From positions 11,302,329 to 11,366,328 of the forward strand of contig JALIGW010000021.1 of the NCBI GenBank assembly GCA_023053685.1: DNA of 64,000 nt. Reading direction: 5' to 3'. A program made the translations under genes and the position numbers. The notes under the pieces were generated by a model. The model ran no database searches. It worked only from the letters and a program-made list of their open reading frames with translations, and had not been told where the DNA came from. This document shows, piece after piece, positions 1 to 64,000 of the stretch; within the stretch, counting starts at the first letter, position 1, and each line of letters starts with the position of its first letter. This DNA is from Diadophis punctatus similis. Lineage: Eukaryota; Chordata; Lepidosauria; Squamata; Dipsadidae.

Positions 1-831
1 CGGACCCCTCCTGTCTTGCTCCCCTAGAAACCCCCCCCATCAATGGTGTCCCACTTTACAAATATTAAAATCTGGTCACCTTACCATTGACTATCTTATC
101 ATGTTTTACATCCAACTAGAAGAAAATTAAAGTGCAGTCAGAAGGTAACAAGTAGCAGATTGTAGGTAGAGAAGTTTCATACAGTTTAATCTAGAGTAGA
201 AATGGACCACTTCATCAAGGGAATTTATTTATCTTTCCCCCCTCACACACACACATATACACACCTCTTGTAATAAAGAAAAAAACCCCAAGAAGTAATA
301 TAACATAACATGAATTTTATTTGTTGTTCAGCTGGGGCCTCAATAATCAGCTTTGATTTCACCTTATCACTGAAAACAAGCTGACTAAGTACACTTTTTA
401 GCCTTCTGTAAATGAGGATTTAATGATAAACTATGAAATTATATAGCATACACTTCAGTCTCTCAGATATGCTGCTTTCCTGCATACCTGCTTAATTTTT
501 AGAGGGGGATTTCCCCCCCCAAACCTTCCTCTGAGGCCCAGATGGTGAAAACTGTTATACCTGATTTAATTAAACAACTTTTGTTCCCACAACACAATTC
601 TCTTACATATCATCATCATGATGATGCTACCATTCCTACATTAGAAAGGAGACATTAGTATAGGTATAACAACTGTTTCTGTGTTAAATGTCGGGGGATT
701 ATACTGAGATTACAGGAGAAATGGAAAGCCTATGGTAAGATTTATAGACAGATTTATACCTTAGGTAAGGCATCTGTGGTCTCTTGTTTTGTTTCCAAAA
801 ATAGTGTTCATTAATTCAAAAGTGAGATCGA
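1..831. other. Unassigned AT-rich sequence
   Basis: No gene or recognised repeat seen. It holds only short simple runs, for example a CA run near 244-262. All reading frames are short. Confidence 0.5.
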
Positions 832-835
832 AAAT

Positions 836-922
<87 letters not shown>

Positions 923-1162
923 GATAGGTAGGTAAATGGTAGGTAGGTAGGTAGATTGGTAGGTAGGTAGATAGGTAGGTAGATGGGTAGATAGATAGAT
1001 AGATAGATAGATGGATGGATGGATGGATGGATGGATGGATGGATGGATGGATGGATGGATGGATAGGGATAGATAGGGATAGATTTAGATGGGGAGAGAG
1101 GGGGGTAATAGGGCATTGATAATATATAGAGAATTGATAATAGACATACATAGAGCATTGAT

Positions 1163-1228
<66 letters not shown>

Positions 1229-1296
1229 CTATCTATCTATCAATCATCTATCTTCAATCTGTCATCTATCATTCTCTATCTATCTATGTATCTATC

Positions 1297-1375
<79 letters not shown>

Positions 1376-1504
1376 ATCAATGCTATATATTATCAATTCT
1401 CTATATATTACCAATGCCCAATTACCCTCTCTCTCTCTCCATCCATCCATCCATCCATCCATCCATCCATCCATCCATCCATCCATCCATCCATCCATCC
1501 ATCC

Positions 1505-1547
<43 letters not shown>

Positions 1548-1575
1548 ATCTACATCCATCCATCTATCTATCCTC

Positions 1576-1652
<77 letters not shown>

Positions 1653-1735
1653 GGATAGATGGATGGATGGATGGATGGATGGATGGATGGATGGATGGAT
1701 GGATGGATGGATGGATGGATGGATGGATAGTTAAA
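832..1735. repeat. Compound GATA/GGAT array, palindromic (Bkm-like)
   Basis: Blocks of (GATA)n (833-922, 1165-1228, 1577-1652), (GTAG)n (925-990) and (GGAT)n (about 1010-1062 and 1650-1728) face (TATC)n and (CATC)n blocks (1226-1376, 1437-1547). The non-repeat spacer near 1093-1142 reappears inverted near 1384-1437, so part of the array is an inverted duplication centred near 1227. GATA-rich repeats of this kind are the Bkm satellite class first described in snakes and enriched on the W chromosome. Open frames here (SIYL-type repeats) are translations of the tetramer, not genes. Confidence 0.9.
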
Positions 1736-2800
1736 GATAGAGACAGACAGACAGATGCTACCTGCCTTAAGAGCCTTCCCATACCACATTCCAGTCAGAT
1801 GGCAAACTGTTCCCAGTTCTTCCTTTCAGCCTCACTTACCACAAATCTCAAATGTTCCAGGAGCTCACTATTACCACCTGACTAAGCATGGAATGCAACC
1901 TGGTAGAGGAGAGAAGGAGCAAGCAGTCCATTTCTCCGATGAAGAAACAAACCTCAGAGAAACTCCTTGGAATTTCCGCTTCAGTTCGGGTGCAGGTGTG
2001 GGACAAACAGGTTGCCTGAGTTTGTGGAGCATCTGGTGGAGTGGCTTCTGTTTTGGTTTTCGCGCCTGCAATACTCCAATACTGGTTTGCAATGGGTGTT
2101 GTATCTTTGAGGCAGATACCCAGAAATAAAGCACATGGCATCCCTTCTGTTGATGCAGACTTCTGCCAACTCCTTGTCAAAGGAATTTGTTAGAGCCTTC
2201 CGTTTAGACTGACGTTTTCATCGGAGAAAACGAAACACCATCTATAAGACAAACAAGTTCCTTGGGAGAAAAGGCCCAACGGAGCATTCAGATTGTCAAT
2301 TGACTAACCCTAATTTAAATAATTAAATTGCATGACCCATTAAACTGATACAAAGACTGACCAAATAGATTAGTTCTGTTTTCTAGGGTGTAGGATAGTA
2401 TTTTTCCCCCTTCTCTGAAGGTACAGTAAATAATTAATAGATGATGAATTTTTTATTATTTATAGAAACCCCTCTGATTTTTTACTTAATGGAAAGTAGG
2501 AAGTTCATAAATACCCTGAATTGAGATTTCATCTCTGTAGATACCAGTTTTTGGTAAATACAGCAGTCGCAATCTCATAATTCATGCTTCAGTTTTCACT
2601 AGCTATTTATTTGTTATGATATGCCCAAGAAATAATGCATGTTTTAAATTCCACCCCGTCCATTAGAATTTTTTTTTAAAAAGTCACAAAATATGCAGTC
2701 GTATCATGGAGGAAGCCATGATAAGAAAGACACATGCCATCAGACAAAGGATGAAAATGCCACCTGTATGAGTTGCATCATTACAGATATGAGATACAGT
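1736..2800. other. Unassigned single-copy-like sequence
   Basis: No coding region or recognised repeat is supported. It is mixed composition near 1750-2150 and AT-rich after about 2280. Confidence 0.4.
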
Positions 2801-2809
2801 ACATACTGT

Positions 2810-3359
2810 CGGAATGGGAAGACTCCACGTCGCTAGCTCGACGTGGCCAGCAGAGGGCGGCCTTCTCGCTGACTCCTTGCTGCCAACTCACTGCTGCCAT
2901 CTCTTTGCAGGACATCTCAACACCGTAAATTTGATATGGAGACAACTTGCTATAGGCACTGGATGGAGAGCTGGGTGGGTGAGTGGGCTGTCAGAGAAGG
3001 GTGGCGATGGGTGGGGTTGCACCAGAGGCGAGTGACCCCATTCACTTCCAGACCTCATTGCTTCCCAAAGCTGCCCTTATTTGTAGGGGAGCAGGAGCTT
3101 ACCATTTTGACACTCAATCCAACTCGCTTCCCAACTGGTGCAGCTCCGCCCATCGCTGCCCTCCTCTGACAGTCCACGTGCCCATGCGCCCAACTCTCCA
3201 TCCAGCGCCTGCAGCAAGCTGTCCTCAAAGAGAATTTACAGTGTTGAGATGTCCTGCAAAGAGATTGTGGAAATTAGTTGGCAGCAATTAGAGTCAGCGT
3301 TGGCAAGAAGACCGCCCCCTGCTGGCCATATCAAGCTAGTGGCATCGAGTCATAGACCC
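2810..3359. mobile_element. Foldback/Mutator-like non-autonomous DNA transposon
   Basis: Two arms of roughly 150 bp are inverted relative to each other (about 2810-2960 and 3210-3359). Landmarks such as GGCCAGCAG and CTTTGCAGGACATCTCAACA in the left arm recur as reverse complement in the right arm, around a unique centre. A perfect 9-bp direct repeat ACATACTGT flanks the unit (2801-2809 and 3360-3368) and looks like a target-site duplication. Long TIRs with a 9-bp duplication fit Mutator-like elements, but without a transposase the superfamily is an inference. The short open frames inside are not credible genes. Confidence 0.6.
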
Positions 3360-3409
3360 ACATACTGTATCTGTACCTTTTAAATAAAAGCAAAACCTTT
3401 GGCTTCTAC

Positions 3410-3664
3410 CAGAGGTGGGTTCCTGCCGGTTCGGACCGGTTCTATAGAACTGGTAGCGGGAATTTTCCCCCACTCACCAAACCGGCAGCGATGGCCGGCT
3501 GGACACCCCCCCAAACTGGCTCTCTCGGTGGCACCATAGGCGCCACCATCTTGTTTTTTGCTTCAACACATGCGCAGAAGCTGGGTTTTCAGTACTGCTC
3601 ATGCGCAACCACACGACACGGGGGGGAGCGCACCAGCAGCAAGGTAAGTTAGAACCCACCCCTG
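3410..3664. mobile_element. hAT-like MITE, family A
   Basis: The left end is CAGAGGTGGGTTC and the right end GAACCCACCCCTG, forming an inverted terminal repeat. A perfect 8-bp target duplication GCTTCTAC lies at 3402-3409 and 3665-3672. An 8-bp duplication with CAG...CTG ends is typical of hAT elements. The interior contains the ACCGGTT and CATGCGCAG motifs shared by many other copies in this window. Confidence 0.85.
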
Positions 3665-3672
3665 GCTTCTAC

Positions 3673-4297
3673 CAAAATTCCTTAAGTGAAACTTTCAAAT
3701 TCAAGTTGGACTGCAGATCAGGACACAACTGAATTTCTCTCTTATATGTTACCCGAACGAGTCCACTGTGAAGTAGTTGTCTCTTGAATAGAAAACATTT
3801 ATTTCTACTGCCAACTCTTTCCCTTTCACTCCATCCGCAGTTCCTCTCCTTATTTTTGTTCTAATAAAGATGCCTACACATGTCAGTACTGTAAACCCAC
3901 AGCAGAAAAGAAATTGACCCATCTGATGCATTTCTGTTCAGTGATTGCTCTCCAGGTCACAGGGCTAAATGGTCTGGCGGTTCACATAGAAACAAGTTAT
4001 TGGAGATGTAGCTTCTATTTTCACAAGTGTTCTCGAAAAAGGCATTCTCTGTTCACTTTGTATTCATGGACAGAACAACATGGGAGGAAAGTGGAAGCAA
4101 TATTGGATCATGGCTGCCTGCAATATTTCCTTGTTTTTAGTTCTCTGTGTATTTTTGAATTGTTTAAAAGTAGGTGCTTAACTTGTGAATTACTCATTTC
4201 ATTAAAAAGTGCAGAGTTTTAAAAAATGGGAAAAAATGAACTGCTTAAACACTACAATGTGAGGATTACAGGAAGACTTACAAGGTTTAAGATGCCT
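3673..4297. other. Unassigned sequence
   Basis: No gene or recognised repeat seen. A 102-codon frame at 3914-4222 has no recognisable motif. Confidence 0.4.
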
Positions 4298-4492
4298 ATG
4301 GAGATTCTCAGTCATCCAGGTCATGGTTGTCCCAAAGGTGCTTTTTCAAGAGGCAACTGGACATTCTGGTTTTTCTCTGGAGATATTTTGCTTCTCATCC
4401 AAGAAGCTTCCTGGATGAGACGCAAAAAAGTCTTCAAAGAAAAACCAGAAAGTCTAGTTGCTTCTTGAAAAAGCACCTTTGGGACAAGGTTT
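4298..4492. repeat. Foldback repeat (GTCCCAAAGGTGC family)
   Basis: The left arm (from TTGTCCCAAAGGTGC near 4327) and the right arm (ending GCACCTTTGGGACAA near 4490) are inverted copies meeting at AAGCTTC near 4405. The approximately 165-bp unit can fold into one long imperfect hairpin. Related arms occur near 6478, 17755, 47325, 47925 and 48862. The lead-in AGTCATCCAGGTCATGG is shared by several copies. I do not know the superfamily. Confidence 0.7.
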
Positions 4493-4691
4493 ATGATCGT
4501 ATTGTAGATCAAGCTTGCAAAAGTTCTTAAGACCATGAGGTATCAGTGGTGAGGCAGAGAATATTCTGTAGGAGAAGGAATGACAAAAGCTGTGATGACT
4601 CCTTTGAATGCTTCCTCTGCAGATGAAAGCTTGGAGGAAGATGAACCAGTTCTAAGCACATTAGGAGGGGAGTTGGTCTCCAAACAGCTTC

Positions 4692-4812
4692 AGAATAACA
4701 GAGTTGGAAGGGACCTTGGAGGTCTTCTAGTCCAACCCCCAGCTTGGGCAAGAAACACTATACCATTTCATACAAATAGTTGTCCAATCTCTTCTTAAAA
4801 ACCTCCAGTGTG
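4692..4812 (-). mobile_element. CR1 LINE 3' fragment
   Basis: Begins with AATAACAGAGTTGGAAGGGA, the reverse complement of the CR1 3' terminus seen in many copies here, and continues through GGAGGTCTTCTAGTCCAAC. It is short, diverged and 5' truncated. Confidence 0.8.
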
Positions 4813-5569
4813 AATTTTTCAGCCCTAAGTCTTTAATGCGACTTATTAAGTGGGTTGTCTGAATTCAGCCTGAGTGTTTTAAGACTGGAAGCGTATTTGA
4901 TGAGAAAAAAGTGAAGAGAAACTCCTGGCTTTGAATTGTCAAGAGAAGTGATTCGTTCCTTTCTCTGGTGTGTAAATATAGAACCACCGACTAATGGCTA
5001 AGAAATATACCTAAAAGGGTGTGCCATGAATCCTCCTAATCTAATGTAGTTAAACATCTGTCTGAGAGTGATTTGGCTGAAGCCCAGCTGTAGCAGGACA
5101 GCCCTGAGCTTTCGTGTGGGGAAAGCATGCAGCTACAGCCAGACAGTGATGAGGAAGAGGAACTGCCTTCTGCCCCTGATCCAAGAACATGTAGGGCAGA
5201 GGAAAGTCAGGAGCAGAGAAGGTCAGCCCGATTACTGTTGAGCTAGTACCTCTCAATGGAATTCACCAGATGTTGGCTATTTAGCACAGCAGACAGATGG
5301 AGGTGATGCTGGGAACAATGTGCTTGTTTTCTTACTGTGTGTTCTTGCCTTGAACTTCGGATCATGTCTCTTCAGCTGTTGCCTTTGTCATGGAACTTGC
5401 CTTTGCCTTGGAAACATACCTTTGCCTAGTGGATTGGACTTGCCTTTGCCTTGAGGATTAGTGTTGGCTTCATTTGAGTAGGCTGTGGAACTCATTGGGG
5501 TTGAGCTGGTGACGGCATAGCAAATTGCTGGGGAATACCAATTCAGGCTCAGAAGCCTTAATAAAGACT
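4813..5569. other. Unassigned sequence
   Basis: No gene or recognised repeat seen. Short frames lack motifs. Confidence 0.4.
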
Positions 5570-5577
5570 CCTTACAC

Positions 5578-5883
5578 AAGAGGTGGGTTTCAGAAAGTTC
5601 TGACCAGTTCTGGAGAACTGGTAGCGGAAATTTTGAGTAGTTCAGCGAACCTGTAAATGCCACCTCTGACTGGCCCCACCCCCATCTATTCTCTGCCTCC
5701 CGAGTCCCACCTGATCAGGAGGAAATGGAGATTTTGTAGTAACCTTCCCCTGGAGTGGGTAGAGAATGGAGATTTTACAGTATCCTTCCCTGCCATGCCC
5801 ACCAAGCCATGCCCACCAAGCTACACCACGCCCACCAAGCCATGCCCACAGAATCGGTAGTAAAAAATTGATTCCCATCACTA
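5578..5883. mobile_element. hAT-like MITE, family A, CCACCAAGCC subtype
   Basis: Ends AAGAGGTGGGTTTCAG and TTGATTCCCATCACTA are flanked by a perfect 8-bp duplication CCTTACAC (5570-5577 and 5884-5891). The interior has repeated CATGCCCACCAAGCC units, and a block near 5675-5710 recurs inverted in the copy at 49446-49757. Confidence 0.8.
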
Positions 5884-5891
5884 CCTTACAC

Positions 5892-6477
5892 CCATGGGTG
5901 GGTGTGTGAGTGTGAGTGTGTGCGCGCATGAATGGGGCAGCACAAAAGCTGGGGCTGGAGTTAAAAGAGGGATTAGCCTAGAATCCCTATGTAGTCACAA
6001 GTGGACTAAGTCCAACCCTCCTTGAATTCCATTGATCCTTATCTAACTCTAAGCATTTGCTAACCGTTAGCTGGGAAAATTTCTGTGCATAGGCAAGAGT
6101 AGCAATAAATCAGTTTAATTAGACCTTCACTTATGGATCTGTTCTTTTGCACCTAACATATTCTAATTGTCTACAGCATGCACCTTCAACATAACGGTCA
6201 CACAGGTCATTATAATCCATTTCTATGTTTTTTTTTTCCTTTAGCTGACTTCATTTTAGTACTCTTCTCCTGAAAATTAAACTATACATAAGAACATAAA
6301 ATTGGTCCTGCAGAATTAAGGCCAGGTCCGTCTTACTCTTAAATTTGATTCCTATGTTGGATGACTCTTGGGTATGTGCTTTTAATAGACTCTCTCTTCT
6401 ACCATTGTTCACCTTCAACTGGTACCAATCAGAGGCTATGGTGACCACTATCAAGACAAAACTAAAGGCTTAAATAT
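5892..6477. other. Unassigned sequence
   Basis: A GT-rich stretch lies at 5895-5925. Nothing else is recognised. Confidence 0.4.
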
Positions 6478-6580
6478 CCCAAAAGTGGTGTTTTTTTCCA
6501 AAGAGGCAACTGGACTTTCTGGTTTTTCTTTGAAGATGTTTTGCTTCTCATCCAAGAAGTTTCTTCAGCTCTAGAGGCTT
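6478..6580. repeat. Foldback repeat, single-arm fragment
   Basis: Carries CAACTGGACTTTCTGG and TTTTGCTTCTCATCCAAGAA, the half-arm of the family at 4298-4492. The opposite arm is missing and the SINE at 6596 lies next to the break. Confidence 0.6.
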
Positions 6581-6595
6581 AAAGAGTCCTCTTAG

Positions 6596-6837
6596 GAGCC
6601 GAGGTGGCGCAGTGGTTAAAAGCAGCACTGCGACCTTCAGCTGATTGCTAGTTCAGCAGTTCAGCTGTTCAAATCTCACCAGGCTCAAGGTTGACTCAGC
6701 CTTCCATCCTTCCGAGGTGGGTAAAATGAGGACCCAGATTGTTGGGGGCAATATGCTGAACTCTGTAAACTGCTTAGAGAGGGCTGTAAAGCACTATGAA
6801 GCGGTATATAAGTCTAAGTGCTATTGCTATTGCTATT
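6596..6837 (+). mobile_element. tRNA-derived SINE with (GCTATT)n tail
   Basis: Pol III promoter elements are visible: an A box in TGGCGCAGTGG (6605-6615) and a B box in GTTCAAATC (6667-6675). A conserved body follows (GGTTGACTCAGCCTTCCATC, GAGGACCCAGATTGTTGGGG, TTAGAGAGGGCTGTAAAGCA), ending in CTATTGCTATTGCTATT. The same family recurs at 15.8-16.9, 43.4, 46.6, 51.8, 53.7-54.1 and 59.3 kb. Confidence 0.88.
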
Positions 6838-8067
6838 AAATATTTCTTAAGCCAATTTCTTTTTCAGATAGTACCAAGATGGGAGCAAGCAAGTTAAAGT
6901 TCCCATGACAAAAGTTCTTTAGTTTCGGAAACTAATACATGAATTAGATGCTTGTAAGAGTTGGTTTAAGTGGCCTATAGGCTTGAGAAGTAAATATATA
7001 ACATAATCAAATGTTTGGAACCCAACTTATCTTAAATAAAAGCAATGTCAAACCACATGCACAATGTGGTGAAGAAAATAGGGATGCGTTCATAAATTCA
7101 AAGAAATTGAGTTTTAGTTGAGGCAACATTTACTTTTATCTTCTGAGATGGAATTTTGTGCCAACAGTTATCCCTGAAAATATCTCATATGTCAAGAGCC
7201 GAGATATTCCTTGAGTTTCCAACTTATATACTTACATTGAAAAACAGACTTTGAAAGGCTGTAATATCCCTGACAGAAATAATCCAAATGTTTGCAAACT
7301 CTAGAGATTTGGAATTACTTGTACATTCTGGCTTTCTCTTTCGGCATATTTTTGTGCGGAAATGTATTGTATATGATTTGGGTCTAAACCTCAGACTTAC
7401 TTTGATTTTATTCAAGGATTACGGCTTATCCAACTTCAAAGTTGTTATCTTGGGTTTCTAAAATTTAGAAAATATCTTGCCAAGTTCTGAGAGTATGCAG
7501 CATAATCCTAGAGCCGATATGGCCCCCCCATGAATTTTTCATCAACAAAACAGGAAGCAAACAATGCTGGAAATATAAGCAAATCTTGGAGCAAATGTTT
7601 TTGAAGATAAATGATTCATATCCAAAGCTGTTTGCTAAAGGAGGGCGGAAAAAAATCTCTCCTTAAATCAAATCATTTTAATACCTGCTTCTCCCACTAC
7701 CCCATCCAAGTTTAAACAGATGGCTAATGCAAGGGTATGCAACTTAAGTAATTCACCTAATGATTAATCTTCAATCCAATATGGGTATTGATATACTTCT
7801 GAGACTCCCTGGAAAGTTTTATAAACTTACAAATTCTGGAATTAATTCACTCCATGAGGGACCGTTTGATTTTATAAAACAGATAGAAATGGTGAAACCA
7901 CACTCAATAGATGCTGAAATAGTCGTAAGTGTGAAAAGCCACCTAGAGTAGTCCCTTGGGGAGATATACCGTAAATAAATTTAACAAATAAATGAAATAA
8001 AGAAATAAAAGTAACAGTATTGTGCGTGGGTGTGTAGGTGTATCTTAATATTCAAATGCATGCAGAC
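6838..8067. other. Unassigned AT-rich sequence
   Basis: No gene or repeat family recognised. Frames are short and without motifs. Confidence 0.4.
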
Positions 8068-8238
8068 CAGTGGTCTGTTGTACAATATTTTGCCATCGGT
8101 TTGCATATGCATGCGCTCACGTGTGTGTGTGATGCTTCTGCGCATGCGCAGAAGCATCCTGGGTGGGTGGGTGGAGCCTTCCACCACCCGCGCTACCGGT
8201 TCTAAGAACTGGTCCAAACCGGGAGCAACCCACCACTG
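8068..8238. mobile_element. hAT-like MITE, family A, short subtype
   Basis: Left end CAGTGGTCTG and right end AACCCACCACTG are terminal inverted repeats of the family. The interior has ACCGGTTCTAAGAACTGGTC and a long palindrome. No matching 8-bp duplication remains, so the insertion is old or its flank has changed. Confidence 0.7.
8131..8158. promoter_or_regulatory. 28-bp perfect palindrome with NRF1-type motif
   Basis: The 28 bases are fully self-complementary and centred on TGCGCATGCGCA (8139-8150). That core matches the published NRF1 consensus YGCGCAYGCGCR. It sits in a MITE, and a second perfect core lies in the related MITE at 18722-18733. Binding is an inference. Confidence 0.6.
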
Positions 8239-9029
8239 ATTATTGTAGACGTCAAAGCAACCAGGCTGACATCGTCTTCTCAGACTACAAAATAAAAGAA
8301 GTAAGGGGAAAACTCATAAATGAACAAGCGAGGACAGATGAAGCTCCATCCAAGGCATTCCAATCCAGAAAGTTGTCTCTGTAATGAGCAAAAAGGCTGC
8401 TTATATAAGACTGCATGCCGATGCACCTTATTTCTCCACTCATCTCTACATCCTCTTTATTTGAAATCCTGTTGACTTCCTCGAAGGGTCTGGATGCATA
8501 ATTGCCATTTAGGGACTGGGGCTCTCAAAGCTGACGCTGATTTCATATAATTCCTCCTAAGCAGCTCCGTTTCCAGTCAACGTGGTGACCTCCTGTTGAT
8601 TTTTATGTGCAACAAATGTGGATTTCCCACCGAGATTTCTTCCGACCGTCCTCCCTTTACCTTTATGTCCCACTCCAATCAAATACACCTCTGGCAGTTT
8701 ACAAGACACATAGAAAATGACTAAAGCATCCATTGTAAACTAATTAAAAGCAGCTAATCAATAAACCATAAAGTCATCAAATATAATGGACTAAAACACA
8801 CACTATCATGTTGAATCAATACACGCATTGATGGCTAATTCTAGATTGTAAATGCTCTGCGAAGCAGCTCAATGTTTAACAATTCCCTTAAAGCAATCAA
8901 AGAGCATCGAGTCAGATTTTCACTGGAAGGCTGCTGCAGAAAGCCAACACTGCTATTGAAAAAGTCATGTCCTCTGGCTGCAGAGCCTTTGGCTTCTCAG
9001 AAGTGCAACAGTGGCAATTATCAACTTGC
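8239..9029. other. Unassigned sequence
   Basis: No gene or recognised repeat seen. Confidence 0.4.
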
Positions 9030-9352
9030 ATGACATGATAGCAGTATCCCAGTATTTGTAGGGGCTGCCACAAAGAAGAGGGGGTCAGCTTATTTTCCAA
9101 AGCACCTGAAGGCAGGACAAGAAACAACGGATGGAAATTAATCAAGGAGAGAAGCAATCTGGAATTAAGGAGAAACTTCTTAACAGTGAGAACAATTAAC
9201 CAGTGGAACGACTTGCCTCCAGAAGTTGTGGGTGCTCCCATCACTGGAGGTTTTTAAGAAGAGATTGGACAGCCACCTATCTGAAAGGCTATAGGGTCTG
9301 CTGCTTGAGCAGGGGTTGGACTAGAAGACCTCCAAGGTCTCTTCCTGCTCTA
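9030..9352 (+). pseudogene. CR1 LINE ORF2 C-terminal fragment
   Basis: The frames read the CR1 RT C-terminal tail (RGD-, RNNGWKL-, LELRRNFLTVRTIN- and VFKKRLD-like motifs), followed by GGACTAGAAGACCTCCAAGG near the CR1 3' end. Small frameshifts are present. A minus-strand CR1 3' end follows within about 10 bp, so two CR1 3' ends meet tail to tail. Confidence 0.8.
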
Positions 9353-9362
9353 TCTTCTCTTA

Positions 9363-9430
9363 GAATAACAGAGTTGGAACAGTTCTTGGAGGTCTTTTAG
9401 TTCAACTCCATGCTTAGGGAGGAAACCCTA
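9363..9430 (-). mobile_element. CR1 LINE 3' end fragment, tail-to-tail with previous copy
   Basis: Starts AGAATAACAGAGTTGGAAC and continues GGAGGTCTTTTAGTTCAAC, the reverse complement of the CR1 3' end. Only about 65 bp remain. Confidence 0.75.
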
Positions 9431-9685
9431 AGTTTACCCTAAGACGTAAGTAAGTTGACTCAGACAATACACTGTACAGTATATTAAGCACTTATGTGTG
9501 ATAAAGAAAAAATGTACAAATAAAACTTACTTTTTTAAAAGCTAAGGAGTCCCCAATCTATCTACTATTGTTTTCTTATAATTTCCTAACTCTCTTTCTC
9601 TTCAAATGGAACCAACAATGTTGCTCCAGGTCCTTTGTCATAAAAACTCAATCTGCATAATATGTCAGCCACTGAACCAATAGCA

Positions 9686-10015
9686 TTCAACCTAGCTCTG
9701 ATTTTTTGATGAATGACTGCAGAAAATACGACCTCAGCAACAGAGTGATCAATGCCTGGAATGCACTACCTGACTCTGTGGTTTCTTCCCCAAACCCCCA
9801 AAACTTTAAGACTGTCCACTGTTGACCTCTCCCCGTTTCTAAGAGGTCTGTAAGGGGCATGCATAAGCGCACCACTGTGCCTACCGTCCCTGTCCTACTG
9901 TCCTATTGTCTTCTTTTATCGGTACTTTTTTTTTACTTCTGTTATGTTTATACAAACAACTACTATCCTATACATGATAGACAACTAAAAAAATAAAATA
10001 AATAAAATAAAAAAT
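9686..10015 (+). pseudogene. LINE ORF2 C-terminal fragment (WNALPD family)
   Basis: The frame reads KYDLSNRVINAWNALPDSVV, a C-terminal motif of Jockey-type LINE reverse transcriptases. A 3' UTR follows with ACCGTCCCTGTCC and an AAATAAAATAAA tail. Sister copies are at 45985-46400 and 47478-47905. It is broken by stops and 5' truncated. Confidence 0.7.
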
Positions 10016-10860
10016 AAATCTTGGGAGAAGCAATTGGGCCGTGTTCGGTTTCCTGGTGCACAGACGGTGTCGCATGAACACATGGTATGCAATTGCGGCT
10101 GCAAGCACTTGGCTGTTGAAGTGGTTACCCATGAGCCGCTGATGTAGTTTACACAAATGTGAATGGCAGTGTTAGTTTCTATATGGGTGCCTTAAGGAGC
10201 TCACAACCTAACAGTTGCTGAGGAAAGGGAAATGGGTGTGAAACTAAACAGGAAAACCATATTTATGAGATGATGATAAGATTAAAAGACTAAAGAGACA
10301 AGACTGTCAGTGATAAACAGATCAGGAACAGCTAATTTAGCCTTTCAAAGGTCTCTGAAGTCCTAAACATTGACAAGAATGGAAAGTAACACAACTTTTA
10401 ATTCTTGTCCCTTACTTTTATTATTTATTTCCCCTTCATGGCTTTGCTTCTCAAGGAATACTTGTTGGGCATTAGGATTAATTAGCTTACAAGGTACAAT
10501 TATTGCTGCAATCACATTTTTATGCTGATGAATAGCTAGGATAACTTTTATGTGTTTTGATATTATTGATCTCAGCACTGAGTTGATCGATAGCTTTACG
10601 TTAGTTGGTTTTCATTAGTATTTTGATTACTCTTGCACATGGCTTTGAGCATTGTTGGAGAACTGATTCATAGATGATCAAAATAATAACTACGATTAAA
10701 AAAATCCACTCAATAAAGATTAACAGTGTCTTTGTCAAGGCCAGTAGAAGTCATGAATCTCCGATTCAATATATATTGCTAGGAATAACTTGAAAATAAC
10801 TCAGTAGAATTCTCTTCAACAAAAGTGCTAAATAATATGAAACAGCAACCTTGGATCAAC
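10016..10860. other. Unassigned sequence
   Basis: No gene or recognised repeat seen. Confidence 0.4.
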
Positions 10861-11150
10861 AGAATAACAGAGTTGGAAGGGATCTTGGAGGTCTTCTAGT
10901 CCAACCCCCTGCCTAGGCTGGAAACCCTACATCACTTCAGATAAATGGTTGTCCAATCTCTTCTTTAAAACTCCCAGTGTTGGAGCATTCACAACTTCTG
11001 GAGGCAAGTTGTTCCACGGATTAATTGTTCTCACTGTCAGGAAATTTCTCCTTAGTTCTAGGTTGCTTCTCTCCTTGTTTAGTTTCCACCCATTGTTTTT
11101 TGTCTTGACTTCAGGTGCTTTGGAGAATAGCTTGACTTTCTCTTCTTGAC
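10861..11150 (-). mobile_element. CR1 LINE 3' fragment
   Basis: Starts AGAATAACAGAGTTGGAAGG and runs back through the C-terminal coding end; its complement encodes RRNFLTVRTINPWN- and VFKK-like motifs. It is 5' truncated near 11150. Confidence 0.85.
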
Positions 11151-11440
11151 CCTCAGAAAGATTTCAGCATTTTGCTCCTGTGCATGAAATAATGTTTACA
11201 AATCAGAACAAACATTTACTGGAAGCTGAAAGTGAAATGGTGTTGAATCTGAAAGAAAACAGACACCTTCAAACAACTTCACACTGATTAACTTATCTGC
11301 ATAATACAATTGAAATATTTAAATAAATATCTCTCCACAGCTCTATTAAGAGATAGGTTCTGCTGTCCTTAAAATGGCTTAAATCCCTTACTGATTTTGC
11401 AGGAAACGACTAACATGGATAAAATAAAAAAAATAAAAAA

Positions 11441-11851
11441 TAAAACATACGAAGAGCGGTTGCAGGAACTGAGCTTGGCCAGTCTGGCGAAGAGAAGGAC
11501 CAGGGGTGACATGATAGCAGTGTTTCAATATCTGAGGGGATGCCACAGAGAGGAGGGGGTCAGGCTGCTCTCTATGGCACCAGAAAGCCAAACAAGGAAT
11601 AACGGATGGAAGCTGACCAAGGAGAGATTCAACCTGGAAGTGAGGAGAAACTTTCTGACGGTGAGAGCGATCAACCAGTGGAACAGCTTGCCAGCGGAGG
11701 TTGTGAGAACCCCAACACTTGCGACCTTCAAGGGGAGACTGGACTGCCATCTGTCTCAAATGGTGTAGGAACTCCTGCTTGAGCAGGGGGTTGGACTAGA
11801 TGACCTACAAGGTCCCTTCCAACTCTAATAATAAATCTAAATCTAAAATCT
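11441..11851 (+). pseudogene. CR1 LINE ORF2 C-terminal fragment, second subfamily
   Basis: An open frame to the stop at 11768 reads [20 protein letters not shown], then [34 protein letters not shown] and LDCHLSQMV. These are the conserved C-terminal blocks of CR1 reverse transcriptase after the palm. The 3' UTR is short and ends in CTAATAATAAATC, unlike the TTCTA-tailed copies, so this is a different subfamily, shared with 33475-33928. Only about 110 codons remain, so it cannot encode an active enzyme. Confidence 0.85.
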
Positions 11852-12111
11852 CCTTCTGAAACCCAGGATCTGAGACGGTGCTCCATATTTCATTGTGTGT
11901 CCAATTTATTGGGGAAATTTGTGCTTTGGGTAAAATTTCCTAACCAGTTAAAGAATTTCAAGCAGAATTACTGTATAAAAGACTATCGCAATGCCCAGGG
12001 GTGGATGAGTGGGTAATATTATTTTTTTCCCCCATTGCTAATGAGACAATAATTTCCAACTGTGTTAATGCAGCTGCTCCTTAACAACAGCACAAACTGT
12101 TTTCCTTAGCA

Positions 12112-12476
12112 GGCAGTCCTCAACATAGGAGCACACAATTGAGGCCACAATTTATGTTGTTAAGTGAGAAATTTGTCAAGTGAGTTTTGCCCCAATTTTA
12201 CGGCTTTTCTTGCCCCACCTTTGTGATGTGAATCACTGCAGTCATTAAATTAGTCCCAGGGTTGTTGAGTGAATCTGGTTTCCCCATCGACTTTGCTTGT
12301 CAGAAGGTCGCGAAAGGGGAATCACTTGAGCACGCGACACTGTGACCGTCGTAAATAAGAATCAGTTGACCATGGAGACACTGCAACAGTCATGCGAAAA
12401 GTGGTCAAGTCACATTTTTCAGTGCCGTTGTAACTTTGGTCACTAAAGGAACTGTTGTAAGTCAAGGACTACCTGT
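12112..12476 (-). mobile_element. MITE, family C (GACTTACAAC ends)
   Basis: Left end CAGGCAGTCCTCAAC and right end GTCAAGGACTACCTG are inverted repeats. The interior has the CACGTGAT/TCGCGA-like blocks and the sentence-like GTGACCGTCGTAAAT motif also seen at 33161-34030 and 59048-59945. The class is probably hAT-like, with no proof from target duplications. Confidence 0.65.
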
Positions 12477-12602
12477 TTTGCGAAATGCTGCTGTTCTTCT
12501 TATTGTTGGGCTGTGGTTGCCAGAAGACATTAATTTCCTTGTTGGAAGGTTGCATGCTAAGAGCAATGCTTCCGTATCATGTAATCAGAGTCCTATCCAA
12601 AA

Positions 12603-13382
12603 ATGAAATTCGATGGTGAAAAAAGTAAGGTTCTACATTTAGGCAAGAAAAACAAAATGCACAGGTACAGTACATGTGGTACCTTGCTCAACAGTAGTAA
12701 ATGTGAGACGGATCTTGGAGTCCTAGTGGACAACCATTTAAATATGAGCCAGCAGTGTGCAGCAGCTGCCAAAAAAGCCAACACTGGCTGTTGGCTTTTT
12801 CTAGGCTGCATAAACAGAGGGATAGAATCAAGATCACGTGAAGTGTTGATACCACTTTATAATGCCTTGGTAAGGCCACACTTGGAATACTGCGATCAGT
12901 TTTGGTCACCACGATGTAAAAAAGATGTTGAGACTCTAGAAAGAGTGCAGAGAAAAGCAACAAAGATGATTAGGGGACTGGAGGCTAAACATATGAAGAA
13001 CGGTTGCAGGAACTGGGTATGTCTAGTTTAACGAAATAAGGACTAGGGGAGACATGATAGCAGTCTTCCAATATCTCAGGGGCTGCCACAAAGAAGAGGG
13101 AGTCAAACTATTCTCCAAAGCACCTGAAGGCAGGACAAGAAGCAATGGGTGGAAACTAAACAAGGAGAGAAGCAACTTAGAACCAAGGAGAAATTTCCTG
13201 ACAATTAGAACAATTAATCCGTGGAACAGCTTGCCTCCAGAAATCGTGAATGCTCCAACACTGGAAGTTTTTAAGAAGATGTTGGATAACCATTTGTCTG
13301 AAGTGGTGTAGGGTTTCCTGCCTGGGCAGGGGGTTAGACTAGAAGACCTCCAAGGTCCCTTCCAACTCTGTTACTCTATTCT
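12603..13382 (+). pseudogene. CR1 LINE ORF2, longer 5'-truncated copy, frameshifted
   Basis: The frame at 12603-13031 starts with KFDGEKSKVLHLGKKN, the block just after the CR1 RT catalytic core. [30 protein letters not shown] and [16 protein letters not shown] follow. A one-base loss near 12988 shifts the frame, and a nearby loss creates TAA in what is MKRRTRG in sister copies. The C-terminal part resumes at 13054-13311 with GDMIA- to HLSEVV. The ACTCTGTTACTCTATTCTAT tail identifies the TTCTA-tailed subfamily. The RT palm (YADD) is absent. Confidence 0.88.
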
Positions 13383-13790
13383 ATCAAGATTTTGCAGAGA
13401 ATTTGAGAGGCAAGCAAAGACTGGCCCCATTAGAGACTGTATGAATATCAGATGCTTTTCCATTATATGGTGTTGCAATGACTGCAGGTGCTCTGAAAAA
13501 GGCGTGAAGGCCTGGTGTTTACTAGGGAGTGCACAACTAACACTTATCAGTGAGTTGCAATGGGTGCTTCCATAAGAAATCACAGGGACCTGCAGATTTG
13601 CATTTGATTATTTTCATTGTGGATAGGATATCCCTGAACGCTGACATGATCAAACACGGGGCAACTGAAAATGCCAAAACTATATAAAAGCTCACACCAT
13701 TGTTCAGTATTCAGAGAAGTTCCTGGTTTTTACGTCTGTGTTTTTATTAAATGTGCTGCATTTTTTTCTGCAGTCCCTTGTGTCATATAA
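13383..13790. other. Unassigned sequence
   Basis: No gene or recognised repeat seen. Confidence 0.4.
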
Positions 13791-14334
13791 TTTAATTTAA
13801 TTTAATTTAATAAACGTTCTTATAAGCCGCCCAATCCCGTAGGACTCAGGGCAGTGTACAGCATAGGTAAGAACAATAACATAAAAACATCATAATTTAA
13901 AAACAATACATTACTTTAAAAAACCACTCATTTATGCGGGAATCTGATCTACTTTTTCACCCCGCCTGCTAGAAGAGCCATGTCTTTACGGCTTTACGGA
14001 AGGCCAGTAGAGTGGGGATGGTCCGGATCTCTGGGGGGAGTTGGTTCCAGAGAGATGGGGCTCCCACAGAGAAGGCTCTCCCCCATGGGCTCACCAACCG
14101 ACATTGTTTGGCCGATGGGACCTGAGGAGGCCCACTCTGTGGGACCTAACTGGTCGTAGGGAGGTGTGTGGTAGGATGCGATCCCGAAGGTAGCCTGGCC
14201 CTGATCCATGTAGGGCTTTAAAGGTCAAAACCAACACCTTAAATTGTGACCGGAGACTAATAGGCAACCAATGCAGCTGTCGGAGAATGGATGTTACGTG
14301 GGTGTATCTCGGCACACCCACCACAGCTCGCTAA
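13791..14334 (-). pseudogene. L2/Jockey-type LINE 3' fragment
   Basis: Read on the minus strand it encodes VGVPRYTHVTSILRQLHWLP and FKVLVLTFKALHGSGPGYL, nearly identical to the C-terminal half of the LINE at 21481-22593. Frame breaks follow after about 60 codons. The 3' UTR includes the reverse complement of GGGATTGGGCGGC and an AATTTAATTTAAT tail. Confidence 0.88.
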
Positions 14335-14559
14335 AGGAGGGTTTAATACACAATCTGTCAGGGAAGATGTAAACAAGAAATGGGTTTTTCCAAACCCGAA
14401 CCATTATTTTTTTTTTTTTTAAAAGAAAGCAAGGATTGACCCAATCATCAAACTGAGCAACTCTGGGGCCTGAGTTTATTATATAAATATTGCTGTTAGT
14501 TGTGTACTCCCAAGCAAACACTATCCAATATTCATAATTACTAAAGGGTATTCTTGGTA

Positions 14560-14700
14560 TTCTCTGGTGGTTTTCTTGCAGACGTTTCATTACCAAACTA
14601 GGTAACATCATCAGTGTTCGCAGTTGGATAACAAAATGTCTGCAAAAAAACCATCAAGCTCAGGGAGCCCCAGGGACCGTCATTTCAACCCTGAACTATA
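14560..14700. repeat. Repeat family with TTCATTACC/GGTAATGAAA arms
   Basis: Contains GGTTTTCTTGCAGACGTTTC and, after a short spacer, TGTCTGCAAAAAAACCATC in inverted orientation, ending TTTCAACCCTGAACTA. The same words occur at 19022-19525 and 37258-37367. It is a foldback-type repeat of unknown class. Confidence 0.6.
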
Positions 14701-15785
<1,085 letters not shown>

Positions 15786-16878
15786 TGGCAGTGAGCAGAA
15801 TCAGCCTGGAATACTGCATTCTAACCACTGCACACCAAGGAAGGAAGGAAGGAAGGAAGGAAGGAAGGAAGGAAGGAAGGAAGGAAGGAAGGAAGGGAGG
15901 GAGGGAGGGAGGGAGGGAGGGAAGGAGCGAGGGGAAAAGGAAGAGCAATAGCAATAGCACTTAGACTTATATACCGCTTCACAGTGCTTTTACAGCCCTC
16001 TGTAAGCGGTTTACAGAATCAGCATCTTGCCCCCAACAATCTGGGTCCTCATTCTACCCACCTCGGAAGGATGGAAGGATGAGTCAACCTTGAACCAGTC
16101 AAGATCGAGCTCCTGGCAGTGGGCAGAGTCAGCCTGGAATACTGCATTCTAACCACTGCACACCAAGGAAGGAAGGAAGGAAGGAAGGAAGGAAGGAAGG
16201 GAGGGAGGGAGGGAGGGAGGGAGGGAGGGAGGGAGGGAGGGAGGGAGGGAGGGAGGGAAGGAGCGAGGGGAAAAGGAAGAGCAATAGCAATAGCACTTAG
16301 ACTTATATACCGCTTCACAGTGCTTTTACAGCCCTCTGTAAGCGGTTTACAGAATCAGCATCTTGCCCCCAACAATCTGGGTCCTCATTCTACCCACCTC
16401 GGAAGGATGGAAGGATGAGTCAACCTTGAACCAGTCAAGATCGAGCTCCTGGCAGTGGGCAGAGTCAGCCTGGAATACTGCATTCTAACCACTGCACACC
16501 AAGGAAGGAAGGAAGGAAGGAAGGAAGGAAGGAAGGAAGGAAGGAAGGAAGGAAGGAAGGAAGGAAGGGAGGGAGGGAGGGAGGGAGGGAGGGAGGGAGG
16601 GAAGGAGGGAAGGAAGGATGGAGAGGAAAAGGAAGAGCAATAGCAATAGCACTTAGACTTATATACCACTTCACAGTGCTTTTACAGCCCTCTGTAAGCG
16701 GTTTACAGAATCAGCATCTTGCCCCCAACAATCTGGGTCCTCATTTTACCCACCTCGGAAGGATGGAAGGCTGAGTCAACCTTGAGCGGAACCTAGAATC
16801 GAACTGCCTAACTGCTGGCAGCACTCAGCAGAAGTAGCGTGCAGTACTGCATTCTAACCACTGTGCCACCAGGGCTCA
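15786..16878 (-). repeat. Three-unit tandem array of SINE plus GGAA/GGGA tract
   Basis: The phrase CTGGCAGTG(A/G)GCAGA recurs at 15785, 16113 and 16449. Each unit holds a (GGAA)n(GGGA)n tract and a minus-strand SINE (15943-16168, 16280-16504, 16638-16878). Periods are 328 and 336 bp, differing mainly in tract length. Only the last unit retains the normal SINE 5' end (GTGCCACCAGGGCTCAG), so the others look like tandem duplications of this copy rather than separate insertions. Confidence 0.9.
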
Positions 16879-16881
16879 GAT

Positions 16882-17015
16882 GTTGTAGGTCATCCATCAC
16901 TGGAGGTTTTCAAGAAGAGACCAGGCTTCCATTTGTCCAGAATGGCATAGGCTCTCCTGTTTGAGCTGATGGTTGAACTAGAAGATATCCAAGATCACTT
17001 TCAATGCTATTATTC
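16882..17015 (+). mobile_element. CR1 LINE 3' end fragment, diverged
   Basis: Contains CATCACTGGAGGTTTTCAAG and GAACTAGAAGATATCCAAGA, the CR1 3' terminus with many substitutions, ending TATTATTCTATG. Confidence 0.65.
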
Positions 17016-17754
17016 TATGTTTTATGGCCTTCGGTGAAGGATGCTGCAGCAATTTTCTGTATGTGGCTTGAGGCTGAACTACAGGATTTCCAAAGACCCT
17101 TTCTTGGGAAAATATCCCTCGTGAATCAATCAAAATGGTAGAAAGAATTATCATTGAAAACATGAAAAATGAACAATGAAAGGAAAAACACACTTGAGTA
17201 GAAACAAGACCAGAATATCAATGTTTCCAGTCTACATATATACATATTCATTTTCATGCAATTAGTAAAAAAAAACACCAAGCAAGGTTACATCATAAAT
17301 AGGCACATATTAATTATTTGAGAAGGTTCTTTACACCTGCTTATTGCATAAACATTTTTACCCTGAGTGCAAATAAAAATTGGTTTTAAGCAGCTGGAGA
17401 CTGAGATAGTTGTACCAACTCATCAGAAGAGATCAAGTAACTTTATTACAGCCATAAGGGGGGAAAAATGAGATAAAACCGAAACAGTAAGTGAACGTAA
17501 ATATCCCAATATATCACTGTTAAGTATATACAGACTTAACAATTACATATAGAATAATAGCATATAAAAGTACATGGATAAAAGGGCAAAAATAAAGTAA
17601 GATAACATAAAATACCAGTGAAGTGAGTCTTCAGATCAGTTTGCATCTACTTGAGGATATTTCTCTAAGATTATGTAGTTCCTACATAATTGGTGCAATC
17701 ATTTTGCTTCATATTTTTCCGTTCATTAACTCTGTTCCTTCCGATCCTTATCTA
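17016..17754. other. Unassigned AT-rich sequence
   Basis: No gene or recognised repeat seen. Confidence 0.4.
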
Positions 17755-17935
17755 GGGAGATTCTCAGTCATCCAGGTCATGGTTGTCCCAAAGGTGCTTT
17801 TTTCAAGAGGCAACTGGACTTTGTTTTTCCTTGAAGAAGTTTTGCTTCTCATCCAAGAAGCTTCTTCAACTCTGGATAGTTGATCTTGGATGAGAAGCGA
17901 AACATCTTTAAAGAAAAATAAGAAAGTCCAGTTGC
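17755..17935. repeat. Foldback repeat (GTCCCAAAGGTGC family)
   Basis: The left arm carries TTGTCCCAAAGGTGC and CAACTGGACTT. The right arm starts CTTGGATGAGAAGCGAAACA and ends AAGTCCAGTTGCC. The arms are inverted with a short centre near 17875. It is the same family as 4298-4492. Confidence 0.7.
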
Positions 17936-18475
17936 CTTACTTCCTATGATTCTATGAACTTCCTGAGTAGTTGCTTGGGGTTTTATTTCTGATAGTGAAT
18001 AAAATGAACTTTTAGAGTCTTGTAGGGTTTAAATGTCATTCCATGTCTCCAAGCCTGAGAACGATCACAGGCTGCTAGGATCATTTTTCTTGTATTTTAA
18101 GGACTAATGCACTACTAATGTTTCTACTAGGGTTCAGAGGGACGAGCTTGTTAAGGAGAATAAATCCCCATAGAGGCAATGTTGATCTTTCTCTCGGAAC
18201 TCAGACAATTAGAAATAAAGCCGAAGTTAAAAGTCTAATAGAAAATATTTATTTCGGTACAAAAACAATAAATCCTGATTGTTTACATCTCTGCTATAAA
18301 ATGCGACCTTCTCAGTCAAGAGTTAGAGCCAGAAGAATACTGGAGAATCAGGAGTGCACACATGCGCACAAGAACATCATATCACGTCTTCTGCTTGTAA
18401 TGGAATGTACCATAATATTAGGATAGGAGTGCATCACCCTGCATATACATACAACTGACAATATTCACTATGTGA
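17936..18475. other. Unassigned sequence
   Basis: A 102-codon frame at 18118-18426 has no recognisable domain. Nothing else was identified. Confidence 0.4.
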
Positions 18476-18955
18476 CAGAGCAGGCTCAGTGGCTAAGACG
18501 CTGAGCTTGTCAATCAGAAAGGTCGGCAGTTCGAATCCCCAGCACCGCGTAACAGAGTAAGCTCCTGTTACTTGTCCTAGCTTCTGCCAACCTAGCAGTT
18601 CGAAAGCACGTAAAAAATGCAAGTAGAAAAATAGGGACCAACTTTGGTGGGAAGCATTAGTGGGTTCTAAAACCCTTTACTACCGGTTTGCATGCGCACT
18701 CATATATGTGCACAACACTTCTGCGCATGCGCAGAAACATCCCATTCTTAGAACTGGGCCGAAGCGGGAGCAACCGACCGCTGGTGGGAAGGTAACAGCG
18801 TTCCGTGTGCCTTTGGCGTTTAGTCATACCGGCCACATGACCATGGAGACATCTTCGGACAGCGCTGGGTCTTTGGCTTAGAAACGGAGATGAGCACCGC
18901 CCCCTAGAGTCAGGAATGACTAGCACATGTGTGCAAGAGGAACCTTTACCTTTTA
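18476..18955 (+). mobile_element. Sauria-type SINE, interrupted by a MITE
   Basis: The 5' tRNA-like part has an A box in GGCTCAGTGGCTAAGACG and a B box in GGTCGGCAGTTCGAATCCCC. The 3' part, from GGTAACAGCGTTCCGTGTGC through CATGACCATGGAGACATC to GAGGAACCTTTACCTTT, is the BovB-related tail that characterises Sauria SINEs of squamates. A hAT-like MITE (18655-18783) splits the copy. This is the clearest squamate marker in the window. Confidence 0.9.
18655..18783. mobile_element. hAT-like MITE family A, short subtype, nested in the SINE
   Basis: A 129-bp insert with an 8-bp duplication GTGGGAAG (18647-18654 and 18784-18791). The ends are CATTAGTGGGTTC and CAACCGACCGCTG. It contains the NRF1-like core TGCGCATGCGCA at 18722-18733. 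The host SINE reads continuously across once the insert is removed. Confidence 0.85.
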
Positions 18956-19021
18956 GTGTTCCTGGAATTTATATAGCCTTTAACCCAAGAAGATTCAGTT
19001 TTCAAAATTGTGTTTATACTG

Positions 19022-19525
19022 TGCAGTCATTGATGGTCTCTGAGCTTGATCGATTGTTTGTAGGTCTTTCATTACCCAACTAGGTAATATCATCCATGCT
19101 AGTGAGTGTGGGGTTTGCTCCCTGTTTTTTTACACAGTAGCTTCCTTGTCAGGCTTGGTGAGGAGAAGTCCTTAATGTCTCCATCTCTGCAGATACCAAA
19201 TTTGATTAGCACCCTGAACCTCTTTTACTAAGCAGAACAACTTTGTCACTTTCTCGGACTTCTATTCCGGCATCTAGATTAGAAAAAAAAAATCATCCAA
19301 AGGATAAATCTGCCAGAGCTCTGAAGGGTAATATTGATGAGAATTCCAATAAGTATTCTTATGAGGTCCTTGGTGCGGTCTGTTTCATTACCAAACTAGG
19401 TAATATCATGAGTGCAATTTCTGCACTGGGCATGGATGATGATACCTAGCTGGGTAATGAAATGTCTGCAAGAAAACCATCAAGCTCAGATAGCACCAAG
19501 GACCCCACATTTCAACCCTGAGCTA
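19022..19525. repeat. Repeat family with TTCATTACC/GGTAATGAAA arms, two partial units
   Basis: Contains TCTTTCATTACCCAACTAGG near 19060, CATTACCAAACTAGGTAATA near 19385 and AATGTCTGCAAGAAAACCAT near 19460, ending TTTCAACCCTGAGCTACA. It is related to 14560-14700 and 37258-37367. Confidence 0.55.
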
Positions 19526-19635
19526 CAAATATTTTCTTCTTTGATGATGGTGTTACCTGTTTAGTTGTGTCTGATTCTTGGTGATTCTATGAGCCAGGTC
19601 TCTCCACGTCTTCCGATTTTTCACAACTTAATATA

Positions 19636-19935
19636 TAATAACAGAGTTGGAAGGGACCTTGGAGGTCTTCTAATCCAACCCCCTGCTTAGGCAGGAAACC
19701 CTACACCACTTCAAATAAAGGGTTATCCAACATCTTCTTAAAAACTTCCAGCGTTGGAGCATTCACAACTTCTGGAGGCAGAAATATTGGAACACTGCTA
19801 TCATGTCTCCCCTGGTCCTTCTTTTCCTTAAACTAGAGATCCCCAGTTCCTGCAACCGTTCTTCATATGTTTTATCCTCCAGTCCCCTAATCATCTTTGT
19901 TGCTCTTCTCTGCACTCTTTCTAGACTTTTTTGAA
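19636..19935 (-). mobile_element. CR1 LINE 3' fragment with internal deletion
   Basis: Starts ATAACAGAGTTGGAAGGGAC. After CACAACTTCTGGAGGC it jumps to AATATTGGAACACTGCTATC, omitting roughly 200 bp present in other copies. It ends in CTTTGTTGCTCTTCTCTGCA, the reverse complement of the QRRATK coding block. Confidence 0.85.
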
Positions 19936-20986
19936 TTGTTTGGTCTTTGATGGTGATTCTCTTCTATGAGCACTCTTATAAGTAAGTAAGAGTAAGCACT
20001 CTTACTTCAAATGAGAAGGCTACATATGGGCCATCAAAAGTTGCCTATATTTGCGATCTGACAAATTTTCAAGACAAAAGGACACAAGCTTGTCTCATGT
20101 GAAATTCAGGCAATCTGAATCTATTGATTATTTTGCTAATTACTGCTGCTTTCTTACCATTGTGAGAAATTATTCTCACAGCTTTTCTCAGAGATCTTTG
20201 CATTAGCCTCTCTTGGAGGGGGAAAAAAATTCTAAAGGTCCTTTAATTCCCCCTCCCAACCCACTCCCGAGTTGCTCATGCAAATAGTAAGGCTGTGAGA
20301 GTTAATGGCAATTTTTTTTTGCCATTCAATTGCCTTGAAATTTCCGATTGATACGGTTTGAATAGAGAAAGATTTAATAAAACAAATTTAATAGACATAT
20401 TTCTCATTGAGCGAGAAAAAGGAGTAAGATTGCTAAGAAGCATGGACATCTACAATCACTCGTGAAACAATACGGAGGAAAAAGGACCAAATTACTGGAG
20501 GGATTGAGCCGAACACGGCAGACAAATAAGGAAGCTTCGTGTCAGCATAATTTCTATGCACATTAAAATAGGATTATTTTAGTTTTAGATATGTTTTAAT
20601 TGAAGCATGGTTTTTATGTTAAAGCTAAGGCATGCTTCAGTGATCATTTATAACATACATTAAGCTTCCTGGGAGAAAGAAGAACATTAAGTCAGCAATA
20701 GGAAACGCTGTAATTTACTTTTATCCCCTTATTAACAATATGATAAGAATTATATTATGTGCTATTAGTACCTTATGCCAGAATTCAGTATGTTCTCGGA
20801 GAAAATACTAGGGTAATCATTTGATGCAGCTAGTCTACAAAGGTCTTGGTTAAGTAAGAGTGTTAAGATAATGTTATTTATGATTTGGAATGCAGAATTT
20901 TTTGTTTACAGTGCCTGAGCTTTTTTGAAAGGTGCATATTTAGGGGTATACCTAATGCTTGCGATGGGGGTGGAAGTCTGTAGTTC
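19936..20986. other. Unassigned AT-rich sequence
   Basis: A kilobase with no recognised repeat or coding signal. It could be unique DNA, and cross-species alignment would show whether it is conserved. Confidence 0.4.
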
Positions 20987-21028
20987 GGGTGTAGGATGAG
21001 GGTGGAGGTACACCCTCATCCTACACCC
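20987..21028. repeat. Perfect 18-bp inverted repeat with 6-nt loop
   Basis: The left arm GGGTGTAGGATGAGGGTG (20987-21004) is the exact reverse complement of 21011-21028, with loop GAGGTA. It lies just before a minisatellite-like region and belongs to no repeat family I recognise. Confidence 0.85.
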
Positions 21029-21178
21029 AAGGATTGACCTACAGCCAGCCTCCCTACAAAACCCTCGGGATTCAAATCAATCACATAACCAACCAACGAT
21101 GGCACCAACCCTCACCCAATGCACACAACCCAACCAGTACTTCACCTCCCAGTGACTCTCACCTGACATGACCCCCCC

Positions 21179-21310
21179 CATCACAAAACCCATTACAAGA
21201 CCCTCACTTGACACACCCACACCTGACCCATCACAAGAGCCATCACAAGGCCCTCAGTTGACATACCCACACCTGACCCATCGAGAGACCCTCATATGAT
21301 ATGACCCTTA
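21179..21310. repeat. 50-bp minisatellite, about 2.6 units
   Basis: Units begin at 21179, 21229 and 21279 with CATCACAA or CATCGAGA and share CCCACACCTGACC. The sequence before it (21030-21178) has loosely similar AACCCTCACC words and may be decayed units. Confidence 0.7.
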
Positions 21311-21480
21311 CCCAGGGGCAGGTTGCTAACTTACCTTGCTACCGGTACACTGCGCGCGCATCATCATGATTCGGGCGATAAAATTTCCCGAAATCTTCTC
21401 TTGAAAAGATCTTATTCCAGATGTCCCACTGACAAACTTGCAGAAATAAAAGCAAAAGGAAAAACAGCAACCACCAGAAA

Positions 21481-22593
21481 ACGGCTTTCTCAGCGGCTTT
21501 CGATACCATTGACCATGGTATCCTTCTGCGTCGTCTTGGGGAGATGGGAGTGGGAGGCACTGTTTTACGGTGGTTCTCCTCCTACCTCTCTGACAGGACG
21601 CAGTCGGTGTTGACAGGAGGACAGAGGTCGGCCCCTAGGCCCCTGGTTTGCAGGGTGCCACAGGGCTCAGTCCTCTCGCCCATCCTGTTTAACATTTACA
21701 TGAAACCGCTGGGCGAGATCATCCGACGACATGGGGTGAGGTATCAGCAGTATGCTGACGATACCCAGTTGTACATCTCCACCCCGTGTCAGTTCAGTGA
21801 AGCAGTTGATGTAATGTGCCACTGCCTGGACGATGTGAGGGTCTGGATGGGAGTGAACAGACTCAGGCTCAACCCAGACAAGACTGAGTGGCTCTGGATA
21901 TTGCCTCCCAAGGACTATGTCGACTGTCCCTCCTTGGGTCTCGGGGGAGAAAAATTGACTCCCTCAGAACAGGTTCGCAATTTGGGTGTCCTCCTAGATC
22001 CACAGCTAAAATTGGAGCAACACCTTTCAGCTGTGGCTAGGGGGACCTTTGCACAAATCCGTCTTGTGCACCAATTGCGACCTTACTTGGAGAGGGAGGC
22101 CTTGCTCACAGTCACTCATGCCCTTGTCACCTCACGGCTAGACTACTGTAACGCGTTCTACATGGGGCTACCCTCGAAGAGCATCCGGAGACTCCAACTG
22201 GTACAGAATGCAGCTGCGCGAGCGGTAGTGGGTGTGCCGAGATACACCCACGTAACACCTATCCTTCGCCAGCTGCATTGGCTACCAATTAGTCTCCGGT
22301 CGCAATTCAAGGTGTTGGTCGTTACCTTTAAAGCCCTACATGGCTCAGGGCCAGGTTACCTGCGGGACCGCATCCTACCACATACCTCCCTAAGACCGGT
22401 TAGGTCCCACAGAGAGGGCATCCTCCGGGTCCCGTCGGCTAAACAATGTCGATTGGCGGGGCCGCGGGGGAGGGCCTTCTCTGTGGGAGCCCCGTCCCTC
22501 TGGAACCAACTACCACCAGAGATCCGGACCATCCCCACCCTGCTGGCCTTCCGTAAAGCCTTAAAAACATGGCTCTTCCGGCAGATGGGGTGA
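21481..22593 (+). CDS. LINE reverse transcriptase (Jockey superfamily, L2/CR1-like), 5' truncated
   Basis: An uninterrupted frame of about 370 codons up to the TGA at 22591-22593. It carries RT motif A (FSAAFDTIDH, catalytic Asp codon 21502), a PQGSVLSPILFNIY block and motif C QYADDTQLY with the YADD catalytic pair. The C-terminal blocks LGVLLDPQL, LVTSRLDYCNAFYMGLP, RLQLVQNAAARAVVGVPRYTHVTPIL (read in parts) and LHWLPISLR follow. The endonuclease and N-terminal RT are missing, so it cannot be autonomous. The first ATG in frame is at 21544, but the true frame opens earlier, so no start is claimed. The 3' UTR runs to about 22768 with CCCACGGGATTGGGCGGCC and an A-rich AATAAATAAAA tail. Lack of stops suggests a recent insertion. 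Confidence 0.88.
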   Translation, partial: TAFSAAFDTIDHGILLRRLGEMGVGGTVLRWFSSYLSDRTQSVLTGGQRSAPRPLVCRVPQGSVLSPILFNIYMKPLGEIIRRHGVRYQQYADDTQLYISTPCQFSEAVDVMCHCLDDVRVWMGVNRLRLNPDKTEWLWILPPKDYVDCPSLGLGGEKLTPSEQVRNLGVLLDPQLKLEQHLSAVARGTFAQIRLVHQLRPYLEREALLTVTHALVTSRLDYCNAFYMGLPSKSIRRLQLVQNAAARAVVGVPRYTHVTPILRQLHWLPISLRSQFKVLVVTFKALHGSGPGYLRDRILPHTSLRPVRSHREGILRVPSAKQCRLAGPRGRAFSVGAPSLWNQLPPEIRTIPTLLAFRKALKTWLFRQMG

Positions 22594-22834
22594 ATAGGAC
22601 AATCAGATTCCCCCTGAATGTTGCGCTTACAATGTCTTCTTTTTAATTATATTTTTAATGTAAACTTATGACTATTGTTTTTAAATGTATGCTTCTTATT
22701 CATGCTGTACGCTGCCCTGAGTCCCACGGGATTGGGCGGCCTATAAGAGCGTCTAATAAAAAATAAATAAAAAAAAAAGTTTATAATATTTTTAAAAACT
22801 CTGAACTCTATTTTATTTCTTTTTAAATTTAGAT

Positions 22835-23277
22835 CACTTTAGAAAGAGTGCAGAGAAGAGCAACAAAGATGATTAGGGGACTGGAGGCTAAAACATATGA
22901 AGAACGGTTGCAGGAACTGGGTATGTCTAGTTTAATGAAAAGAAGGACTAGGGGTGACATGATAACCAGTGTTCCAATATCTCAGGAGTTGCCACAAAGA
23001 AGAGGGAGTCAAACTGATCTCCAGAGCACCTGAGGGTAGAACAAGAAGCAATGGGTGGAAACTAATCAAGGAGAGAAGAAACCTAGAACTAAGGAGAAAT
23101 TTCTTGACAGTTAGAACAATTAATCAGTGGAACTGCTTGCCTCCAGAAGTTGTGAATGCTCCAACACTGGAAGTTTTTAAGAAGATGTTGGATAACCATT
23201 TGTCTGAAGTGGTGTAGGGTTTCCTGCCTAAGCAGGGGGTTGGACTAGAAGACCTCCAAGGTCCCTTCCAACTTTGT
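22835..23277 (+). pseudogene. CR1 LINE ORF2 C-terminal fragment with 3' UTR
   Basis: Two overlapping frames (22848-23033 and 22969-23217) carry [20 protein letters not shown] and then RSNGWKLIKERRNLELRRN, WNCLPPEVV and HLSEVV. A small indel near 22975 (AACCAGTGTTCC) shifts between them. The 3' UTR GGTTGGACTAGAAGACCTCC leads into a (TTCTA)n tail. It is inserted just downstream of the previous LINE tail. Confidence 0.88.
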
Positions 23278-23379
23278 TATTCTATTCTATTCTATTCTAT
23301 TCTATTCTATTCTATTCTATTCTATTCTATTCTATTCTATTCTATTCTATTCTATTCTATTCTATTCTATTCTATTCTA
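23278..23379 (+). repeat. (TTCTA)n microsatellite grown from the CR1 tail
   Basis: About 20 uninterrupted pentamers start exactly where the CR1 3' end reads TTATTCTATTC. It is the same relation as at 35801 and 49798. Confidence 0.95.
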
Positions 23380-23514
23380 AATGGTCTCCTTGGACATTTA
23401 ATGTTTCCTCTGTGGAAACATTACCAAGTGGTGCTGATTGTGTAAGATATTATCACCTTGTATCTTCACCAATGTTGTTTCTAAGTGTTGTGATGAAAAT
23501 GTAACATTGACCCA

Positions 23515-23628
23515 TTCTCCATAGTGGGTGGCGCTAGCCTCCAAGATTGGGATGACCTCATCCATCAGCCAATCAGGACTGAGTCTGACCTCATATAAAA
23601 GCTGTCACTGTGCCATAATCCCCCTCTT
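23515..23628 (+). repeat. DIRS left inverted terminal repeat
   Basis: Positions 23526-23628 match the reverse complement of 29524-29626 with a single C/T difference. The outermost bases TTCTCCATAGTGGG differ slightly in spacing from the right end. Positions 23515-23552 recur as reverse complement at 29349-29386 in the internal complementary region. Confidence 0.93.
23591..23600 (+). promoter_or_regulatory. TATA box in DIRS left ITR
   Basis: TCATATAAAA contains TATAAAA at 23594-23600, followed about 25 bp later by the pyrimidine tract CCCCCTCTTTC, a plausible initiator. It faces into the Gag leader. The spacing is consistent with a Pol II core promoter; transcription is not shown. Confidence 0.65.
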
Positions 23629-24327
23629 TCGACTCAGTCCTAGGCCTAGGATTGTTTCTCCCCAATTTCGCAGTTTTTCTACCACCTTCAACTGAATCCA
23701 GATTTTGGACCATCTATCAACTTTATTACTAACTGTGAGTGAGTCCCCACCTGTCCTATCCATCGGGGGTGTTGGGACTGTCTGGACAGGCTGCGGCCTA
23801 GTCCACGGCCTACCTCCACCTTTGGTGGATGGTTACCATCCTCACAGTGTGGCCTGGCATTCCTGTTTCCATCTTGTCACAGAAGCCTAGCGCTTGGGTG
23901 ACCAGCAGCCAGGGTGGCCTTTTGCCACTTTCCGCAGAGAGAGACCCTTCCTTGGTTGCCCCGCAGAAGCCAAGCGCTTGAGCGGTCAGGGCCTCTCTCT
24001 CCCTCTCTGCTCCCCCTAATCGGGCTCAGTTTTTCTGTCGGCCTTTTGGGGAGTGTGGCCTCATGAGGGCGAGCGTTGGCGGTCCAGTCGGCGGCTCATC
24101 GGCCTGTGCGACCGCCCCTCCTCACTGAGGCCTGCCACCATCGGCCAGCTTCCTCCGTGGCCATTTGCCCCCTTGTTCGGGTTTGTGCCTGGTCGGGGAC
24201 TTGTGGAGAGGCTTGCGGCCTAATCGGCAGCAACTTCGGCTGCAGGCCGCGCCCTCCCTGTTGATACATTTGGCGCCCGGAGGAGCCGCGCTCCCGCCCA
24301 TCAGCTGTTTCACGGTGATTTGAAGAG

Positions 24328-24405
24328 CGCGCAGCCGCAGATCACGTCAGTGGACTTCCGGACACTCGCGCAGCCGCAGATCGCTTCCGACGCCTTCCGG
24401 ACTCC
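24328..24405 (+). repeat. Two-copy 39-bp tandem duplication in DIRS leader
   Basis: CGCGCAGCCGCAGATC occurs at 24328 and 24367, each followed about 20 bp later by TTCCGGAC. Confidence 0.8.
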
Positions 24406-24460
24406 CTCGGCCGATGCGGGCTTTCCCGGCCTCTTCGCGTGGCCGCAGAAGGCTCCTTTA

Positions 24461-24485
24461 CGTCACAGGGGATTCCCCTGTGACG
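24461..24485. promoter_or_regulatory. 25-nt palindrome with kB-like core in DIRS leader
   Basis: CGTCACAGGGG (24461-24471) and CCCCTGTGACG (24475-24485) are exact reverse complements around ATT. The centre GGGGATTCCCC (24468-24478) fits the NF-kB consensus GGGRNNYYCC. It may act as an RNA hairpin in the leader or as a DNA site; neither is shown. Confidence 0.55.
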
Positions 24486-24744
24486 AGCCTGGGGACCAGC
24501 TGCCTGGCGGCTCACTAGTGAAGCGGACCTTCGCCGCGGCTTCTCCCTGCGGCTCTGTGGAAGCGGCGTGGGTGCCTGGCTCCATTGGACCTCTGCCTCT
24601 CCCAGCGCAGGAGCCAGCGCCACTGCAGCCAAGGCCATCTGAGGCACCTGGACCTTGCTCCTTTCGCCGGGACCAGCGCCAGCACCAGGGCCGTAAAAGC
24701 ACCCCCCCCCTTGCTGGTCGCCAACCTCCCCCGCAGCCTTCATC

Positions 24745-26379
24745 ATGACGGAGCGAGCCACCTCGGGCAGGAATAAGCCCAGGCAGGCCAACGACAGGGA
24801 GGGTGGGGCAGGTCATTCCCCACCACCATCTGGGCACAGGGACCGCTCCCCCCTGAAGCAGGGCTCCGAGAAGGCCAAGGCCTCATCCAAGGGCCCAGAC
24901 AAGACCAAGGCCTCCTCCAAGGGGTCCCACCCCAGCAAGGACAAGGCTCCCAAGGCTCCTGAGCGCTCCGCTCTGCCCCCTGCTGGCCCAGCCCCCTTAG
25001 TGCACCATGAGCCCTCTCAGAGGGACAGGCGCTCCTCGGGCACCCTGTCGCTGGACAATCCAGACCTTTGTTTGGGGGAGGACGATATCTGGGAGGACCC
25101 CAGGCCCAGCTCACCTACGCCTCGCCCGCCCACTGCCACACAACAATTTTATTCACCTGAGGTGCAGGCATTGATACAGGCAGCCATCGCGCAGGGCATA
25201 GAGGCGGGCATGAAGCATGTGGCCATCGCAGCACCACCCCCAGCTCCACCTTTGCAGCCGGCGCCACCTCGCACGCCACCTGCTACCATCACCGTGCAAC
25301 CCCCGGTGGCCGAAGCTGACCCAGGCTCTCCCCTGTCACTCCACGGACAGGACGACCAGGTTCAGGACTTGGAGCTGTCAGAGGATGAGGAGCTCGTCCC
25401 TGAGGCCCCGGTGATCACCGGATTGTTTAACCCCGCGCTCTTTAAATCGCTGCTCCACAAGGCCAGGGCCACGGCCAAGTTTTCCTCCAAGGACCAGGCG
25501 CCCGCAGGGGATGAACCCGAGGACCCTCTTTTCGAGGAAACCACCTCACAGCTGGAAGTGGTGCCGACCCCCAAATTATTTGTGGAGTCAGTGCTCAAGC
25601 AGTGGGCGTCCCCGACTGCCGGCGTCGTCCCCTCTACAGCGGACAAGCATTTCTTCAATGTTTCCTCCGCTCTGGCTCAACACCTGCCAGTCCCTCCGGT
25701 GGAACCGGCCATTAAGGTACTGTATTCTCCCGCGCAGATGCCTGGTGACTCAGAGGAGTTACTCCGTCCGGAGGACAGACGCACGGAACAAGCCCTGCAG
25801 AAGACGCACCAAGCGGCCGCTTGGGCCGTCAAGGCTTCTGCGACGGCTTCGTTCTTTTGCCGGACTTCCATTCGATGGCTGAAAGCTCTGCAAGAGCACC
25901 TGCCTGCCTCCGACGTTCGAGCGAGGCAAGATATCAACAAGCTCATCGCCGCCTCGCAGTTCACCTCGGACGCAACGCTCCAGGCCACCCGATTTGCTGC
26001 TAGAGCCATGGGAACCTCTGTGGTGGCGCGCAGAATGCACTGGCTGAGGAGCTGGCCCGCTGACTGTTGCCACAAGTGGCGGCTAGCTGGGGCTCCAGTG
26101 ACAGATAAGTCGCTCTTCGGTGAGGCCCTCGATCCCTACCTAATCGAGACTAAAGACAAACGCAAGGTCTTGCCAAACTCCACTAGGAAGGCACAGGCCA
26201 AGCCTCAGAGCCCTGCCCCGGCGTTCCCCAGGCGAAAGTATAGGGCACCTTCCTATAACCAAAGCAGATCGCGGGCCTCGCCCCGTCAGACTCAGGGTCA
26301 GGACAGGGCCAATTCTAACCAGCAATCCAAGCGCCCTTTTCGGAAGGCAGGTGGTCGCCCCTTCCGCCACTACAAGTAG
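24745..26379 (+). CDS. DIRS Gag-like ORF1 protein
   Basis: A 544-residue open frame. The ATG at 24745 has A at -3, and the upstream frame gives no other ATG. Residues 1-130 are low-complexity and rich in Pro, Ser, Lys and Ala. Residues 130-280 are acidic with Pro-rich stretches (APPPAPPLQPAPPRTPP). Residues 300-470 look folded and include MHWLRSWPADCCHKWR and DKSLFGEALDPYL, resembling the conserved FG..LD block of DIRS ORF1 proteins. The last 80 residues are strongly basic (RRKYRAPSYNQSRSR, RPFRKAGGRPFRHYK), suitable for nucleic acid binding. No CCHC zinc knuckle is present. By family it should package the RNA; that role is inferred. The frame ends at 26377-26379 inside a region overlapping the RT frame. 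Confidence 0.88.
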   Translation: MTERATSGRNKPRQANDREGGAGHSPPPSGHRDRSPLKQGSEKAKASSKGPDKTKASSKGSHPSKDKAPKAPERSALPPAGPAPLVHHEPSQRDRRSSGTLSLDNPDLCLGEDDIWEDPRPSSPTPRPPTATQQFYSPEVQALIQAAIAQGIEAGMKHVAIAAPPPAPPLQPAPPRTPPATITVQPPVAEADPGSPLSLHGQDDQVQDLELSEDEELVPEAPVITGLFNPALFKSLLHKARATAKFSSKDQAPAGDEPEDPLFEETTSQLEVVPTPKLFVESVLKQWASPTAGVVPSTADKHFFNVSSALAQHLPVPPVEPAIKVLYSPAQMPGDSEELLRPEDRRTEQALQKTHQAAAWAVKASATASFFCRTSIRWLKALQEHLPASDVRARQDINKLIAASQFTSDATLQATRFAARAMGTSVVARRMHWLRSWPADCCHKWRLAGAPVTDKSLFGEALDPYLIETKDKRKVLPNSTRKAQAKPQSPAPAFPRRKYRAPSYNQSRSRASPRQTQGQDRANSNQQSKRPFRKAGGRPFRHYK

Positions 26380-26382
26380 TGG
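26334..26382 (+). promoter_or_regulatory. Candidate -1 frameshift signal between Gag and RT
   Basis: C CCT TTT (26334-26340) is a canonical X XXY YYZ heptamer, in phase with Gag codons (Pro 26335, Phe 26338). It lies inside the window 26319-26379 where the RT frame (-1 relative to Gag) is open. CGGAAGG (26341-26347) pairs perfectly with CCTTCCG (26360-26366), and loop bases GTGG (26351-26354) can pair with CCAC (26367-26370) as an H-type pseudoknot. Alternatively CCACTA (26367-26372) pairs with TAGTGG (26377-26382) over the stop codon. The stem touches the heptamer with no spacer, which is tighter than usual. Confidence 0.6.
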
Positions 26383-28265
26383 ATCAGACTTCTCCCATTG
26401 GGGGTCACCTGCGTTTTTTCGCTAGGCGGTGGGAGGAGATTACTACGGACGCTTGGGTTCGCGAGACCCTAACACTCGGACTCGCCTTAGATCTCCTCTC
26501 CACTCCCCCCGACTCCTTCATGAGGTGCTCCCAGTCCTCCAACCCGCAGAAACGGGCCCAGATGCTTGAAGCCATCCAGCATCTGCTGGAGATTGAGGCC
26601 ATCCAGCGGGTCCCTGAGGACCAGCGGGGGCAAGGATTCTATTCCAATTTGTTCCTCGTGGAGAAGTCGTCGGGTGGGTGGAGAGCGGTCTTGGACCTCA
26701 AGCGCCTTAATAAGTTCTTGGTGTACAAGAAATTTAAGATGCATACTCTACAGTCCATATTGGACGGCATTCGTAAGGGTGACTTTATGTGCTCTATCGA
26801 CCTCACTGAGGCATATTTGCATGTCCCAATTCGGCCTTCCCACCAAAAGTTCCTGCGATTCTCATATGACAACGAACACTATCAGTATTCGGCCCTGCCA
26901 TTCGGCCTCTCCTCGGCACCCAGGGTCTTCACAAAGATTCTGGCCGCCCTTGCAGCTCACTTGAGGGCAGTGCCGATTCGAATACAGTGTTACCTCGACG
27001 ACATTTTAATTCAGTCATCTTCCCTGGCCCGGGCAGAGCTGGACCTGCAGACCACCATGGACGTTCTGCAATACCACGGCTTCTCTCTCAACCTGGAGAA
27101 GAGCCACTTGATTCCCTCCACTCGCATCACTCACTTAGGGGCCATTGTGGACTCTCTGGAGTGCAGGGTGTATCTGTCGGAGGAAAGACAACTCAGTCTG
27201 TCTTCTCTGACCCAACAGGTTCTTGGACAGGGCCGGGTTCCGCTGAACCTCCTGTCCTCCCTGTTGGGAAAGATGATATCCGCTATACATATAACACCTT
27301 GGGCACAACTGCACTCCAGAGACCTACAATGGTTTCTTTTGCCATTTCAGCAGGCGAACAAGTCCAACTCCTCGGCCAGGGTCCAGCTCCCGACGGCGGT
27401 CCGGCGGTCCCTGCATTGGTGGCAGTCCCCAGCGATCAGCAAGGGTTCCAGCTTCCTCGAGCCTCGCCGGGTGACGGTGACATCGGATGCCAGCCTCTAC
27501 GGGTGGGGCGCTCACACATCGTCCCACGTGGCACAGGGCACCTGGACCGCAGCGGAGTCAACGGCCAGCATCAACCTCCTGGAGCTACGAGCGGCGTACC
27601 TGGGCCTCCGGCAATTCCAGCATCTCCTAACTGGGCAACACGTCCTCCTGTTGACGGACAACGTGACCACCAAAGCCCATGTCAACAGGCAAGGTGGGAC
27701 TGTCTCGCGCCGCCTGCTCTCCGAGGCCAAGGAATTAGGCCTCTGGGCGGAATGGCACCTCCTCTCGCTCTGGGCGGAGCACATCTCAGGGGTGTCGAAC
27801 CGCACAGCGGACTGGCTCAGCCGCCACGACGTCGACACGGCAGAGTGGGCCCTGCACCCAGACATTTTTCGGGAGCTGACTGCCCGGTTTGGCAACCCGG
27901 TGGTCGACCTCTTTGCGACCCCGCTGAATGCCAAGCTCCCGCGCTTCATCACGCGGTATCAGACACCTGGCACGATGGACACGGACGCCCTCCGTTGCCC
28001 GTGGCCACGGGGCCTACTCTACGCATTTCCGCCCCTTCCACTCATTCCCCGAGTTATCAGGAAGATGCTAGACGAGCAGGCGGAACTGATCCTATTGGCC
28101 CCCCATTGGCCGCGACGGGCATGGTTCGCGGACCTCAAGTCGCTCTCGACCAGCCCATCCTGGAGGATCCCGCAGACCACATCGTCGCTCTCCCAGGGGT
28201 CAGTTCAGCACCCGGATCCACAGTGGCTCCAACTGACCGCCTGGCGCTTGAGCGGCGCACCCTAA
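26340..28265 (+). CDS. DIRS ORF2: reverse transcriptase, RNase H and Dam-like domain
   Basis: The frame is open from 26319. The start given is the first codon read after the proposed slip. The first ATG is only at 26520, inside the RT fold, and GTG at 26379 is not a credible eukaryotic start. Counting residues from 26379: RT motif A SIDLTEAYLHVPI (139-151, Asp141), motif B ALPFGLSSAPRVF (172-184) and motif C YLDDIL (205-210) with both Asp. RNase H has TSDAS (Asp370), LELRA (Glu402), TDN (Asp427) and TADWLSR (Asp478), a complete DEDD set. Residues 495-590 have VDLFAT, YAFPPLPLI and LILLAPHWPRRAWF, the post-RNase H domain of DIRS elements usually described as Dam-like methyltransferase. No stop or lost catalytic residue is seen. 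Confidence 0.93.
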   Translation, partial: SEGRWSPLPPLQVVDQTSPIGGHLRFFARRWEEITTDAWVRETLTLGLALDLLSTPPDSFMRCSQSSNPQKRAQMLEAIQHLLEIEAIQRVPEDQRGQGFYSNLFLVEKSSGGWRAVLDLKRLNKFLVYKKFKMHTLQSILDGIRKGDFMCSIDLTEAYLHVPIRPSHQKFLRFSYDNEHYQYSALPFGLSSAPRVFTKILAALAAHLRAVPIRIQCYLDDILIQSSSLARAELDLQTTMDVLQYHGFSLNLEKSHLIPSTRITHLGAIVDSLECRVYLSEERQLSLSSLTQQVLGQGRVPLNLLSSLLGKMISAIHITPWAQLHSRDLQWFLLPFQQANKSNSSARVQLPTAVRRSLHWWQSPAISKGSSFLEPRRVTVTSDASLYGWGAHTSSHVAQGTWTAAESTASINLLELRAAYLGLRQFQHLLTGQHVLLLTDNVTTKAHVNRQGGTVSRRLLSEAKELGLWAEWHLLSLWAEHISGVSNRTADWLSRHDVDTAEWALHPDIFRELTARFGNPVVDLFATPLNAKLPRFITRYQTPGTMDTDALRCPWPRGLLYAFPPLPLIPRVIRKMLDEQAELILLAPHWPRRAWFADLKSLSTSPSWRIPQTTSSLSQGSVQHPDPQWLQLTAWRLSGAP

Positions 28266-29326
28266 CTCTTCGCGGGGTCCCCGAGAGCATTATCAGAACT
28301 CTGCTCTCCTCTCGCCGGGCCTCCACCATCCGCATCTACAACTCCACCTGGCGGACATTTCACGATTGGTGTGTCGGCACCGGCTTTAACCCGATCGACC
28401 TCTCGGTCATACAGGTCCTCCAATTTCTGCAAGCGGGCCTCAACAAGGGTCTCTCGCCCAGCACCTTGCGGCGACAGGTGGCAGCGCTCTCAACGGTCCT
28501 TTCATGCCACTCTTCTGCGCCCTTGTCAACGCATCCCTTAATCGTTCGCTTCTTGAAGGCGGCGGTCAATATCTCGCCTCCCGTGGTACATAGGTACCCC
28601 ACCTGGGACCTGCAGAAGGTTCTTCTGGCACTGACCGAGGCCCCCTACGAGCCCCTCCGGACAGTTTCGCTGCAGCACCTTACGCATAAGGTTGCCTTTT
28701 TGGTAGCGATCACTTCAGCCCGGAGAATATCCGAACTGGCAGCCCTATCCGTCCGGGACGATCTCTGTATTTTTCATCCGGACCGGGTGGTGCTTCGCCT
28801 TGACCCCACATTCCTGCCCAAGATCAATACATACTTCCACAGGGCGCAGGAAGTGGTTCTTCCTTCCTTCTGCTCTCCACCTACAACGCCGACCGAGTGC
28901 AAATGGCACGCTGTCGATGTCCGGCGGGCGATAAAAATCTACAATGTCCGCACGGCTGCATTCCGCCGCTCAGAGTCCTTGTTCGTGGGATTCCACGCCT
29001 CGTCCATGGGTCGCAAGGCTTCGGCGGCGATGGTCGGTCGCTGGATACGCGCAGTCATCGCGGACACTTACCGACAGCAGGACCTGCCTCGTCCGCCACG
29101 TCTGACGGCGCACTCGACGCGCAGCGCCGCCACCACGGCAGCTTGGACTACTAATGCCTCCTTGGAGGAACTATGCCGAGCGGCGACGTGGTCTTCTCCG
29201 TTGCCCTTTATTAGACATTATAAAGTAGACTCCTTTGCCTCGGCTGAGGCGGATTTTGGGCGCAAGGTCTTGCAGACCATAGTTGCTCCTGACGAGGTCT
29301 ACGATTCTGGTGACAACCCTCCCTAG
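28121..29326 (+). CDS. DIRS ORF3: tyrosine recombinase
   Basis: 401 residues from an ATG at 28121 with G at -3 and G at +4, overlapping the RT ORF by 145 bases in another frame. The same frame is open upstream to about 26987, but that part is antisense-free GC-rich coincidence and starts at GTG, so it is not counted. The N-terminal core-binding region includes RRASTIRIYNSTWRTFHDW and GLSPSTLRRQVAALSTVL. Catalytic residues are visible: Arg in TSARRISEL (28721-28726), His-x-x-Arg in HSTRSAA (His 29111, Arg 29120) and the Tyr nucleophile in FIRHYKVDS (29219-29221). By family it inserts the circular cDNA, without making a target duplication. Confidence 0.93.
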   Translation: MVRGPQVALDQPILEDPADHIVALPGVSSAPGSTVAPTDRLALERRTLTLRGVPESIIRTLLSSRRASTIRIYNSTWRTFHDWCVGTGFNPIDLSVIQVLQFLQAGLNKGLSPSTLRRQVAALSTVLSCHSSAPLSTHPLIVRFLKAAVNISPPVVHRYPTWDLQKVLLALTEAPYEPLRTVSLQHLTHKVAFLVAITSARRISELAALSVRDDLCIFHPDRVVLRLDPTFLPKINTYFHRAQEVVLPSFCSPPTTPTECKWHAVDVRRAIKIYNVRTAAFRRSESLFVGFHASSMGRKASAAMVGRWIRAVIADTYRQQDLPRPPRLTAHSTRSAATTAAWTTNASLEELCRAATWSSPLPFIRHYKVDSFASAEADFGRKVLQTIVAPDEVYDSGDNPP

Positions 29327-29348
29327 GGGACGATACGGCTTTGGTATG

Positions 29349-29442
29349 TCCCAATCTTGGAGGCTAGCGCCACCCACTATGGAGAAAGGGCGTTGTTACT
29401 TACCTGAACGCCCATTCTCGTAGGGTGGCGCTAGCCTCCAAG
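29349..29442. repeat. DIRS internal complementary region (circle-junction template)
   Basis: Positions 29349-29386 are the reverse complement of the left end (23515-23552, 38 bp). Positions 29382-29442 are the reverse complement of the right end (29607-29667, 61 bp, one mismatch). The two parts overlap by five bases, GAGAA. This adjacent storage of both ends is the hallmark used by DIRS elements to rebuild full termini through a circular intermediate. Confidence 0.93.
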
Positions 29443-29551
29443 TCCCTCCCTTTTTTTGGGTGTTGTACATACTGAAGGTGTGCGTGGGGGATAAACTATG
29501 GGTCTGACCTACTCCTTCGTCTCAAGAGGGGGATTATGGCACAGTGACAGC

Positions 29552-29558
29552 TTTTATA
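29552..29558 (-). promoter_or_regulatory. TATA box in DIRS right ITR, facing inward
   Basis: TTTTATA on the plus strand is TATAAAA on the minus strand, identical to the left promoter. It would drive antisense transcription across ORF3 and ORF2. Confidence 0.5.
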
Positions 29559-29642
29559 TGAGGTCAGACTCAGTCCTGATTGGCTGATGGATGAGGTCAT
29601 CCCAATCTTGAAGGCTAGCGCCACCCTACGAGAATGGGCGTT

Positions 29643-29651
29643 CAGGTAAGT
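29643..29651 (+). promoter_or_regulatory. Perfect splice-donor consensus at DIRS right end
   Basis: CAGGTAAGT equals the vertebrate 5' splice-site consensus. It is present here on the plus strand and in the internal complementary region on the minus strand. Use is not shown. Confidence 0.45.
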
Positions 29652-29667
29652 AACAACGCCCTTTCTC

Positions 29668-30391
29668 TTTTTATATTATTTTAACATAAGGTCTTTTATT
29701 ATTCAACAAACATTGATTCGATGTACGTATGTTATTGTATAATTTATTCTCTCTGTATTTATGACTTATGGGCTGTGAATAATATGCAAATAAATACTTA
29801 GTAATAGTTTTTTCCCCATTTTTTTCTCCACTGGGTGTCAAACAGAACATACTGTTAACTGAGATAATCTGAGCTAGATTAATTATAGACATCTGGAACA
29901 ATTAAGATAAGGGCTTGGACACAACAGAAGGTAACTAGTGAAAGTAAATCACCAGAGTTAATTTCATAGGCTTGAGCAAAAAAAGAAATAGGCATTTTTA
30001 TTTCACGATCTTGCATTCTATTTATTTTAAGTGATATCATTTGTTACCATATTCTGAGATCTAGAAAAACTCATTTTTATTAACAATTCAAGGGCTGCAA
30101 TATATTTTTATTCTTTCTCAAAGAGTGTGAGCTTTTCAATTTTTAATTGTTAATTCCAATTCTGAGCGTAGCATCGTTTTATATCTAAAAAAAAAATAAG
30201 TCGCACATGTTACCTTCCCTTTGTGCCACCTGGAATTCTCTTATATAAAGAAGTGGTATTATACATTCTTTTGAGACGTGTTTCTTTTATACAAAGCTTA
30301 AAATAAACAACAAATAGATTTTTGAGTCACACGGCAGACTTTTTTTAAAAAAGCATATATATAAAAATTAGTAAGTTGTTGAAGATACATT
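29668..30391. other. Unassigned AT-rich sequence
   Basis: Flanking DNA of the DIRS insertion. No repeat or gene recognised. Confidence 0.4.
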
Positions 30392-30637
30392 GAGGCTGGG
30401 TGTGACAAGGAATGGCTGGGAGGGGAGGGGCCAGGTGAGGCACCCCTTGACATGAGTGACATTGAGTTGGCCATGCCCACCCAGTCACATGACCACCCAG
30501 TCACATGACCACCAAGCCTCACCCGCCGAGTCACATTACCATGAAGCCATGCCCACTGTCACATGACCATCAAGCCACTCCCACAAAATAAGCCACACCC
30601 ACAGAACTGGTATTAAAAAAATTAGAATCCACTCCTG
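30392..30637. mobile_element. hAT-like MITE, family A, CCACCAAGCC subtype
   Basis: The right end is AGAATCCACTCCTG and the interior has repeated CACATGACCACC-like units and CCACACCCACAGAACTGGTA. Flanks GATACATT (30384-30391) and ATACATAC (from 30638) are a decayed target duplication. Confidence 0.65.
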
Positions 30638-30837
30638 ATACATACATACATACATGCTATCAGGTGCTAAGAATTAGGATCACACGTAAGTTCTAGTTTG
30701 GAAGGTGCTCAAGTCTATACACAAGAATCTGTTCAAATAATGATCAGCACTAGATAAGAGTTAATGGAATTCAAGAGGGGATGGACTTGAAGTGTTTGTG
30801 GACATGTAATGATTATAGACTAAGTCCTCTCTTGACT

Positions 30838-30925
30838 CCACCCACATTTTATTTATTTATTTTGTTTATTTATTTTGGTTATTTTGGTTTATTTTGGTTT
30901 TCTTATATGCCGCCCTACTCCCTAC
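30838..30925 (-). mobile_element. LINE 3' tail remnant
   Basis: TTATTTATTTATTTTG followed by TTATATGCCGCCCTACTCCC is the reverse complement of the GGGCGGCATATAA-type end of the L2-like family. Only the end remains. Confidence 0.5.
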
Positions 30926-31139
30926 TCTTCTGCCTACTCTTCTTCTACGCATACATATTTAATGGTAGGGAATATATTGCTGTCAAATAAGGCAGCAGCT
31001 AGAACTTAGATAATGGTGGACAAAGTTCAGGGAAGTGTATGTTAAGTCCTTGACTCAGCTGACAGTCATTCACAATCCTTTGTAACAAAGTCGATCAAGA
31101 AGATTTTGATTACTCATTCTCTGAATGTATCTAGTCCCT

Positions 31140-31193
<54 letters not shown>

Positions 31194-31194
31194 T
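31140..31194. repeat. (ATC)n microsatellite
   Basis: About 18 perfect ATC trinucleotides. Confidence 0.95.
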
Positions 31195-31311
31195 TTTAAC
31201 AACCTCATAATCCCTTGTGGGGTGGAGTCTGGGCAACTGAACGGAGCTAGCAGAGTGTTTAATGGCCAAATGTCCTTCCTGACACCAATGTGGAGTATCT
31301 AGCCCCTATAC

Positions 31312-31640
31312 CCGTGATGGCGAACCTATGGCATGCGTGCCACAACTGGCACACAGAGCCCTCTCTGCAGGCACGCGAGCTGTTGCCCCAACTCAGCTCC
31401 ACTGGACATGCGTGCATGCCTCCCGCCAGCCAGCTGGTTTTCGGGTCTCTGCCATGCATGTGTGGAGGGCAGGGTGCATGCGAGAGACACGCCCGCATGC
31501 ATGGGGACAGGGTGCACAAGCAGGGGTCACGTGTGCATGCGCAGGGGGCATGTGGGGTGTCGCGTGCTCATTGCATTATGGGTGTGTGTGTGTGCACGCA
31601 CACTTTTGGCACTTGGTGCAGAAAAGGTTAGCCATCACTG
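31312..31640. mobile_element. hAT-like MITE, family B
   Basis: Left end GTGATGGCGAACCTATGGCA and right end AGGTTAGCCATCACTG are inverted repeats. A perfect 8-bp duplication CCCTATAC lies at 31304-31311 and 31641-31648. The interior is rich in CpG/TpG words such as GCATGCG. A sister copy is at 49097-49413. Open frames inside come from GC-rich composition. Confidence 0.85.
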
Positions 31641-31648
31641 CCCTATAC

Positions 31649-32404
31649 TGTAAATGAATTCAATATAGATAAAGGTTGAAATTTATCGGCAAGGCAGCCT
31701 CAGTATACAAACTTTTCCCACTTCAATGTTGATGTGAACCGTGGGACAACAAAGCATATCTGTGTAACTGTTACCCTTTTTAAAATAATGCAAAGCTATT
31801 AAAACTGAATGTGTAACTCTAATAAACAGTGTGAACTGAACGTAATTACATTGTACTCTGAATTCAATCCTATCAGATGCTAACAGCAGGAGACTTCGTC
31901 AAATTATTATGATCACTCATTTGATAAAATGATAACATTACTTAAATAAACAGATGATGCTAAGAGCATTTCAAATTTCTTCTTTTTGTATAGACTTATA
32001 AAAAATAATCAGTTCAATCTTCAGGACACTCAGATAAAACGAAATACAGCGTTGCCAACAACCATTTGGGCCAGAAAGTGGTTTCTTTCTTTTGAATTAA
32101 AAAATAAATAAAATGAAAACAGAGCCTGCAATTCCAGCAAATACTGGAAGATTTATAGCTAGATAAATAGGTAAATAATTGCCTTGTATTACACTGTAGC
32201 GATCAGTCAGTCATAATTGTAAAATTTACTTCCTAATATTACATTTCATGGATTACGGCCATACATCATATTTATTTACAAAGTACTGCATTATTAGATT
32301 TTTCAAAGCCGTGATCTCTGCCCCTATGGTTTGCAGTTGGAATAGTCAGTTGAAAGTAAAATATTAGCTGGTATGTATCTTAGTACTTTACCGTATTATA
32401 CAAT
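31649..32404. other. Unassigned AT-rich sequence
   Basis: No gene or recognised repeat seen. Confidence 0.4.
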
Positions 32405-32880
32405 AGAATAGAATAACAGAGTTGGAAGGGACCTTGGAGGTCTTCTAGTCCAACCCCCTGCTTAGGCAGGAAACCCTACACCACTTCAGACAAATGGTTA
32501 TCCAATATCTTCTTAAAAACTTCCAGTGTTGGAGCATTCACAACTTCTGGAGGCAAGTTGTTCCACTGATTAATTGTTCTAACTGTCAGGAAATTTCTCC
32601 TTAGTTCTAGCTTGGTTCTCTCCTTGTTTAGTTTCCATCAATTGCTTCTTGTCCTACCCTCAGGAGCTTTGGAGAGTAGCTTGACTCTCTCTTCTTTGTG
32701 GCAACCCCTGATATTTTGGAACACTGCTATCATGTCTCCCCTAGTCCTTCTTTTCCTTAAACTAGACATACCCAGTTCCTGCAACCGTTCTTCATATGTT
32801 TCAGCCTCCAAGTCCCCTAATCATCTTTGTTGCTCTTCTCTGCACTCTTTCTAGAGTCTCAACATCCTTTTTGCAACATT
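32405..32880 (-). mobile_element. CR1 LINE 3' fragment
   Basis: Runs from AGAATAACAGAGTTGGAAGG back through the complement of WKLIKER-, GDMIAVF- and [13 protein letters not shown] coding, ending at CTAGAGTCTCAACATCC. It contains a partial tail AATAGAATAG at 32403. Confidence 0.88.
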
Positions 32881-33160
32881 CTTATATATGCTGGTTTTCC
32901 TAACAAAGGGACTTCTTTAACATGCTGTTTGTGTTTGAATGTTTGTGTGACTACGTGTGAGCCATCACACCAGCAGCAACACCTTATGCACAATTTCATA
33001 GTCACTCTCAGGGGAGTGAATATGCTGTTAAATACCACTGCAAACAGAGAAATTTGTAAATTGCACACAGAGATATAAACACAGTTTTGAGGGGGGTGAA
33101 AAGCCCTGTCATTGAGATTTAGGAAAGGGGAAAAAGTTGTGACTTATTGCAATATAATTA

Positions 33161-34035
33161 CAGGTAGTTCTCAATTGACAACAATTCATTTCGTGATCTT
33201 TCAAAGTGACCACGGCACTGAAAAAAAGGTGCCTTATGACCATTTCACACCTATGACCGTTGCAGCATCGTCACAGTCACGTGATCCAGATTCGGATGTT
33301 TGGCAACTGACTCACATTTTATGACAGTTGCGGCATCCTGGGGGTCACGTGATCCCCTTTTGCCGGCAACGTCTGTCTGGCAACGTCAACGGGGAAGCCA
33401 GGTTCACATAACAACTGTATTGCTAACTTAACAACTGCACTGATTGACTTAACCACGGTGGCCACCACACTACAAAAAAGACATTGAAACCCTAGAGAAA
33501 GTGCAGAGGAGAGCAACCAGGATGATAAAGGGTCTGGAAAATAAAACATACCAAGAGCGGTTGCAGGAACTGAGCTTGGCCAGTCTAGCGAAGAGAAGGA
33601 CCAGGGGTGACATGATAGCAATGTTCCAATTCTTGAGGGGATGCCACAGAGAGGAGGGGGTCAGGCTTTTCTCTATGGCACCAGAAAGCCAAACAAGGAA
33701 TAATGGATGGAAGCTGACCAAGGAGAGATTCAACCTGGAAGTGAGGAGAAACTTTCTGACAGTGAGAGCGATCAACCAGTGGAACAGCTTGCCAGCGGAG
33801 GTTGTGAGAACCCCAACACTTGCGACCTTCAAGGGGAGACTGGACTGCCATCTGTCTCAAATGGTGTAGGAACTCCTGCTTGAGCAGGGGGTTGGACTAG
33901 ATGACCTACAAGGTCCCTTCCAACTCTAATAAAACATCAAATCAAGAAAGTTTGTAAAATGGGTCAAAACTCACTCAACAAATGTCCCGCTTAGCAAATG
34001 GACATTTGGGGCTCAGTTGTAGTCATAATTCGAGG
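33161..34035 (+). mobile_element. MITE family C, split by a CR1 insertion
   Basis: Left part 33161-33470 starts CAGGTAGTTCTCAATTGACA and has GTCACGTGATCC blocks. The right part (about 33940-34035) has AACAAATGTCCCGCTTAGCA and CAGTTGTAGTCATAATTCGA. The intact-order sister at 59048-59945 confirms the pairing. A CR1 copy lies between the halves. Confidence 0.7.
33475..33928 (+). pseudogene. CR1 LINE ORF2 C-terminal fragment, second subfamily
   Basis: The frame ending at 33869 reads QRRATRMIKGLENKTYQERL, then GDMIAMFQFLRGC, RNNGWKLTKERF and LDCHLSQMV. It closely resembles 11441-11851, including the short CTCTAATAAAACATC end. The 5' truncation is just before LEKVQRR. It has no stop within the retained 120 codons, so it is probably young. 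Confidence 0.87.
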
Positions 34036-34043
34036 ATTGTGTC

Positions 34044-34574
34044 CAGAAGTGGTATTCACTTACCTTCCCTACTGGTTATTAAAGTTTGTTGCAAAAATCA
34101 AAACCAGAAGCACACACAGATGACTGATTCAGCTGGATTCATAAACTTCTTTATAAACATAGTAACAGATGAATTTACAACACCATTAGCAGAGTTCTTC
34201 TTCAAGCAGTTACAGATAGCAGAGAATAGTTAGTTTCATTTCAGCAGAGTTCAGAGTGGAGACTGGAGCCACACCCAGCCTTAAGCTTAAATTCCAGTTT
34301 CGATTCTCTGCACAGATTCAGAAGTGTTTAGCTCCTATTGGATGAATTGGTTGCTATGCCTATTCATTGGCTAACCTTGTTAACATGGCTCTCCCAGTTC
34401 ATGAATATCTTAACACCGGTTCGCAATTCTGAGTTCATGGGCGGCTTGCACACATGCACACGACTTCAAAAAATGCAGAAATAGGACGGCATAGAGCTGG
34501 GGCAGGTGGGCGGTGGGCAGGTCACCACTACCAGTTCTCCCCAACCGATCCGAACTGGTAGAATACCACCCCAG
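34044..34574. mobile_element. hAT-like MITE family A, interrupted
   Basis: Ends CAGAAGTGGTATTCACTTAC and GAATACCACCCCAG, with an 8-bp duplication ATTGTGTC (34036-34043 and 34575-34582). It landed near the end of the family C element. A foreign block of about 340 bp (roughly 34079-34420) separates ACTGGTT from ACCGGTTCGC. Read on the minus strand that block begins TGTTAAGATATTC and has ATAAAG near its end, so it may be a solo LTR, but I am unsure. Confidence 0.75.
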
Positions 34575-34582
34575 ATTGTGTC

Positions 34583-35048
34583 ATGAGAGAACTGAAGTGT
34601 AAAGAAGGGAGAGAAGTATTTAGAGAGAAAAATCAGGAGATCTTGAGATAAGGAGCCATCAGAAAGTTGTCACCTTTGACTGATAAATGCCTGCAGAGAA
34701 TTAAAAGGAAGGAAATGAGGATGAATTACTTTAAAAAAAATCTTTATTAAGTTTTCTAGTTAAAAGCAACATAACAACAAGACATACAAAACATACACAA
34801 AAATATACATAAAAACATAGAATACAAACAAACATGGTAGAAGCTAACCACTTTTACAGCTATTTCATTTCCAAATATATTTACATGTCACTATGTTACT
34901 GTTTTGATCACTTTTAATCCATTCCCAAAGTCAACCTTCTCACGACTGCTAACCGACATGGATATGATATCTTGATGTGATGGCTATTATTGATCAGGCA
35001 AATGTTTTCTCTGATCTTAAAAATTAGCAGCCGGCTTCAACTGGGAGA
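34583..35048. other. Unassigned sequence with possible LINE remnant
   Basis: 34736-34850 has TCTTTATTAAGTTTT followed by A/C-rich ACAAAACATACAC words, a pattern seen at LINE 3' UTRs in reverse orientation. Otherwise nothing recognised. Confidence 0.35.
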
Positions 35049-35056
35049 GTGAAGGT

Positions 35057-35269
35057 CAGGGGTGGTGTTCACTTACCTTGCCCACCAGTTCGCAAATGTG
35101 AGCCCACCTCCGCACATGCGCATAGCATGCCACGCTTGTGCTTTACTCGCACGCGTCCCTTCCGCGCATGCGCCCTGCCTTGAAAACATCGCTAAAAAGG
35201 ACGGGCCCACCCACAGTCGCCTCTGCCGGTTCGCCCAAACTGGTCCGAACTGGCTGAATACAACCTCTG
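35057..35269. mobile_element. hAT-like MITE family A
   Basis: Ends CAGGGGTGGTGTTCAC and TGAATACAACCTCTG, with an 8-bp duplication GTGAAGGT/GTGAAGAT (35049-35056 and 35270-35277, one change). It contains CGCGCATGCGCC. Confidence 0.85.
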
Positions 35270-35277
35270 GTGAAGAT

Positions 35278-35360
<83 letters not shown>

Positions 35361-35364
35361 GTGT
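35278..35364. repeat. (TG)n microsatellite
   Basis: About 42 TG dinucleotides with one TT break at 35340. Confidence 0.95.
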
Positions 35365-35800
35365 TTGAAAAAAAAAGTAGGTTGCCAAGGAATAGAAGTT
35401 CTGGTTCTGTTGCTACGTGGAAGAAAATCTCCTTTGTCTGAGGTGCAATTGTCTCGTGATGACATTTGAAATCTTATACTTTTAACACTGAATAAAGGAA
35501 TGACAGAGGAGTCTCAAAATGAACCCTCAAAGCGAAGGGAGAATATGAAGAAAACAAGGAGACAGAACAACCATTGGAGGCAAAAATGTTTTTTTTTAAA
35601 AAATGCAGATAGGCTTTGAAATTAATGCTCCCCCCACCCTTCAAATTCTATGATGCGGTCTGCCTATCAAGGAAGGTGCTAAAATGTCACACAATGAGGA
35701 AAAGTGCTAAGAAATACTGCAGCTGAAATGAAATCTTCTCTTTAAAGAAAACATTTCGTGCAAACATGAAATTTTTAAATTGGGATGATTGCTTGTAAAG
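35365..35800. other. Unassigned sequence
   Basis: No gene or recognised repeat seen. Confidence 0.4.
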
Positions 35801-36450
35801 ATGAATAGAATAGAATAGAATAGAATAGAATAGAATAGAATAGAATAGAATAGAATAGAATAGAATAGAATGACAGAGCTGGAAGGGACCTGGGAGGTCT
35901 TGTAGTCCAACCCCCTGCTTAGGCAGGAAACCCTACACCACTTCAGACAAAGGGTTATCCAACATCTTCTTAAAAACTTCCAGTGTTGGAGCATTCACGA
36001 TTTCTGGAGGCAAGCTGTTCCACTGATTAATTGTTCTCACTGTCAGAAAATTTCTCCTTAGTTCTAAGTTGCTTCTCTCCTTGATTAGTTTCCACCCATT
36101 GCTTCTTGTTCTACCGTCTGGTGCTTTGGAGAATAGTTTGATTCCCTCTTCTTTGTGGCAACCTCTGAGATATTGGAATGCTGCTATCATGTCTCCCCAG
36201 TCCTTCTTTTCATTAGACTAGCCATGCCCAGTTCCTGCAACCGTTCTTCATATGTTTTAGCCTCCAGTCCCCTAATCATCTTTGTTGCTCTTCTCTGCAC
36301 TCTTTCTAGGGTCTCAACATCCTTTTTGCATCGTGGCGACCACAACTGAATGCAGTATTCCAAGTGTGGCCTTACCAAGGCAATATAAAGTGGTATTAAC
36401 GCTTCACGTGATCTTGATTCTAACCCTCTGTTAATGCAGCCTAGATGCTA
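35801..36450 (-). pseudogene. CR1 LINE ORF2 C-terminal fragment with (AGAAT)n tail
   Basis: The tail (AGAAT)n occupies 35801-35871. The minus strand then reads HLSEVV- and upward through WNSLPPEIV, RSNGWKLIKERSNLELRRN and [13 protein letters not shown] (frame 35933-36190). After a small deletion it reads [20 protein letters not shown] and [20 protein letters not shown] (36187-36378). The 5' truncation is near 36450 in the RESR-like block. Confidence 0.9.
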
Positions 36451-37053
36451 CCAATAAAATGGTACAGAACAATCCAAAACAGGATAAATCAGATTCAGGA
36501 ATGTTATTGTAAGAAATTAAATGAAAGTAACTCAAATCTGAAGATATATCAGCTGCAAAAGCTGGTATTATATAGTCACTGTTTCATTGACTCTGAGCAA
36601 AGTCTAATATTAATATTGAATCCTAGCATAGCTAAGCAGTTATGTTTCCTTAGTTGTAAAGAAACTTTAAGCAAGTGTTATCTCATTGGTTCAGTTTTAA
36701 AATAAATCTTCTGATGTGTGTTACAAAGGGAATTCATCCTTTTCTGAGAAAGGATGAGGGTAGCCAAGGAAGGATAAACAAGAAAATTTATGGCACACAA
36801 TGGTACAGTTGTAGGCTTAAATTTTAAGGGTAAATCTCATGTTTAGTTTCAATTCAGTGGAATAATAATGCATTTATGAATAATATGGCCTACATATTCA
36901 GAAGTGTAGTTCTTTTTTTTTAGATGAAGTAGATCTTATGTTTGCTGTATCTGTGGCCTGTATGCTTTTTAAAAAGCTATTTCTTACCTTACATAGTTAA
37001 CTTTTAAAATTCACACACCATAATCAAATCACCCTTCTAAATTTATTTAGCCA
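36451..37053. other. Unassigned AT-rich sequence
   Basis: No gene or recognised repeat seen. Confidence 0.4.
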
Positions 37054-37250
37054 GTTTGGCCTAGTGGTTAAGACGCCAGGCTAGATACCAGGAGCCTGGA
37101 AGTTCTAGTCCCACCTTAGCCATGAAAGTTGGCTGGGTGACCTTGGGCCAATCACCAGGAGATGGTGAGTTGAAGCCTCACCTTAGCCATGAAAACCGAC
37201 TAGATGATCTTGGGCCAGTCACTCTGTCTTAGCCCAACCCAACTTACAGG
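37054..37250 (+). mobile_element. tRNA-derived SINE, possibly CORE type
   Basis: GGCCTAGTGGTTAAGACGCC resembles a tRNA A-box region and GAAGTTCTAGTCCCA a B box. TGGGTGACCTTGGGCCAATC resembles the central core of MIR/CORE-SINEs, and a similar phrase repeats at 37200. It differs from the GCTATT-tailed family. Confidence 0.6.
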
Positions 37251-37257
37251 ATTATGC

Positions 37258-37367
37258 CAAAAAAGAAAATGTTTGTAGCTCAGGGTTGAAATGACTAGTC
37301 ATCACTACCACTGCTGATGTTACCTAGTTTGGGTAATGAAACATCTGCAAGGAAACAACCAAGCTCA
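37258..37367. repeat. Repeat family with GGTAATGAAA arm, fragment
   Basis: Contains GTAGCTCAGGGTTGAAATGA and GGTAATGAAACATCTGCAAG, shared in inverted order with 14560-14700 and 19022-19525. Confidence 0.55.
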
Positions 37368-37370
37368 GAG

Positions 37371-37406
37371 AGGAGAGAGAGAGAGAGAGAGGGAGGGAGG
37401 GAGGGA

Positions 37407-37439
<33 letters not shown>

Positions 37440-37453
37440 GAGAAGAGAGAGAT

Positions 37454-37536
<83 letters not shown>
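37371..37536. repeat. (GA)n/(GGGA)n microsatellite
   Basis: A purine-only strand of about 165 bp with GGGA and ATGAGA interruptions. Such mirror-type tracts can form triplex DNA. Confidence 0.95.
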
Positions 37537-37540
<4 letters not shown>

Positions 37541-38639
37541 CCACTGCCTTACCTCTGTCCTACCCTATGGTCACTTCATTACACCATTCTACAGAAGCCA
37601 ATCTCCAACTCTAATGTTCTTGAATACTGTTATACTGTGATACAGGTTTAAGTCCCCATTCAGCTAGGGAACCCGTTGAACGAGTTTGATCCAATAAATC
37701 CCTCTGGCTTCCTAGACCATTTCAATTTTTATTTTATTTTATTTTTCCATGGCTAAAAAAAGGAATAATCCACCTCACCCTACTCCATCTATGCTGCTTT
37801 GAGTTTCAAATAGAAGCGAGGAGTCTAAAGGGGGAAAAAGAGAAAAATCTAACTATTCCACAGAGTTTCTTTTGCACAAGTAAAGATACTTTATGTGCCA
37901 CCTTTCTACCTAGAGAAAGCTCCTCTTCAAGGCCTGAGTAACCTACACAATTTCTCTTATGGCAAGGTTCTTTCTAAGAAGTGCTGCTGGTTTAATGCAG
38001 AGTGGCTTTAAGCAGATGTTTCATGGAGAAAATTCTTAGATTTCATTCAGCCCCTCTCTGCGCGTCTTGTCCTTCACATTTTGCAGATTTATACATTAGC
38101 CTTTAGTACTTGAAGTTTCATGCAATCAGCCATGTAATTAAGCTTTGCTGGGGCCAGATACCTAAACTGTTCTCGTGAAATATCTTTTAGTAGCTATTAA
38201 CCTCATTAGATTTTTGCCAGCTGGAAGCTCCCTAGCTATTCTGGAAGAAGCTGTGCCCTAAAATCTCTATCCCTTCTCGCACAATTGATGCCCAAGAATC
38301 CTGCATTGTAAAGATTTGAGAGTAGAATTTTCCAAAGGATCGTGGGTTCTCTTGTATTTTATCTCTTTGTTCATGGAAATGAGTCTCTAATGAGTTCTAT
38401 CAATGCCACCAACAGTAGATATCAATACACTTAGCAGGCAAGGTGTGGGGACATTATTTTGTGCCACCTTTAATATTCTAGCAAAGAGGAGAGGAAAGAG
38501 ACATGTAGAAAAGCACTTCTGAATATTATCTCATTTCTTATCTCATGTTTGAGAATATTATTTCATGTTGACTCCCCGCCCGCCTTTGCCTGGTTAACAG
38601 TTCTTGAATATGTCCATCAAGGGCCTTGGTCGCTATACC
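37537..38639. other. Unassigned sequence
   Basis: No gene or recognised repeat. 38060-38240 has balanced composition without repeat words and could be unique DNA. Confidence 0.35.
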
Positions 38640-38753
38640 GGGGTCTCCAGACCTGGGAACTTTAAGACTTGTGAACTTCAATTCCTGACTGGGGAATTCT
38701 GGGAGCTGAAGTCCACAAGTCTTAAAGTTGCCAAGTTTGGAGAGCCCTGTTTG
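38640..38753. mobile_element. Palindromic MITE (GTCTCCA...TGGAGA type)
   Basis: GGGTCTCCAGACCTGGGAAC and AACTTTAAGACTTGTG on the left are answered by CACAAGTCTTAAAGTTGCC and AAGTTTGGAGAGCCC on the right, with GGAATTC words between. The whole unit folds into one hairpin. Its superfamily is not proven. Confidence 0.65.
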
Positions 38754-38802
38754 GAGAGCCTGTTCTATAAATAGGTTGGACCACTTAAAAAAATCCTTGG
38801 AT

Positions 38803-39442
38803 TTAACCCTTAACCACAGACGTACTATTTCGGCTATGTTTTTTACAGTCATGAGGTCATAATGACCACTCTAGCTGCTGGCCATAGTCCAGGTAATTGC
38901 ACTACGATATTGCGACTGGTGGTTCTGGATCTATTGCTTCAAAAGGTGCAGAAGATCATTTGAATTTGTTCTTGCCATATAAATTTCTTGCACGACGTAG
39001 ATTGTATCTGGTCATCAATTTTATTAGGGGTTTCATCATCGCTGATGTGAGAATCGGTAGCGGCGGCGGGTTCTTCATCATCCATTACAACATTTTTGTT
39101 GCAATCCGATTCCACTTCACTCAGATCACTCTCTGCTTCTTCATACCATGTTAGAACAATTTCTTCAAAGTTTGGATCACCAAATCGCACTCTTTTTGGC
39201 AGAAAATGTGGCCCCGACATTATAAAAAATATATACGTTACAAAGATCTGCAATCAAAATGACCGCAACTCAAATGCCGCTACAGAAAACACCAAATAAC
39301 ACACGCAAGTGCGATGCTGCATACACTCATGGTGGGGAAAACAAAAGCTATTTGCAACTGGAATGGTCCATTTCTAAAAATAGGGTTGTTCCGAACATTT
39401 GGAAAACTGTTGCGGTCACTATGACCGCAGGTTATGGGTTAA
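38803..39442 (-). mobile_element. piggyBac-like element, internally deleted, copy 1
   Basis: Flanked by TTAA (38803-38806 and 39439-39442), the piggyBac target. The ends read CCCTTAACC and GGTTATGGG, an inverted repeat. It encodes the start of a protein on the minus strand but is only 640 bp, far below a full piggyBac. A second copy is at 45245-45909. Confidence 0.75.
38939..39220 (-). pseudogene. piggyBac-like transposase N-terminal remnant
   Basis: From an ATG at 39220 the frame reads MSGPHFLPKRVRFGDPNFEE and an acidic stretch (EEAESDLSEVESD, DDEEPAAATDSHISDDE) before a stop after about 93 residues. Acidic N-termini of this sort are common in piggyBac transposases. The DDD catalytic region is absent. 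Identification rests on the TTAA sites and ends more than on the protein. Confidence 0.55.
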
Positions 39443-41102
<1,660 letters not shown>

Positions 41103-41153
<51 letters not shown>

Positions 41154-41231
41154 GAGAGAGAGAGAGAGAGGGACGGAGGGAGGGAGGGAGGGAGGGAGGG
41201 AGGGAGGGGAGGGAGGGAGGGAGGAGAGAGA
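41103..41231. repeat. (GA)n(GGGA)n microsatellite
   Basis: A purine tract of about 128 bp, GA then GGGA units. Confidence 0.95.
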
Positions 41232-41469
41232 ATGCCATCTTGCCTCCTCCAGCGTCAGGGAGAAACAGCATGTGTTAGCTTTTCCATTTGACATTTCTTT
41301 TGATCTGAGGGGACATAATTGATTTATTACCCAAACTGTATTTTAATATTCACATGATGGCACAGCCCTGCCATAGTTCTCCCCATAGCTGCTCTTAGTA
41401 AATGTTCCATTTGCTCGGCTGAATGAGAATTTATGTGGCTGAAACTAGCCAAAGGAGATAATTTTGATC

Positions 41470-41472
<3 letters not shown>

Positions 41473-41537
<65 letters not shown>
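41473..41537. repeat. (AC)n microsatellite
   Basis: About 32 AC dinucleotides. Confidence 0.95.
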
Positions 41538-41538
<1 letters not shown>

Positions 41539-41696
41539 CCAAACCGAAAGATGAGTTATTTCAATCTGGGCATAAGATTCTGATTCCTAATTGTAATTAA
41601 CAGTCAACATTTTAAATCACAGGGTTATGTCCTAGTTCAACAGCAGCTGGAGTGTTCACTGCTAGGATAGGCACATATTCACTATTTCTGAAAACA

Positions 41697-42570
41697 TGGT
41701 TCTCTTCATTATAGAAATATAAAGATAATTGTGTTGGAAATTAATAGCTGTATTTATGTTATTAAGGTATTGTGCTTTAGCCTTCCTTCCTTCCTTCCTT
41801 CCTTCCTTCCTTCCTTCCTTCCTTCCTTCCTTCCTTCCTTCCTTCCTTCCTTCCTAACCCTAACCCTAACCCTAACCCTAACCCTAACCCTAACCCTAAC
41901 CCTAACCCTAACCCTAACCCTAACCCTAACCCTAACCCTTCCTTCCTTGATTCTTAATGAAACATGATTCTCTTCATTATAGAAATATGAAGATAATTGT
42001 GTTCAGAAATTAATACCTAAGTGTTTATGCTATTAATATATTTACTTTGGTCTTCCCTCCCTCCCTCCCTCCCTCCCTTCCTTCCTTCCTTCCTAACCCT
42101 AACCCTAACCCTAACCCTAACCCTAACCCTAACCCTAACCCTAACCCTAACCCTAACCCTAACCCTAACCCTAACCCTAACCCTAACCCTAATCCTTCCT
42201 TCCTTGATTCTTAATGAAACATGATTCTCTTCATTATAGAAATATGAAGATAATTGTGTTCAGAAATTAATACCTAAGTGTTTATGCTATTAATATATTT
42301 ACTTTGGTCTTCCCGCCCTCCCTCCCTCCCTCCCTCCCTTCCTTCCTTCCTTCCTAACCCTAACCCTAACCCTAACTCTAACCCTAACCCTAACCCTAAC
42401 CCTAATCCTTCCTTCCTTGATTCTTAATGAAACATGATTCTCTTCATTATAGAAATATGAAGATAATTGTGTTCAGAAATTAATACCTAAGTGTTTATGC
42501 TATTAATATATTTACTTTGGTCTTCCCTCCCTCCCTCCCTCCCTCCCTCCCTTCCTTCCTCCCTTCCTTT
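41697..42570. repeat. Tandem array with three interstitial telomere-repeat blocks
   Basis: A unit with CTTCATTATAGAAATATGAA, GTGTTTATGCTATTAATATA and a CCTT/CCCT tract recurs at about 41697, 41959, 42217 and 42429. The first three units end in (CCCTAA)n: about 14 copies at 41853-41939, 16-17 at 42092-42193 and 9 at 42352-42408 with one CTCTAA variant. The fourth has none. Unit spacings of 258 and 212 bp differ mainly through telomere block length. The repeats are C-strand on the plus strand throughout. Confidence 0.95.
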
Positions 42571-43363
42571 TATGAAGTATAGGAGACAAAAGCAAAGCAA
42601 GTGAAGTAATAATGGCTAATGAAGAATCAGGAGGTTCAGAGGAGTGCTTGGACAATCTCAAACATGCCTTTGTAACTGTATAGATCTGATTTTGACCACC
42701 ATCATTCTTCCTTATTTCAGTAAATTGTGGAAGAAGAAAAAAGAAGACTGTCAGGAATGAACTATTAATTTCCCATCTCCCAGTGGGGACTTTTTACAAC
42801 AATCATTTACAACTTTTACAACAATCATTCAACTATTCAGAAGGGATTCAGTTAGATCTTAGCGACTCCTTTAGAGGTAAGCTTTGTATTTTACTATGAT
42901 CAACCTTAGCCAGTGCCATTATTGCAATACATGATGCAATGGGTTTGGGTTAGCGTTCAGAAGACCACTGCAACTGGGACAAAATGTGAAATTACTGAAT
43001 CAATGATTTCTAAACACATGACATGCAGTTAGGTTTGTTCCGTCTCCTGGATCTGATGACTCGGCCGTGCAAATGTCCCTATACTGCTTATAAACACTAT
43101 GTGCTTAGAGCTCAAAGTATTGTTAGAGACCCCCCCCCACACACACACACACTTCACAGTCTGTTTCTGTTGCTCCCCTCTGGGGGGAAGTTTCCAAGTA
43201 TTTCTAGCAGGACTTTTACCAGATTCTGTAATGGCTTTGTTCCCTAAGCCATCCGATTGGTAAATTCGCCAGATTCGCTTTTTTTTCACCATGGACATGT
43301 ATACATCCGGACTAGACTGTGTTGTTTCTCTGTGTTATATAATATATGTGGGTATATTAGGAG
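42571..43363. other. Unassigned sequence
   Basis: A short CA run lies at 43139-43152. Nothing else recognised. Confidence 0.4.
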
Positions 43364-43775
43364 CTGTGGGGGCGCAGTGGTTAGAGTGCAGTACTGCAGG
43401 CTACTTCTGCCGACTGCTGGCTGACTGCAATTTGACGAGGTTAATGACTCAAAGAATTAAGGGTCTGAGATCCAGAAGTCTGTCCCAAAATAAATTAAAA
43501 TCAAAAGATGTAGAAAAATGGCACAGGGTGAGATTTCTCTGCCAAGAGAAAACAAACAAAAAATATAATTTGTCCTATTTTTATTGCTGCCTGCAATTTG
43601 GCAGTTTGAATCTCACCGGCTCAAGGTTGACTCAGCCTCCCATCCTTCCGAGGTGGGTAAAATGAGGACCCAGATTGTTTGGGGGCCATAGGCTGACTCT
43701 GTAAACCGCTTAGAGAGGGCTGTAAAGCACTGTAAAGCTGTATATAAGTCTAAGTGCTATTGCTATTACTATTGT
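43364..43775 (+). mobile_element. tRNA-derived SINE split by a 156-bp insert
   Basis: The A box GGGGCGCAGTGGTTAGAG starts the SINE, and the body and CTATTGCTATTACTATTG tail follow after 43600. Positions 43435-43590 are foreign, flanked by a perfect 10-bp repeat CTGCAATTTG (43425-43434 and 43591-43600). The insert has no recognised terminal repeat or tail. Confidence 0.8.
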
Positions 43776-45114
43776 TTATATGCATAATTTTGCATTTATT
43801 TATTTATTTATTTTGTCACGTTCATGTGGTGTACATTGGAGGTGGTGACCCTTTGGGAGCTGTATGCAACAAAATTTCATTTTAATATATGGCGATTAGG
43901 GTACGTTTAAAGTTATTCTAAGTTTAAGTCTAAGTCATATCTTGGGTCATCTATATCCGAGCACTACTTCCTGACTTTCCACATCTGACGTCTCTAAGAA
44001 AATCAGGTCTTCCAAAGGGACATTTCCCCCCTATTTCCAACTTCTAATGGGAGTTGTATTCTTCTTGTAAGACCTTCTGGTCAAGGCCAGTCTTTAGTAG
44101 TCCCGAGCAACTCCTGAGCAACACTAAACAGATTGGTTCTACATTGGAAAGCAATGTGTAAATTGAAAATCCACCGCATACTTCCAGAAACTATTCATAT
44201 TTTCCTTCATATGTGACAGTTTGAATTAATGGCAAAGCTCCTGAATCTTGTAGTTTTTATTTAACTCAGTCTCCTGGCTTCCTAAGCTGGCTTATTATAG
44301 CCACTATAAAAGTTGTGTTTGTTTTTAACCGGCTCTTGTTTTCATTAGCGTTTTAATGTTTTGATTGTTGTTCTATGTTTTCTTTTGCATGTGTTATCGT
44401 GAGTTGCCTTGAGCGCCATTTAATGGAAATGTTGGGACATAAATTTAGCAAACAAGTAAAATATTCAGGCATTTCACTAGCTAAATCGTGTTAGCCATAG
44501 ACAGGAAGACTAAAATTTGTTTGCTATAAAATGAAAGGTGATACACAGAAGAAAAATAAATTCTGCGTACATACGTTTGGTTGTTTTGAAAGATTTTTAT
44601 TTTAGTTTTTAATTTCGTTTTGATTGTGAGATTGTTCAGAGACATACATACACATACACAGACATACAAATTTGAGAACAGGATTAGCAATATCCCACGA
44701 AACCCACTCCACCCCCACCCTCAACTATTCTATGTCCTCGGAAAGAAATAATCAGCTTCTTTTTTCCTACCAACATTGCTGCTTTAATCCAGCCAGTTTA
44801 ATCCAATTAATTTTAGCGCTCAGTGGTTTATCCCTTAATTGTTAACTTGGCTTTATAAAATAAAATGTGATTTTTTTAAGGAGGAAAAAAATACTTGCCC
44901 AGTGCAAAGAAAACATGAGCCACTCCTTCCAAAGGGTTGTGTTTGTTCACAACTTTTTAAATGGAGTTGGACCACCTCCAAGTTTAAATTGGCTTCTTCT
45001 ATTTTTCACTTTTTAATGACGTAACTGAACTTTTAGGAAATAAAATGAAACGTTCCTCATGTTTGTTTAAAACTGTAATATATGGTTTTGTCACTGAAAA
45101 TTGATAAATGATGT
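43776..45114. other. Unassigned AT-rich sequence
   Basis: 43795-43905 (TTATTTATTTATTTTGTCAC, then TGCAACAAAATTTCATTTT) may be a LINE 3' remnant. Nothing else recognised. Confidence 0.35.
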
Positions 45115-45146
<32 letters not shown>

Positions 45147-45209
45147 TCTCTCTCTCTTCCTCTCTCTCTCTCTGTCTCTCTGTCTCTTCTCTCTTTCTCT
45201 TTCTCTTTT

Positions 45210-45242
<33 letters not shown>
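45115..45242. repeat. (CT)n-rich microsatellite, interrupted
   Basis: A pyrimidine-only tract of about 125 bp except for single G interruptions near 45173. Confidence 0.95.
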
Positions 45243-45244
<2 letters not shown>

Positions 45245-45245
<1 letters not shown>

Positions 45246-45909
45246 TAACCCTTAATCACAGACATACTATTTTGGCTACGTTATTACAGACATGAGGTCA
45301 TAATGACCGCTCTAGCTGCTGGCCATAGTCCAGGTAATTGCACTACAATATTGTGACTAGTGGTTCTGGATCTATTGCTTCCAAAAGGTGCAGAAGACCA
45401 TTTGAATGTGTTCTTGTCATATAAATTAGTGCAGTAGATTGCAATAAATTATTGAAGTAGATTGTATCTGGTCATCAATTTCATCGGGGGCTTCATCATT
45501 GCTGATGTCAGAATTAGTGGCGGGTTCCTCATCGTCCATTACAAAATATTTGTTGCAATCCGATTCCACTTCACTCAGATCACTCTCTGCTTCTTCATAT
45601 CATGTTAGAACACTTTCTTAAAAGTTTGGATCACCAAATCGCACTCTTTTTGGCAGAAAACGTGGCCCCGACATTATAAAAAATATGTTAACAAAGATCT
45701 GCGGTCAAAATGACTGCAACTCAAATGCAAATACCGCTATAGAAAACACCAAATAACTCACACAAGCGCAATGCTGCATACACTCTTATTGGCGGGAAAA
45801 CAAAAGCTATTCGCAACCGGAATGGTCCATTTCTAAAAATAGGGGTGTTCCGAACTTTTTGGAAAACTGTTGTGGTCACTATGACTGCAGGTCTGTGGTT
45901 ATGTGTTAA
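45245..45909 (-). mobile_element. piggyBac-like element, copy 2
   Basis: TTAA at 45245-45248 and 45906-45909. Ends CCCTTAATCACAGACATACT and GGTTATGTG. It is the same organisation as 38803-39442, with similar words throughout (CATGAGGTCATAATGACC, AAAGTTTGGATCACCAAATC). The short protein remnant is broken here. Confidence 0.75.
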
Positions 45910-45973
45910 AATCAGCAACAACCCTGGAACAATATGAATTCAACTGATCTCTGCCAAGACAAATGAAGACAAT
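45910..45973 (+). repeat. 64-bp direct repeat, left copy
   Basis: Matches 47016-47079 at 63 of 64 bases. The 1.04 kb between them holds a LINE fragment, tetranucleotide arrays and a SINE. Confidence 0.85.
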
Positions 45974-45984
45974 GGGCTTAGACA

Positions 45985-46400
45985 ACTTAGAACTATGATG
46001 CCTTCAGTCTGACCTCAGTCTAGTACACAAAATTATCTGCTACAATGTCCTACCTGTCAATGACTACTTCAGCTTCAACCACAATGATACACGAGCACAC
46101 AATAGATAGAAACTTAAAGTGAACCACTCCAAACTCGATTGCGGAAAATACGACTTCAGCAACAGAGTGATCAATGCCTGGAATGCACTACCTGACTCTA
46201 TGGTTTCTTCCCCAAACCCCCAAAACTTTAATCTTAGACTATCTACTGTTGACCTCACCCCATCCTAAGAGGTCTGTAAGGGGGCATGCATAAGAGCACC
46301 AAGGTGCCTACCGTCCCTGTCCCACTGTCCCCATTTATTTGTATCCATTTCCTGTATTCATAATCATGTTTATACTTATATCTGTTATCTTATACATGCT
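45985..46400 (+). pseudogene. LINE ORF2 C-terminal fragment (WNALPD family)
   Basis: Reads KYDFSNRVINAWNALPDSMV and LRLSTVDLTPS with stops, then CCGTCCCTGTCCCACTGTCC and a TTATACATGCTTGACAAATG end leading into (AATG)n(AATA)n. Sister copies are at 9686 and 47478. Confidence 0.75.
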
Positions 46401-46403
46401 TGA

Positions 46404-46565
<162 letters not shown>

Positions 46566-46812
46566 GGGGCCGAGGTGGTGCAGTGGTTAAAAGCAGCACT
46601 GCAACCTACTTCAGCTGACTGCTAGTTCAGCAGTTCAGCTGTTCAAATCTCACCGGCTCAAGGTTGACTCAGCCTTCCATCCTTCTGAGGTCGGTAAAAT
46701 GAGGACCCAGATTGTTGGGGGCAATAGGCTGAACTCTGTAAAACCGCTTAGAGAGGGCTGTAAAGCACTATGAAGCGGTATATAAGTGCTAGTGCTAGTG
46801 CTAGTGCTAAAT
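46566..46812 (+). mobile_element. tRNA-derived SINE, (GTGCTA)n tail variant
   Basis: GGGGCCGAGGTGGTGCAGTGG start, GTTCAAATC B box, standard body, and an AGTGCTAGTGCTAGTGCTA tail instead of GCTATT. It is inserted inside the AATA array, which resumes after it. Confidence 0.87.
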
Positions 46813-46996
<184 letters not shown>

Positions 46997-47015
46997 GTTT
47001 GCAGGGGGGAAAAAG

Positions 47016-47079
47016 AATCAGCAACAACCCTGAAACAATATGAATTCAACTGATCTCTGCCAAGACAAATGAAGACAAT
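47016..47079 (+). repeat. 64-bp direct repeat, right copy
   Basis: Partner of 45910-45973; the single difference is in CCCT(G/A)GAAC-type context. Confidence 0.85.
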
Positions 47080-47204
47080 TAGTGTTAGAGGTGTACCAAG
47101 CCATTCAAGAACATGGTCTCCCTTTCACTGCCATCCCTATTTATTTATTTTCTGAAATGGAAAATAATTCAAACAAAGAGATTACTGAAGAGAAAGTTTA
47201 TTTC

Positions 47205-47322
47205 CATGGATAGAAATTAATCAGGGAGAGATCCAACCTAGAAATAAGGAGAAATTTCCTTGACAATTAATCAGTGGAACAGCTTGCCTTCCGAAGTTGT
47301 GAGTGCTCCAACATTGGAGGTG
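47205..47322 (+). mobile_element. CR1 LINE fragment, left part of an interrupted copy
   Basis: AAATAAGGAGAAATTTCC and CAGTGGAACAGCTTGCC are CR1 C-terminal coding. The copy stops at TTGGAGGTGT where a foldback arm begins, and its 3' end resumes near 47985. Confidence 0.8.
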
Positions 47323-47324
47323 TC

Positions 47325-47985
47325 TGGAGATTCTTAGTCATCCAGATCATAGTTGTCTTGAAGATGCTTTTTGAAAAGGGAACTGAACTGTTTTTTCTTG
47401 AGGAAGAAGGAAAAAAAAACATTTTGCTTCTCACCATCAGAACGGATGAAAGTTTCTGGGATGAGAAGCAAAATCTAAGGTGTGATCTAAGCATAGTACA
47501 TAAAATTGTCTGCTACAGCGTCTTGCCTGTCAACGACTTCTTCAGCTTCAACCGCAATAATACACGGGTAAACAATCGATACAAACTCAAGGTAAACCGC
47601 TTCAAACTCGATTGCAGAAAATACGACTTCAGCAACAGAGTGGTCAATGCCTGGAATGCTCTACCCGACTGCGTTGTTACAGCCTCAACCCCTCACAGCT
47701 TCAATCTCAAACTGTCTACCGTGGACCTCACCCCATTCAAATTCCGTAAAGGTGGCGTGCATAAGCGCACCAGGGTCCCTACCGTCCCTGACTAACTGTC
47801 CCCATTTATCTGTACTTACTTCCTTTGTTCATGTTTATGTTCATACCTAGACTTGTTATCTTGTATGTGTTTGACGAAAAAACACACAAACAGATGAATA
47901 AAATAAATACAATGTTTTCTTCTTCCTCCTCAAGAAAAAAAACAGTCCCGTTGCCTTTTGAAAAGCACCTTTGATCCAACACATG
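47325..47985. mobile_element. Foldback element inside CR1, itself split by a LINE
   Basis: The left arm (47325-47477) has AGTCATCCAGATCATAGTTG and the right arm (47905-47975) has CCCGTTGCCTTTTGAAAAGC. The intervening 47478-47905 is a LINE fragment. The order gives CR1 first, then foldback, then LINE. Confidence 0.7.
47478..47905 (+). pseudogene. LINE ORF2 C-terminal fragment (WNALPD family), best copy
   Basis: The frame to 47795 reads VHKIVCYSVLPVNDFFSFN, KYDFSNRVVNAWNALPDCV and LKLSTVDLTPFKFRKGG without a stop before its natural end. The 3' UTR has CCGTCCCTGACTAACTGTCC and an AATAAAATAAATAC tail. It lacks the RT palm. Confidence 0.78.
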
Positions 47986-48095
47986 AGGATTTTAAGAAGA
48001 GATTGGACAACCTGAATTGGTATAGGGTCTCCTGCTTGAGCAGAGGGTTGGACTAGAAGACCTCCAAGGTCCCTTCCAACTCTGTTATTCTGTCA
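47986..48095 (+). mobile_element. CR1 LINE 3' end, right part of the interrupted copy
   Basis: GATTTTAAGAAGAGATTGGA, GGTTGGACTAGAAGACCTCC and AACTCTGTTATTCTGTCATT complete the copy begun at 47205. Confidence 0.8.
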
Positions 48096-48861
48096 TTCTT
48101 GGTTTTCCTCTTCTCCTTGACCTATTCACTTTTGCCATGCATTCATTCTGCAGTTCAGTCCTTATTCTTTCTCTGCATAGAAATTCAGTGTACATTTATT
48201 CATCATCTACACATCCTTGGACTTGTGTATTGCTATCCACACTTCTTAGGCACCCTGTAAGGGTTGCCTCCCCATCCACCTACAAAGTACGAACTTCTGA
48301 GCCAGATAGTTCAAAAGGATTCCTTTATTGGCAGCTGTGATAACAATCCATCCATTCAAAGCAAGATCTAAATGCCCCCAGGCAAAGCAAGTACATTGAA
48401 ACCTTAGTGCCCCTCCCCATTAGGCAGAATGCAAATGTAGACCAATACACAAGGTGTGAAAGTCCTCTATTCTGGGAATGCGGATGAGTGTACGTTTCCA
48501 CAGATCCCTTTCCGTTCAAACTGACTTACATTGCCCCTCATAAATCCTATCCTAAGATAAGGAGGTTCCCAGATGTCTGGTGCCCGGATATATGTTGTAA
48601 ACGTCTGATCAAGCAAACCCAAGACCCCCTTTCTCCTTTTGAATGGCAGAGTCGCTGGATTCTGACACACCCTGTTCTAACTGTATTCAGTTACAATACA
48701 AAGATCACATGGTTAAAAAGTGGTGCATACAGAAAATCACATGATTATTTCTGACATGCCAGTTTTCTACATTCAAGGGTTCATTTCTTATCACAAAGCA
48801 GTGGTCGATCGCAGGCATTCCCTCCCACTAACCAATGAATGAAAACTCTTTCTCAAGATGT
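48096..48861. other. Unassigned, possibly LTR-derived sequence
   Basis: AAAGGATTCCTTTATTGGCA near 48315 resembles the reverse complement of an LTR polyadenylation region, but no TG...CA ends or target duplication could be fixed. No coding region seen. Confidence 0.3.
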
Positions 48862-48902
48862 CTCTGGAGATTCTCAGTCATCCAGGTCATGGTTGTCCCA
48901 AA
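48862..48902. repeat. Foldback repeat lead-in fragment
   Basis: GGAGATTCTCAGTCATCCAG through TTGTCCCAAAGG, cut where CR1 coding starts. Confidence 0.65.
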
Positions 48903-49096
48903 GGACCTGAGGGCAGGACAAGAAGCAATGGGTGGAAACTAATCAAGGAGAGAAGCAACTTAGAACTAAGGAGAAATTTCCTGACAGTTAGAAAAAGTAA
49001 TCAGTGGAACAACTTGCCTCCAGAAGTTGTAAATGCTCCAACACTGGAAGTTTTTAAGAAGAGATTGGATAAACATTTGTCTGAAATGATATAGGG

Positions 49097-49413
49097 CCAT
49101 GGTGGCGAACCTATGGCACGCGTGCCACAGGTGGCATTCAGCGCCCTCTCTGTGGGCATGCGAGCCGTCACCCTAGTTCAGCTCTGCCATGCGTGCGTGT
49201 GCGCCTCCTGCCAGCCAGCTGGTCATCGGGTCTCTGCTGTGCATGCATGGGGGGTGGGGTGCATGGGAGGGCCACGCGCACATGCATGGGGCGGGGCACA
49301 TGTGGGGGGGCAGCATGCATATTGCATTTTGGGGGTTCGGGTATGCATGTGCACATTCGCACATGCACACGTGCACATTGGGCACTCAGTCCGGAAATGG
49401 TTAGCCATCACTG
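49097..49413. mobile_element. hAT-like MITE, family B, nested in CR1
   Basis: Ends CCATGGTGGCGAACC and GGTTAGCCATCACTG, with a perfect 8-bp duplication ATATAGGG (49089-49096 and 49414-49421). It is a sister of 31312-31640. Confidence 0.88.
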
Positions 49414-49445
49414 ATATAGGGTTTCCTGCCTAAGCAGGGGGTTGG

Positions 49446-49757
49446 TGAGATTCAATTTTTTTTACTACCAGTTCTGTGGGCGTGGCTTGGCAGACGTGGC
49501 GTGGCATGGCTTGGTGGGCATGGCTTGGTGGGTGTGGCTTGGTGAGCATGGCAGGTGAAGGATACTGCAAAATCTCCAATTCCAGGGGAAAGTTATTAAC
49601 AAAATCCCCATTTCCTCCCAATCAGCTGGGACTCGGGAGGCAGAGAATAGATGGGGGCAGGGCCAGTCAGAGATGGTATTTACTGGTTCTCTGAACTACT
49701 CAAAATTTCTGCTACTGGTTCTCCAGAACTGGTCAGAACCTGCTGAATCCCACCTGT
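49446..49757. mobile_element. hAT-like MITE, family A, nested in the same CR1
   Basis: Right end CTGAATCCCACCTG; left end GAGATTCAATTTTTTT. GGGTTGG repeats at 49439-49445 and 49758-49764 are the target duplication. It is in inverse orientation to the similar copy at 5578-5883. Confidence 0.82.
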
Positions 49758-49797
49758 GGGTTGGACTAGAAGACCTCCAAGTACCTTCTAACTCTGC

Positions 49798-50007
49798 TGT
49801 TCTATTCTATCCTATCCTATTCTATTCTATTCTATCCTATTCTATCCTATTCTATCCTATTCTATTCTATTCTATTCTATTCTATTCTATTCTATTCTAT
49901 CCCTTATTCTATTCTATTCTATTCTATTCTATTCTATTCTATTCTATTCTATTCTATTCTATTCTATTCTATTCTATTCTATTCCATTCCATTCCATTCT
50001 ATTCTAT
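49798..50007 (+). repeat. (TTCTA)n microsatellite grown from the CR1 tail
   Basis: About 40 pentamers with CCTAT and CCATT variants, directly following the CR1 3' end. Confidence 0.95.
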
Positions 50008-51282
50008 TCTCTGGACTTCCTTTGCTTTTCCTGCCTCTTGAATGCCTCTTGAAAAAGCAACTTTGGGTCTTTGTCAAAATGGCATAACCAGAGTGTCCAA
50101 TTAATAGATTGCACTATTGGCTACCGGCTCAGAAAAAGACTGTCTCAAACACAATCTTTCTCAAGAAAATCTAGACCTAAAATGCAAGTCATTTTTTTAA
50201 AAAAAAACACATTGAAAAGAAATAAATTCAACTAGTGACATGGATCACATGTATATGAATTATTAAAATAAGTGAACTGGGACCATAACTAAGAAATACA
50301 CCAGCTGCAGGCAAATGATGAGAACTGCAGCTCTGCCCTGCAGTTGTGGACTAATTTAAGTGGCTGACACCTTCTTGAAAGGAAAACTGTGAGAAACCCA
50401 CAGGGAAAGCGAGTGGTTTAGGGATTAAGATTTCCCAATTTATTCTCTGCAATGCTAAAGCTGGCACTTTCATGGAACAACGAGGGGCAAGCTTTTAATA
50501 ACAAGGGGATGAAGCTGCCCCTGCTGAACCAATTAGCTGGAGTTAGAGAGGAGAGTTCTCAGTTGTGTGAAACATATTCAAATATTTGTTTTCTTGGAGA
50601 AGAAAAAAGAATACTCAGAACTACGCCGAGCTAGTTTGAGAAATTAATTGAACTCCTCAGAATACTTCTACCAGCTCTTAAATTATCCCTGGCAGATTAT
50701 TTTGTGAAATAGAGCATCTTTAAAGTGACACATTTGCAAGTTGTTGTGCAAAGTTGAGCCAATAGGTCAATGTGATTAACCCTCCAATGGTCCAATTCCA
50801 AGATCTTTTGTGGCATCTAATGAATAAAAAAATGTTTGAGATAAGAGACATGCAATGCCAGAGATGCTTTCACACACTGGGGAGTTCTTAGGAGCTGCCT
50901 CAAGGATCTTCATGAGAAGTTTAGCTGATGGAGGAGAAGACCTCCAAGGTCCAGTCTGACTCTCTTACTCTGTTAAAGAGATGGTGCTATCTCTTTAAAT
51001 GCCACGTCTTTCTGTACAATCTACAGCTATAGGGACTATTTCATTGCAAAAACATATATGGCCAGTTCAGCCAGGAATGTGATTTAAGTCTCAAAGAAGT
51101 CATCAATTTCAACGAATGGTTTACCATATACATAATTCCTTAGCTGAAAATTCCGTGTGCTGGTTTTGGCATGTTCAAAGCAATTTGTGTCGTCACCTAG
51201 CTTTATCTACAGAGATGACCCTGAAGAAACTACTCAAATGGCCCAATCTATATTAGCTTATTTCAAGAATGGCACGGCATGG
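50008..51282. other. Unassigned sequence
   Basis: 50936-50975 has AGAAGACCTCCAAGGTCC, a short CR1 3' relic. Nothing else recognised. Confidence 0.4.
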
Positions 51283-51780
51283 CATGGCATGGCATAGCAT
51301 AGCATAGCATAGCATAGCAATAGCAATAGCAATAGCAATAGCAATAGCAATAGCAATAGCAATAGCAATAGCAATAGCATAGCAATAGCAATAGCAATAG
51401 CAATAGCAATAGCAATAGCAATAGCAATAGCAATAGCAATAGCAATAGCATAGCAATAGCAATAGCAATAGCAATAGCAATAGCAATAGCAATAGCAATA
51501 GCAATAGCAATAGCATAGCAATAGCAATAGCAATAGCAATAGCAATAGCAATAGCAATAGCAATAGCAATAGCATAGCAATAGCAATAGCAATAGCAATA
51601 GCAATAGCAATAGCAATAGCAATAGCAATAGCAATAGCAATAGCAATAGCAATAGCATAGCAATAGCAATAGCAATAGCAATAGCAATAGCAATAGCATA
51701 GCAATAGCAATAGCAATAGCAATAGCAATAGCAATAGCAATAGCAATAGCAATAGCAATAGCAATAGCAATAGCAATAGC
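51283..51780. repeat. (AGCAAT)n hexamer array with AGCAT interruptions
   Basis: Roughly 80 hexamers directly abut the minus-strand SINE at 51781, whose family tail is (GCTATT)n. Regular AGCAT deletions divide it into sub-blocks of 7-14 units, suggesting higher-order duplication. Long LLLL/IAIA/YCYC frames are artefacts of the hexamer. Confidence 0.95.
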
Positions 51781-51987
51781 ACTTAGACTTATATACCACT
51801 TCATAGTGCTTTACAGCCCTCTCTAAGCAGTTTACAGAGTTCAGCATATTGCCCCCAACAATTTACCAACCTCAGAAGGATGGAAGGCTGAATCAACCTT
51901 GAGATTTGAACAGCTGAACTGCTGAAGTAGCAGTCAGCTGAAGTAGGTTGCAGTGCTGCTTTTAACCACTGTGCCACCTCGGCTCAG
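51781..51987 (-). mobile_element. tRNA-derived SINE
   Basis: From CACTTAGACTTATATACCAC back to GTGCCACCTCGGCTCAG, the reverse complement of the standard body and A box. Confidence 0.88.
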
Positions 51988-52066
51988 CTAGCATAGCATA
52001 GCATAGCATAGCATAGCATAGCATAGCATAGCATAGCATAGCATAGCATAGCATAGCATAGCATAG
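51988..52066. repeat. (AGCAT)n pentamer array
   Basis: About 15 AGCAT units between the SINE head and the next LINE tail (AGAATAGAATAGG). Confidence 0.93.
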
Positions 52067-52610
52067 AATAGAATAGGAATTCTTTATTGGTCAAGTGTGA
52101 TTGGACACACAAGGAATTTGTCTCCGTTGCATAAGCTCTCAGTGTACATACAAGCAACAAGTGATACATCATGATCATAATCATCATAAAATACATTCAT
52201 CATAAATCATAAGATACAACACTTAGTGATAGTTGTAGGATACTACCCTGTTTCCCCAAAAATAAAACCCTATCTTATATATTTTTTGAACCCTGAAATA
52301 AGCGCTTGGCCTTATTGCCATATACTCAAAAGCCCTATTGGGCTTATTATCAAGGGATGTCTTATTTGGGGGGAAACAGGGTAAATAAGCAATCAACGTA
52401 AATCATACTAGGATACTAAATAAAACAATTAATATACTGTAAATCATAAGATACAAGCAACAAAGTTATAGTCATAAGAATATAAGGAAATAGGAAAGGT
52501 GAGAAGAAGAATAATAGTAATACATACAAGTATGTAGTGGTAATAGTAGTAATATTATTAAAAGTAGCAATACTAATACATACAAGTATGCAGTATTTCT
52601 AGTCCTCTTG
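52067..52610 (-). mobile_element. LINE 3' UTR (KNSFF family), interrupted by a MITE
   Basis: GGAATTCTTTATTGGTCAAG, TGATTGGACACACAAGGAAT and AATAAGCAATCAACGTAAAT match the copy at 58463-59040. Little coding remains. The MITE at 52246-52381 splits it. Confidence 0.8.
52246..52381. mobile_element. TA-flanked MITE (CCCTGTTTCCCC ends)
   Basis: Ends CCCTGTTTCCCC and GGGGAAACAGGG are exact inverted repeats with TA on both sides (52244-52245 and 52382-52383). Comparison with the uninterrupted sister at 58463 shows the empty site, supporting a TA duplication and a Tc1/mariner-type origin. Confidence 0.8.
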
Positions 52611-53179
52611 TGGATGTTTTCCCTGATATGGTCAACTTCAAAGAACAGATAATCACTGCTGTTACATCTAGCTTTTTAGCCAGCTGCTAATTTTAAGTAG
52701 CCTTGATGTAATTAATTATCACACTGCCTTACTTGGGCAAGATTGAATCTACTGTATTTCTGTCATAGCTTCTGCAGGGAAGAAATGCTGGAATTAACCT
52801 GTCTTTGTGGGTTTTCCATGTAATGAAAAGGAAATCAAGTCCTCCGGAGACCTGACTGCTCTTCTTTACTATTTATACTTCAATCCAGAGAGCAATTAGT
52901 AACACCTACATCAATTACATTGCCAGATAGATCCGTTCAGTGTTCCACAAATATAAAATAAAAAGCCATTTCCATATAAGTGACATATTATGACTTATTA
53001 CAAGAAGTTGGAATAAGTAATCGATCTGTTGGTTGAAGGACTTATACAACAGGGAATATTGGGCAGTTTGGTATCTGGCCTCAGGAATCCAGAAAGACCC
53101 ATGGAGTTTCCTCTTAGTAGTTTTGTTTATTGTTCCTCACCTATATAGAAAGATCTTGCCCAACTAAAGCAACTGTGTG
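52611..53179. other. Unassigned sequence
   Basis: No gene or recognised repeat seen. Confidence 0.4.
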
Positions 53180-53187
53180 ATCATAAC

Positions 53188-53382
53188 CAGAGGTGGTAGT
53201 CTGCTGGTTCGGACCGGTTTGGGCAAACCGGTAGCGGCGACCTGCCCACCCACACACCCCAGCGCTATGTCGTCCTATTTCTGCATGTTTTGAAGCCGCG
53301 CAGATGCGTGCCAGCCACGCGCGCGAACAAAGCGTACTCACATTTGCGAACCGATAGGGAAGGGAAGGGAATACCACCCCTG
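53188..53382. mobile_element. hAT-like MITE family A
   Basis: Ends CAGAGGTGGTAGTCTG and GGAATACCACCCCTG, with a perfect duplication ATCATAAC (53180-53187 and 53383-53390). Confidence 0.88.
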
Positions 53383-53670
53383 ATCATAACAGTTATACTC
53401 TCGGATTCTCTTTTAACAGTCTTCCTCCTGACCAAACTTTCCACAATTTGCTACTTCTTTGTCCTCTCTAATGTAGCCCCTTCCTCATCCTGGGAATCCA
53501 GACTACATTCCGCTATATCAGGTGTGTGTGTGTGTGTGTGTGTGTCATTTTATGTCATGTTATTTTTAAGTATGATTAAGTACTCCTACCACCAAACTTG
53601 GGATGCAAAATTATGAACCACACCTAGATGGCAGCAAAGAGATATACAATAGAATACTCAGCTTTCTTGA

Positions 53671-54090
53671 GGCCATATGGTAGCCGTGGTGTCGCAGTGG
53701 TTAGAATGCAGTATTGCAGGCTAAAACTGCCGACTGCCAGAAGTTCGATTCTCACCAGCTCAAGGTTGACTCAGCCTTCCATCCTTCTGAGGTCTGTAAA
53801 ATGAGGACCCAAAGCATTGTGAAGCAGTATATGAGCCGAGGTGGCACAGCGGTTAGAGGCAGGTACTGCAGGCCACATTAGCTGACACTGATCCGCAGGT
53901 CAGCGGTTCAAATCTCACCGGCTCAAGGTTGACTCAGCCTTCCATCCTTCCGAGGTAGGTAAAATGAGGACCCAGATTGTTGGGGGCAATATAAATATAC
54001 ATTGCTTACTGTGTAAACCGCTTAGAGAGTGCTTGCACTGTGAGGCGGCATATAAATCTCACAAATAAATAAATAAAATAAGTCAAAATG
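53671..54090 (+). mobile_element. Two tRNA-derived SINEs, one inserted in the other
   Basis: The first begins GTAGCCGTGGTGTCGCAGTGG and breaks at GAAGCAGTATAT (53831). The second begins GAGCCGAGGTGGCACAGCGG and runs to an AATAAATAAATAAAATA tail. The first's own end AAGTCAAAATGCTATTGCTG follows. Confidence 0.82.
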
Positions 54091-54290
54091 CTATTGCTGT
54101 AGTAGCCATCTGGACATCTGGAGTCCATTGATTATAATCTTTTTTTTACAACATGTTGTATCTCGTCTCTATATTTTTGTTTTATATATACTGTTAATGT
54201 TCATTTTTGTTCTTTTCTATTGATTGCAATAGCTAAATTTTGTGCTACTGCAATGACAATAAAGCAAAACCCAGTTAAAGAAGTAAAGAC
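54091..54290 (+). mobile_element. Possible LINE 3' UTR remnant
   Basis: ATACTGTTAATGTTCATTTT and GCTACTGCAATGACAATAAA resemble a LINE terminus with a polyadenylation signal; class unknown. Confidence 0.4.
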
Positions 54291-54357
54291 TGTTTTTTTG
54301 ATCAACATCTCACTTAGTTATTTTTTAAAATAATTTCTAGAGGACATATATTTTAGT

Positions 54358-54430
54358 GTATTCATTCATTCATTCATTCATTCATTCATTCATTCATTCA
54401 TTCATTCATTTCATTCATTCATTCATTCGA
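54358..54430. repeat. (ATTC)n microsatellite
   Basis: About 17 tetramers with one break. Confidence 0.95.
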
Positions 54431-55287
54431 TCTCTACAGCCTACCATCTCAGCAAACGACTCTGGGCAGCTCAATATAACTATTACATTAATTGGTATTA
54501 GGTAAATAAACATATTATTATTGCAATATGTGTGTTCAGAGTATGCCATATTTGATTTGTTTTTAGAATCGCCAATATATAATTGCACCCCTTTCTCCCT
54601 GTCGATCCTGACTGTAACTGTCTTTTATTTCCCTTTTTATTTTTTTATGTTGCTGGTCATTGGCCGAATAAATCAATTCTAAAATTCTTCCCTGATGACT
54701 GTAATAAAATGTGCCTCTCTTCTATCTACATCCTCGTAGCTCCACCTTTTTCAGTATTCCCATGACTATCTGCATCGAGTAATTGCAACAGGAAACCTAC
54801 TCACCTAGACTCCCTGCGAAGTTACAACATTGTGCTGGGAGGCTTGTTAAGTATTGTATGTGCCTTCCTGCAAGCATCCAGTTCTCTGAAGTGTGAAGAA
54901 CAACCTAACCAAGTGAAGGGATATGTCACCGCTGTGCTCTTCTTCCTGTTCCTGCATACTGCATGGGGAAACTACATGAATAAATCTTATCTTGGCACCC
55001 TGCCTCTCCCCCCAAAAAACTACACACTTGTGTGTAACAGAAAGCTTTGTTTCCTCAGATATAAGGTTCAAAATCTTGAAAGGAAGGGGGGGAATCTTAT
55101 GCTAGTCTTCAACAACTTCTCTCTTTGTTTCGTCTTTTCTTCAGTTCTGGAGGCCCCCTACATCTTTTGAACTAAAGCAATTGTAGGAAGGGGGGGTTAA
55201 GGAGGTCAGAAGATAAGATAAAGCAAACTAAAAAATGTTCTGATTTTACCAAAAGCACCTTGCGGTTCGCTTCCTCTCACACCGTGT
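54431..55287. other. Unassigned sequence
   Basis: A 112-codon frame at 54832-55170 has hydrophobic stretches but no recognisable domain, and is not called. Confidence 0.4.
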
Positions 55288-55417
55288 GGCTGCGCGCGCA
55301 TTGCGTGCTGCATGGCTGCACGCGCATTGCGTGCTGTGTGGCTGTGCGTGCATTGCATGCCACGTGGCTGCACGTGCATTGTGTACCCCATGGCTGCGCT
55401 CGCATTGCATGCCGCGT
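55288..55417. repeat. 26-bp minisatellite, five units
   Basis: Units start GGCTG(C/T) at 55288, 55314, 55340, 55366 and 55392, with core GCATTG. Differences are mostly CG to TG or CA, as expected of methylated CpG decay. It lies next to MITE family A-like words (GCGCATGCGCAG, AAGATGGTGG). Confidence 0.88.
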
Positions 55418-55577
55418 GGCCATGCCACATGGGCGGGCGCGCATGCGCAGGGCTGAAAATTCACAAAAAATCCCCCCCCTAAAAAAGCTAAAAACAAGAT
55501 GGTGGTGCATGTGCAGTGCCAAAAACTCGGCTTCTGCGCATGCACAGAAGAAAATAAATCGGCAAAAATTCAATTTA

Positions 55578-55625
<48 letters not shown>

Positions 55626-55683
55626 GAATGAATGAATGAATGAATGAATGAATGAATTAATGAATTAATGAATAAATAAATAA

Positions 55684-55734
<51 letters not shown>

Positions 55735-55815
55735 ATGATGGCGCAGTCACAGACCGGCACCGACAGAACCGGCGGTTTGCTACCAGTTCTGTAGAACCGG
55801 TGCGAACCGGGAAGA
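55418..55815. mobile_element. hAT-like MITE family A fragments around an AAAT array
   Basis: GCGCATGCGCAG, AACAAGATGGTGG and GCTTCTGCGCATGCACAG precede (AAAT)n(GAAT)n(AAAT)n at 55575-55737. CGGCACCGACAGAACCGG and CCAGTTCTGTAGAACCGG then follow, both family words. The array grew inside the element. Confidence 0.65.
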
Positions 55816-56702
55816 ACATTTGAGTGTTTATCTACTTGATATAGAACTGGTTTATTTATTACTGTTGAGGACAATCATCCATACAGGACTTTTAAAGATT
55901 TTTTTAATATTTTATATCCTCTTTTTTTAACATTACCTGTGTGGATTATTTTAAAACTATTTCTTCTGATTTAATGAGTCAAAGTTTTATGATGTTACTT
56001 TTCATCATGGCGGAGTTATAAATAAAATCACTCTGAGAGAACTTCCTACATCCCAAAAGTGATCTAAATTATTTTCAATAACGAATAAGTTAGAGTAAGC
56101 CAATCAAGTGACTAACTATTTCTGTTTGGTGCTACATCCAACATTTTTAGATAGTACTTTTTTGTATCTTCCTTAATTTATTACATAGCACTTTTTCAGC
56201 ATACCATCTGCCTGTAAAGTAACTCCATTTCATTTCTGTCTCCTCCTTGATTTTAAAATAACATGAATCATATTTGATCAGGTGTGATCCAAAAGAGTGC
56301 TGGCAATAAAATATATCCAAATATCTTCCAATTTTAATCTAGTTTTAAACATATGGATACTCTTTTTCGACATCCTAAAAATACAGCGTGAAATACGTGG
56401 TTTCCCCCCCATCCTCCTGAGTTAATTTTATTTGTAGCGTAAAAGGTGTCAAGAAATATCGAATGCAAAAAAAAAAGTTTGGAGCAGAAGGGATGAAATG
56501 CCAGAAGATAGTAATCTGGCAGTCAGTTGACAGGCCTGCTTGTTATGACATAAAACAACATGTTTTGAACTGCACATTTGTCGCATTTCAGCTGCGAGTC
56601 CCAAAGAGAAAGCTATTTCAAACTCATTGAAACTTTCTTCTGAACAGACATATAGATCTTTGTACAGAAAGCCTCTTATACTGTTCTAATGCCTGAAAAT
56701 CA
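55816..56702. other. Unassigned AT-rich sequence
   Basis: No gene or recognised repeat seen. Confidence 0.4.
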
Positions 56703-56980
56703 GAATAACAGAATACCAGATTTGGAAGGGACCTTGGAGGTCTTCTAGTCCAACCCACTGCTCAAGCACGAAACCCTACACCACTTCAGACAAATGGTTA
56801 TCCAATCTCTTCTTTAAAATTTCCAGTGTTGGAGCATCCACAACTTCTGGAGGCAAGTTGTTCCACTGATTAATTGTTGTCATTGTCAGGAAATTTCTAC
56901 TTAGTTCTAGGTTGCTTCTCTCCTTGATTAGTTTCCACCCATTGCTTCTTGTCCTTCAGGTGCTTTGGAGAATAGCTTGA
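56703..56980 (-). mobile_element. CR1 LINE 3' fragment
   Basis: Starts AGAATAACAGAATACCAGAT then GGAGGTCTTCTAGTCCAACC, running back to the CACCCATTGCTTCTTGTCC block. It is 5' truncated. Confidence 0.85.
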
Positions 56981-57070
56981 CCCATTCTTATATTCTCTCT
57001 TTCTCTCCTTCAATACATGTACATGGGGAAGCATTTCCACTCTGACTATGACCACTATATTGTTTCACAC

Positions 57071-57304
57071 AGGAGGTGGTATTCACTTACGTTCCCTACC
57101 GGTTCGCAAATGTGCACGCATGCACACAGTCTTAAGCGCATGCACTTTGTTCATGCGTGCGACTTGCATGCATGCATGGGGCTACAAAATGAGCCTAAAT
57201 AGGACGGCATAGTGCCAGGGCAGGTGGACGGCTGGCTGGGCCCACTGCAGGTCACTACTACCAGTTCGCCCAAACTGGTATGAACCAGCAGAATACCACC
57301 GCTG
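57071..57304. mobile_element. hAT-like MITE family A
   Basis: Ends AGGAGGTGGTATTCAC and GAATACCACCGCTG, with a perfect 8-bp duplication TTTCACAC (57063-57070 and 57305-57312). Confidence 0.88.
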
Positions 57305-57312
57305 TTTCACAC

Positions 57313-57815
57313 CTGAGAAGAGTTGGATATAAGTTTACCTTTGGCATCCAAATTCAGTGGCTGATTTTACCCAGGTGGTCTCAAACTTAACAACTTCCTG
57401 TGCTTCTGAAGGAAAAATAGATGATATTTCTGACAAAGAAGGTATCTCATTGGCTGCGTGTACCTGAACTAGACCAAATGTACTGCTGTCCTAATATTCT
57501 ATCAGCATTGATATAATCATGCAGACTTTTTGTTTTGCTTTGATTTGCATTTTTTGGAAGTAAGTAAGTTGTCATTGTCTTCTTCCAGAATATATTGTTA
57601 TTTCCTAGTCTATATATACTGAAGACAATATTTTTGGTAATACCTGGTGCTAACTCATATAAATTCATATAAACGGACCAGTCTTCATCTCTTCCAAGAC
57701 CAAAATATATTCTAGGTTGATAACAAAGCATCCAGAATTTTAAAAATTTCTTACTTTCTACTGCCCACTAAAATGCTGTTTTCTTTGTTTCAGTATGGTA
57801 TAACCTGTGGCAGTG
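57313..57815. other. Unassigned sequence
   Basis: A 94-codon minus-strand frame at 57447-57731 has no recognisable domain. Confidence 0.4.
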
Positions 57816-57910
57816 CTCTTCCTCCTCTTCCTCCTCCTGATCCTCCTCCTCCACTCCTCCCACTCTCCTCTTCCTCCTCCCCCTCTTCCTTTTCTTCTTC
57901 TTCTTCCTCC

Positions 57911-57942
<32 letters not shown>

Positions 57943-57966
57943 TTCTTTTTCCTCCTCCTCCTCCTC
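57816..57966. repeat. (TCC)n/(TTC)n microsatellite
   Basis: A pyrimidine-only tract of mixed TCC and TTC. Poly-Ser and poly-Glu frames are artefacts. Confidence 0.95.
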
Positions 57967-58462
57967 TATCATGAGTAAATCCAACTTTACATGAATTTTA
58001 AATCTAGCCTCACCTGATGCTTTTCTGAGGTCTAATGTCCCTGGATAGCCTAGTGAATTATCACAGATCTGAAGTATGGAGATTTAGCAACTCTCTAATT
58101 AAAGCCACAGCATTTGTGCAACAGATGAAGACTATTTGAGAATAAATTAATAATAAATCCAAGAAATGAGTTGGTGTGCTTAGTGGGAAGCTGTCAAGTC
58201 GGTCATGGGGGGCTAAAATAATTTCCTCTGGTTGTTGTAGGCTCACAAGAAAGTATGACTTGAGCACCATTGTGCATTAGGAAAAAAAAGGAAGTTAATG
58301 AGATGGAAAGGGCTACATAAAAAGCGGGTACCATAGGGCCCTCCAAGTTTTGATTAAACAGAGGGCTTTGTGCTGAAAACACAGAGTGTGTGTTATTGCC
58401 TAATGAACAAATGTAATACAAAAAGGCAAAGGACTCAACACAAATTCTTTGCATACAATTTA
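57967..58462. other. Unassigned sequence
   Basis: No gene or recognised repeat seen. Confidence 0.4.
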
Positions 58463-59040
58463 GAATAGAATAGAATAGAATTCTTTATTGGCCAAGTGTG
58501 ATTGGACACACAAGGAATTTGTCTTTGGTGCATATGCTCTCAGTGTACATAAAAAGAAAAGATACATTTGTCAAGAATCATGAGGTACAACACTTAATGA
58601 TTGTCATAGGGTACAAATAAGCAATCAGGAAACAATCAATATTGATATAAATCGTAAGGATACAAGCAACAAGTTACAGTCATACAGTCATAAGTGGGAG
58701 GAGATGGGTGATAGGAATGATGAGAAGACTAATACTAATAGTAATGCAGTCTTAGTGAATAGTTTGACAGTGTTGAGGGAATTATTTGTTTAGCAGAGTG
58801 AAGGCGTTCGAGGAAAAACTGTTCTTGTGTCTAGTTGTCTTGGTGTGCACTGCTCTATAGTGTCGTTTTGAGGGTAGGAGTTGAAATAATTTATGTCCAG
58901 GATGCGAGGTGTCTGTAAATATTTTCACGGCCCTCTTTTTGACTCATGCAGTATACAGGTCCTCAATGGAAGGCAGGTTGTCAGCAATTGTTTTTTCTGC
59001 AGTTCTAATTATCCTCTGAAATGGCAACGGAAGACGGGAA
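58463..59040 (-). pseudogene. LINE ORF2 C-terminal end and 3' UTR (KNSFF family)
   Basis: Read on the minus strand it has RIIRTAEKTIADNLPSIEDL, a stop, then HPGHKLFQLLPSKRHYRAVH and TTRHKNSFFLERL, conserved C-terminal blocks of a vertebrate LINE RT family. A 400-bp 3' UTR ends in AATAAAGAATTCTATTCTA, so the polyadenylation signal and TTCTA tail are both seen. It is related to 52067-52610. Confidence 0.8.
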
Positions 59041-59286
59041 CTCGGAACTGTAGGTAGTCCTTGACTTACAACTGTTCATTTAGTGACCGTGCAGAGTTAA
59101 GATGCCGCTGAAAAAAAGGGACTTACAATCATTTTTCACTCTTATGACATTTCATCATCCCCATGGTCACGTGATCAAAATTCAGATGCTTGGCTCATAT
59201 TTATGACGGCCGCAGTGTCGCGAGGTCACGTGATTCCCTTTTGAGAACTTCTGACAAGCCAAGTCAATGGGGAAACCAGAAGGAAA

Positions 59287-59536
59287 GAGCCGAGGTGGCG
59301 CAGTGGTTAAAAGCAGCACTGCAACCTACTTCAGCTGACTGCTAGTTCAGCAGTTCAACTGTTCAAATCTCACCAGGCTCAAGATTGACTCAGCCTTCCA
59401 TCCTTCCGAGATCAGTAAAATGAGGACCCAGATTGTTGGGGGCAATATGCTGAACTTTGTAAACCGCTTAGAGAGGGCTGTAAAGCACTATGAAGCGGTA
59501 TATAAGTCTAAGTGCTATTGCTATTGCTATTGCTAT
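59287..59536 (+). mobile_element. tRNA-derived SINE, near full length
   Basis: GAGCCGAGGTGGCGCAGTGG, the B box GTTCAAATC, standard body and three to four GCTATT tail units. Confidence 0.9.
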
Positions 59537-59573
59537 TTACTTAACAACCATGTTATTAACTTAATAACTGTAG

Positions 59574-59817
59574 CAGGGGTGGGTTTCCCATTTTGACGCT
59601 ACCGGTTCAGGGCGTGCATGGATGCCCAGTTTGCGTGCATGTGCCTGCCTTCTGCGCATGTGCCCAGCCTTCCGCACATGTGCATGTGCATCTTCCACGC
59701 ATACACCCGACCTCAAAAACGTCCCTACATAGGACGTCATAGAGCTGGGGCGGCCCACCCGCAATTTCTGCTACACTTTCGGGCGAACCAGTCCGAACCA
59801 GCTGAATACCACCTCCG
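59574..59817. mobile_element. hAT-like MITE family A
   Basis: Ends CAGGGGTGGGTTTC and GAATACCACCTCCG, with duplication AACTGTAG/AACTGCAG (59566-59573 and 59818-59825, one change). Confidence 0.85.
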
Positions 59818-60072
59818 AACTGCAGTGATTCACTTAACACTGTAGCAAGAAAGATCGTAAAGTGGGAGAAATTCACTTCACAAATGTTTCGCTTAGCAAT
59901 GGAAATGTTGGTTCCATTGGAAATGTTCTCTAACATAAATGTGGGTCACACCCGAATCAGCTTCTCCTTTAAGCGAAATTCAATTGCTGTAGATTATGGA
60001 AAGAAAGGCGATGTGACGGGTTTCTTGGATGATCAGAAGAATTGCAAATAAACCATTAAAACACACAGATTG

Positions 60073-60073
<1 letters not shown>

Positions 60074-60117
<44 letters not shown>
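60074..60117. repeat. (AC)n microsatellite
   Basis: About 21 AC dinucleotides. Confidence 0.95.
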
Positions 60118-60122
<5 letters not shown>

Positions 60123-60340
60123 AACTCCATAAATTAAAATAAAAACAAAGCCATATGGGAAGACGGTTATTTGCCTGATTATTTGACTGCAGGACAAAAT
60201 TGCACAGTTCTCTTTAGCTAAACAGGACATCCATTTCAATGGGAAAAGTGGAATATAGCAACATTCCTGCTGTTTAGAAACAAATATGCTTGTAACGCAG
60301 GAAGGAAGGACCAGTATGTAAAGGTTCCAAGTAATACATC

Positions 60341-60585
60341 CAGAGGTGGGATTCAGCCGGTTCGGACTGGTTCGGACAAACCGGTAGTATTGACCTGTCC
60401 CGACACTATGCCGTCCTATTTAGCCACGTTTTCAAGCCACATGCATGCAAGCTATGCGCGCAAAGTGAATGCAGAGAAGGCCCCATGCATGTGTGGAAGG
60501 CACGCGTGCGACCGAAGTGAGCATGCATGTGTGCGCACGCTCACATGGGTGAACTGGTAGGGAAATTATGTGAATCCCACCTCTG
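60341..60585. mobile_element. hAT-like MITE family A
   Basis: Ends CAGAGGTGGGATTCAG and GAATCCCACCTCTG. Flanks AATACATC (60333-60340) and AATATGTC (60586-60593) are a duplication with two changes. Confidence 0.83.
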
Positions 60586-60593
60586 AATATGTC

Positions 60594-61250
60594 CCATTCA
60601 ATAAGAACTCCGAGGCAGGCATATTCCTCAAAGAACATTTTATTGGAACATATCAAATTGGCATTTTCTTGGTGAAAAAAGGTTCCTGCCGGTTTTATAC
60701 CCAATTAAAAGTAAAACTTTGTTACTTCCAGTTAGAGTCTCCAGTCCAGAGATGGATTCCTGCTGGTTTGGACTGGTTCTAAAGAACTAGTAGTGGGAAT
60801 TTCCCCCCACTTGCCGAACTGGCAGCGATGGCCGGCTGGCGATGCCCACGAACTGTCTCTCTCGGTGGTGCTGTAGGCGCCGCCATCTTGTTTTTTGCTT
60901 CTGAGCATGCACAGAAGCTGTTTTTTGCTTCTGCGCATGTGCAGAATCTGGGTTTTCAGCACTGTGCATGCGCACACGCATGCGTGCCCACGCAGCGTGG
61001 GTGGAAGTGAACTGGCAGTGAGGTAAGTTAGAACTCACCCCTGCTCCAGTCACATGGTCCAATCAGCATACAGTCCAGTTGCTAGGTGACCTCAGTCTCC
61101 ACCTTTTGAACACCTGCACAAATGTCCTTGATTTCCAGGGAAAATAATTTTATTTTGGCTACACCACCCCAGCTATCTCTACACCCCCCTCCTTGGCCCC
61201 TTTGCTCCAGGCTGTGTCAGCCCTGAATCTGTGAGAAGAAGAAACTCTCT
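60594..61250. other. Unknown repeat-like sequence, possibly LTR-derived, with MITE inside
   Basis: AACATTTTATTGGAACATAT and, beyond the MITE, GCTAGGTGACCTCAGTCTCC form one continuous unit across 60747-61043. The pattern is reminiscent of an LTR read backwards, but its ends are not defined. Confidence 0.3.
60747..61043. mobile_element. hAT-like MITE family A, long subtype
   Basis: Ends CAGAGATGGATTCCTGC and AGAACTCACCCCTG, with a perfect duplication CTCCAGTC (60739-60746 and 61044-61051). It is highly similar in layout to 3410-3664 (GGCAGCGATGGCCGGCTGG, CGCCATCTTGTTTTTTGC). Confidence 0.9.
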
Positions 61251-61739
61251 AGAAAAAAACTACAAAAACTACAAAAGAAAATGGCCAGTTTTATTTATGG
61301 CATGCACACAGGCCTCACTGAAGCCTCTGGACGTCCGGTAGGCCTGTTGGGCTGCTTTTCGCTCTCCCCAGGGTTCAGGAAAGCCTCCTGAAGATGGTGA
61401 AAAATGGCCCAGCGGGCCAACTGGAAGTTCAAAAACAAAACAGAAGTGGAGCTACCCTACTACTTACCTTCAGATAGTTGCAACTAGGCTTTGCACCTAG
61501 TTGGACCTCGGCCCATTTCTTCTGCAGCCGGCAAGGCTTTCCTCAAGGATCGATCCGGAGCTCTGTTATCGGCTACAGAGGTCTTTCCTAAAGGCCTTTC
61601 CTGAAGGCTGTTATCGGCTACAGAGGCCTTCAGAAAACCCTTGCAGGCTGCAGAAGAAATGGACCAAGGTGTTCGAAGCCTGGCTTCAACTGTCCAAAGC
61701 CGAAGAAGTTCCTGAAGACCTCTGACAGTGAAAAGGAGG

Positions 61740-61976
61740 CTAGGGGTGATGCACACAAGTGAACTTCCGGTTGGCTCGTTGTGCCATCTTTTGCCGTCCC
61801 CAGGCTTCAGGAGGCTTTCCTGAAGCCTGGGAACAGCGAAAACTGCCGAAAAGAAGGCTGAAAATCAGCTGGCTAGCATGTGCATGCATGCTGGAACAGA
61901 CAGGGCAACACCTCACATGCCCTCAGATATGGCTCCGGATGCCATATCTGAGGGCATGATAGGTTCACCATCACTG
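61740..61976 (-). mobile_element. MITE family B, minus-oriented, partial
   Basis: The right end GGTTCACCATCACTG is the inverted family B terminus. Inside is an 18-bp perfect stem: CATGCCCTCAGATATGGC (61916-61933) with its reverse complement at 61941-61958. The left end is not identified. Confidence 0.55.
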
Positions 61977-63059
61977 TCATAGGAAGTTGGTTTTAACAGC
62001 TATTTCATATCCACTACTGGTTCTCCTCCAGCTTTGGCAAGAAATTTTCTATATCTTGACAAACTCATGCTAGGCAAGTCCTTTGATCAACGGAGGTCAT
62101 CTATTGGTAGAAAAGTGTTTAATTACTTCAGAGTTGCATCTGTTAAAACCAATCAGTTTTGCCCTCAATATGGCAGCACCATCACCATCAATCCATGACA
62201 GATAATTTACACCTTTGGAGAGGATGAGCACCAGCGTCAGAATGCAATATTTACATTTCCGATTTCATTTCCTACATTACAGATTCATTAGCCTTGGGTG
62301 GAATGGAGGTGAGGAGCAGAGAAGTCTATAAGAAAAAAGCTGAATAAACTCATCTGTAGCGAAGTCCCTAGAATTTACTCAGAGTTACCAATTTCAACTG
62401 GATTCTGGCTTAGAAATAATGCTATTTTTGTGTGTGTGTGTTATAAATACGGGGAATAGGAGAGTGTGATGAGAAAGTGAAAAATGTATAGGCAGCATTC
62501 CACGATTAATGTTTACATTTTGAATTAATGGGAAAGCATTTACATATAAAACACACGAACAAGGTGAAGATTGTTTAAGAAGACGACTTTTAAAAGATAC
62601 TGGCTTGTATCAGCAGTTGCTATATAGGATTATATAGGATTATAATTAATAATTATATAATATTATATATTAGAATAAAATGATATATAGGATTACAAAT
62701 TCAATAAGTGTAAAGATAGTTTCATTATGATGCTGGAAATATGGCCATGTTAACAGACTTTAAAGATACGAGCAAACATGACCAAGAGTTAATTTAAGTA
62801 TGCATGCATTTATTTATTTACAACCCATGATTAGCAAAGTAGCTATTGAAATAAAAGCAGGCCAAAACAAGGAAAAGCAATAAAACTGCTGCCCATTAAA
62901 AATTACACATTTTAAGAGTAAGCAGAAGAGAATGAAATAAAGCAGAAGAAAGCAAAATGGAATAAATAAAAATACAATTTACCTAAATAAAGAATAAAAA
63001 GGCTTCTTTATGCCAGTATTCCAAAATTAAGACTTCTTTTGGCAAAAGAAGTGACAAGA
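61977..63059. other. Unassigned AT-rich sequence
   Basis: No gene or recognised repeat seen. Confidence 0.4.
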
Positions 63060-63752
63060 AATTGGTATAAAATAATAAAATAAAATAAAAATAAATTAAT
63101 AAAATAAAACAATAAAATAAACAATAAAATAAAGTAAAATAAATAAATAAATAATAAAATAAAACAAATAAAAATAAATAAAAAATTAAAAAAATATAAT
63201 ATAATATAATATAATATAATATAATAATATAATATAATATAATAATATAATATAATATAATATAATATAATATAATATAATATAATATAATATAATATAA
63301 TATAATATAATATAATATAATATAATATAATATAATATAATATAATATAATATAATATTATAATATAATATAATATAATATAATATAATATAATATAATA
63401 TAATATAATATAATATAATATAATATAATATAATATAATATAATATAATATAATATAATATAATATAATATAATATAATATAATATAATAATATAATATA
63501 ATATAATATAATGATAAAATGATAATAAAATAATAAAATAAAATAATAAAATAAATAAAATTGAATAAAATAAAAATAAAAATAAAATAAAATAAAATAA
63601 AATAAAATAATAAAATAATAAAATAAAAATAAAATAAATAAATAAAATAAAATAAAATAAAATAAAATAAAATAAAATAAAATAAAATAAAATAAAATAA
63701 AATAAAATAAAATAAAATAAAATAAAATAAAATAAAATAAAATAAAATAAAA
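63060..63752. repeat. AT-only pentamer array, (AAAAT)n and (ATAAT)n
   Basis: (AATAA)-type units at 63060-63185, then about 65 ATAAT pentamers at 63192-63513, then (AAAAT)n to 63752. Almost no G or C in about 690 bp. The 249-codon minus frame (ILYYIIL repeats) is an artefact. Confidence 0.95.
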
Positions 63753-64000
63753 ATCACCTCATTAAAAGTGTGATCTGTATTGGGAAGTCATTGAGATATA
63801 CCAGAACACAGAACTTTCTCATAAAAACTTTTTTCTAGATGTCACAATTTGCAAATATTGAAAATCGAACTCTTGTCACTGTTCTCCCGAAAATCTCTTC
63901 TAACAATCAAGGATGTTCTCCTTCCAGATTACCAAAATTTGGGGCAAAACAAAGAACAAGGAGTGGACTTAGGCTGGATCTTGCAACCACATAGAAGGTT
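63753..64000. other. Unassigned sequence at window end
   Basis: Nothing recognised. Confidence 0.4.

What the first reader, a model, noticed from the sequence alone, without database searches (positions are those of the whole stretch)
26319..26382. Candidate -1 programmed frameshift with slippery CCCTTTT and pseudoknot
The RT frame has no ATG until 26520, inside the RT fold. It overlaps Gag by 61 bases in the -1 frame. Within that overlap a canonical X XXY YYZ heptamer lies exactly in Gag phase. A perfect 7-bp stem follows (26341-26347 with 26360-26366), with loop bases able to pair downstream, and a 6-bp hairpin covers the Gag stop. I know of no such signal established for vertebrate DIRS elements.
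Basis: partly seen in the sequence, partly recalled or inferred. Interest (0 to 1): 0.85.

Follow-up and report, generated by a model that had tools for sequence, protein, structure and literature searches.

The report
Retrotransposon frameshift site that switched direction
In this DIRS-type jumping gene the ribosome very probably slips back one base at a short slippery spot to make the reverse transcriptase, whereas related elements in the same genome appear to slip forward at the same spot, so a silent letter change seems to go with a reversal of the shift.

Summary
Gag (frame 1) and RT (frame 0, i.e. -1) overlap at 26319-26379. C_CCU_UUU at 26334-26340 is the only in-phase X_XXY_YYZ heptamer with Y = A/T in Gag. 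The RT frame has no ATG before 26520. The host genome supplies the test. A census blind to the heptamer found 638 copies of this clade. All 100 listed keep the -1 spacing and carry CCTTTT at the site (96 in exact register). Only the base before it drifts (C 70, G 18, U 12). In other DIRS families of the genome RT lies mostly in +1 (38 of 52 loci). The same Gag codons there read CCM-TTT-CGN, the UUU_CGN motif of influenza PA-X and amalgaviruses: TTT in 49 of 52, never preceded by T. The base before UUU thus broadly tracks the RT frame; four damaged loci scored -1 do not fit. A stem 26347-26356/26403-26412, 6 nt past the heptamer, is a better but weakly covarying candidate. Programmed -1 frameshifting here is very likely, +1 in relatives likely. 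No paper found in my searches reports either for DIRS elements. No reporter, proteomic or cross-species test was possible.

The parts
23526..23644 (+). left inverted terminal repeat
   Evidence: 93% complementary to 29508-29626
29508..29626 (+). right inverted terminal repeat
24745..26379 (+). Gag ORF (LAP2alpha domain)
   Evidence: PF11560, E 1.8e-9
26319..28265 (+). RT / RNase H / Dam-like ORF, -1 relative to Gag, no ATG before 26520
   Evidence: PF00078 E 4.6e-20; RNase H and Dam hits below the curated cut-off
26870..29326 (+). third ORF, presumed tyrosine recombinase, -1 relative to RT; first ATGs of the frame at 27329, 27752, 28121
   Evidence: no Pfam hit
26316..26318 (+). TAA closing the RT frame six codons before the slip codon
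   Evidence: sequence
26334..26340 (+). slippery heptamer C_CCU_UUU in Gag phase
   Evidence: conservation
26341..26346 (+). 6-nt spacer (UUU_CGG also retained here)
26347..26356 (+). 5' arm of candidate stimulatory stem
26403..26412 (+). 3' arm of candidate stimulatory stem
26377..26379 (+). Gag stop codon, 36 nt after the heptamer
26394..26405 (+). conserved RT start Pro-Ile-Gly-Gly used as frame anchor (53 nt after the heptamer)

Best explanation
The Gag-RT junction is a programmed -1 ribosomal frameshift site. Ribosomes reading Gag reach CCU UUU with tRNA-Pro in the P site and tRNA-Phe in the A site. Both slip one base back; the UUU-reading tRNA re-pairs fully because a U precedes it. Translation then continues as Ser-Glu-Gly-Arg into RT, giving a Gag-RT fusion, while unshifted ribosomes stop 36 nt later at TAG. 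A stem starting 6 nt downstream (26347-26356/26403-26412) probably stalls the ribosome. In most other DIRS families of this genome the same Pro-Phe-Arg codons look like a +1 site (UUU_CGN), so the window clade carries the other direction at a shared position. Shown: anatomy, conservation, and association of the base before UUU with the frame of RT. Inferred: that shifting happens, its rate, the role of the stem, which direction is older.
For: Only in-phase heptamer with Y = A/T in Gag, inside the overlap. Heptamer intact in 28 of 30 and 9 of 10 close copies fetched without regard to it. Heptamer-blind census: 638 copies, control 1; 100 of 100 listed have 14 nt from TAG to CCCATTGG; 65 of these are in the listing (exact CCCTTTTCG) and all 35 others carry CCTTTT, 34 in register. 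In 80 distinct sequences TTT 80 of 80 and CCT 76 of 80, while the preceding Arg codon is CGC 47, CGG 14, CGT 10, and a Phe eight codons on is TTC in 48 of 48. The RT frame is closed 2-10 codons before the slip codon in the window and 20 members of other subfamilies. Relatives with RT mostly in +1: base before the Phe codon C 37, A 15, T 0 of 52; TTT 49 of 52 against 181 of 467 other Gag Phe codons; next codon CGN in 36 of 52; family-level p 6e-5. C_CCU_UUU is the West Nile virus slippery site and Y_CCU_UUU that of its group (passages).
Against: 18 of 100 census copies have G before CCU_UUU, outside the X_XXY_YYZ rule. Four of the 52 other-family loci were scored RT -1 without a T before TTT (L035, L036, L047, L089), and ten were scored frame 0; these are mostly damaged copies, and frame calls differ between for L039, L056, L064, L065, L077. 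Within the young subfamily the site is not unusually quiet (rank 17 of 117 and 156 of 575 windows). In two other subfamily-a copies printed (L008, L014) the RT frame is open 45 codons before PIGG, so the tight closing is not universal. Stem covariation is weak: 42 of 1000 shuffles reach the observed pairing, and a longer fold prefers another shape. Loci are related, so locus-level p-values overstate. One genome, no expression data.
Confidence: 0.83

Rival explanations
1. RT is made from a spliced or separate mRNA, or by re-initiation or internal initiation after the Gag stop, and the heptamer is incidental.
For: No transcript data were available. DIRS-1 ORF2 and ORF3 of Dictyostelium can be expressed as GFP fusions in some strains (passage), and the third ORF of this element also lacks an obvious route of expression.
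Against: No RT-frame ATG before 26520, inside the RT fold; neither splicing nor re-initiation would keep CCT-TTT while neighbouring synonymous positions drift, or tie the base before UUU to the RT frame.
Confidence: 0.1
2. The CCT-TTT codons are kept for another reason: RNA structure, packaging, or protein motif plus codon preference.
For: The Pro-Phe-Arg motif is conserved in snake Gag proteins too, so protein constraint exists; UUU_CGN is retained in the -1 clade.
Against: The protein does not fix Pro third base or Phe third base; elsewhere in Gag TTT is 39% of Phe codons and CCT 29% of Pro codons, and a nearby Phe is TTC 48 of 48. Note that the third T of TTT is also the first base of the next RT-frame codon, so that one letter may be held by RT coding.
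Confidence: 0.04
3. The -1 spacing is a disabling 2-nt deletion inherited from one master copy that amplified using RT supplied by intact +1 relatives, so no -1 shift is needed.
For: TAG to PIGG is 14 nt here and 16 nt in the +1 families I compared by eye; UUU_CGG is retained in the -1 clade.
Against: Several subfamilies mostly 64-70% alike (one 52%) share the arrangement, and 638 copies match the census pattern; all three frames of the window copy are long and open; a U before UUU and a -1 RT frame would have coincided by chance. RT rows of this clade group together (2 label changes against 18.9 in shuffles), in a poorly resolved tree with damaged rows.
Confidence: 0.03

Closest known systems
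Japanese encephalitis-group flavivirus NS1' -1 frameshift site (Y_CCU_UUU; C_CCU_UUU in West Nile virus)
   Same: Same slip codons CCU_UUU, -1 direction, structure 5-6 nt downstream (passages of PMC2657137 and PMC11507841)
   Different: Retrotransposon Gag-RT junction; 18 of 100 copies have G in front; stem not a proven pseudoknot
UUU_CGN +1 frameshift motif (influenza A PA-X, plant amalgaviruses)
   Same: Relatives of the window element have UUU_CGN in Gag phase at the junction with RT mostly in +1; the window clade keeps UUU_CGG
   Different: In the window clade RT is -1, so the motif cannot reach it (the +1 frame ends at 26425); use in a retrotransposon is not in the passages read
Gag-Pol -1 frameshifting of LTR retrotransposons and retroviruses
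   Same: Gag and RT ORFs overlap in -1 with a heptamer; 28 of 51 surveyed animal LTR elements have pol in -1 (passage of PMC5009743)
   Different: DIRS elements have inverted repeats and a recombinase in place of LTRs and integrase
DIRS1-like retrotransposons of vertebrates
   Same: ITRs, internal complementary repeats, LAP2alpha-type Gag, RT/RH/methylase-like ORF, overlapping third ORF
   Different: Papers read in passages note ORF overlaps, mainly RT with recombinase, without a translation mechanism

Membership tests
-1 programmed ribosomal frameshift signal | slippery heptamer X_XXY_YYZ in zero-frame phase | tested here: met
   C_CCU_UUU 26334-26340; clade-wide only CCU_UUU is constant
-1 programmed ribosomal frameshift signal | downstream ORF in -1 frame without its own start | tested here: met
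   RT frame, no ATG before 26520
-1 programmed ribosomal frameshift signal | stable structure 5-9 nt downstream | tested here: inconclusive
   10-bp stem at 6 nt; pairing 91.4% but weak covariation
-1 programmed ribosomal frameshift signal | conservation of the slip codons in relatives with the -1 arrangement | tested here: met
   CCTTTT in 100 of 100 listed census copies, 96 in register
-1 programmed ribosomal frameshift signal | measured frameshift product | not testable with these tools
   no reporter, proteome or ribosome profiling data
UUU_CGN +1 frameshift signal (as candidate for the window element) | target ORF in +1 | tested here: not met
   +1 frame closes at 26425 and RT is in -1
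UUU_CGN +1 frameshift signal (other DIRS families of this genome) | UUU_CGN in phase with target ORF in +1 | tested here: met
   RT +1 in 38 of 52 loci; TTT 36 and CGN 24 of those 38; exceptions include TTT AGA (L072, L074, L078, L098)
DIRS1-like retrotransposon | inverted terminal repeats and internal complementary repeats | tested here: met
DIRS1-like retrotransposon | RT, RNase H and methylase-like domains in one ORF | tested here: met
   RT well above cut-off; RNase H (PF17917, 23.6 bits against 24.8) and Dam (19.3 against 28.1) below their cut-offs
DIRS1-like retrotransposon | tyrosine recombinase ORF | tested here: inconclusive
   third ORF in the expected place, no Pfam hit, catalytic residues not aligned

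The most novel reading that the evidence does not exclude
The Gag-RT junction of these vertebrate DIRS elements is a two-way recoding site. One Pro-Phe-Arg codon triplet drives +1 shifting at UUU_CGN in most families, a retrotransposon use of the PA-X-type motif. In one prolific clade a silent C/A-to-U difference before UUU, with a 2-nt length difference downstream, makes it a -1 site at CCU_UUU. Recoding direction can thus flip in evolution while the protein motif stays the same.
Probability: 0.63. Interest if true: 0.85.

Novelty: new variant of a known kind. Interest (0 to 1): 0.75.

Why it matters
The papers on DIRS elements that I read in passages leave open how RT is translated. Hundreds of copies in one vertebrate genome act as a natural mutagenesis set that points to two opposite recoding mechanisms at one codon pair. 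It makes the question of how frameshift direction evolves testable with small reporters, and suggests a retrotransposon use of UUU_CGN.

Tried and rejected
Rejected: a +1 shift into RT for the window element (the +1 frame ends at 26425). Rejected as the rule: in-frame Gag-RT fusion; the seven 0-frame loci of the L058 family seen (L058, L059, L061, L062, L063, L077, L097) look like loss of one G in a G-run just after the site. Weak and used only for grouping: the RT tree. Known faults of my scripts: one search mixed strands and was superseded; the gaps printed as 61 are 55 nt (anchor offset of 6, frames unaffected); the site finder scored for Phe, Pro/Ser and Arg, so it biases those residues but not TTT against TTC or the third base of Pro; in L056 it took the second motif; L039 was read in a wrong frame. 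Not obtained: a site-blind census of +1 families (pattern did not complete), other squamate genomes, dN/dS of RT between -1 subfamilies.

Full report
Anatomy. The element is bounded by inverted repeats 23526-23644 and 29508-29626, with internal complementary repeats near 29349-29442. Three long open frames lie between them: Gag 24697-26379 (ATG 24745; LAP2alpha domain), RT 26319-28265 (-1 relative to Gag; RT clear, RNase H and Dam below cut-off), and a third ORF 26870-29326 (-1 relative to RT; presumed recombinase, no Pfam hit). The host assembly G000 has 1.78 Gb. Of 15 Gag homologs found (36-45% identity) the 10 with names are from snakes.

The signal. CGC CCT TTT CGG at 26332-26343 holds C_CCU_UUU in Gag phase. 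It is the only in-phase heptamer with Y = A/T in Gag, against about 0.02 expected in the overlap. The RT frame is closed at 26316-26318 and has no ATG before 26520. The unshifted frame stops at 26377.

Close copies. In 30 copies fetched by DNA similarity to 26000-26600, the window included (40 scored of 1364 first-look candidates), the heptamer is intact in 28 (changed in L004 and L013). In the other 10 scored places it is intact in 9 (changed in L123). 28 of 30 have the -1 spacing, 2 have 1-nt deletions. Against my reading: in this young set the site is not unusually quiet (rank 17 of 117 nine-codon windows for third positions, 156 of 575 windows of 25 nt), and L008 and L014 have the RT frame open 45 codons before PIGG.

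Census of the clade. Pattern CCCTTTTCG...CCATTGG gives 519 places against 7 for the reversed control; of the 100 listed, 95 are 68 nt long, the -1 spacing, and one looks unrelated. A pattern that ignores the heptamer (Gag end CTWCAARTAG to CCCATTGG) gives 638 places against 1. All 100 listed, all on contig C1, have exactly 14 nt between TAG and CCCATTGG although 10-20 were allowed. By coordinates 65 of these 100 are in the listing, 62 of them 68 nt long. I fetched all 35 others: 34 read CCT TTT in register; L165 has the same letters one base out. So CCTTTT is present in 100 of 100 (96 in register), with C before it in 70, G in 18 and U in 12. In 80 distinct sequences (93 kept: L001-L030 less L010 and L030, which have gaps; L101-L120, chosen by the heptamer; L121-L130; L131-L165, chosen for lacking CCCTTTTCG), TTT is 80 of 80 and CCT 76 of 80. 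Neighbouring synonymous positions vary, and the Phe eight codons on is TTC in 48 of 48. The 20 members L101-L120 are 64-70% identical to the window over about 600 nt (one, L115, 52%). They close the RT frame 2-10 codons before the slip codon.

Other families. A search with a rattlesnake Gag (P0012) scored 73 loci of 7195 candidates. I took 30 as loci and 40 as short stretches, 70 of 73. Of these, 62 gave a junction; 10 were dropped because the site could not be placed (L033, L041, L054, L055, L061, L064, L065, L068, L077, L093), leaving 52. RT was scored +1 in 38, 0 in 10, -1 in 4. Site codons: CCC 32, CCA 14, TCC 5, TCA 1; TTT 49, TTC 3 (L038, L088, L092); next codon CGN 36, AGA/AGG 5, other 11, several of which are one step from CGN (TGN, CAN). 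Elsewhere in Gag TTT is 181 of 467 Phe codons, and 10 of 45 in other [PS]FR motifs. By family (22 clusters, 19 with a site) TTT is the majority in 16, p 6e-5. The base before the Phe codon is never T (0 of 52), though CCT makes up 29% of other Gag Pro codons; chance about 2e-8 if loci were independent, which they are not. UUU_CGN is the +1 motif of influenza PA-X and plant amalgaviruses (passages of PMC3498833; PMC5052127). Exceptions: TTT AGA in L072, L074, L078 and L098, and TTC AGG in L092, which lack the UUU_C re-pairing.

Reading. The slip codons go with the frame of RT: U before UUU where RT is -1 across the census clade; C or A before UUU, with CGN after, where RT is mostly +1. The four loci scored -1 without a T (L035, L036, L047, L089) do not fit at face value. 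L035 and L036 sit among +1 siblings (L031, L032, L034); L047 and L089 are single copies with damage near the junction. Protein constraint does not choose Pro's third letter. The third T of TTT is also first in the next RT-frame codon of the -1 clade, so it is weaker evidence there. The RT tree groups the -1 rows (2 changes against 18.9 in shuffles) but is poorly resolved, so I do not claim which direction is older.

Structure. With 26341-26346 taken as inside the ribosome, 26347-26425 folds at -28.1 kcal/mol against a mean of -20.1 for 500 shuffles, with the outer helix 26347-26353/26406-26412 in 28 of 30 copies; a fold ending at 26460 prefers another shape. Over 80 distinct sequences the 10-bp stem pairs in 91.4% of cells (38-59% when slid), and 42 of 1000 shuffles do as well; pair 26352-26407 is C-G 42, U-G 29, U-A 6, C-A 3. 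The stem is a candidate, not proven.

Literature. Searches covered the held open-access library. Papers on DIRS elements, seen in passages only (PMC3266345, PMC9210276, PMC4495291, PMC3783388, PMC6681497, PMC5633606), mention overlaps without a translation mechanism. 'DIRS' with 'programmed', 'ribosomal frameshifting' and 'retrotransposon' gave 0 papers. 'Tyrosine recombinase' with 'retrotransposon' and 'ribosomal frameshift' gave 5 papers, none with DIRS in its title and none opened. The review PMC5009743 has no 'DIRS' in the part held. Subscription papers such as Goodwin and Poulter 2001 were not seen.

Noticed in passing
G000:C274:2366883-2433330 (L031, L032, L034, L035, L036, L039): Six DIRS Gag hits within about 67 kb. 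Five have Gag frames open for 485-665 aa and pairwise dN/dS 0.46-0.55, while RT matches are broken or short: a candidate domesticated tandem Gag cluster, reminiscent of LAP2alpha.
   Followed up: partly
L058, L059, L061, L062, L063, L077, L097: Seven copies of one family have Gag and RT in the same frame, apparently through loss of one G in a G-run just after the TTT CGA site.
   Followed up: partly
window 26870-29326: The third ORF overlaps RT for about 1.4 kb in -1; its frame has ATGs at 27329, 27752 and 28121, and how it is expressed is open.
   Followed up: no
P0001, P0111, P0133: Snake protein predictions that carry the DIRS Gag domain under host gene names (TAF1D, exocyst component 3, STAT5B-like): exonised elements or annotation artefacts.
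   Followed up: no
window 21433-22593: A 386-aa open frame that looks by eye like a non-LTR reverse transcriptase fragment, upstream of the DIRS element (resemblance recalled, not searched).
   Followed up: no
L072, L074, L078, L098: Loci with RT in +1 but TTT AGA in place of TTT CGN at the site: relaxed or differently shifting.
   Followed up: no
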